The position numbers and the translations under genes are program-made. Under the pieces are notes generated by a model. It searched no databases, was not told the origin of the DNA, and was given only the letters and a program-made list of their open reading frames with translations. From Gammaproteobacteria bacterium (GTDB taxonomy: Bacteria; Pseudomonadota; Gammaproteobacteria; Steroidobacterales; PWYM01), in NCBI GenBank assembly GCA_007693855.1, contig RECU01000017.1, positions 1 through 35,444 on the forward strand: a stretch of DNA of 35,444 bases, read 5' to 3'. Shown in pieces: positions 1 to 35,444 of this stretch (position 1 is the stretch's first letter; the number at the start of each line of letters is the position of its first letter).

Positions 1-717
1 CGTCAGCGCCCATAGCGGTCGACCAGAGTAATGCCGGAGCCGCACTTCGTCTGCGAAGGTGTGCTCCGCGGTTGCCGCCTGTCGCGCCCGTCCTACCCAG
101 TCGAGCAGTCTGCGGCGCTCGGCCCAGGCAACGAGATGGTGCCAGGGGGGTGCCACGTCGCGGCGCTCGCCCTCAGGATGACCCAGCAGCCGCAGCAGCC
201 CGGCCGCATGGCTGACGCGTCCCGTACTGACCGACATGTCCCACAGCGCGATCCCCGGCTGGGTACCCAACGCCTCGAAGAGCTCCAGATGCTCTCGCCG
301 ATCCTCCCAAGTACTGCGGGAGATGGTGATGTCGGTATGGGTGACCAGCACCCGGCGCTCACCGCTGGCACCAAAACCCCTGGCCCGCATCAGGAACCAG
401 CGTCGCATCTGTGGTGCGTGACACGGGTATTCGCAGACTGTCTGGGCAATCCTGCCGGCCAGCACATCGCCGAGCGATGCGACGATCGCCGACACGCTCA
501 TCATCGCCGGATCATGATCTTCCGGCGTGACCTGTTCGGTATCGCAGGCGGCCAGATAATCAGTGCCGGGGCCGAAGGCGGCGGGGTCGCCACCGTTCTC
601 CCGCGAAAATTCCATCCAGGCGGCATTGACCATCTGGATCACGCCATCCCCGGACAACACACAGGCCGGATCCGGCAGAGCGTCGAGCAGAACGCGCCAG
701 GGCGATTCAGCTGTCAT
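1..717 (-). CDS. PAS-domain signalling protein, N-terminal part (cut by window edge)
   Basis: The minus-strand frame is open from ATG 717 to the window edge (239 codons, no stop), so only the N-terminal part is seen. Residues about 5-125 look like a PAS domain: an opening LLDALPDPACVLSGDG, then NAAW, and a closing MRRWFLMRARGF...VLVTHTDIT, as in PAS sensors of kinases and cyclases. A second PAS-like stretch begins near residue 145 (GIALWDMSVSTGRVSHAAGLL). The output domain lies outside the window and could be kinase, GGDEF or something else. The start overlaps the end of the HDOD gene by 11 bases (GTG 720 is an alternative), with AGAGGA upstream, so the two genes are probably translationally coupled and functionally linked. 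No signal peptide or membrane segment is visible. Confidence 0.75.
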   Translation of the reverse strand, partial: MTAESPWRVLLDALPDPACVLSGDGVIQMVNAAWMEFSRENGGDPAAFGPGTDYLAACDTEQVTPEDHDPAMMSVSAIVASLGDVLAGRIAQTVCEYPCHAPQMRRWFLMRARGFGASGERRVLVTHTDITISRSTWEDRREHLELFEALGTQPGIALWDMSVSTGRVSHAAGLLRLLGHPEGERRDVAPPWHHLVAWAERRRLLDWVGRARQAATAEHTFADEVRLRHYSGRPLWALT

Positions 718-1582
718 CACCCAGAATCCTCTGCAGGCCACTCAATTCGCTGCGGATATCGTCCTGCAGTCCCGCGCGTTCCGCCCAGTCGAACCCCAGA
801 TACTCCAGTAAGCTGTCCTCGGGAACCATAGGTTCGGAGGCGCCCGCAAACCCCAGCCCGGCATCTGCCGCGAGACTGTCCGCCAGAGCGACCACCGCGG
901 CGAGTTCTCGCAGCGGACCATCCGCCCGCAACGGCGCGTGATGGGAGGCGACCGCACCGACGATACGCTCCGGCAACTGCCACTCAGCGAACACCACGGC
1001 GGCGCTGTGCCCATGGGAGCGCCCGAAGAGTTCCGCTTCCAGCGCCAACCACGCGTGCGGCCCCGACGCGTCTTCGGACTGCATCCGTTCGGCGAGATCA
1101 GAGAATTCGGCGGGTGATCCGTGCATTTCCAGCATCAGGCCGAAATCATGCAGCAACCCGGCCATGAACGCCTCTTCCCGGCACAGCCCCTCGCGATGGC
1201 GGGCGAGCTGGCGGCTGGCAAGCGCCACGGCCAACCCATGGCTGAGCAGCGACTCGGGACTGATCCCGCCTACCGCGCTGCCCATACGCCGCAGGCGAAA
1301 ACAGCCTGCAGCCATGGCGATGCTGCGTACCGCCGGAAAGCCAAGCACAACCACCGCCCGCTCCACCGAGGCGATCGTTCGCGACTGGCCGTAGTAGGCG
1401 GAGTTAACCACCTTCAGCACACGTGCGGTCAGCGTCAGGTCTCGGCTGAGCGCGTCGCTGATCTCGGACGCTGTGGCCTCGGCCGCACCAATTGTCCGCA
1501 TCAGATCAATGACCTCGACGCTCACGCCCGGCAAAGACGCGGCGGTACGTGCGTCCGGGAGACGGGGTGGCACTGCACTCAT
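707..1582 (-). CDS. HDOD domain protein
   Basis: This 291-residue protein is almost entirely one HDOD domain, a family related to HD phosphohydrolases that usually acts as a scaffold or regulator in bacterial signalling, often near chemotaxis, motility or c-di-GMP proteins. Typical landmarks are LTARVLKVVNSAYYG (about 50-65), a VERAVVVLGFPAVRSIAM helix, and LLHDFG (143-148), where the HD pair is kept. No catalytic or membrane domain is attached. ATG 1582 was chosen; a TTG 15 bases upstream is also in frame. It leads a two-gene unit with the overlapping PAS protein, behind a good FliA-like promoter at 1666-1692, which suggests a role tied to motility. The exact function cannot be read from sequence. 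Confidence 0.9.
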   Translation of the reverse strand: MSAVPPRLPDARTAASLPGVSVEVIDLMRTIGAAEATASEISDALSRDLTLTARVLKVVNSAYYGQSRTIASVERAVVVLGFPAVRSIAMAAGCFRLRRMGSAVGGISPESLLSHGLAVALASRQLARHREGLCREEAFMAGLLHDFGLMLEMHGSPAEFSDLAERMQSEDASGPHAWLALEAELFGRSHGHSAAVVFAEWQLPERIVGAVASHHAPLRADGPLRELAAVVALADSLAADAGLGFAGASEPMVPEDSLLEYLGFDWAERAGLQDDIRSELSGLQRILGDDS

Positions 1583-1665
1583 CGGCTCATTCCACAAGCG
1601 TCCCTGTCAGCAGATTCATTCCGGCTCCACTCCTGGTGATGTGACGACATTTCCTTGCCTTCGCT

Positions 1666-1692
1666 GTGTCGGCGCAGGCGATGCAGACTTTA
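1666..1692 (-). promoter_or_regulatory. Putative FliA (sigma-28) promoter for HDOD-PAS unit
   Basis: Read on the minus strand: TAAAGTCT (1692-1685), an 11-base spacer, then GCCGACAC (1673-1666). The enterobacterial sigma-28 consensus is TAAAGTTT-N11-GCCGATAA, so the halves match 7/8 and 6/8 with exact spacing. Its first bases are also the TAA stop of the upstream kinase. It would start transcription about 75 bases before the HDOD ATG. Sequence match only. Confidence 0.5.
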
Positions 1693-4023
1693 ACCGGACG
1701 CTTCCAGCGGCGGCCCTGCTGGGCGTCGCTCGGCCGCCCCTGCCAGCCAGCGGGCGCAGACGTGGATCAGGGCCGCGCGGTCGATCGGCTTGGTTGCGTA
1801 GTCGTCACACCCCGCCGCCAGGCAACGGACCCGATCATCGGCCATTGCGTGCGCGGTCAGCGCAATGATCGGCAGGGTCATTCCCTGACGGCGAAGCTCG
1901 CGGGCCAGGCTGCAGCCATCCATTTCCGGCATCTGAATGTCGGTCACAAGCAGGTCGTAGGGGCATCCGGTCTCGTTGGCCGTCTTCAGGCACTCGAGGG
2001 CTTCATTCCCGTTGGCCGCGACCGTCACGTCGGCCCCGGCGCGGCGCAGATGAAAGGCGATGAGACGCTGGTTGTCCGGCCCGTCCTCGGCCAGCAGGAT
2101 CCGCCCGACCAGCCCGCTGCCTGCCGCCCTGCGCGGGACGTCGATGGTTGGACACGACGGCGGGCTCCAGGTGACAAGATCGCTCACCCCGACATTCCCC
2201 TCGGCCTGCAGGCGCACGTCGATCACGAACTGTGAGCCGCGTCCCGGGGCCGACCAGTCCAGACGCACGTCACCTCCAAGCAGTTGCGCGAGCCTGCGGC
2301 TGATCACCAGCCCCAGACCCGTGCCGCCGTAACTGCGAGTGACCGAACTGTCGGCCTGGCTGAACGGCTGGAACAGACGGTCGCGATGAGCCTCCGGGAT
2401 ACCCATGCCGGTGTCACGAATCCTGAACTGGAGCTGCGCCTCACCATCGGGCCGCGTCATGCTCTCCACCTGGACCTCGACCTCGCCCTCGCGGGTAAAC
2501 TTCAGTGCGTTGCCGACGATGTTGAGCAGGATCTGGCGCAGACGGGTGGGGTCGCTGAGGATCTGCTCAGGGATCTCACTCATGACATCGAAGCGGAGCC
2601 CCACCCCCGACTCCTCGGCTCGGGGCGCCAGCAGCGACTGCACATCGAGCAGGAGCTGCGGGAGGCAGATGGACACGGCTTCGACCCGCATATGACCCGC
2701 CTCGATCTTGGACAGATCGAGAATGTCGTTGATCAGCGCCAGCAGATGACGCGCATTGCTGCGTACGGTCTCCACAGCGACGAGGCTCTCGTGGTCGTCG
2801 CGATCACCGAGGCGCTCCTGGAGCAGTTCGAGGTAGCCCAGGATCGCAGTCATCGGCGTGCGAATCTCGTGACTCATGTTCGCCAGAAATTCGGACTTCG
2901 CGTGGTTGGCTGACTCGGCCCGCGTACGTGCGTCCACCAGCGCCTGCTGCAACTCACGCTGTCGCGTATTGTCCAGGTGCAGGCCCGCCATCAAGTGTGG
3001 CGTGCCATCGTCATTGAATTCGAGGGTATTGCCGATGCCCTTGATCCACACCCAGTGGCCGTCCCGATGCCGCAGGCGAAACTCGACTTCGTTCGTACTG
3101 CCCGAGGCTTCGGCCATGAGCTTGAGCGCGTGCTCGTTCTGCGCCTGGTCATCCGGATGGACCAGCGCTCGCCACGTGTCCGGCGTGACCTCGCCGAAGG
3201 ATTCCCGGGTATGGCCGAGCATGGCCAACCAACGCTCGTTGACGAACACCTCGCCGCTGTCGCAGTTCCACTCCCAGGTACCGACGTTGGTTACAGCGAC
3301 GACATTGCCGAGACGCGCGCGCAGTCGCGCCGCCTCGGCGAGGCGCAGGCGCACTTCACGCAGTGCCGGGAACAGGGCAAGCCCCACGAGCAGCATGACC
3401 ACCAGCGCGAAGACGATCCGCAGCCACCCCTCGGTGTGCTGACGCATGAGCTGCTCACTGGCCGCGTACGCGCGGTAGCGAGCGGACAGCTCCGCATGCG
3501 CCGGTGCAAGCGCCGACTTCAGGGAAAGCAGGCTGTTGATGGTGGCATGCTCATCGATGCGCTCTTCGAAATAGCCGCCAAGCACCTCCTCGAAGTCCTC
3601 CATCAGTGGCACGAGGACCGGCAGCTGACTGGCAAGCTCGTCCGGGCGGCGCGCGAGGTCCTCGCGCAGACGGTCGAAATTCGCCCGCAGCGTGACAATA
3701 TCCTCACGAAGACTCAGCCGCGCGCCGATGACATCGATCCCCGTGACCCCGAGCATCACCGACCGCGTCTCATTGCTCGCGGACAGACGTATGATGAGCA
3801 GATAACGCGCCAGACGCTCCAGAATGACGCTTTGCTGCTGACTGAGCTCGACCATCCCGTCGATCACCGCCTGGGCCTGGCGCTGCTGCGAGAACTGCTG
3901 GTTGCTCCAGCTGATCAACGCAGCAAGCAGCACCAGTAGCACGATGCCGACGAAGATCAAGCGCAGCCGCAGCTGGCCAAGATCGATGTCGACGACGCGC
4001 TCAGCAGACTTCCGGGCGCTCAC
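1690..4023 (-). CDS. Membrane hybrid histidine kinase (HK1: periplasmic sensor-PAS-HisKA-HATPase-REC)
   Basis: Start GTG 4023 overlaps the HK2 stop as GTGA, giving 777 residues; the longer open frame to 4179 lies inside HK2 and is discarded. Transmembrane segments sit at about 20-39 and 203-220, flanking a roughly 160-residue helical periplasmic sensor that I do not recognise. A PAS domain follows (about 240-355), then HisKA with the phospho-acceptor H385 in NMSHEIRTPMTAILGY. The HATPase is intact: N box NIVGNALKFT (501-510), DTGMGI (537-542), GGTGLGL (566-572). A C-terminal receiver carries AED (645-647), acceptor D695 and K745. There is no HPt domain, so it should need a separate one to pass phosphate on. 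It is the only kinase here with clear membrane segments, and is co-transcribed with soluble HK2. Confidence 0.93.
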   Translation of the reverse strand: MSARKSAERVVDIDLGQLRLRLIFVGIVLLVLLAALISWSNQQFSQQRQAQAVIDGMVELSQQQSVILERLARYLLIIRLSASNETRSVMLGVTGIDVIGARLSLREDIVTLRANFDRLREDLARRPDELASQLPVLVPLMEDFEEVLGGYFEERIDEHATINSLLSLKSALAPAHAELSARYRAYAASEQLMRQHTEGWLRIVFALVVMLLVGLALFPALREVRLRLAEAARLRARLGNVVAVTNVGTWEWNCDSGEVFVNERWLAMLGHTRESFGEVTPDTWRALVHPDDQAQNEHALKLMAEASGSTNEVEFRLRHRDGHWVWIKGIGNTLEFNDDGTPHLMAGLHLDNTRQRELQQALVDARTRAESANHAKSEFLANMSHEIRTPMTAILGYLELLQERLGDRDDHESLVAVETVRSNARHLLALINDILDLSKIEAGHMRVEAVSICLPQLLLDVQSLLAPRAEESGVGLRFDVMSEIPEQILSDPTRLRQILLNIVGNALKFTREGEVEVQVESMTRPDGEAQLQFRIRDTGMGIPEAHRDRLFQPFSQADSSVTRSYGGTGLGLVISRRLAQLLGGDVRLDWSAPGRGSQFVIDVRLQAEGNVGVSDLVTWSPPSCPTIDVPRRAAGSGLVGRILLAEDGPDNQRLIAFHLRRAGADVTVAANGNEALECLKTANETGCPYDLLVTDIQMPEMDGCSLARELRRQGMTLPIIALTAHAMADDRVRCLAAGCDDYATKPIDRAALIHVCARWLAGAAERRPAGPPLEASG

Positions 4024-6518
4024 TGGCGAGTCTCCCGGGCACGCGCAACGCTTGCCCCCTCCGAAACCGTCGACTGCGTCGGCGCCCCGACCGTGGCCAG
4101 CTGCCGTCGGCAGGCAGCCACCAGACTGCGCCGGTCGACCGGCTTGCTCAGGTAATCGTCGCATCCGGCAGCCAGACACTTCTCCCGATCCCCGGCCAGG
4201 GCATGGGCGGTGAGCGCGATGATCGGCAGGCGGCAGCCTCGCGCGCGCAGCGCCCGGGTGGCGGCGTAGCCGTCCATTTCCGGCATCTGCATGTCCATGA
4301 GCACCAGGTCCACTGCCGGATGTCCACGCTCGATCCAGGCGACCGCGCGGGCACCGTTCTCCACCAGCATCACGCGTGCACCGGCACGGCGCAGGTGATG
4401 GGCAAGCAGACGCTGATTGTCGAGCCCATCCTCCGCCACGAGAATACCGACACCCTCGAGCGGACAGTCCTGCGTGCCTGCCCCGGACGTAAGCTGGCCG
4501 GGCTCGGTCAACTGATCACCCGTCATGGTCAGCGTGGTGGTCTCCAGCCAGTCCAGGGTCTCGACCATGGGGACGCCGGCAAGCGGCCCGGTCGCCAAGG
4601 TCAAGATGAATGTACTGCCCTGCCCGGGCGCCGACTCCACCTCGATGCCCCCGCCCAGCAGCTGGGCCAGCGCACTGGAGATCCGCAGGCCCAGGCCGGT
4701 GCCGCCGTAGCGCCGACTCATCGTGCTGTCGGCCTGCGAGAACGCCTCGAAGCGCGCGACGCGCGCCCGTTGCTCGGCGTTCATGCCGATCCCCGTGTCG
4801 CGCACAACCACCTGCAGCAGGCCCGCCGGCAGGTCACAGCCAAGGCTGACGGAGACGCCACCCGCGGCGGTAAACTTGATGGCGTTGCCGACGAGGTTCA
4901 CCAGGATCTGGCGCAGGCGCAGGGGATCACTGAGGATGTTTTCTGGCACCGGCGTGCTCAACTCGACGGACAACGACAGCCCCCGGGTCCTGGCGCGCGG
5001 ACGCATCATCTCCAGCACCTGGGTCACCACCTCGACCGGCGAGGTGTCGATCTGCTCCACCTGCATCTGCCCGGCTTCGACCTTGGAGACGTCGAGCACG
5101 TCGTTGATCACGTCCAACAGGTGCTCGGCGTTGCTCTGGATGGCGCGCAGCAGCTGGGCCGGAGCGTCCGGCGCCGTGGACCCAGCTGCCGGCAACTGTT
5201 CGGCGAGCAGTTCCGTATAGCCGAGGATGGCAGCCATCGGGGTGCGGATCTCGTGGGACATGTTGGCAAGAAAGTCGCTCTTGGCGCGATTGGCGGCCTC
5301 GGCCCGCCGGACAGCCTCGTGCAGCGCCTCCTGCTGCGCCGCCCGCGCCGCGGATTCACGGCGCAGTTCGGTGACGTCAGCCATGCTGGCAACGACGCCG
5401 GCCATCGCCCCGTCCTCGCCGCGCAGGGGTTGCGTGGTGACGGAGATCCAGCGCAGTGAGCCATCCGGCAGATGCACCCCATGGACCAGCCCGCGCACAG
5501 GCGCCCCGGTCTGCAGGGTCACGCTTGCCGGATGCTCCTCCCCCGGAAAATCGCTGCCGTCGTCGCGGATCGCCCGCCAGCGGGGATCCCGCGGTGTGCG
5601 CCCCAGGATCTGGTCCCGGCTGAGACCCAGGATCCGCTCCGCCGCAGGGTTCGCCTCAATGATCGCCCCCTTGACGTTCATCAGCACGATGCCCTCGGCC
5701 ACCGCCTGGTAAATCGACTGCAGGCGCTGGTGGTCGCGTACCTGGGCGCTGATGTCGCGTACCACACCCTGCACCAGTGTCTCCCCGGCGATTTCCAGCG
5801 CACTGAGCTGCACCTCACAGTAGACCGGCGCACCGGTATCCCAGCGACGGTGCACCCATTCAAAGCGCGCGCCGCCACCCCCGAACGCCTGGTCGAGATA
5901 CGCCTGCGCCGCCTCACGGGAACACCGGCCATCGGGCTGGCGCAGGGGCGACAGATCGGAGGGATGGAGGGTCTTCAACACCTCTGTCGACGGGAGACCG
6001 AACAGCGCCAACGCGGCTGGGTTGCAGTCATACAGCCCCTCGCGGTTCATCATCATGACGGCATCGCGGGAGTTGTCATACAGGGCGCGGTAACGACGCT
6101 CGGAGCGCTGGCCCGCCGCCACCAGCCGGCGCAGCGCGGTGATGTCGCGAACCATGATCAGGCAGCCGCCCGCCGCCATGCTCCGCACGCGGGCTTCATA
6201 CCAGCGCCTGGTGGGTTGCGAGAGATCATAGATGAACCGCGAGAGGCGCCCGCCGGCACGCGCCTCGGTGATGGCCTCACGCGTCCGCCAGGCAAGCTGC
6301 GGAGCGAGCACGTCTTCCAGCGACCGACCCAGAAACGCCTCGACGGGCAGGCTCAGCCGAGCCTCGTTCCCGCCGTAGCAGGCAACGAATCGCCCCTGCG
6401 CATCCAGCACGAACAACAGGTCCGGAATGCTATCGGTCATCTCCCGGAAGATCTGCTCGTTCGCCGGACAGCCGGCGGACGCCGTCTCCTCGGAAAAGCT
6501 GGTGGTGATCTCGGGCAA
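4020..6518 (-). CDS. Soluble hybrid histidine kinase (HK2: three PAS-HisKA-HATPase-REC)
   Basis: This 832-residue kinase has no signal peptide or membrane segment, so it should sense a cytoplasmic cue. PAS domains lie at about 20-130, 138-258 and 263-388; the third contains FPGEEHPASVTL and closely resembles the second PAS of HK4. HisKA holds H422 in NMSHEIRTPMAAILGY. ATP-binding boxes are intact: NLVGNAIKFT (541-550), DTGIGM (574-579), GGTGLGL (605-611). The receiver has AED (695-697), D742 in MDMQMPEMDG and K792. There is no HPt. The start is TTG 6518, justified by a strong AAGGAG six bases upstream. The gene lies 45 bases after kdsB and overlaps HK1 by four bases. It could be read through from the lipid A operon or from a weak promoter inside the kdsB end. 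Confidence 0.94.
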   Translation of the reverse strand: MPEITTSFSEETASAGCPANEQIFREMTDSIPDLLFVLDAQGRFVACYGGNEARLSLPVEAFLGRSLEDVLAPQLAWRTREAITEARAGGRLSRFIYDLSQPTRRWYEARVRSMAAGGCLIMVRDITALRRLVAAGQRSERRYRALYDNSRDAVMMMNREGLYDCNPAALALFGLPSTEVLKTLHPSDLSPLRQPDGRCSREAAQAYLDQAFGGGGARFEWVHRRWDTGAPVYCEVQLSALEIAGETLVQGVVRDISAQVRDHQRLQSIYQAVAEGIVLMNVKGAIIEANPAAERILGLSRDQILGRTPRDPRWRAIRDDGSDFPGEEHPASVTLQTGAPVRGLVHGVHLPDGSLRWISVTTQPLRGEDGAMAGVVASMADVTELRRESAARAAQQEALHEAVRRAEAANRAKSDFLANMSHEIRTPMAAILGYTELLAEQLPAAGSTAPDAPAQLLRAIQSNAEHLLDVINDVLDVSKVEAGQMQVEQIDTSPVEVVTQVLEMMRPRARTRGLSLSVELSTPVPENILSDPLRLRQILVNLVGNAIKFTAAGGVSVSLGCDLPAGLLQVVVRDTGIGMNAEQRARVARFEAFSQADSTMSRRYGGTGLGLRISSALAQLLGGGIEVESAPGQGSTFILTLATGPLAGVPMVETLDWLETTTLTMTGDQLTEPGQLTSGAGTQDCPLEGVGILVAEDGLDNQRLLAHHLRRAGARVMLVENGARAVAWIERGHPAVDLVLMDMQMPEMDGYAATRALRARGCRLPIIALTAHALAGDREKCLAAGCDDYLSKPVDRRSLVAACRRQLATVGAPTQSTVSEGASVARARETRQ

Positions 6519-6524
6519 GCGGCA

Positions 6525-6530
6525 CTCCTT
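6525..6530 (-). promoter_or_regulatory. Ribosome binding site deciding TTG start of HK2
   Basis: AAGGAG on the minus strand, six bases before TTG 6518. It supports use of this rare start codon, since no ATG or GTG at this position offers as good a site. Confidence 0.7.
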
Positions 6531-6563
6531 TCCACGCGCCGCGCATGCTGCGTGGCAACGCCG

Positions 6564-7373
6564 TCAATGCCTGCCTGTATCGGCGCGCGCCGCCGCGGCT
6601 TGAGCAATGGCCCGCACGCGGGCGAGATCCTCCCGGGTGTCGACTCCGGCCGGCGGCGGCTCGGCCGCATCGGCCACCTGAATGCGCATGCCCAGCCACA
6701 GCGCCCGCAGCTGCTCGAGCTTCTCAGCCTGTTCCAGCGGGCAGGGTGCGGTCGTCGCGAGCTGTCGCAGTGCGGCCACCCGGTAGGCGTACAGCCCGAC
6801 GTGCCGCCGGTGCAGCAGAGGCGTTGCCCCAGCGGCCCCACCGGCGTCGCGCACGTAGGGGATCGGCGCACGGCTGAAATACAGCGCCCGGCCGTCGGCC
6901 GCGGTCACCAGCTTGACGGTATTGGGGTCGGCAAGCGCCTCGGCGCTGTCCAGCGGCACGCCGAGCGTGGCGATGGCGATCTCCGGTGCGCTGCCGCAGA
7001 GTGCCGCGACCTGGCGGATATTGGCCGGCGGAATCAGTGGCTCGTCCCCCTGGACGTTCACCACCACGGCGTCCGGATGCCACCCCCGGCGGGCAGCCAC
7101 CTCGGCCACCCGGTCGGTGCCGGAGGCGTGGCCGGGGTCGGTAAGCATGACCTCGGCCCCGGCCTGGCGAGCGACGGTGGCAATGCGCTCGTCATCGGTG
7201 GCGATCCAGACTTCATCGGCACCCGCCGCCTGCGCGCGCATCCAGACGTGAACGACCATGGGCCTGCCGGCAATCTCCAGCAGCGGTTTGCCAGGCAGCC
7301 GCTGGGCGGCATGGCGCGCCGGGATCACCACGTGAAAGCCCTGCGCGCTGTTGCTGTTCGCCTGTTCAGCCAC
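6564..7373 (-). CDS. kdsB: 3-deoxy-manno-octulosonate cytidylyltransferase (CMP-KDO synthetase)
   Basis: KdsB activates KDO with CTP to CMP-KDO, the donor used to add the inner-core sugar to lipid A in the cytoplasm. The family signature is complete: VVIPARHAAQRLPGKPL near the N terminus, SGTDR, NVQGDEPLIPP, YFSRAPIPY, HVGLYAYR and EKLEQLRALW. Start GTG 7373 gives 269 residues, close to the usual 250-260, has a strong GGAGGAGGGG site just upstream and overlaps the lpxK stop by eight bases (GTGGCTGA). The longer open frame to 7511 lies inside lpxK and is rejected. It is the last gene of exbB-exbD-msbA-lpxK-kdsB, a classical gammaproteobacterial arrangement. Confidence 0.97.
   Translation of the reverse strand: MAEQANSNSAQGFHVVIPARHAAQRLPGKPLLEIAGRPMVVHVWMRAQAAGADEVWIATDDERIATVARQAGAEVMLTDPGHASGTDRVAEVAARRGWHPDAVVVNVQGDEPLIPPANIRQVAALCGSAPEIAIATLGVPLDSAEALADPNTVKLVTAADGRALYFSRAPIPYVRDAGGAAGATPLLHRRHVGLYAYRVAALRQLATTAPCPLEQAEKLEQLRALWLGMRIQVADAAEPPPAGVDTREDLARVRAIAQAAAARADTGRH
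6577..6603 (-). promoter_or_regulatory. Weak FliA-like promoter candidate for HK2-HK1
   Basis: Minus strand: TCAAGCCG (6603-6596), 11 bases, GCCGATAC (6584-6577). The -10 half matches the sigma-28 consensus 7/8, the -35 half only 4/8. It lies inside the last codons of kdsB, about 50 bases before the HK2 start. GCCGATAC also occurs by chance within coding sequence elsewhere in the window (for example in comEC and csiV), so this is suggestive only. Confidence 0.22.
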
Positions 7374-8391
7374 CGCTCCCCTCCTCCCCCGTGAGGCCGG
7401 TCCCAAGCAGCAGCCGTTCGAGCAGGGCATCCGCCTGAATCTCGGCGATTTCGGCCTCGACGGGCAGCCACCACACCCCCGGCCGACTCCAGCCCTCACA
7501 GCGTACGGCATCTTTCTCGGTCATGATCACCGGGTGCGCATCCGGGAACTCCAGATCCTGTCTCCGCAGGGGCGCGTGGTCCGGCAGTGGATGGGCGATC
7601 ACCCGGGCGCCCAGTTCGGCGAGCAGACGAAAGAACCGCTGGGGATGACCGATCCCCGCGACCGCGTGCACGGTCACCCCCTCGAGCGTATTGAGCGCCC
7701 GCGCATGGCCCCCGGCAAGCGGCTGCAGGGCGCCCGGCACCAGCCGCATCCGCAGCGTGCGCGCCAGCGGCAGCCCGGCCGGCAGCGTCCTGCCGCCGTT
7801 CACCACCACCGCGTCCACTTCAGCCAGCCGCGGCGGTGGCTCGCGCAGCGGCCCGGCCGGGAGACACAGCCCATTGCCCAGACCGCGCTCGCCGTCCACC
7901 ACGGCGAGTTCCACGGCCCGCGGCATCGCATAGTGCTGCAGGCCGTCGTCGCTGATGGCCAGTGCCACGCCCTCCTCGGCCAGCCGCCGCACCGCCGCCG
8001 CGCGGGCCTGACACACCACCACGGGCGCGCCGCTGCGCCGCGCGATCAGCAGCGGCTCGTCGCCGACGTCCGCGGCGCGATCTGTGGGATCGACCAGGCG
8101 CGGTTGCCGGTGTGGCCGTCCACCGTAACCGCGACTGACCACCCCCGCGCGGATGCCGCGCGCCGAAAGCGCCTGGAGCAGCCAGAGCACCAGGGGTGTC
8201 TTGCCGCTGCCGCCGACCGTCAGGTTGCCCACCACCACCACGGGCAAGGGCACTTGCTGAACCCGGAACAGACCCAGCCGATAGGCCGCACGGCGGGCCG
8301 ACACGCCGCCAAGAAACAGCAGCGACAGCGGCCAGAGCAGCCAGCGCCAGGGCGAGGCGCCATACCAGAGCCGCTCGACCCAGCCGGGCAC
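7366..8391 (-). CDS. lpxK: Tetraacyldisaccharide 4'-kinase
   Basis: LpxK phosphorylates the 4' position of tetraacyldisaccharide-1-phosphate to form lipid IVA at the cytoplasmic face of the inner membrane. The 341-residue protein has the family's N-terminal membrane-associated helix (WRWLLWPLSLLFLGGVSARR, 16-35) and the P-loop GNLTVGGSGKTP (55-66), followed by VVSRGYGG. The length is normal. Start GTG 8391 lies five bases after the msbA stop; the 3' end overlaps kdsB by eight bases, so translation of msbA, lpxK and kdsB is probably coupled. Confidence 0.97.
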   Translation of the reverse strand: MPGWVERLWYGASPWRWLLWPLSLLFLGGVSARRAAYRLGLFRVQQVPLPVVVVGNLTVGGSGKTPLVLWLLQALSARGIRAGVVSRGYGGRPHRQPRLVDPTDRAADVGDEPLLIARRSGAPVVVCQARAAAVRRLAEEGVALAISDDGLQHYAMPRAVELAVVDGERGLGNGLCLPAGPLREPPPRLAEVDAVVVNGGRTLPAGLPLARTLRMRLVPGALQPLAGGHARALNTLEGVTVHAVAGIGHPQRFFRLLAELGARVIAHPLPDHAPLRRQDLEFPDAHPVIMTEKDAVRCEGWSRPGVWWLPVEAEIAEIQADALLERLLLGTGLTGEEGSGG

Positions 8392-8396
8392 GGCGC

Positions 8397-10160
8397 TCAG
8401 GCCTCGGCGAACTGCATGCGGTGGAGCGCGGCGTATTGCCCCCCACGCTCCAGCAGCTCGGCGTGGGTGCCGCGCTCGAGGATCCGCCCCCCCTCCATCA
8501 CGATGATCCGATGGGCCTTCTCCACGGTGGAGAGGCGATGGGCGATGACCAGTGTCGTGCGGTCCTTCATCAGGGCCTCGAGCGCCTGCTGGATGTGGCG
8601 CTCGGATTCGGTGTCGAGCGCGGAGGTCGCCTCGTCGAGAATCAGGATTGGCGCGTCCTTCAACACCGCCCGGGCAATGGCGATACGCTGGCGTTGACCG
8701 CCGGAGAGCAGCACGCCGCGGTCGCCGACCAGCGTATCCAGGCCTTCCGGCAGATTCGGCAGGAATTCACTGACATGTGCCACGCGGGCGGCGTGTTCGA
8801 TGTCCTCCCGCGACACCTGGTCGCCCAGGCCGTAGGCGATGTTGCGCGCAATCGTGTCGTTGAACAGCGTGACGTCCTGGCTGACCAGGGCGATCTGGCG
8901 GCGCAGGTCGGCCAGGCGATACTCGCGGATGTCCTGGCCGTCGAGCAGGATCTGGCCCTGGTCGATATCGTAGAAGCGCGGCAGCAGGCTCACCAGCGTG
9001 GACTTGCCACTGCCCGAGCGCCCGACGATGGCGAGCGTCTGGCCGGCGGAGATCGTCAGGTCGATGTCGGCGAGGACCGCGCCCTTGGCCGCATCGTAGG
9101 TGAAGCCGACCTGGCGGAACTCCAGCTCACCGCGGGCGCGGGCGAGTGGCCGTGTGCCCTCGTCGGGCTCCGGCGGCTCATCGAGCAGCGCGAAGATGGT
9201 CTCGCCGGCCGCGATCCCACGCTGCAGCGCGACGTTGACGTTGGTCAGGCGCTTGAGCGGGGCCATCAGCAACAGCATCGCCGAGAGAAAGGCGACGAAA
9301 CGGGCCGGGTCGATGGCGTCGACCGCGCTTTGGATCGTGGCGACATACACCACCCCCGCGACACCCAGGGCGGCGAGGAACTGCGTGGCCGAGTCGCCGA
9401 GCGACTTGGCGGTGATCAGCTTCATGTGCTGGCGGCGGTTGTGCTCGTTGACGCCGCCGAACTGCGCCTCCTCGAAGTCCTGGCCATTGAACACCTTGAT
9501 CACCCGGTGCCCGGAGATCGCCTGCTCGGCGACCCGCGTCACGTCCCCCATGGAGCTCTGGATACGGCCACTGTAGCGGCGGAACACCTTGCTGAGATGG
9601 CGGATGAGCAGTGCGATCAGCGGTCCGACCACGGCGATGAACAGCGACAGCGTGGGGCTCAGGTAAATCATCACCGCAATCAGCCCGATGATGGTCAGGG
9701 TGTCGCGGATCAGGATGGTCAGCACATTGCTGGTGGATTCGGCCACCTGCTCGATGTTGTAGGTGAGCTTGGAGAGCAGCATGCCCGAGGATGTGCGGTC
9801 GAAATAACGCGTCGGCAAACGCGCCATGTGCGCGAACACCTCCCCGCGCATCTGCCGGATCACCTGCCGTCCCACCCAGCCCAGGGTGAAATTGGAGGCG
9901 AAACCCGCGAGCGCCCGGCTGACGAAAAGGCCGAGCACCAGCAGCGGCATCAGCAGCGAACCGGCCGCCTCGCCAGCTTCCAGCGAGCGCAGCAGCGGCT
10001 GCATCAGCAGGGCGAAGCCGGAATCCGTCGCCGCGTAAAGAATCATCGCGACCATCGCGAGCACCAGCACCCGGACGTGCGGGCGGGCATAGGTGAGCAG
10101 GCGCCCATAGACACGGAGCACGTCCTGATCGACGCCGAAGCGACTCACCGGACGACTCAC
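8397..10160 (-). CDS. msbA: Lipid A export ATP-binding/permease protein MsbA
   Basis: MsbA is a homodimeric ABC half-transporter that flips core-lipid A across the inner membrane. This 587-residue protein has the usual order: a six-helix membrane domain (about 25-320), then an ABC domain with Walker A GRSGSGKST (near 375), VSQDVTLFNDTIARNIAYG, signature LSGGQRQR (near 482), Walker B ILILDEATSALD and a switch His in IAHRLSTV. Start GTG 10160 lies nine bases after the exbD stop; a second in-frame GTG 12 bases downstream is possible because the first codons form a repeat (SRPVSR). The neighbour lpxK makes its substrate precursor, which supports MsbA over a drug exporter. Confidence 0.97.
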   Translation of the reverse strand: MSRPVSRFGVDQDVLRVYGRLLTYARPHVRVLVLAMVAMILYAATDSGFALLMQPLLRSLEAGEAAGSLLMPLLVLGLFVSRALAGFASNFTLGWVGRQVIRQMRGEVFAHMARLPTRYFDRTSSGMLLSKLTYNIEQVAESTSNVLTILIRDTLTIIGLIAVMIYLSPTLSLFIAVVGPLIALLIRHLSKVFRRYSGRIQSSMGDVTRVAEQAISGHRVIKVFNGQDFEEAQFGGVNEHNRRQHMKLITAKSLGDSATQFLAALGVAGVVYVATIQSAVDAIDPARFVAFLSAMLLLMAPLKRLTNVNVALQRGIAAGETIFALLDEPPEPDEGTRPLARARGELEFRQVGFTYDAAKGAVLADIDLTISAGQTLAIVGRSGSGKSTLVSLLPRFYDIDQGQILLDGQDIREYRLADLRRQIALVSQDVTLFNDTIARNIAYGLGDQVSREDIEHAARVAHVSEFLPNLPEGLDTLVGDRGVLLSGGQRQRIAIARAVLKDAPILILDEATSALDTESERHIQQALEALMKDRTTLVIAHRLSTVEKAHRIIVMEGGRILERGTHAELLERGGQYAALHRMQFAEA

Positions 10161-10169
10161 CGGTCGGCC

Positions 10170-10595
10170 CTAGCGTGCATCGGGATTGCTGACCGTGGCG
10201 ATGCTGATGTCGCTGTGACCAAGCCGGCCGGCCACGTCCATGGCCGTGACCACGGCCTGGTGCCGGGCCTCGGCATCGGCCCGGATGATGACCGGCAGGC
10301 TGTCGCGGCCCTCGCTCACGGCGAGAATCGCCCGTCGCAGCGTGGCCGCGTTGCTGGACACCAGACTGCGACCGTCGACCAGGTAGGTGCCGGTGGCGGT
10401 GACCGTGATCTCGATGATGCGCTGCTCGGTCTCCGCCGGCGGGCTCTCGCTGGCCTCGGGGAGATTCAGGCGGATCTCGGATTCGCGCACGAAACTGGTC
10501 GACACCATGAAGAACACCAGCAGCAGCAGCACCACGTCGATCAGCGACGTCAGGTTGATGTCGGGTTCCTCACGGGCGCGGGTCTGCAGTTTCAT
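10170..10595 (-). CDS. exbD: ExbD/TolR-family biopolymer transport protein
   Basis: A 141-residue ExbD/TolR protein: a short cytoplasmic N terminus (MKLQTRAREEPDINLTSL), one transmembrane helix (about 18-35, IDVVLLLLVFFMVSTSF) starting with the conserved proton-carrying Asp in SLIDVV, then a periplasmic domain. With ExbB it forms an inner-membrane motor powered by the proton gradient that energises a TonB-like partner. No TonB gene is next to it; the pair heading an msbA-lpxK-kdsB operon is common in gammaproteobacteria, and its client here is unknown. ATG 10595 overlaps the exbB stop as ATGA. Confidence 0.92.
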   Translation of the reverse strand: MKLQTRAREEPDINLTSLIDVVLLLLVFFMVSTSFVRESEIRLNLPEASESPPAETEQRIIEITVTATGTYLVDGRSLVSSNAATLRRAILAVSEGRDSLPVIIRADAEARHQAVVTAMDVAGRLGHSDISIATVSNPDAR

Positions 10596-11221
10596 GTCTC
10601 GACCGCGACCGCCGTGCCCTTGCGATACTGCAGCGCCTCGACCAGCTTCATCGCTTCCTTCTCCATTTCCACCACCAGGCCATCGACCCGGCCACGCAGG
10701 TAGCGATAGCCCATGAGCGCCGGAATCGCCACCGACAGCCCGGCGGCGGTGGTGATCAGAGCCTCGGAAATGCCGCCGGCCAGCACGCCAGGGTTGCCCA
10801 CACCGTGGGTGGTGATGGCTGCGAACACCTTGACCATCCCGATCACGGTGCCGAGCAGCCCCAGCAGCGGCGTGATCGCGGCGATGGTGCCCAAGGGGTT
10901 GAGGTAGCGTTCGAGCTCATGCACCACGTGTCGCCCGGTGTCCTCGATGCTCTCCTTGAGCTCCGCGCGCTCACGATCGCGGTTTACCAACCCGGCCGCG
11001 AGGATCTGGCCCAGCGGTGATTCCTGCTGGATCCGCTGAATATGCTCCTGGGTGAGCTTGTTGGACTTCACCAGCTGCCACACCTCGGCGGTGAGGTTGC
11101 GCGGCACGACGCGATCCTGCTTGAGCGTCCACAGACGCTCGAGAATGATGGCGGCGGCACCAATGGAGCAGAGGATGATCGGCAGCATGAGCCAGCCGCC
11201 GGCACGGACGATCTCTAACAT
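10592..11221 (-). CDS. exbB: ExbB/TolQ-family proton channel protein
   Basis: A 209-residue MotA/TolQ/ExbB family protein. The first transmembrane helix is near 8-27 (WLMLPIILCSIGAAAIILER); two more flank the conserved region PLLGLLGTVIGMVKVFAAI and the later GGISEALITTAAGLSVAIPAL. It is the pore subunit partnering ExbD, which overlaps it by four bases. It is the first gene of the exbB-exbD-msbA-lpxK-kdsB group, 79 bases after comEC on the same strand, with a possible promoter in that gap. TolQ is less likely because no tolR-tolA-tolB follows. Confidence 0.92.
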   Translation of the reverse strand: MLEIVRAGGWLMLPIILCSIGAAAIILERLWTLKQDRVVPRNLTAEVWQLVKSNKLTQEHIQRIQQESPLGQILAAGLVNRDRERAELKESIEDTGRHVVHELERYLNPLGTIAAITPLLGLLGTVIGMVKVFAAITTHGVGNPGVLAGGISEALITTAAGLSVAIPALMGYRYLRGRVDGLVVEMEKEAMKLVEALQYRKGTAVAVET

Positions 11222-11255
11222 GAGGTCCTGATATGGAAGGTTAAGTCAAACGCCG

Positions 11256-11284
11256 ACTATAGCGGTTGGGCCGCGGGCAGGCCA
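11256..11284 (-). promoter_or_regulatory. Weak sigma-70 promoter candidate for exbB operon
   Basis: Minus-strand TATAGT (11261-11256) matches the -10 consensus 5/6; the hexamer 17 bases upstream, TGGCCT (11284-11279), matches TTGACA only 3/6. It falls in the only gap before the five-gene operon. Confidence 0.3.
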
Positions 11285-11300
11285 GAACGCAGCCCACAGT

Positions 11301-13622
11301 TCAGTCGACATGCCAGAAGCGCCGGCGCCGCTCCCGCCACCCCCCGGCCACCTCGATCTCGCCCTCAGCGCTCACGCGCAGCTCCACGGCCCCCAGCCGG
11401 GCCGTGTCCAGCAGCTCGGCGCCGATACCGTCCCAGCGCGCGACCACCTCGGGCCGAGGCAGCCCCCACCGGTTGGCATGGGCGACGCCCACCAGAGCGT
11501 AGCGTGCCGCGGTGGCCTGGACGAACGCCGGGCTGGAGGAGGTTCGGCTGCCGTGATGCGGCACCTGCACCACATCATGGGCCAACGCACGTGTGCCGGC
11601 CAGCAGGCTGGACTCGCCCCAGAACTCGATATCGCCGGTCAGCAGCAGCGACCCGCCACGGCCCCGCACGCTCAACACGCAGGAGCCCTCGTTGCCCCGC
11701 AGCCGCGGACTGGCCGGATGCAGCATCTCGAACTCTACGCCATCCCAGTGCCACTGTTGGCCGAGCAGACAGGGCTCACCGCCCAGCCGGGCGGCATCCG
11801 CGCCGCCCACCAACAGCCGCGTTACAGGCAGGCCCGCCCGCACCGCCGCCAGCCCACCGGCATGGTCGTTGTCGCCATGACTGATCACCAGCGTATCGAT
11901 CCGCCGATGACCGAGATGCCGCAGCGCGGGCAGGACCACCGCCCGCCCGGCGTCGAAACCCTCCGGCATGGCCGGCCCCGTGTCATAGACCAGCAGGTGG
12001 CGCGTGGTCCGCACCACCACGGCCAGCCCCTGGCCGACGTCCAGCAGCCAGACGTCAAAGGCACCAGGCGACGGGGTCGGCGGCCGCCAAGCGAACACCG
12101 CCAGCAGCAGCGGCAGGGCCAGCCAGCGCCCCGGCCAGCCGCGCGGCAGCAGGACCAGCCAGGCGCCCAGCGCCAGCGCCAGCCACAGCACCGGCGGCAG
12201 CGCCGGCAGCGTAGACACCGCGAGCGGCGCCGCCGCCAGCTGGGCCAGCAGCGTCCACATGAGTTCCAGCAGACGCGCGAGCGCCCCCAGCCAGGCCAGC
12301 GCCAGCCCCGGTGCCCACGGCAGCACCAGCAGCCCGAGCAGGGTCCCCGGCACGATGAGCAGGCTGAACAGCGGCACCAGCAGCGCATTGGCCAGCGGTG
12401 AGACCAGCGGCACCTGGCCGAACAGCAGGCCCGTGACCGGCGCCATGCCGATGACGATCAGCGCCTGGAACAGCAGGAACACCCGCAGCCCGCGACCCAG
12501 GCGCCGCCAGCGCTCGCCCCACCCCGCGGCCGGCTGCCCGTCCTCCCCTGTCCGTCCCGGGTCGGCAATGCGCCCGTGAAACACCAGCGCGATCACCCCC
12601 ACCGCGAGAAAGGACAGCCAGAAACTCGCATCCAGGCTGGCCAGCGGGTCGGTGGCCAGCACCACCATGCCGGCCAGCGCCAACCCCCGGCCTGGGCGCA
12701 GTGGCCGACGCAGGCACAGCGCGGCCAGCACCACCGTCAGCATCAGCAGCGCCCGACGGGTCGGGATGGCGAAGCCCGCCAGCAGCGCATACCCGGCGGC
12801 CACGCCCAACCCCAGCCAGGCGCCGACCAGCAGCGGCGGCACCCGTCGGCAGGGACCGGGCAACCACGCCCAGAGTGCCCGGAACACCACCAGGCCAAGC
12901 GCCGCGACCAGGCCGACATGCAGCCCTGAGATGGCCATCAGATGGCTGGTCCCGGTGCGGGCCAGGATCTCTCTATCGCTGCCATCGAGAAGATGGCGGG
13001 TGCCAAGACCCACTGCCAGCAGCACCCCGACGCTGCGACCCTCACCGAGCCCCTCGGTCAGCCGCGTCGCCAGCGTCGCACGCACCCCGAGCAGATCACG
13101 CCTCAGCGCTGGCCCGGCGGGGGCGAGCTCGCGGCGGACATAACCGCTCGCGCCGATACCCGCCCGGAACAGCCGGCCGGCCTGGTCGCTGCCGCCGGGA
13201 TTGGCCAGCCCCCGCGGCGGACGCAGACGCACCTCGAGGGTCAGCGCCTCGCCAGGGACCAGGGGTCTGGAGCTGCCATACCACGAGAGTTGCAGCCGCC
13301 GCGGCACGCCTGCAGGCGCACTGTCGACCTCGAAGAGAAAACTGCTGCGCACGCGGCCATGGCGCGGAAAATCGGCGACGCGGCCCGTGACGGTGACATC
13401 CTGACCGGCGAGGGTGTCGGGGAGGCGCATCTCCAGCGCCTGGCTGGCGCTCCAGCCGGTCCAGGCGGCCATCGCCAGCGCGGCTGCCGGGCCCGGATAC
13501 CGCCAGACGCACAGCAGCAGCGCGCCGAGCGCCACCAGCGCAAGCCACCCCCCGGGGGGCAGCGCTGACAGCTGCAGCACGAACAGATTGCCCAGCAGCA
13601 TCCATGCAGCGAGGCGAAGCAT
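11301..13622 (-). CDS. comEC: ComEC/Rec2 DNA-uptake channel protein
   Basis: ComEC is the inner-membrane channel that brings single-stranded DNA into the cell during natural transformation. This 773-residue version has N-terminal membrane helices, a DUF4131-like region (about 60-180, VTVTGRVADFPRHGRVRSSF), the multi-helix competence domain (about 200-490, including MAISGLHVGLVAALGLVVF) and a C-terminal metallo-beta-lactamase-like domain with VISHGDNDHAGG near 580-590, which in relatives is thought to degrade the non-transported strand. ATG 13622 follows GGGAGGG and fits the usual start just before the first helix; the open frame to 13742 would run into the divergent neighbour. No other competence gene is in view. 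Confidence 0.95.
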   Translation of the reverse strand: MLRLAAWMLLGNLFVLQLSALPPGGWLALVALGALLLCVWRYPGPAAALAMAAWTGWSASQALEMRLPDTLAGQDVTVTGRVADFPRHGRVRSSFLFEVDSAPAGVPRRLQLSWYGSSRPLVPGEALTLEVRLRPPRGLANPGGSDQAGRLFRAGIGASGYVRRELAPAGPALRRDLLGVRATLATRLTEGLGEGRSVGVLLAVGLGTRHLLDGSDREILARTGTSHLMAISGLHVGLVAALGLVVFRALWAWLPGPCRRVPPLLVGAWLGLGVAAGYALLAGFAIPTRRALLMLTVVLAALCLRRPLRPGRGLALAGMVVLATDPLASLDASFWLSFLAVGVIALVFHGRIADPGRTGEDGQPAAGWGERWRRLGRGLRVFLLFQALIVIGMAPVTGLLFGQVPLVSPLANALLVPLFSLLIVPGTLLGLLVLPWAPGLALAWLGALARLLELMWTLLAQLAAAPLAVSTLPALPPVLWLALALGAWLVLLPRGWPGRWLALPLLLAVFAWRPPTPSPGAFDVWLLDVGQGLAVVVRTTRHLLVYDTGPAMPEGFDAGRAVVLPALRHLGHRRIDTLVISHGDNDHAGGLAAVRAGLPVTRLLVGGADAARLGGEPCLLGQQWHWDGVEFEMLHPASPRLRGNEGSCVLSVRGRGGSLLLTGDIEFWGESSLLAGTRALAHDVVQVPHHGSRTSSSPAFVQATAARYALVGVAHANRWGLPRPEVVARWDGIGAELLDTARLGAVELRVSAEGEIEVAGGWRERRRRFWHVD

Positions 13623-13660
13623 CTTCCCTCCCTGGCAGCTTCGTGGATAATGCTCGCCGA

Positions 13661-14197
13661 ATGTTTCGACGCTTCCTGCGCCGGGTTCTGCCCCGCCGCG
13701 AACACCTTGACGCGCGGTGGTATCTGCGCCCCTTCCGTGCACTGCTGCACGACCCGGCGCTGTGGGCGGTTCACCGGCGAGGGGTCACGCGCGCCTTAGC
13801 ACTCGGCGTGTTCATCGCCTTCCTGCCCATCACGCCGCTGCAGCTGCCCCTGCTGGCCGCGGTGACGATCTGGTGGCGGGTCAACCTGCCCGTCGCCGTA
13901 GTGGCGGTGTTCGTCAACAATCCCCTGACGCTGGTGCAGATGTACTATCTCAACTATCGCGTCGGCACCTGGCTGCTCGGACGCGAGCCGGTCGGCTTTC
14001 CCGACAGCGTCAGCCTGCGGCTGATGATTGAGCAGCTGGCCAGGATCGGCGCGCCGCTGTTTCTCGGCGCGCTGGTGGTCGGCAGCCTGGCCGCCGCACT
14101 GGCCTATGGCGTACTGAACGGCCTGTGGCGTATCGCCCTGCTCTGGCGCTTCCGGCGGCGCGGCCGGCGCCAGCGCGAACGCCTGGAGCGTCTCTAG
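13661..14197 (+). CDS. DUF2062 membrane protein
   Basis: A 178-residue protein of the DUF2062 family, short membrane proteins of unknown function often found beside comEC or Lol genes in gammaproteobacteria. A basic start ([13 protein letters not shown]) is followed by the family hallmark: [20 protein letters not shown] near 48-67, the [18 protein letters not shown] segment near 87-104, a C-terminal hydrophobic stretch ([20 protein letters not shown]) and an Arg-rich tail. ATG 13661 fits family alignments better than the in-frame ATG 57 bases upstream, which lies inside the comEC start. It has a 38-base divergent gap from comEC, and its TAG stop shares a CTAG with the lolD stop. Confidence 0.88.
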
Positions 14198-14928
14198 GCG
14201 GCCAGCGCCGCCGGCGACAAGCGCCCCTCGCCCAGCGTGAGCACCCGGTCCATCCGCCGCGCGAGCACAAGATCGTGCGTGACGACCACCAGGCTGGTGT
14301 CGAGCTCGCGATTGAGCTCGAGCATCAGCTCGAACACCCGCTCGCCGGTGGCGCCGTCCAGATTGCCGGTGGGTTCGTCCGCCAGCACCACGGCGGGGCG
14401 TGTGACCAGTGCCCGCGCCACGGCCGCGCGCTGGCGCTCACCACCAGAGAGTTCCGCGGGCTTGTGATCCAGGCGGGCGCCGAGGCCGACGCGCTCGAGC
14501 ACGCCGGTGGCCACCCGTCGCGCCTCGTCCGGCGGCTGTCGCCGGATCAGCAGCGGCATGGCGACATTCTCCAGCGCGGTGAACTCCGGCAGCAGGTGGT
14601 GGAACTGGTAGACGAAGCCCAGCGTGCGGTTGCGCAGTTCCCCTCGCGCGGCCTCGCCCAGCGCCGACAGCAACTGGCCGTTGATCCGCACCTCGCCGCG
14701 CGTCGGCTGATCGAGCCCGCCGAGGATCTGCAGCAGCGTGGTTTTTCCTGAGCCGGACGCGCCGATGATCGCGATGCGCTCCCCGGCGCGAATCGCCAGA
14801 TCCACGCCCCGGAGCACCTGCAGCGCGCCGCGCACCTCGGTGAAGCTGCGCTCGACGCCCACGGCCTCCAGCACGGGCGGGGCGGCTTCATGGGCGGTGG
14901 CAGGCGCGGTGTGGTTGGAGTCAGTCAT
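14194..14928 (-). CDS. lolD: Lipoprotein-releasing system ATP-binding protein LolD
   Basis: LolD is the ATPase of the LolCDE complex, which extracts outer-membrane lipoproteins from the inner membrane and hands them to LolA. The 244-residue protein has Walker A GASGSGKT (56-63), Q-loop [18 protein letters not shown] with the LolD-typical FHHLLPEF, signature LSGGERQR (160-167), Walker [13 protein letters not shown] and H-loop VVTHD. The start ATG 14928 overlaps the preceding permease by eight bases (ATGACTGA); the longer open frame to 14964 is inside that gene. It is the third gene of permease-permease-ATPase, differing from the C-D-E order of E. coli. The 15-20 residue Ala/Pro-rich N-terminal extension is unremarkable. 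Confidence 0.96.
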
Positions 14929-16171
14929 GTCGCAGGGCCTCCGCGGGTTGAATACGGGCGGCACGCCAGGCCGGGTAGATTGTCGAGACCAGCGACAGCA
15001 CCAGTGCCGTGAGCGCGATCAGTGCGAGGTCCTGCCACAGCAGCTGGGCCGGGAGATCGCTGATGAAGTAGACGTCCGGCGCGAGGAAGCGGGTGTCGAA
15101 CAGCCGCTCGACCACCCCGATGAGCCGCTCGAGGTTGAGCGAGAGCGCGGCACCGAAGAGCACACCGGTGACCGTGCCGAGCACGCCGATCACCGTGCCC
15201 TGAACCATGAATACGGTATTGATGTGCCGGGGCGCGGCACCGAGCGTGCGCAGGATGGAGATGTCGGCCTGTTTGTCGCGCACCACCATCACCAGCGTCG
15301 AGACGATGTTGAACGCGGCCACGGCGACGACCAGCAGCAGAATCACGAACATGATGGTCTTGGTGAGCTGGATGGAGCGGAAGAAGTTCGCGTGCCGTCG
15401 GGTCCAGTCGTCGATATACACGCCACCGCCGATCTCCAGCGCCACTTCGCGGACTACCGTGCCCGCCCGGAAGATATCGGTGACCGCGAGGCGCACGCCG
15501 CTGGCGCGGTCCCCCAGCCGGTACAGCCGCTGGGCATCGGCGATGTGCACCAGCGCCACGCCACGATCGAACTCGTACATCCCGGCGCGGAAAATGCCGG
15601 CCACCTCGAACCGACGCATCCGCGGCACCAGCCCCGCGGGCGTGACCGTGCCTTCGGGAATCACCAGCACCACGCGGTCTCCCGGGACCACCGCAAGCGC
15701 GCGCGCCAGCTCCTCACCGAGCACCACACGCCAGGCCCCTGGTGCCAGCGCATCCAGCCGGCCCGCGATCATCAGCCCGTCGATCCCCGCCACCGTGGCC
15801 TCGAGCGCAGGATCGATGCCGCGCAGGGCCACCCCGGAGAGCGCCTCCCCATGCAGCGCCAGGCCCTGGCCCTCGACGAAAGGCGCGGCGCCGCGCACCT
15901 GCGGATGCGCCCGCGCCGTGTCGCTGACAGCAGCCCAATCGGGCAGGGCCGCATCGAAACCCGTGATCGTGGCGTGGGCCGTCATGTCCAGGATCCGCTC
16001 CCGCAACTCGCGTTCAAAACCGTTCATCACCGACAGGACGACTATCAATACCGCAACCCCAAGGGCGATGCCGAGCATCGAAATCAGCGAGATGAAGGAG
16101 ATAAAGCGGTTGCGGCCACGGGCGCGCAGATAGCGCAGGCCGATGAACAGTTCGAATGGCAGACGGGTCAC
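14921..16171 (-). CDS. lolE: Lipoprotein-releasing system permease (LolC/E family, second copy)
   Basis: A 416-residue LolC/LolE-family permease. It opens with [18 protein letters not shown], then TM1 (about 25-48, [21 protein letters not shown]) and [13 protein letters not shown], a large periplasmic domain (about 50-270), and three C-terminal helices ending in [21 protein letters not shown]. The two permeases here are clear paralogues and both carry LolE-like features ([12 protein letters not shown]), so assigning E to this one rests on position more than on diagnostic residues. Start GTG 16171 is nine bases after the upstream permease; the end overlaps lolD by eight bases. It should form the LolCDE transporter with its two neighbours. 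Confidence 0.9.
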
Positions 16172-16179
16172 TGCGGGCC

Positions 16180-17430
16180 TCAGTCGTAGCGCAGCGCTTC
16201 GGCCGGGGCGATACCCGCCGCGCGCCGCGCAGGGTAGACCGTCGCCAGCAGCGTGAGCAGCAGCGAGGCTGCGGCAATCAGCGTGACGTCGGGCCAGCGC
16301 AGCTCGGCCGGGATATCGGTGACGTAGTACACGTCACCCGGCATGATCTGGAAGCGGAAGGTCTGCTCCAGCCACGGCACGATGGTCTCGATATTGAGGG
16401 TCAGCCCGATCCCCAGCGCGACGCCGAGCGTCAACCCGACGACACCGATCACGCATCCCTGCACCATGAAGATGCGGTTGACCGCCGGGGCCGACAGGCC
16501 CAGCGTGCGCAGAATGGCGATGTCCGTGTGCTTCTCGGTGACCACCATCACCAGCGAGGCGACGATGTTGAACGCCGCGACCGCGACGATCAGCAGCATG
16601 ATGGTCGTCATCATGGTTTTTTCCAGGCGGATGGCGCGGAAGTAAGTGGCGTTTTCAACCGTCCAGTCACTATGACGCAGGCCAAGCTCGGCGGCGAGCG
16701 CGCGGGCCAGACGCGGTGCGGCGAAGACGTCATCCGTCTCCAGCCGCAATCCGGTGACCGCAGCCACCAGCCCTGCCAGCCGCGCGGCCTCCTCCAGGTG
16801 TACCAGCGCGAGCCCGCCGTCGTGGTCCTGCAGCCCGGCCTCGAAAATGCCCGAGACCGTGAAGCTGCGCAGGCGAGGACGAATCCCCGCGCCACCCGGC
16901 ACCAGCTCGGGCACCAGCACCGCGACGTCACTGCCCACCTCGGCGCCGATCGACAGCGCCAGCACCCGGCCGAGAATGATATGCCCCGCCTCCGGGGTGA
17001 GGTCGTCCAGCCGGCCCCGACGCATGAACTCACCGATCCTGGAGACTTCCGGCTCCAGTGCCGGCAGCACACCCCGGATCTCGGCGCCGGCGAGCTGGCT
17101 GCCATGGGCCAGCATCCCCTCCAGGCTGACATACGGCGCGGCCCCGCGAATGCCGGGGGCCGCGCGCGCCGCTTCGCGGTGGCCCTGCCAGTCCGCCAGC
17201 GGGCCCGTTGGGGCCTGCAGCGAAGCATGCGCAGTCATGCTGAGCAGCCGCTCACGCAGCTCACCCTCGAAACCGTTCATCACCGAGAGGATGACGATCA
17301 GCGCCGCCACGCCGACGGCCACCCCAAGCATCGAGGCCAGACTGATGAAGGAAATGAAACCGTTACGCCCCCGGGCGCGCAGGTAGCGCAGGCCGATGAA
17401 GCATTCCAGGGGGCGAAACATGGCAGGCAT
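16180..17430 (-). CDS. lolC: Lipoprotein-releasing system permease (LolC/E family, first copy)
   Basis: First gene of the three-gene Lol operon, 416 residues. [20 protein letters not shown] matches the canonical N terminus of the family, so ATG 17421 is as plausible as ATG 17430; neither has a convincing ribosome site. TM1 lies at about 28-48 (SMLGVAVGVAALIVILSV), followed by MNGFEGELRERLL, a periplasmic domain and three helices, including [20 protein letters not shown]. It ends VYPARRAAGIAPAEALRYD. With its tandem paralogue and LolD it should make the asymmetric lipoprotein extractor. It is divergent from the small exported protein at 17516. The name lolC is positional. Confidence 0.9.
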   Translation of the reverse strand: MPAMFRPLECFIGLRYLRARGRNGFISFISLASMLGVAVGVAALIVILSVMNGFEGELRERLLSMTAHASLQAPTGPLADWQGHREAARAAPGIRGAAPYVSLEGMLAHGSQLAGAEIRGVLPALEPEVSRIGEFMRRGRLDDLTPEAGHIILGRVLALSIGAEVGSDVAVLVPELVPGGAGIRPRLRSFTVSGIFEAGLQDHDGGLALVHLEEAARLAGLVAAVTGLRLETDDVFAAPRLARALAAELGLRHSDWTVENATYFRAIRLEKTMMTTIMLLIVAVAAFNIVASLVMVVTEKHTDIAILRTLGLSAPAVNRIFMVQGCVIGVVGLTLGVALGIGLTLNIETIVPWLEQTFRFQIMPGDVYYVTDIPAELRWPDVTLIAAASLLLTLLATVYPARRAAGIAPAEALRYD

Positions 17431-17480
17431 TACACCATAGCGGATGTTGACGTGGTTCGCGCTTCGGAGTCTGGCGACGA

Positions 17481-17489
17481 TGCTATAGT
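17481..17489 (+). promoter_or_regulatory. Extended -10 promoter element for 17516 gene
   Basis: TGCTATAGT combines the TGN extension with a -10 hexamer matching TATAAT 5/6, 26 bases before the ATG. The -35 region (around 17460-17466) shows no good match, as is tolerated with extended -10 promoters. It could drive the small exported protein and mfd. Confidence 0.5.
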
Positions 17490-17515
17490 TCCATCACTCG
17501 CCACCGGGAGGATCG

Positions 17516-17821
17516 ATGTCCATGGCCCATCTCCGCATTGCACTTGGCAGTGCCCTGCTCAGCCTCGGCCTGGCCTGGAGCACGGCCCCGGGTGCCGACA
17601 CACTGCTGATCGAAGGCCTCGAGGCCGCCGCCGAAACCGCCCCGGAGCGGCCGCGCCGCGGCATGAGCATGGCGGCGGTCGAACGCCAGTTCGGCGAGCC
17701 GCTGGCGCGGACCCCCGCGGTCGGCCAACCGCCGATCACGCGCTGGGAGTATCCCGGGTTCATCGTCTTCTTCGAATACGAGCTGGTTCTGCACGCGGCG
17801 CTGGCGCGCGAGACCCGCTGA
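17516..17821 (+). CDS. Small exported protein upstream of mfd
   Basis: A 101-residue protein starting at ATG 17516 (or 17522) behind GGGAGG. The first 25 or so residues form a signal peptide (hydrophobic IALGSALLSLGLAWSTA, then a PGA site), so the mature protein is periplasmic, about 75 residues. The conserved-looking core is GMSMAAVERQFGEPLARTPA followed by GQPPITRWEYPGFIVFFEYE. The first part resembles the GM...V...G.P motif of BamE/SmpA-like folds, but this is a weak likeness. There is no lipobox. I know it only as a hypothetical protein often encoded beside mfd. It may share the promoter at 17481. Confidence 0.8.
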   Translation: MSMAHLRIALGSALLSLGLAWSTAPGADTLLIEGLEAAAETAPERPRRGMSMAAVERQFGEPLARTPAVGQPPITRWEYPGFIVFFEYELVLHAALARETR

Positions 17822-17836
17822 GGCCAGACACGCCTG

Positions 17837-17862
17837 CACCCCCTGGCCGAGGGGTGTAGAAT
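17837..17862 (+). promoter_or_regulatory. Hairpin plus -10-like element before mfd
   Basis: CACCCC (17837-17842) and GGGGTG (17851-17856) form a perfect six-base stem with an eight-base loop, immediately followed by TAGAAT (17857-17862), a 5/6 match to the -10 hexamer. It could be the mfd promoter, a weak terminator for the small gene (no T tract follows), or both. No good -35 is present. Confidence 0.3.
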
Positions 17863-17895
17863 CCGGCGCCCTTCGCAACTGCAGCATCAGGTGCC

Positions 17896-20800
17896 GTGAC
17901 CTCCATCGATATCCGCCAGAGCGTCCTGCCGGGCGCCGCCGGCCAACGCGTCTGCTGGGGCAGCCTGCACGGCTCGGCCGACGCGCTGGCCATCGCCCAC
18001 GCCCACCGCCGCGACCCGGACCGGCAGTGGGTGGTGGTCTGCGCCAGCCCCGCCGAGGCCGACCGCATGGCCGCCCGGCTGGCGTTCTACCACCGTGAGC
18101 CCGCCGCAGTACGGCTGTTCCCGGACGCCGAGACCCTGCCCTACGACAGTTTCTCCCCGCACCCGGACCTGGTCTCCGAGCGCATCCGGCGTCTGGCGGA
18201 GCTTGCGCGGGGTGAGCGCTCGCTGATCGTCGTCTCCGCCGCCACGCTGCTGGCCCGCCTGCCGCCCGCCGCCTGGGTGGCCCGGTCGCTGTCGCTCACG
18301 CCAGGCCAGCAGCTCGATGGCGTGGCCCTGCGCCGGCAACTCGAGACCGCTGGCTACACGCACGTCTCCCAGGTGATGGAACACGGCGATTACGCCGTGC
18401 GCGGCTCGCTGATCGATCTCTTTCCGATGGGCGAACACACCCCCGTGCGCATCGACCTGTTCGATGACGAGATCGACTCGCTGAAGGTCTTCGACCCCGA
18501 GACCCAGCGGTCCACCGACAGCCTGGAGCGCCTGGAGATCCTGCCGGCGCGCGAATTTCCGCTCGATGAAGAGGGCATTCGCGGCTTCCGCCGGCGCTTC
18601 CGCGAGCGCTTCGAGGGCGATCCGGCACGCACCCTGATCTATCGCGAGGTCTCGGCGGGTAACGCCCCTGGCGGCATCGAATACTACCTGCCGCTGTTCT
18701 TCGACCAGACGGCCTCCCTGCTGGACTACCTGCCCGACGACAGCCTGCTCTGCCTGCCCGAGGGGCTCGCGAGCCTGCTCGACGCGCAGTGGCAGCAGGC
18801 CTGTGAGCGTCACGAGCAGATGGCCGTCGACCCGGAGCGCCCGCTGCTGCGGCCCGACGAGGCGCTGTGTCCACCCGCCCCGCTGCTGGAGACCCTGACA
18901 TCGCGCCACCGCTGTATCGAGCTTTCGCGCACCGAACTCGCTGACGCCGACGGCCGACAACGGGTCAACTATGCGACCGCGCTGCCCCCGCCGGTGGCCT
19001 TCGACGCGCGTGCCGAGGCGCCGGCGACCAAGCTGATCAGCTTCCTCGACGACTTTGGCGGACGGGTCTTGCTGGTCGCCGAGAGCGCTGGCCGGCGCGA
19101 GATGATCCTCGACGTGCTGCGCAGCCGCGGGCGTTCGCCGGTCGCCTGCGAGCACTGGCAGGGGTTCCTGGAGCGCTCGCCGGCGCTCGGCATCTGCGTG
19201 GCCCCGCTCGACAGCGGGCTGGTGCTGCCGGAGGCCGGGCTGGCCGTCATTGCCGAGGAACAGCTGTTCGGCGAGCGCGCGCGCACTGCCGGGCGCGAGC
19301 GCCGACGCGCCGAGCGCGATCCCGCCACGCTGATCCGCGATCTGCGCGACCTGCGACCAGGCACGCCCGTGGTCCACCAGGACCACGGCGTCGGCCGCTT
19401 TCTCGGCCTGGTCACGCTGGATGTCGGCAGCGTGACCCAGGAGTTCCTCGCACTGGAATATGCCCGCGAGGACAAGCTCTACGTGCCGGTCCAGAGCCTC
19501 GAGCTGATCAGCCGTTACACCGGCGGGCCGCCCGAGTCCGCGCCGCTGCATCGGCTGGGCGGCGAACAGTGGGCCAAGGCCAGACGCAAGGCTGCGGAGA
19601 AGATTCGCGATGTCGCCGCCGAACTGCTCGACGTGCATGCGCGCCGCGCCGCCCGCCAGGGCCATGCGTTCCGCCTGGATGAGGCCGACTACCGGGCCTT
19701 CGCCGCCGCGTTCCCGTTCGAGGAAACCGAAGATCAGCTGACCGCCATCGACCAGGTGCTCGGCGACATGCGCGCGCCCCAGCCCATGGACCGGGTGGTG
19801 TGCGGCGATGTGGGCTTCGGCAAGACCGAGGTGGCGCTGCGCGCGAGTTTCATGGCCGTGCAGGGGGGCCGCCAGGTCGCAGTCCTGGTGCCGACCACCC
19901 TGCTCGCCCAGCAGCACTATCAGACCTTCATCGACCGGTTCGCCGACTGGCCAGTGCGCATCGAACTGCTGTCGCGATTCCGCACCGGCAAGCAGGCCAA
20001 CAAGGTGCTGGCGGACCTGGCTGCCGGCCAGGTCGACATCGTGGTCGGCACGCACAAGCTGCTCTCCGAGGGGGTGAAGTTCAAGCGACTCGGGCTGGTC
20101 ATCGTCGACGAGGAGCACCGTTTCGGCGTGCGCCACAAGGAGGCCCTGAAGCGTCTGCGCTCGGAGGTCGACCTGCTGACCCTCACGGCCACGCCGATTC
20201 CGCGGACGCTGAACATGGCGCTGGGCGGGCTGCGTGAGCTCTCGCTGATCACCACGCCGCCGTCGGATCGCCTGGGCGTGAAGACCTTCGTCACCCAGTG
20301 GTCGCCGGCGGTGATCCGCGAAGCCTGCCTGCGTGAAATCAAGCGCGGCGGGCAGGTCTACTTCGTCCACAACACCATCGAGACCATGGAGAAGGTCGCC
20401 GGCGAGATCGAGGAACTGGTCCCCGAGGCGAACCTCCGCATCGCCCATGGGCAGATGCGCGAGCGCGACCTCGAGCAGATCATGCTCGACTTCTACCACC
20501 GCCGCTTCAACGTGCTGTTGTGTACCACCATCATCGAGAGCGGTATCGACGTGCCGACCGCCAACACCATCCTGATCAACCGCGCCGACCGCTTCGGGCT
20601 GGCACAGCTCCATCAGCTGCGTGGCCGCGTCGGGCGCTCGCATCACCGCGCCTACGCCTACCTGCTGGCGCCACCGACGCCCGCCCTCACCCCTGATGCC
20701 GTCAAGCGTCTCGAGGCCATCGAGGCGCTGGAGGACCTCGGCGCCGGCTTCGCCCTGGCCTCGCACGATCTGGAGATCCGCGGCGCGGGCGAGCTGCTTG

Positions 20801-21366
20801 GCGACGAGCAGAGCGGGCAGATCCACGAGATCGGCTTCACGATGTACATGGACCTGCTCGAGCGGGCCGTCGCCGACCTCAAGGCCGGCCGGGAACCTGC
20901 GCTGGAGCAACCGCTGTTCCACGGCACCGAGGTCGATCTTGGCGTCGCCGCCCTGCTGCCCGAGGACTATCTGCCCGATGTGCACCAGCGCCTGGTGCTG
21001 TACAAACGCATCAGCGCCTGCGCCGACGATGACGCCCTGGATGAGCTGCAGGTGGAGATGATCGACCGTTTCGGGCTGCTGCCTCCGCCGGCGAAACACC
21101 TGGTACAGGTGACCCGGCTGAAGCTGCGCGCCAGCCGGCTGGGCATTCAGAAACTCGAGATGTCCGCGGAGGGCGGCCGGCTGAAGTTTCACGGCGACAC
21201 GCCGGTCGATCCGCTGGTGCTGGTGGGTCTGGTGCAGCGCGAGCCGTCAGTGTACACGCTCGATGGCGGCGCCCTGCTGCGGGTGCGGACCCGCCTGCCG
21301 GAGGTCGAAGCACGTTACGCCCTCGCCAGCGACTTGCTGCAGACCCTAGGCTCGACGCCTGGGTGA
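17896..21366 (+). CDS. mfd: Transcription-repair coupling factor Mfd
   Basis: Mfd removes RNA polymerase stalled at DNA damage and recruits UvrA, coupling transcription to nucleotide excision repair. At 1156 residues it matches the usual length. It has the UvrB-like N-terminal module (about 1-340), the CarD-like RNA polymerase interaction domain (about 490-546, VHQDHGVGRFLGLV), a translocase core with Walker A GDVGFGKTEVAL (about 637-648), VDEEHRFG (about 736-743), LTATPIPRTL, and RGRVGRS in the second lobe, and the C-terminal TRCF domain. Start GTG 17896 lies behind CAGGTG, in the usual position for the family. The minus strand is also open over nearly the whole gene, a codon-bias shadow. 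Confidence 0.98.
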   Translation: MTSIDIRQSVLPGAAGQRVCWGSLHGSADALAIAHAHRRDPDRQWVVVCASPAEADRMAARLAFYHREPAAVRLFPDAETLPYDSFSPHPDLVSERIRRLAELARGERSLIVVSAATLLARLPPAAWVARSLSLTPGQQLDGVALRRQLETAGYTHVSQVMEHGDYAVRGSLIDLFPMGEHTPVRIDLFDDEIDSLKVFDPETQRSTDSLERLEILPAREFPLDEEGIRGFRRRFRERFEGDPARTLIYREVSAGNAPGGIEYYLPLFFDQTASLLDYLPDDSLLCLPEGLASLLDAQWQQACERHEQMAVDPERPLLRPDEALCPPAPLLETLTSRHRCIELSRTELADADGRQRVNYATALPPPVAFDARAEAPATKLISFLDDFGGRVLLVAESAGRREMILDVLRSRGRSPVACEHWQGFLERSPALGICVAPLDSGLVLPEAGLAVIAEEQLFGERARTAGRERRRAERDPATLIRDLRDLRPGTPVVHQDHGVGRFLGLVTLDVGSVTQEFLALEYAREDKLYVPVQSLELISRYTGGPPESAPLHRLGGEQWAKARRKAAEKIRDVAAELLDVHARRAARQGHAFRLDEADYRAFAAAFPFEETEDQLTAIDQVLGDMRAPQPMDRVVCGDVGFGKTEVALRASFMAVQGGRQVAVLVPTTLLAQQHYQTFIDRFADWPVRIELLSRFRTGKQANKVLADLAAGQVDIVVGTHKLLSEGVKFKRLGLVIVDEEHRFGVRHKEALKRLRSEVDLLTLTATPIPRTLNMALGGLRELSLITTPPSDRLGVKTFVTQWSPAVIREACLREIKRGGQVYFVHNTIETMEKVAGEIEELVPEANLRIAHGQMRERDLEQIMLDFYHRRFNVLLCTTIIESGIDVPTANTILINRADRFGLAQLHQLRGRVGRSHHRAYAYLLAPPTPALTPDAVKRLEAIEALEDLGAGFALASHDLEIRGAGELLGDEQSGQIHEIGFTMYMDLLERAVADLKAGREPALEQPLFHGTEVDLGVAALLPEDYLPDVHQRLVLYKRISACADDDALDELQVEMIDRFGLLPPPAKHLVQVTRLKLRASRLGIQKLEMSAEGGRLKFHGDTPVDPLVLVGLVQREPSVYTLDGGALLRVRTRLPEVEARYALASDLLQTLGSTPG

Positions 21367-21382
21367 TCGGATCGCCTATAAT
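21352..21382 (+). promoter_or_regulatory. Sigma-70-like promoter candidate for csiV
   Basis: A perfect TATAAT (21377-21382) lies about 72 bases before the csiV ATG, just after the mfd stop. The best upstream partner is TCGACG (21352-21357), a weak -35 at 19 bases. Such an AT-rich hexamer stands out in this GC-rich sequence. Confidence 0.4.
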
Positions 21383-21453
21383 CACGGTCACTTCATCAAC
21401 CCCGCGCGCCCCCGGAACACCGGCTGCCGCGGTCGCCGAGGACGCTTCACGGC

Positions 21454-22230
21454 ATGGCACTATCGGGACTCTGTCTGAGCACCCTTCTGCTGACAGGCAG
21501 CCTGTCGGCCCCGATCACCCATGCGCAGACCCGCGATACACCGCTGTTCCGGGTGGAACTGGTGATCTTCGCCCACGAGCCCGGCGCGCTGGCGACCGCT
21601 GAAGATTTCCTGGCCGAGCCCCCCGCCCTGCCGCCGCCGGCACTCGAGACGATCGACCTCACGTTGAGCAGGCGCGGTGATCTGGGCCCACTGCCGGGTG
21701 AGCACGACGCCCCGCCGCTGCTGCCGGTGGAACTGCCGGCCCGGTTCCTGCCGCCGCCGCCCCTCGAACCTGTGGCCCTGCCTGCCTGGCGCCAGCTGCT
21801 CGACACCGGCGCCGGAGAGCTTGCCGGACTGTATCGGCGGCTTGCCAGCCAGCCGGGCTACCGACCCCTGATGCACCTGATCTGGGAACAACCTGGGGAG
21901 GTCGACAGGGCGACGTCGACGGTGGCGTTCGATGCCCTGCGCCTGGCGAGCCCCGAGATCATCGGCGAGGCACAGCTGTCGCGCTCGCGGTTCCTGCATC
22001 TGCAGCTTGATCTCGAGTTTCTCACCGAAGAGGCCGGCAGAGCGCTCCCCCAGCCGATCGGGTCAGGCGAGGCGCCGGAAGTACGCCTGCTGATCCCCCG
22101 GTATCGCATCGAGGAGTCCCGGCGCATGCGCAGTGGCGAGGTGCATTATTTCGATCACCCGGCCTTTGGCGTGATCGCCACGATTCAGCCCGTGGAACGG
22201 CCGACGTCCGGCGCTGCAACCACCCGCTGA
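21454..22230 (+). CDS. csiV: CsiV-family periplasmic protein
   Basis: A 258-residue exported protein. Residues 1-24 form a signal peptide (LCLSTLLLTGSLSAPITHA). The mature part begins with FRVELVIFAHEPG, the hallmark of the CsiV family; the Vibrio member binds peptidoglycan and works with a low-molecular-weight penicillin-binding protein. The family's final motif is present as VHYFDHPAFGVIATIQP. Between them is a Pro-rich stretch (about 50-105) and a region typical of this family but without recognised motifs. The position after mfd is common in gammaproteobacteria. The ribosome site is poor (GAGGA 14 bases upstream). The 3' end overlaps the convergent degenerate-GGDEF gene by 46 bases. Confidence 0.85.
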   Translation: MALSGLCLSTLLLTGSLSAPITHAQTRDTPLFRVELVIFAHEPGALATAEDFLAEPPALPPPALETIDLTLSRRGDLGPLPGEHDAPPLLPVELPARFLPPPPLEPVALPAWRQLLDTGAGELAGLYRRLASQPGYRPLMHLIWEQPGEVDRATSTVAFDALRLASPEIIGEAQLSRSRFLHLQLDLEFLTEEAGRALPQPIGSGEAPEVRLLIPRYRIEESRRMRSGEVHYFDHPAFGVIATIQPVERPTSGAATTR

Positions 22231-23123
22231 TCGCCCGCAGCCGCCGCCTGCCGGGCAGCTGCCAGCCAGTCCTCGATGTCCTCACCGGCCGCCGGGACGC
22301 CGGCCCGCGCCCCGCCGGTGACCTGGACGTGGCGTGCCCCTGGTGCCCTTGGGTTGTGAATACCGAGAGCCGCCACCGCAGCTTCGATGCGAGCCAGATG
22401 CGCTGCGACGGCCTCCGCCGTCATGTCCTCGGCCAGCGCCGCGAAAGTACTGTCACCCACCCGGGCGACGAGGTCGGTGGTCCGGCGCAGGCACGAGGCG
22501 ATCCCGTGGGCGACCAGGCGCAGGCAGTTGTTGGCTGCGTTGCGTCCGTAAGTCTCCACGTAGACGTCGAAGGCCTCGACCTCGAACACCATGAGCGCAA
22601 GCTGGCGATCGTGGCGCCGGGCCCCGGACACCTGGTGGCGGCAGAATTCCACGAACCAGCCGCGATCGAGCATGCCGCTGACGGCGTCGTCGCGCAGCAG
22701 ACCGCGTTGGCGCGCCGCGACGCCCTCGGCACGCGCGCACTCGAGCAGCCAACCCGAAGGCGCTTCGCCCCCCTCACCGACCAGGGGGGTGACCCGCAGC
22801 CGCCAGCGCACCGGCTGCCCGAGCGCATCCTGGCCATCGACCACCAGCGCCTGGCCCTCGGTGGCGTCCGTGGCGCGAAGCGCGGCGAACAGTGCCTCCG
22901 GGCGACTCAGCCAAGCCTGGGGGGCAGCGGTGAAGGCCTCCGCGTCGAAGCCGGTGAGCCGCAAAAACGCCGGGTTCCAGCATAGTGGCCTCTCCGCGGC
23001 TGCCGCCGGACCGAGCACCAGCACCGGCGTATGCAGAGCCTCGATCACCTGTCGCGCGAGCTCGGGCGTCAACGCATCGGCCGGTGGCGTGAGCGGGCCC
23101 GCGTTCATCTGCTCAGCCTGCAT
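22185..23123 (-). CDS. PAS protein with degenerate GGDEF domain
   Basis: About 312 residues. A PAS-like domain (about 25-130, with HTPVLVLGP and WNPAFLRLTGFDAEAF) is followed by a GGDEF-fold domain (about 145-305). Active diguanylate cyclases make c-di-GMP from two GTP, but here the signature is GDSTF (223-227) in place of GG[DE]EF, the metal-binding Asp positions read FEVEAF rather than D-x-D, and the usual ND and GD residues read ET and AN. It is therefore very likely not a cyclase and may bind GTP or c-di-GMP, or act as a scaffold. ATG 23123 overlaps the HK3 stop by 11 bases; ATG 23108 is possible. It is likely the output or partner of HK3. No membrane segment is seen. Confidence 0.85.
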   Translation of the reverse strand: MQAEQMNAGPLTPPADALTPELARQVIEALHTPVLVLGPAAAAERPLCWNPAFLRLTGFDAEAFTAAPQAWLSRPEALFAALRATDATEGQALVVDGQDALGQPVRWRLRVTPLVGEGGEAPSGWLLECARAEGVAARQRGLLRDDAVSGMLDRGWFVEFCRHQVSGARRHDRQLALMVFEVEAFDVYVETYGRNAANNCLRLVAHGIASCLRRTTDLVARVGDSTFAALAEDMTAEAVAAHLARIEAAVAALGIHNPRAPGARHVQVTGGARAGVPAAGEDIEDWLAAARQAAAAGDQRVVAAPDVGRSTG

Positions 23124-25953
23124 GTCGCACCCCAGCGTGGCCACGTGCCAGCCGTTCACAGGTCGCCAGCAGCTGCATCACCTTGACCGGCTTGCTGAGA
23201 TAGTCATCACAGCCCGCCTCAAGACAGCGTTCCCGGTCGCCACTCATGGCATGCGCCGTCAGCGCCACGATCGGCGCCGTCCAACCCGCACCGCGCAGCG
23301 CCCGGGTGGCGCTGTAGCCGTCCATCACCGGCATCTGCATGTCCATGAGAATCAGGTCCGGGCTAACCCCGCCGAGCGTCACCGTCTCCACCGCCTCGCG
23401 GCCATTCTCGGCCAGCGACACGCGGGCACCCGCGCGCGCCAGGTGATGGCGGATCAGTCGCTGGTTGTCCACACCGTCCTCAACCAGCAGGATCGCCAGG
23501 CCAGCAAGCCGAGGCCCCTCGGCGGCAGGGTACGCCACAACCGTGCTGGGGGCCGATGCCCCGATCACCCCGGCCGGATGCATCGTCACTCCGGTCACAT
23601 CACCCGTATTCACCGTAACAGTGAAGGTACTGCCCACCCCCTCGCGCGAGGACAGCGTCAGCTCGCCCCCGAGCTTGCGCGCCAGGGCTTGAGAGATCCT
23701 GAGGCCGAGGCCGGTGCCACCATAGCGTCGCGCCATGCTGGCGTCGCCCTGGGTGAAGGCGTCGAAACGTGCGATGCGGGCACAGGCCTCTGGACTCATC
23801 CCGATCCCCGTGTCCACGATCCGGAAGGCCAGCCAGCGGGAACGCGCGTCGTGCAGCACGTGAGCGGTGACCTCACCGGCCTCGGTGAACTTGATGGCGT
23901 TACCGACCAGGTTCAGGAGAATCTGACGTAATCGCACCGGGTCCGACTGGATGGTCTCGGGCACTTCCGAGTCGCACACCAGGCGCAGGGTCAACCCCTT
24001 GGCCGTGGCTCGGGACCGAAGGAGTTGCAGCACGCCCTCGACCAGCGCCAGCGGCTGGACGGGCAGCTGTTCGATCTGCAACTCGCCGGCCTCGATCTTG
24101 GAGACATCGAGGATGTCATTCAGTACGGTCAGCAGGTGCTCGGCATTGCGGCGGATGGTATCGATGGCCGGCTGGAGCTCGCTGGGGGCCGGTGCGTCGG
24201 TCTCGGAGAGCAGCTCCGCATACCCGAGAATCGCTGTCATCGGCGTGCGAATCTCGTGGCTCATATTGGCCAGGAACTCGCTTTTCGCCTGGCTCGCCGC
24301 TGCCGCCTGGCCCATGGCCTCGCGCAGCGCCTGGATGTCGATATTCACCCCGATCAGCCGCCGCGGCGAGCCGTCCGGACGCCACTCGATGACCCGCCCG
24401 ACGTCGCGGATCCAGCGCCACTGTCCCTCGGCGGTCTTGACCCTGCGTTCGTTCACATAGCCTGGCGAGCCAAGATAGGTATGGCGTTCCATGGCGAGCT
24501 CCATCCCGGGACGGTCTTCCGGATGACACTCCTCATAGCCGTCATCAAGAGGGATCCGTCCCTCCCGCGGCGGCCAGCCCCGCAGCGCGAACCAGTGCTC
24601 CGAACAATAGGCGCTGCGCAGGTCCAGATCGGCATCCCAAAGGCCGATGCGGCCGGTTTCCATGGCCAGCGACAGGCGCTCCTCGGCATGCTCTAGCGAG
24701 CGCTGCTTGAGTTCGAGATCCCGCGCCTGCTCGCGCAGTTCCTGCTCCAGGCGCTTCTTGGCGGTGATGTCGAATCTCAGCGTGATATAGCGCTCAGGGC
24801 GCCCATCGCCATCGAGCTGGGGGATATGCGTGGAGTCGACCCAGAACAGCTCGCCGCCGCGGGCCCGGTTGCAGATTTCACCCCGCCATACGCGACCGGC
24901 CATGAGATCGCCCCACATGCCCTGCCAGAATTCGCGGTGGTGGTACCCGGAGCTGAACAGCCGGTGATCATGACCCAGCACTTCCTCACGTCGGTAACCG
25001 CTGAGGCGACAGAAGCCCTCGTTGACATCGACGATCCGGCCGCGGCGATCGGTCACCGAGTACAGCATGTGCCGGCCAATGGCGCTACGCAGAGCATCGA
25101 GCTCACGCAGCGCGCTCTCGTCGAGATTGCGGTGCAGCGACAGGATGACGCTGCGGCCATCCAGCACAATCCGGCGCGCGGAGATCTCGACCTCGAACGC
25201 ACCCACTTCAGGCGCTGTGTGGCGTTGCCGGAAGCGCAGATGCTCGCCGGTCTCGAGCCGGGCCATGCGAAACTCCACTTCGCGCGCACCTTCCGGCGTT
25301 TCCAGATCACGCATGAGGCGTCCGCGGGTGCGATCAGGATCGAGCGCATACAGGCGGGTGGCTGCGGAATTGACCCAGAGGAGCCGCCCGCGTTCCTCGC
25401 CCTCCATCCCAATGAGATAGGCCGCATCCGGCAGGCGTTCCAGCACCTCCTGGTAGGCCAGCTCGCGGCCGCGTGAGGCCAGTTCATGCTCGACCAAGGC
25501 GCCGAATTCCGCGAGTGTTCGAAGCGCCTCGGCATCGAGATCACGAGGCTGGACGTCAAGCACGCACAGCGTGCCGACTCGCTGGCCCTCGGGCGAGCGT
25601 AACGGCTGCCCGGCGTAGAAGCGGAAGCCGTTCTCCATGGTCACCAGCGGCGCGGTGGCGAAACGCGGATCGGTGCGGGCATCCGGTACAACCAGTGTGC
25701 CCGGCTCCGCCAGCGCGATCTCGCAGAACGTATTGTCCCGCGGCACCTCCCGGGCCGACAGGCCGTGACGCGACTTGAACCAGACGCGCTCGGCATCTAC
25801 CAGACTGATCAGGGCAATCGGGACGTCAAGTACGCGCGCCACCAGGCGGGTCAGCCGGTCGAAGCGCTCCTCGTCGGGGGTGTCGAGCAGTTCCAGACGA
25901 CGCAGCGCCGCGAGGCGAGCCTGCTCGTCTACACCGTTCCCACAATGCCCCAT
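23113..25953 (-). CDS. Soluble hybrid histidine kinase (HK3: GAF-three PAS-HisKA-HATPase-REC)
   Basis: A 946-residue cytoplasmic kinase (GTG 25956 is one codon upstream; AAGGGG lies about ten bases before the ATG). The N-terminal GAF domain (about 12-160, ELLDTPDEERFDRLTRLVA ... GTLCVLDVQPRDL) is of the type found before PAS-kinases. PAS domains follow at about 168-285, 288-403 and 425-548. HisKA carries H566 in NMSHEIRTPMTAILGY; ATP-binding boxes NLVGNAIKFT, DTGIGM and GGTGLGL are intact. The receiver has VED (823-825), D871 in MDMQMPVMDG and K921. There is no HPt and no membrane segment. The gene overlaps the degenerate-GGDEF gene and sits behind a terminator of the nagZ group, so it should have its own promoter. 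Confidence 0.94.
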   Translation of the reverse strand: MGHCGNGVDEQARLAALRRLELLDTPDEERFDRLTRLVARVLDVPIALISLVDAERVWFKSRHGLSAREVPRDNTFCEIALAEPGTLVVPDARTDPRFATAPLVTMENGFRFYAGQPLRSPEGQRVGTLCVLDVQPRDLDAEALRTLAEFGALVEHELASRGRELAYQEVLERLPDAAYLIGMEGEERGRLLWVNSAATRLYALDPDRTRGRLMRDLETPEGAREVEFRMARLETGEHLRFRQRHTAPEVGAFEVEISARRIVLDGRSVILSLHRNLDESALRELDALRSAIGRHMLYSVTDRRGRIVDVNEGFCRLSGYRREEVLGHDHRLFSSGYHHREFWQGMWGDLMAGRVWRGEICNRARGGELFWVDSTHIPQLDGDGRPERYITLRFDITAKKRLEQELREQARDLELKQRSLEHAEERLSLAMETGRIGLWDADLDLRSAYCSEHWFALRGWPPREGRIPLDDGYEECHPEDRPGMELAMERHTYLGSPGYVNERRVKTAEGQWRWIRDVGRVIEWRPDGSPRRLIGVNIDIQALREAMGQAAAASQAKSEFLANMSHEIRTPMTAILGYAELLSETDAPAPSELQPAIDTIRRNAEHLLTVLNDILDVSKIEAGELQIEQLPVQPLALVEGVLQLLRSRATAKGLTLRLVCDSEVPETIQSDPVRLRQILLNLVGNAIKFTEAGEVTAHVLHDARSRWLAFRIVDTGIGMSPEACARIARFDAFTQGDASMARRYGGTGLGLRISQALARKLGGELTLSSREGVGSTFTVTVNTGDVTGVTMHPAGVIGASAPSTVVAYPAAEGPRLAGLAILLVEDGVDNQRLIRHHLARAGARVSLAENGREAVETVTLGGVSPDLILMDMQMPVMDGYSATRALRGAGWTAPIVALTAHAMSGDRERCLEAGCDDYLSKPVKVMQLLATCERLARGHAGVRHAG

Positions 25954-26003
25954 CACGTCTGCCCCTTACCGTCGGACGGCGACATACCGCCCGGTCCCCA
26001 GGG

Positions 26004-26030
26004 GTATCGACCGGGGGCCGCGAAAATGAA
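26004..26030 (-). promoter_or_regulatory. Weak FliA-like promoter candidate for HK3
   Basis: Minus strand: TTCATTTT (26030-26023), 11 bases, GTCGATAC (26011-26004); matches to the sigma-28 consensus are 5/8 and 6/8, with a leader of about 45 bases to the HK3 start. The T-rich -35 half is also the tail of the terminator at 26037, so its match may be incidental. Confidence 0.25.
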
Positions 26031-26054
26031 GTCGCGGGCCGCACCCGCGCGGCC
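26023..26054 (-). terminator. Rho-independent-type terminator after the nagZ-hpt group
   Basis: Eight bases after the phosphorylase stop, the minus strand reads GGCCGC (26054-26049), a six-base loop, GCGGCC (26042-26037), then CGCGAC and TTCATTTT. The perfect GC stem followed at a short distance by a T-rich stretch is a plausible intrinsic terminator separating this operon from HK3. Confidence 0.5.
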
Positions 26055-26061
26055 GGCGCGC

Positions 26062-26847
26062 TCAGACGGACGGGTTACGGATCCCGGGCGGCAGCGCGGC
26101 AAGCCCTGGCAGCGCTGCGCGCAGCAGTGCCAGCGCGGCACTTGTGGCGGCCGCCATGGACTCGGCCATCTCCACGTGCAGACCGCGATCTCCCCGGCCG
26201 GCAGCCCAGTTCACCGACAGGGCGATACAGGCATAGGCCAGCCCCAGCTCGCGGGCGATCGCCGCCTCCGGCATCAGGGTCATGCCGACCATGTCACACC
26301 CATCGCGGGCCAGGCGGTCGATTTCCGCACGGGTTTCCAGTCGCGGCCCCTGGGTCACGCCGTAGACGCCATGCGGCGTCGGCGGCTGCACCAACCCGCG
26401 ACCCGCCTCGCACAGGGACCCGCGGACCGCCTCGTCCATCGGCCCGGTGAACTCCACGTGCAGCATCTCCCCGGGCCCGTCCCAGAGACTCTGGCAGCGT
26501 CCCCAGGTGTAGTCGATGAGCTGATCCGGCAGTGCCAGGCGACCCGGCCCCAGCCACGAGGCGATGCCACCGACCGCATTGAGCCCGATCACCACGCGCG
26601 CGCCGGCTGCCTTCAGCGCGGCAAGATTGGCGCGATAGTTGACGCGATGCGGCGGCCATTCGTGCTGCCGGCCGTGCCGGGCCACAAAGGCCACGGGCAC
26701 CCCGGCCACCTCGCCAAGGATCGGGGCCGCCGAAGGCTCGCCCCAAGGCGTGGTCAGCGGCCAGTCACGCCGGGCCTGCAGAAAATCAGGCTGATCCAGG
26801 CCGGTGCCACCGATCAGGCCGATCCGGGTCTCCGCCTCAGCGCTCAT
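26062..26847 (-). CDS. S-methyl-5'-thioinosine phosphorylase (MtnP family)
   Basis: A 261-residue purine-nucleoside/methylthioadenosine phosphorylase-family enzyme. Motifs include GLIGGTGL (10-17), FVARHGRQHEWPPHRVNYRAN (54-74), NAVGGI (90-95), TQGPRLET (165-172) and VGMTLMPEAAIARELGLAYA (187-206). The overall pattern resembles the Pseudomonas methylthioinosine phosphorylase more than MTA phosphorylase; that enzyme releases hypoxanthine and 5-methylthioribose-1-phosphate. The adjacent overlapping gene encodes a hypoxanthine phosphoribosyltransferase, which would reuse the hypoxanthine, supporting the choice. Start ATG 26847 overlaps that gene by 11 bases; the longer frame to 26904 lies inside it. 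Use of MTA itself cannot be excluded. Confidence 0.88.
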   Translation of the reverse strand: MSAEAETRIGLIGGTGLDQPDFLQARRDWPLTTPWGEPSAAPILGEVAGVPVAFVARHGRQHEWPPHRVNYRANLAALKAAGARVVIGLNAVGGIASWLGPGRLALPDQLIDYTWGRCQSLWDGPGEMLHVEFTGPMDEAVRGSLCEAGRGLVQPPTPHGVYGVTQGPRLETRAEIDRLARDGCDMVGMTLMPEAAIARELGLAYACIALSVNWAAGRGDRGLHVEMAESMAAATSAALALLRAALPGLAALPPGIRNPSV

Positions 26848-27406
26848 GCTCGTCCCCCGCTGCGGCCACGGCATAAATGGCCGGCAGGTGTCGCCAGTAC
26901 TCATCGATGTCCATGCCGCAGCCGAACACGTATTCGTCGGGCACCTCCAGCGCCGGGAAATCGACCGTCACCCCCGGTGCCCGCCGCGCATGGCGTTTCA
27001 CGGCCAGCACCGCGGTGGCGACACGGCGGGCGCCGGCGCGCCGGCAGGCCGCCTGGACGGCCGCCAGCGTATGGCCTTCGTCGAGGATGTCGTCGACCAC
27101 CAGTACCACGCGCCCGGAAAGTGCGAGTCGCGGCGAGACGCGCCACTCGAGGGTACCGCCGTGGCGCGCGCCGCGGTAGCGGGTCGCATGCAGGTAGTCG
27201 ACCTGATGCGGAAAACCGAAGCGTCGGCCGAGCTCCACGGTCGGCCACATGCCCCCCGACATCACGGCGAGCACCAGAGGATCCTGGTCTCCCAGCGCCT
27301 CGGCAACCGCCGCCGCCTGGGCATCAAGCGCGCGGGCCACCGCGGCCGCGTCGTGGATGACCCGTGCACGGGCCAGCAGCGCTTGCGCTCGCTCGGCGCC
27401 ACTCAT
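26837..27406 (-). CDS. Hypoxanthine-guanine phosphoribosyltransferase
   Basis: A 189-residue type I phosphoribosyltransferase that would convert hypoxanthine (or guanine) and PRPP to IMP (or GMP) in the cytosol. The PRPP-binding motif VVLVVDDILDEGHTL (100-114) is complete; MSGGMWPTVELGRRFGFPHQ (49-68) and YRG (77-79) fit the family. ATG 27406 lies four bases after the nagZ stop (TGA-CCGC-ATG); the open frame extending to 27631 is inside nagZ. It overlaps the methylthioinosine phosphorylase gene by 11 bases. The two likely act in sequence: polyamine-derived methylthioinosine to hypoxanthine to IMP. Substrate preference between hypoxanthine and guanine is inferred from this context. Confidence 0.9.
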   Translation of the reverse strand: MSGAERAQALLARARVIHDAAAVARALDAQAAAVAEALGDQDPLVLAVMSGGMWPTVELGRRFGFPHQVDYLHATRYRGARHGGTLEWRVSPRLALSGRVVLVVDDILDEGHTLAAVQAACRRAGARRVATAVLAVKRHARRAPGVTVDFPALEVPDEYVFGCGMDIDEYWRHLPAIYAVAAAGDEHER

Positions 27407-27410
27407 GCGG

Positions 27411-28457
27411 TCACTCCGGATCCAGCACCAGGCCCGGTGGCGCCGCCAGCTGTGCGATCCGTTCGCGGGCGGTGTGCCACTGCGGGAACGCCCGCAGAGA
27501 CTGCCAGTCAAGATGACGCCGGGGGCGCAGCCGCACCAGGCGAAGCTGGGCTGCCGGATCGGTATAGCCCTCGAGGTCCGCGACCACCCGACGCGCCGCA
27601 GCCGGATCGTTGCACACCAGTACCATGTCACAACCGGCCTCGAGGGCCGCCTGTGCCCGACCGGTCGGACCGCCGCCGGACACCGCCCCCTGCATGCTCA
27701 GATCATCACTGAACACTGCGCCATCAAACCCGAGGCGGCCGCGCAGCTCCTCCCGGATCCAGCGGAACGAGAAGCCCGCCGGGCGCGGATCGACCTCCGG
27801 ATAGATCACATGGCCCATCATCAGCCCGGGCAAGCCGGCATCGACCATGCGGCGGAAGGGCTCGATGTCGTCCAGCAGCTCGCCCCAGCCACGCCGGTCC
27901 ACCGCCTCGGCCACATGCGAATCGGCCACCGCAGCGCCGTGGCCGGGAAAGTGCTTGCCCACGGCCGCCATGCCGGCATCGCGCATCCCGAGCATCAACG
28001 CCTGACCCAGGACCGCCACTGCCTCGGGTTCACGATGCAGGGCGCGGTCGCCGATCACCTGCGCCACCCCGCGATCGAGATCGAGCACCGGCGCGAAGCT
28101 GAGGTCCACATGGCAGGCTCTGAGCTCCGCCGCCAGCAGCCAGCCGAACAGCCGCGCCACCTCGCGCGCTTCCCGCGGGCTGGCGTCGTAGAGATGACCA
28201 AGCAGGCGCACCGGCGGCAAGACGGTGAAATCCTGACGACAGCGCTGCACGCGGCCCCCCTCCTGATCGATGGCCACAAGCAGCGCCGGGGTACGCAGGG
28301 CATGGATGCTGTCGACCAGCGCGGTCAGCTGTGCCGCCGAGACATGGTTGCGGGCAAACAGGATGACGCCACCGACCTCCGGACGCAGCAGCAGTTCACG
28401 CTCGTCGGGCCGCAGCTCCGGGCCGGCGAGATCGACCATGACCGGCCCGAGTGTCAC
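27411..28457 (-). CDS. nagZ: Beta-N-acetylglucosaminidase NagZ
   Basis: NagZ is a cytosolic family 3 glycoside hydrolase that removes GlcNAc from anhydro-muropeptides during peptidoglycan recycling; its product can also signal beta-lactamase induction in some species. The 348-residue length is normal. Key parts are GPVMVDLAG at the start, AIDQEGGRVQR (62-72), the mobile loop KHFPGHG (168-174) with its acid-base His in HGAAVADSH, and FSDDLSMQGA (249-258), containing the nucleophile Asp. There is no signal peptide, as expected. Start GTG 28457 overlaps the YkuD gene stop as GTGA, so translation of the two is coupled. Confidence 0.96.
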   Translation of the reverse strand: MTLGPVMVDLAGPELRPDERELLLRPEVGGVILFARNHVSAAQLTALVDSIHALRTPALLVAIDQEGGRVQRCRQDFTVLPPVRLLGHLYDASPREAREVARLFGWLLAAELRACHVDLSFAPVLDLDRGVAQVIGDRALHREPEAVAVLGQALMLGMRDAGMAAVGKHFPGHGAAVADSHVAEAVDRRGWGELLDDIEPFRRMVDAGLPGLMMGHVIYPEVDPRPAGFSFRWIREELRGRLGFDGAVFSDDLSMQGAVSGGGPTGRAQAALEAGCDMVLVCNDPAAARRVVADLEGYTDPAAQLRLVRLRPRRHLDWQSLRAFPQWHTARERIAQLAAPPGLVLDPE

Positions 28458-28981
28458 TCGACGATCCTCACCAGCGTGCCCACCGGCACGCGCTCGAACA
28501 GCTCGATGACATCGGCATTGCGCATCCGCACACAGCCGTGAGAACGGGGGACGCCCATGGGCTCGGTGTCCGGCGTCCCATGGATGTAGATGAAGCGGCG
28601 CATGGTGTCGACGTCACCCAGCCGGTTGACTCCCGGCTCGAGCCCGCTCAGCCAGAGGATGCGGCTGAGGATCCAGTCTCGCGCCGGATAGCGCGCGGCG
28701 AGCGCCGGCGACCAGATCTCGCCGGTCGGACGACGCCCCACCAGCACCGCGCCGGCAGGCAGGCCCGCGCCGATCCGCGCCCGGATGCAATGGCGACCGC
28801 GAGGGGTACAGCCACTGCCGAACTGCTCACCGGGGCCCTGCAACGCCGTGGAGACAGGGTAGTCCCCGAGGCGCTCGCCAGCGCGCCACAGCCCGAGGCG
28901 CTGGTCCCGCAGGGACACCTCGAGGCGCAGCTCGGGCCGCACAGGCGAGGCATGGCGTGTATGGGTGACTGCAGCGTCCAT
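28454..28981 (-). CDS. YkuD-domain L,D-transpeptidase/carboxypeptidase-like protein without signal peptide
   Basis: A 175-residue YkuD-fold protein. The catalytic region is intact: IHGTPDTEPMGVPRSHGCVR (133-152) with His134, His148 and the nucleophile Cys150. YkuD enzymes usually cross-link peptidoglycan in the periplasm, but this protein starts MDAAVTHTRHASPVRPELRL with no signal peptide or anchor and goes straight into the domain. It is the first gene of the unit and overlaps cytosolic NagZ by GTGA. A cytosolic recycling role, such as L,D-carboxypeptidase trimming of muropeptides, is therefore an attractive inference; a missed upstream start seems unlikely because HK4 is divergent just beyond. 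The family is certain, the reaction is not. Confidence 0.85.
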   Translation of the reverse strand: MDAAVTHTRHASPVRPELRLEVSLRDQRLGLWRAGERLGDYPVSTALQGPGEQFGSGCTPRGRHCIRARIGAGLPAGAVLVGRRPTGEIWSPALAARYPARDWILSRILWLSGLEPGVNRLGDVDTMRRFIYIHGTPDTEPMGVPRSHGCVRMRNADVIELFERVPVGTLVRIVE

Positions 28982-29009
28982 GGTCGCATCTTACCCGGAG
29001 CGCGCGGAC

Positions 29010-29036
29010 TGAAGAATCCCGGACTGCGGACGATAC
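29010..29036 (+). promoter_or_regulatory. FliA-like promoter candidate for HK4 operon
   Basis: TGAAGAAT (29010-29017), 11 bases, GACGATAC (29029-29036); matches to the sigma-28 consensus are 5/8 and 6/8 with exact spacing, about 40 bases before the HK4 start. It lies in the divergent gap shared with the YkuD-nagZ unit. Confidence 0.3.
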
Positions 29037-29076
29037 AGTCCCGAGTGCTGCTCAAGATCTGTCTCAGGGAGTGCCC

Positions 29077-32000
29077 GTGGGGGACATGTCCAACCTCATC
29101 ACCCGTCAACCGGCCCTGTCCGTCAAGGAACTGATCGCCGGTCTCAAGCCCCGGCCCACAGCACTAGTGGAGGCCGATGCCCAGGGCGTGATCTGCTGGT
29201 GCAATGCCGCGTGGGAACGCGCCAGCGGCTGGACGGCAACAGCGCTCGCCGGCACGCCCCTGCGTCCACTGCTTGCGCAACGCTACGAGCACTCGCCGGA
29301 GCTCGAGAGTCTGATTGCCGCGCTCGATGCGGGTCAAGCCGCAGGTGCCACGGTCGAACTCACCCAGCGCGACACGGGCCACCAATGGGCGGAGGTGGAA
29401 CTCGAGCCCAGGGCAGACGGCGGCTGGCTGGTGCTTGAGCGCGATGTCACCGAGCGCCTGGCGAGCGAGCATCGATTACAGGCGTTATGGCGGGCAGGCA
29501 CGGAGGGGATCATCGAGTTCGCCGCCGACGGCACTGTGGTGGCCTGCAATGACGCCGCGCAGACCATCCTCAAGCTCTCAGCCGAGGCGCTGATCGGCCG
29601 CAAGCCTACGGATCCCGACTGGCAGGCGATTCGCGAAGATGGCAGTCCATTCCCCGGCGAAGAACACGCCGCGAGCATCACGCTGCGCACCGGCGAGGCG
29701 GTCAACGACTGTATCGTCGGGATTCCTGCAGCGCGCGGGCGTATCCGCTGGGTCAGCTCCTCGACCCGCGCACTACACGACACGCAGGGTGTACTGACCG
29801 GAGCCATTGCCGTGGTCCGTGACGTCACCCGTCAACGGGAGGCCACGACCCGGCTGAGCACGCTTATCCGCGGGGCAGGCGTGGGCACCTGGGAGGTTGA
29901 CCTCGCCAGCGGTCGGGCCACTCGCGACGCCGTGTGGGGCGAGATGCTCGGCCTCGCTGTCGAGGAGATCCCCGATTCGATCGACGGCTGGCAGCGGCTG
30001 GTGCACCCGGAGGACGCGCCGCGTGTCGCCAGTGCCCGCGATGCGCATCTGAGCGGAGCAATGCCCGAGTACCGCTGCGAGTACCGGTTGCGTCGTGCCG
30101 ACGGTCAATGGGCCTGGATCCTCGATGCCGGCCAGGTCATCGAGCGGGATTTTTCCGGTCACCCCAGGCGTATCGCTGGAGTACATATCGACATCTCCGA
30201 ATTGCGCGAGGCGCATGCCCAGGTCACCCGCAGCAGTCGACGACTCGCCGAACAGCGCAGCGAGTTGCAGGCCATTATCGACGCCATTCCAGCGCTGGTG
30301 TTCTACAAGGATGCCGCCAACCGGATCCTCGATCTGAACCGCACTGCGGCGCAGGCCGTCGGACTGCCGGTCGAGGACGTTCGCGGCCATCGTGTCGAGG
30401 AACTGTTTCCACCCGAAGATGCCGGGAAATGCCTGGCAGACGATCAGGCCGTCTTGCGCACGGGCCGACCAAGCCTCGGTATCCTCGAACGCTACCGCGA
30501 TGCCAAGGGCAGGTATCGGAGTCTGCGCACGGACAAGATCCCCCTGCGTGGGCCGGACGGGCACTGTGATCGCCTGGTCTCGGTCGCGGTCGATGTCAGT
30601 GAGCAGCTCGCGCGCGAACAGCGTATTGAACAGGACCTCGCGGAGGCTCAGGCCGCCAGCCTCGCCAAGAGTCGCTTCCTGGAAAGTCTGGGACATGAAA
30701 TCCGTACGGCGTTGACGGCGATTCTCGGCTATGCCGACATGCTCGGCGACCCCGCCACAGGCCCCGTTGGTAGCGCGCGTGAGGACACCGCCGCGGTGCT
30801 GCGCCGCGCAGGCGAGCGACTGCTCACCACCATCAACGACATCCTCGATCTCTCACAGCTCGAAGCCGGCACACTCGCGCTGGAAACGGTCGACATGTCG
30901 CTGGTCGACCTGGTACGCGAGATCGAGCTGTCGATGCGCCCTCGCCTCTCGGCAACGGGCACTGGGCTTCGCCTGGGGCTGCTCACGCCGATCCCGGAGC
31001 GCGTGGTCAGCGCCCCCGCCCGTCTTCGCCAGATTCTCGTCAAGCTGATCGATCACGCCTTGAAAGTCAGCCTGGGCGGTGAAATCGCCATCGAATTGAG
31101 CCGTGAGGGCACCCCGAGAGGTGAGCGATTACTCGTTCAGATTGGCGCCGACACCCCCGGGATGGCCCCTGCGGACGCGGAGGACCCGTTCGAGCCGATA
31201 CCACACGCCCACGGGGCCACCCCCCCCCACCATGACACCACACGGCTCGGATTGATGACTGCCCGTCGGCTGGCCCGGCTCCTCGGTGGTGAGCTGCGTC
31301 TGCGGACGCAGGACGGTGCAGGCCAGGCCGGCTTCCTGCTCGAGCTGCCGCTGGTCGCCAGCATCGGTACCAGTGTGGTCGAGACGCTGCCAGAGCACCG
31401 TCCGCCCCCCCCCTCCCGGAGCCCCAGTGCACGCCCCCTCGAGGGTCTGGACGTGCTGGTGGTCGAGGACGGCGAGGACAATCGCCGGCTGATCTGCCAC
31501 TACCTCGAGAGTGCCGGCGCCCGCGTCTCAGATGTCGCCAACGGCGCCGCCGCCCTCGAACAACTTTCCCGACGGCACCACCAGGGCCGGCCGCCGGGCC
31601 TGGTCGTCAGCGATATCGACATGCCCGTGATGGACGGCTATCAGCTCGCGCGCGAGGCGGCACGGATGGCCATCGCCCCGCCCATGCTGGCGCTGACGGC
31701 GCACGCCCTGCCGGAGGACCGGGCCCGTTGCGAGGCCGCCGGATTCGACGCCTACCTGATCAAGCCGATAGACCGCCAGGCACTGCTGGACACCTGCCTT
31801 GCCCTGGTTCGCGATATCAGTCCCGTGAACATGGTCACGGCGAGCGTGCACGAAAGTGGAGAACATGACGCCATGTTGAGTGAATTTGCCGATGATCCCG
31901 ACATGCAGCCGCTGCTCGCCGAATTCGTCGGCGAGCTCCCAGAGCGTGTCAGCCACCTGAGTGTCCTGGCAGCCGCTGGCGAGTACAGTGAGTTAGGGCG

Positions 32001-32208
32001 GCTCGCCCACCAGCTCAAGGGCGCCGGTGGAGGCTACGGCTATCCCGCGATCACCGAGGCGGCCGCGCTCCTGGAGCGCGCGGCACGCGAGCCGGCCGTC
32101 GAGGCGACCGCAGTGGCGGATGCTCTCGCCAGCCTGGCGGACGTCTGCGATGCGGCGGCCATTGCGCTGGACATCCCGGCAGCGGCCCAAGTCGGGAGCG
32201 TACGGTGA
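29077..32208 (+). CDS. Hybrid histidine kinase-like protein with degenerate ATPase (HK4: four PAS-HisKA-dead HATPase-REC-HPt)
   Basis: About 1043 residues, soluble. GTG 29077 follows AGGGAG by five bases; ATG 29086 is the alternative. Four PAS domains lie at about 22-128, 130-255, 262-380 and 392-515. The HisKA helix keeps the phospho-acceptor His (H540) in LGHEIRTALTAILGY, although the usual Pro after HEIRT is Ala. The ATP-binding domain is degraded at all three boxes: N box KLIDHALKVS instead of NLVGNAIKFT, GADTPGM instead of RDTGIGM, and DTTRLGL instead of GGTGLGL. The frame is open throughout and both flanks align, so it is not a frameshift artefact. The receiver keeps VED, D846 and K896; the C-terminal HPt keeps LAHQLKGAGGGYGYP with H978. 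It probably relays rather than makes phosphate. It overlaps the c-di-GMP gene by GTGA. Confidence 0.93.
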   Translation: MGDMSNLITRQPALSVKELIAGLKPRPTALVEADAQGVICWCNAAWERASGWTATALAGTPLRPLLAQRYEHSPELESLIAALDAGQAAGATVELTQRDTGHQWAEVELEPRADGGWLVLERDVTERLASEHRLQALWRAGTEGIIEFAADGTVVACNDAAQTILKLSAEALIGRKPTDPDWQAIREDGSPFPGEEHAASITLRTGEAVNDCIVGIPAARGRIRWVSSSTRALHDTQGVLTGAIAVVRDVTRQREATTRLSTLIRGAGVGTWEVDLASGRATRDAVWGEMLGLAVEEIPDSIDGWQRLVHPEDAPRVASARDAHLSGAMPEYRCEYRLRRADGQWAWILDAGQVIERDFSGHPRRIAGVHIDISELREAHAQVTRSSRRLAEQRSELQAIIDAIPALVFYKDAANRILDLNRTAAQAVGLPVEDVRGHRVEELFPPEDAGKCLADDQAVLRTGRPSLGILERYRDAKGRYRSLRTDKIPLRGPDGHCDRLVSVAVDVSEQLAREQRIEQDLAEAQAASLAKSRFLESLGHEIRTALTAILGYADMLGDPATGPVGSAREDTAAVLRRAGERLLTTINDILDLSQLEAGTLALETVDMSLVDLVREIELSMRPRLSATGTGLRLGLLTPIPERVVSAPARLRQILVKLIDHALKVSLGGEIAIELSREGTPRGERLLVQIGADTPGMAPADAEDPFEPIPHAHGATPPHHDTTRLGLMTARRLARLLGGELRLRTQDGAGQAGFLLELPLVASIGTSVVETLPEHRPPPPSRSPSARPLEGLDVLVVEDGEDNRRLICHYLESAGARVSDVANGAAALEQLSRRHHQGRPPGLVVSDIDMPVMDGYQLAREAARMAIAPPMLALTAHALPEDRARCEAAGFDAYLIKPIDRQALLDTCLALVRDISPVNMVTASVHESGEHDAMLSEFADDPDMQPLLAEFVGELPERVSHLSVLAAAGEYSELGRLAHQLKGAGGGYGYPAITEAAALLERAAREPAVEATAVADALASLADVCDAAAIALDIPAAAQVGSVR

Positions 32209-33965
32209 CCGGATGTGCGAAGGCCACTCATCAGGTGCTGCTGGTGGATGACGACCGCACCATCCAGCGCCTGACCGAGGCCTTTCTCAAACCGCTGGAT
32301 GTAGACTGCGAATTCGCCGGATGCGGCGCTGAGGCCTTCGAGTCCCTGGCGCGCAGGCTGCCAGACCTGATCCTCCTCGACCACGAGATGCCGGGCGAGT
32401 CGGGCCTGGAGATCCTGGAGCGGCTGAAGGCAGACCCTATCCTCGCCCAGATCCCGGTCATCTACGCCACCGGCACCGAGAAGGAAACAGTCATCAGCCG
32501 CTGCTTCGAGGCCGGCGCCAACGACTATATCCAGAAACCGATCCGCCGCCCCGAGCTCGTCGCCCGGGTCCAGTCGGTGCTGGAGCGCCAGCGCATGATG
32601 CGCGAACTCTGGACGAATGCACGCACCGACAGCCTGACCGGACTGCCCAACCGCCTGCTGCTGCAGGAGACGCTGGGCCGGGCCATCGAGCGCGCCCACC
32701 ACGACCCGAATTACCACTTCGCCGTGCTGTTTCTCGACTTTGATCGGTTCAAAATGATCAACGACAGCCTCGGACACGAGATCGGCGACATGCTGCTCCA
32801 ACAGATCGCCAGCCGGCTGCGGAGAAATCTCCGTAGCGAGGATGCGATCGTGCGCGACAGTCAGATGACCACACTGTCACGCCTCGGCGGGGATGAATTC
32901 GTCATCCTGCTTGGGGACATCCCGGACGAAGATGCCGCAGCCGCGGTGGCCACCCGTCTGCTCAACGTCCTCAACCGCCCCTATTCTCTGGCGGGCAACA
33001 CCGTGAATTCCACCGCCAGCATTGGTGTGGTCTGCAGTGATCGTGTTTACCGGACTGCCGACGAAATGCTGCGGGATGCCGACATCGCGATGTACGAAGC
33101 CAAGGCCCGCGGCAAGGCCTGCCATGTGGTCTTCGACCCTTGCATGCACGCCGCCGTGGTCGAGCGCCACCGCATCGAGAGTGATCTTCGCCATGCGGTG
33201 GGCACAGACCAGATCCACCTTATGTATCAGCCGATCTTCTCCATCGAGGATGGCGGCGTGATCGGCATGGAGGCGTTGGCGCGCTGGGCGCATCCTGAGC
33301 TGGGGCCCATACCCCCCGACCGGTTCATTCCCGTCGCCGAGGAAACTGGCCTGATTATCCCGCTGGGTGAACAGGTACTGCATGCCGCATGCAGGCAGTT
33401 CCAGCAGTGGCGGCGTCAGCATGCGGGGCTCAAGTACGTCAGTGTCAACGTATCGCCCGCACAGCTGGAAATCGGCGGCTTCGCCACACTGGTCCGGGAT
33501 ATCGTGATCCAGCACGGAATGACTCCGGATGAACTGCAGCTGGAGGTCACCGAGTCGATGATCATGAGCCGCCCCGAGACGGCGGTGACCCTGCTGCAGG
33601 AACTCAAAGCCCTGGGTATCCGCCTGGCCATGGACGACTTTGGCACCGGCTACTCATCGCTGTCCTGTCTGCACCGCTTCCCGTTCGACGTCATCAAGAT
33701 CGACCGCTCTTTCGTACAGGAGCTTAACGGCGAGCGTAGCGAGTTTGTCGCCCTGGTACACGCCATCGTGAACCTCGCCTATAACCTGGGCATGGAATGC
33801 GTCGCGGAGGGCATCGAGACCCACGAACAGGTTGCCGTCCTGCTGGCGGTCGACTGTCTCTACGGTCAAGGCTATCTGCTGGGTCGGCCTGCGGCCGCTG
33901 ACGGAGTCTTTCCCCCATCCTGGTACAATGCCGCGCCCGCGGTCGCCTCGCAGCTGAGTGCCTGA
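32205..33965 (+). CDS. Response regulator with GGDEF and EAL domains (c-di-GMP turnover)
   Basis: A 586-residue three-domain protein. The receiver (about 9-128) has DDD (15-17), acceptor D59 and K111. The GGDEF domain (about 138-310) has the intact signature RLGGDEF (226-232) and FLDFDRFKMINDSLGHEIGD, so cyclase activity is possible. The EAL domain (about 320-565) keeps EALAR (356-360), NVSPAQL, EVTES, MDDFGTGYSSL, KIDRSF, EGIET and GQGYLLGRP, so c-di-GMP hydrolysis is also likely. A seven-to-eight-residue insertion (about 215-224) separates an RSED resembling the inhibitory RxxD site from GGDEF. Start GTG 32205 overlaps the HK4 stop as GTGA. Phosphorylation by the HK4 HPt domain would set its net direction; motAB lies just downstream in the opposite orientation. 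Confidence 0.95.
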   Translation: MTGCAKATHQVLLVDDDRTIQRLTEAFLKPLDVDCEFAGCGAEAFESLARRLPDLILLDHEMPGESGLEILERLKADPILAQIPVIYATGTEKETVISRCFEAGANDYIQKPIRRPELVARVQSVLERQRMMRELWTNARTDSLTGLPNRLLLQETLGRAIERAHHDPNYHFAVLFLDFDRFKMINDSLGHEIGDMLLQQIASRLRRNLRSEDAIVRDSQMTTLSRLGGDEFVILLGDIPDEDAAAAVATRLLNVLNRPYSLAGNTVNSTASIGVVCSDRVYRTADEMLRDADIAMYEAKARGKACHVVFDPCMHAAVVERHRIESDLRHAVGTDQIHLMYQPIFSIEDGGVIGMEALARWAHPELGPIPPDRFIPVAEETGLIIPLGEQVLHAACRQFQQWRRQHAGLKYVSVNVSPAQLEIGGFATLVRDIVIQHGMTPDELQLEVTESMIMSRPETAVTLLQELKALGIRLAMDDFGTGYSSLSCLHRFPFDVIKIDRSFVQELNGERSEFVALVHAIVNLAYNLGMECVAEGIETHEQVAVLLAVDCLYGQGYLLGRPAAADGVFPPSWYNAAPAVASQLSA

Positions 33966-33982
33966 GCCGACCACACACGCTC

Positions 33983-34014
33983 GGCGGTGCTGTCCGTCAG
34001 AGCACCACACCGCC
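33983..34014. terminator. Possible bidirectional terminator hairpin
   Basis: In the 68-base convergent gap, GGTGCT (33986-33991) pairs with AGCACC (34001-34006), and the outer GGC pairs with GCC (34012-34014) across a small bulge. No T tract follows on either strand, so it is a weak candidate. Confidence 0.35.
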
Positions 34015-34033
34015 TGCCAGTATCACTGCCTTC

Positions 34034-34906
34034 CTAGAGAGAGGCGGCGCTGTCCTCAGCAGTGACACCATCGTCGCGGATCGCCTGCTCGGCCGCCCGG
34101 TTGAGCACCACGATGGAGACTCGGCGATTCATCGGATTGGCGGGATCTTCGGCATCCAGCAGCACCGTCGAGGCGAGCCCCACGATGCGCATGATCTTGT
34201 TCGGGTCCATGCCGGACATGACCAGCTGCCGGCGCGCGGCATTGGCCCGATCATTGGAAAGCTCCCAGTTGCTGTAGCCGGTATCACCGGCTGCGAACGG
34301 CGTGGCGTCGGTATGCCCGGTGATACTCACCCGGTTGCCCACGGTGTTGAGCAATGACGCCAGCTCATCGAGAATTTCAATCGTATGCGCCTGCAGTCGC
34401 GGGCTGCCCAGCTCGAACATGGGCCGGCCCTCGAGATCGATAATCTGGATGCGCAGCCCTTCATCGGTGATCTCGATCAGCAGCTGATCGCGGTACTGGC
34501 TGAGTGTCTCGCTCGCGTCGATCGCATCCTCGATCCGCTGCTTCAGCTCTTCGAACTCAGCCGTCTCGAGCGCCGCGAGGGTCTCCTGCAGGTCTGCCGA
34601 AGGCAAGTCGCCACGGAACACCTCGCCGTCCTGGAGACGGAAATCATCGCCGCCCCCGGGAATCGGCCTTGACTGCTCACCCACGGCATCGCCGCCCTGC
34701 ATGGCAACCCGCAAGGGGTTATCGAAGTAATCGGCGATCCCGCGGCGCTGCTCCTCGTCGGTGACACCGAGCAGCCACATGAGCAGGAAAAACGCCATCA
34801 TGGCGGTGACGAAATCGGCGTAGGCGATTTTCCAGGCTCCGCCATGATGCCCATGGCCACCTGATTTCTTGACCTTCTTGATGATCAGCGGTTGTTCTGC
34901 GCCCAT
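34034..34906 (-). CDS. motB: Flagellar motor stator protein MotB
   Basis: MotB is the peptidoglycan-anchored stator subunit of the flagellar motor. The 290-residue protein has a basic, His/Gly-rich cytoplasmic start (KKVKKSGGHGHHGG), a single transmembrane helix (about 27-46) with the essential ion-carrying D31 in KIAYADFVTAMMAFFLLMWL, the plug-like DYFDNPLRV, a linker, and a C-terminal OmpA-like domain (about 150-270) with SITGHTDATPF and NWELSNDRANAARRQL. The helix is of the proton-type MotB pattern rather than PomB, which suggests proton drive. ATG 34906 lies 27 bases after the motA stop; the ribosome site is weak (AGGCAGG). Same operon as motA. Confidence 0.96.
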   Translation of the reverse strand: MGAEQPLIIKKVKKSGGHGHHGGAWKIAYADFVTAMMAFFLLMWLLGVTDEEQRRGIADYFDNPLRVAMQGGDAVGEQSRPIPGGGDDFRLQDGEVFRGDLPSADLQETLAALETAEFEELKQRIEDAIDASETLSQYRDQLLIEITDEGLRIQIIDLEGRPMFELGSPRLQAHTIEILDELASLLNTVGNRVSITGHTDATPFAAGDTGYSNWELSNDRANAARRQLVMSGMDPNKIMRIVGLASTVLLDAEDPANPMNRRVSIVVLNRAAEQAIRDDGVTAEDSAASL

Positions 34907-34933
34907 TGGAGATGCCTGCCTGAGCCGCGCGCG

Positions 34934-35444
34934 CTACTTGGCCGTCTTGACCGCTTCGCCCAGCTCTTCAAAGCTTGGACGGCTGGCACTGAACAGCATC
35001 TTGCGCCCGTGCTCGACAGCGATCGCGGGTGCCGCGCCCGCAAGGCTTGCGAGCAGCGTGGCCTTGATCGCCTCCATGGCCTTGGCTTCGCTGGTATTCT
35101 GATGCTCCAGCACGGCGGGGATGGGCGCGAAGATGGCATAGCCGAACAGAATCCCCACGAACGCCCCGACCAGCGCCTTGCCGATCAAGGGCCCCAGCTC
35201 CGCTGGCGGCAGGTGCAGTGAACTCATGGTCAGCACGACACCCATCACGGCCGCGACAATGCCATAGGCCGGCATCGAGTCGGCAAGTTTGACCAGCAGA
35301 TTCAGCGGCACCTGGGATTCTTCGTGGTGGGTTGCGATCTCCTGGTCCATCAGCGATTCCATTTCGTGCGGCTGCATGGAACTGGTCACCATCATGCGCA
35401 GGTAGTCGCAGATGAAGTCGATCAGGTGATGGTCCGCCAGCAGC
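34934..35444 (-). CDS. motA: Flagellar motor stator protein MotA (C-terminal part, cut by window edge)
   Basis: The C-terminal 169 residues of MotA are visible; the frame continues beyond the right edge without a start, as LLADHHLIDFICDYLRMMV matches the middle of MotA proteins. The two C-terminal membrane helices are present (about GIVAAVMGVVLTMSSL and LGPLIGKALVGAFVGILFGY), with conserved MPAYGIVAAVMG and the cytoplasmic tail ending in SRPSFEELGEAVKTAK. MotA and MotB form the stator that couples ion flow to flagellar rotation. The promoter, and thus any FliA control, lies outside the window. Confidence 0.95.
   Translation of the reverse strand, partial: LLADHHLIDFICDYLRMMVTSSMQPHEMESLMDQEIATHHEESQVPLNLLVKLADSMPAYGIVAAVMGVVLTMSSLHLPPAELGPLIGKALVGAFVGILFGYAIFAPIPAVLEHQNTSEAKAMEAIKATLLASLAGAAPAIAVEHGRKMLFSASRPSFEELGEAVKTAK

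Follow-up and report, generated by a model that had tools for sequence, protein, structure and literature searches.

The DNA analysed here (the window, 35,444 nucleotides of a gammaproteobacterial contig) encodes several hybrid histidine kinases, one of which, HK4, raises the question of what a sensor kinase can still do when its nucleotide-binding boxes are lost and its phosphotransfer residues are all retained. HK4 is encoded on the forward strand (29071..32208) by an open reading frame of 1045 residues with zero internal stops, and its Pfam domains are arranged as PASx4-HisKA-(degenerate) HATPase-REC-HPt. Translation may start at a GTG two codons downstream (29077), as suggested by the orthologue in a related genome (G001, see below) when the starts were compared by eye.

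The HisKA/DHp domain of HK4 (30664..30870, residues 532-600) contains the motif GHEIRTALTAI with the phospho-acceptor His542 (30694-30696), and retains a phosphatase-type HExxT motif with Ala instead of Pro after the Thr. The receiver (REC) domain (31453..31791, residues 795-907) carries the phospho-acceptor Asp848 (31612-31614), the acidic pair Glu799/Asp800, Thr876 and Lys898, and the HPt domain (31912..32115, residues 948-1015) carries His980 (32008-32010), so that His542, Asp848, Lys898 and His980 are all present, as a first, sequence-only reading had stated. The HATPase_c/CA domain (31015..31353, residues 649-761) is predicted to keep its fold and has lost its nucleotide boxes: the Asn pair of the N-box, the DxGxG pattern of G1 and the glycines of G2 are missing from what is now KLIDHALK (31042..31065), GADTPGM (31144..31164) and DTTRLGL (31234..31254), all within 31010-31300 on the forward strand. 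In HK1 to HK3 the same three boxes are intact, and their HATPase_c scores are 98, 91 and 89 bits, respectively. The boxes of HK4 are thus broken as claimed, but the wording that all of them are destroyed is a little strong, since the domain still scores 46.2 bits against a Pfam cut-off of 26.4 and its 'LGL' and 'LLGG' stretches are kept. Because the domain remains above this cut-off, HK4-like proteins are easily annotated as active sensor kinases. Judged from its boxes, HK4 itself most likely does not use ATP.

The loss is confined largely to one domain. In an alignment with 47 other kinases (a subset of 80 other hits; 33 were removed by hand as near-duplicates, e.g. L059, as second kinases from one locus or for their lower scores, and HK1-HK3 are not included), 24 CA and 15 DHp columns with at least 85% conservation were scored. 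HK4 keeps 13 of the 24 CA columns and its orthologues in G001, G004 and G003 keep 16, 11 and 14, while 44 of the 47 other kinases keep 20-24, the remaining three being L047 (13), L082 (18) and L062 (13). As HK4 keeps 12 of the 15 DHp columns, it is the nucleotide site that has been affected selectively, in an open frame, as the sequence-only reading had proposed, and to an extent that exceeds chance expectation. Two further substitutions, which that reading had not noticed, lie in the H-box (30691-30723), where SHEIRTP has become GHEIRTA in all four orthologues, with Ser replaced by Gly before the His and Pro by Ala after HExxT. This Pro is present in 47/47 of the other aligned kinases.

Conservation of the defect was analysed in five genomes of the genus, i.e. 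the source genome G000 and G001-G004. Orthologues of HK4 could be identified in three of the four other genomes (G001, 76% identical; G004, 75%; G003, 68%), those of G003 and G004 with the N-terminus cut by a contig end, and none was found in G002, a genome that is 87% complete. In G000, G001, G003 and G004, respectively, the first Asn of the N-box is replaced by K/K/R/K and the second by H/Y/H/H; in G2, R/Q/R/Q stand in place of the Gly that precedes LGL. These are the only losses common to all four: the Gly two places upstream in G2 is kept only in G001 (DGTQLGL), and G1 is broken in three of the four, but is a normal-looking RDSGPGL in G001. Hence the claim of box loss holds across the orthologues for both N-box Asn residues and the pre-LGL Gly, and not for G1. 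None of the four HATPase domains is intact, all frames are open, and there are 0 gaps in 121 CA columns. A recent local defect is ruled out, as the orthologues share the box loss, and a frameshift or pseudogene is ruled out by the open frames, the lack of gaps in the CA domain and dN/dS values below 1.

Relatives outside the genus indicate the probable direction of change. Within the order, the DHp-HPt part was searched against 196 genomes (E up to 1e-60) and the REC-HPt part against 396 genomes (E up to 1e-25), and in each search only the best few candidates per genome were scored. Matches outside the genus were found in G126, G034, G043 and G135, with intact boxes in 4/4, and no damaged-box relative was seen elsewhere in the order among these best few candidates per genome. 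The strongest homologue, from another family of the same order (G126), has the architecture PAS-HisKA-HATPase (94 bits)-REC-HPt, intact boxes (LLNLVGNAVKFT, DTGIGM and GGTGLGL) and is followed by a gene for a REC-GGDEF-EAL protein that is 56% identical to the one next to HK4. The homologue of G034 (31% identical) consists of HisKA-HATPase-REC and an HPt-like tail. Since an intact homologue with the same REC-GGDEF-EAL neighbour occurs in another family, the loss of kinase activity probably dates to the ancestor of the genus; the simplest reading of these sequences is that the ancestral kinase was active and fell silent on the stem leading to the genus.

Tree analysis did not provide a sister paralogue. 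In a tree of the full core (57 rows) HK4, with a stem length of 1.33, is placed beside HK1 (95/92, from a bootstrap that had not settled); in a tree without the CA columns (35 rows) this pairing is not resolved and a clade of HK4 and the G126 homologue is not rejected (p-AU 0.445). No sister paralogue of HK4 is therefore claimed. Other hybrid kinases with damaged boxes were also encountered. The hybrids L062 (6022-6729) and L059 (6022-6726), from two Aquisalinus genomes, retain the HisKA His and the REC domain but lack the second Asn of the N-box and the glycines of G2, their G2 remnants (DATDLGL and DANDLGL) resembling the DATQLGL of one HK4 orthologue; they probably represent an independent pseudokinase. 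In the Pirellulales hybrid L047 (6034-6753), probably another independent case, the HisKA His is replaced (SEEISEP), the N-box and G1 are degenerate, and a REC domain is present.

The gene that follows HK4 (32205..33965, forward strand) overlaps its stop by 4 bases and encodes a REC-GGDEF-EAL protein with both GGDEF and EAL motifs present, which is the presumed output of HK4. This gene order is kept in G001, G003 and G004, and is followed by motB and then motA in G001 and G003; in G004 motB is found about 3 kb on, at the contig end. The other hybrid kinases of the window, HK1 (1690..4179), HK2 (4020..6518) and the GAF/PAS hybrid kinase HK3 (23113..25956), are all encoded on the reverse strand and combine intact boxes with a REC domain, without an HPt domain. 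They are proposed here as donors to HK4, by analogy with known relays. On the same strand as HK3, and overlapping its 3' end, lies the gene for a GGDEF-domain protein (22185-23159), which is a possible further output of the kinase network. An HK1 fragment on a G004 contig (L019, C145) is 99% identical to HK1 of the window, the other HK1-like fragment of G004 being 74% identical; this contig is probably cross-binned.

The question of which HPt domain could serve the HPt-less hybrids was addressed by a census of PF01627 matches in G000, with CheA-type proteins identified by reading translations and not via a family search. Eight stretches were found: four in the ChpA-like protein of C47, one each in CheA of C109 and C8, one in HK4, and one in C73 that lies inside a HATPase match and, at 15.3 bits, below the cut-off. 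HK4 therefore holds the only HPt domain of this genome that is over the cut-off outside CheA-type proteins. Hybrids of G000 were defined as open reading frames with both a HATPase and a REC match, and boxes were read for the hybrids among 27 HATPase matches; C78, whose translation resembles the C-terminal portion of the ChpA-like protein, was set aside. The six other hybrids (HK1-3, C104, C79 and C73) have intact boxes, and no PF01627 match over the cut-off was found in any of them. In G000 there are thus HPt-less hybrids with no other HPt for them. The census was extended to G001, where five stretches were found, two in the ChpA-like protein, one in each of two CheA proteins and one in HK4. 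A relay hub is favoured over a mere scaffold because HK4 holds the only HPt of the genome that is not of the CheA type.

Co-occurrence of HK4 with HPt-less hybrids could be followed in six draft genomes (G000-G004 and G126, of which G002 is 87% and G126 92% complete). In G002 neither HK4 nor HPt-less hybrids of the HK1-3 kind were found, and a homologue of the REC-GGDEF-EAL protein is present (54%). A search of G126 at E up to 1e-20 gave no HPt-less hybrid of the HK2-core family: two other matches to the HK2 core end before a REC domain, and the HPt kinase is intact. G003 has one further HPt match (C133, 31.9 bits), which may or may not belong to a CheA-type protein. G004 has a second module (L228:1511-6270, C218), comprising a divergent HPt-less hybrid kinase with intact boxes, an HPt frame and, adjoining the latter, a paralogue of the REC-GGDEF-EAL protein, 67% identical to that of the window. 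The mechanical open reading frame of this HPt is 307 residues long and reaches back into the upstream region of the divergent kinase gene; with a start at the GTG at L228:4187 the product would have 107 residues (Pfam, 40.7 bits). At the same gene position, this module thus appears to encode its HPt as a protein of its own, separate from any kinase.

Likeness between receiver domains was compared over 32 positions, active-site residues included, which we take to be the likely HPt-docking face, chosen after complex structures. On this face HK1, HK2 and HK3 are identical to HK4 at 21, 22 and 21 of the 32 positions, and outside it at 40, 34 and 35 of 86. The corresponding docking-face values are 23/32 for C104, 18/32 for C79, 7/32 for C73 and 10/32 for the REC-GGDEF-EAL protein. 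Since the G126 homologue (21/32) and a planctomycete hybrid (22/32) score like HK1-3, this likeness marks the family and not a pairing.

We propose, with somewhat more than even confidence, that HK4 is a hybrid pseudokinase, fixed in the genus ancestor, that serves as an HPt hub between HPt-less kinases and the REC-GGDEF-EAL protein, and perhaps as a phosphate drain. HK4 would not use ATP, yet would retain a folded DHp-CA core. The HPt-less hybrids (HK1-HK3 and others elsewhere in the genome) would autophosphorylate and pass the phosphate to their own REC domains, from which it would reach His980 of HK4 and then the REC-GGDEF-EAL protein of the overlapping next gene, i.e. a relay H1-D1 (HK1-3) to H2 (HK4) to D2 (REC-GGDEF-EAL). 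The donors, the direction of flow and the drain we infer. A pure HPt hub would have no need for a conserved His542 and Asp848, so that the simple hub model is incomplete; as these residues and HExxT are also conserved, a second role is expected, most likely that of a drain. Control of the hub would then fall to the four PAS domains, the DHp domain with its HExxT motif and the REC domain, which most likely drain the relay in the manner of RetS, by acting as a phosphatase or as a phosphate sink. Against the hub stand the scattered donor genes, with HK1 and HK2 about 23-25 kb and HK3 about 3 kb from HK4, the further HPt matches of G003 and G004, the small basis of six draft genomes for the co-occurrence, and the G1 box of G001, which looks usable.

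The predicted structure of the core bears on a different use that it may have. An AlphaFold model of residues 522-768 of HK4 has a kinase fold (mean pLDDT 86.2, pTM 0.81), and the closest solved structures are those of RetS (Z 21.3) and GacS (Z 21.1), which are tied, followed by DivL (Z 20.0). In the model the stretch from G1 to G2 (692-721) has pLDDT block means of 68, 69 and 55 and no helix, and the CA domain is predicted to fold, with relaxation mainly around the nucleotide site. A RetS-like function deduced from the fold ranking was discarded, because the active GacS ties with RetS. HK4 could nevertheless be a regulator of the RetS or DivL kind, whose dead core would heterodimerise with the cores of HK1-3. 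Either the CA domain of the partner would phosphorylate His542 in trans, after which the phosphate would pass to Asp848, to His980 and to the output, or HK4 would merely modulate the activity of its partner. We regard this as rather unlikely. It accounts for the retention of His542 and Asp848, fits these structural matches and the identity of the DHp block GHEIRTALTAILGYA in all four orthologues, and has a precedent in the RetS-GacS interaction (PMC5992135). However, the match to RetS is no better than that to GacS, and LadS uses the HPt of GacS without heterodimers (PMC4866733).

The rate of evolution bears on whether the CA domain is simply eroding. Relative to G000, the CA domain of HK4 is only 52% (G001), 44% (G003) and 55% (G004) identical. 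In its DHp, REC and HPt domains identity is 76-91%, 79-88% and 79-87%, respectively, and in the CA domains of HK1-HK3 orthologues it is 67-88%. Between G000 and G001, 63 of 121 CA positions are identical in HK4 versus 286 of 359 in HK1-3 (Fisher p 1.5e-8), while DHp and REC together show 167/187 versus 498/564 (p 0.79); between G000 and G003 the CA values are 53/121 versus 169/240 for HK1-2 (p 1.3e-6), all these tests treating sites as independent. Of the HK4 domains compared, CA alone evolves fast. Its dN/dS by NG86 is 0.38-0.57 (six pairs), compared to 0.09-0.30 for the CA domains of HK1-3 (seven pairs) and to 0.08-0.23 for REC, 0.06-0.15 for HPt (six pairs each), 0.04-0.21 for DHp and 0.08-0.16 for the fourth PAS domain of HK4; by YN00 it is 0.27-0.33 in 3/6 pairs. 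These values are rough, because dS frequently approaches or exceeds 1.

Slow decay of a CA domain that is no longer needed, with HK4 kept for its HPt alone and the rest as a passenger, would explain why the CA values are several times those of REC, HPt and DHp, and why no two species share the same G1 remnant. The DHp and fourth PAS domains are still constrained, however; the CA domain is free of gaps in four open frames, 30 of its 121 positions are invariant in the four orthologues, with many lying in the LRQ, LGL and LLGG stretches, and at the former N-box Asn positions all four have residues of like kind (K/R, H/Y). Decay is therefore judged improbable, and the original suggestion of a pseudokinase relay or scaffold, not decay, is supported by a loss that all four orthologues share. 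That HK4 is still a kinase with unusual nucleotide binding, e.g. with other residues coordinating Mg, is highly improbable, for in spite of its HATPase_c score, its confidently modelled fold (mean pLDDT 86) and the RDSGPGL of G001, both N-box Asn residues and the pre-LGL Gly are gone in 4/4, G1 is broken in three, and the G1-G2 segment is modelled without a helix at pLDDT 55-69.

If the proposed HPt hub is real, HK4 offers a polarised example of how such hubs originate, with an intact relative in the order and silencing in one genus. It would also be a clean test case for the role, be it relay, drain or scaffold, of a hybrid whose kinase is dead but whose His, Asp and HPt are intact. We tentatively suggest, as a possibility that falls clearly short of even odds, that a self-contained relay kinase became a hub with many inputs: its kinase-REC part would have been duplicated into HPt-less sensors, after which the kinase of the HPt-bearing copy was silenced, leaving the PAS, DHp and REC domains as an independent drain and turning the dead CA domain into an allosteric module that possibly binds a ligand and acts on the c-di-GMP output.

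To our knowledge RetS has no HPt domain, RcsD no phosphorylatable REC domain and DivL no REC/HPt relay, whereas HK4 carries both REC and HPt. In PhyT, ChpT and Spo0B the DHp-type histidine itself is the phosphotransferase, whereas HK4 has a separate HPt and a REC domain. Like HK4, RetS of P. aeruginosa combines a degenerate HATPase domain, without G-boxes, with a retained H-box that has HExxT, and with a REC domain (PMC5992135). In RetS the HExxT motif has phosphatase activity and a REC domain takes the phosphate of the partner (PMC5992135). The same paper names a REC2, so that RetS, unlike HK4, has more than one REC domain. Unlike that of RetS, the HK4 gene overlaps the gene of a c-di-GMP regulator. 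HK4 is likened to RetS by type, i.e. by the state of its domains and motifs and by its predicted fold.

Lending of an HPt domain to an HPt-less hybrid, as proposed for HK4, is described in PMC4866733 for GacS as donor to LadS in P. aeruginosa, where the relay is H1(LadS)-D1(LadS)-H2(GacS)-D2(GacA), and has a parallel in CblT as donor to CblS in Burkholderia. GacS, however, is an active kinase and HK4 is predicted to be dead. In enterobacteria RcsD carries a pseudo-kinase domain and an HPt, the latter linking the hybrid RcsC to RcsB, and lacks the conserved HisKA His (PMC3762810). HK4 likewise has an HPt on a chain whose kinase is dead to judge from its sequence, but keeps His542 and the REC domain. 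RcsD was reported to be labelled by ATP despite its pseudo-kinase domain (PMC3762810), which calls for caution in declaring a kinase dead from sequence alone. PhyT, the ATPase domain of which is degenerated, obtains its phosphate from SdrG, which is in turn served by several kinases, and PhyT, ChpT and Spo0B are thought to be phosphotransferases derived by degeneration from histidine kinases (PMC5898713); thus, a protein with a degenerate ATPase domain can be a phosphotransferase in a multi-kinase pathway. Finally, DivL of Caulobacter is a pseudokinase with a DHp-CA fold that steers another kinase, and differs from HK4 in that Tyr550 replaces the His (PMC4211667). Within the open-access literature, as far as available, with subscription papers mostly outside its scope, no described protein was found that combines the features of HK4. 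Each feature has a precedent in RetS, GacS/LadS, RcsD, PhyT or DivL, and it is their combination that would be new. By analogy, HK4 may unite in a single chain the dead core and phosphatase motif of RetS with the HPt that GacS or RcsD supplies to another kinase.
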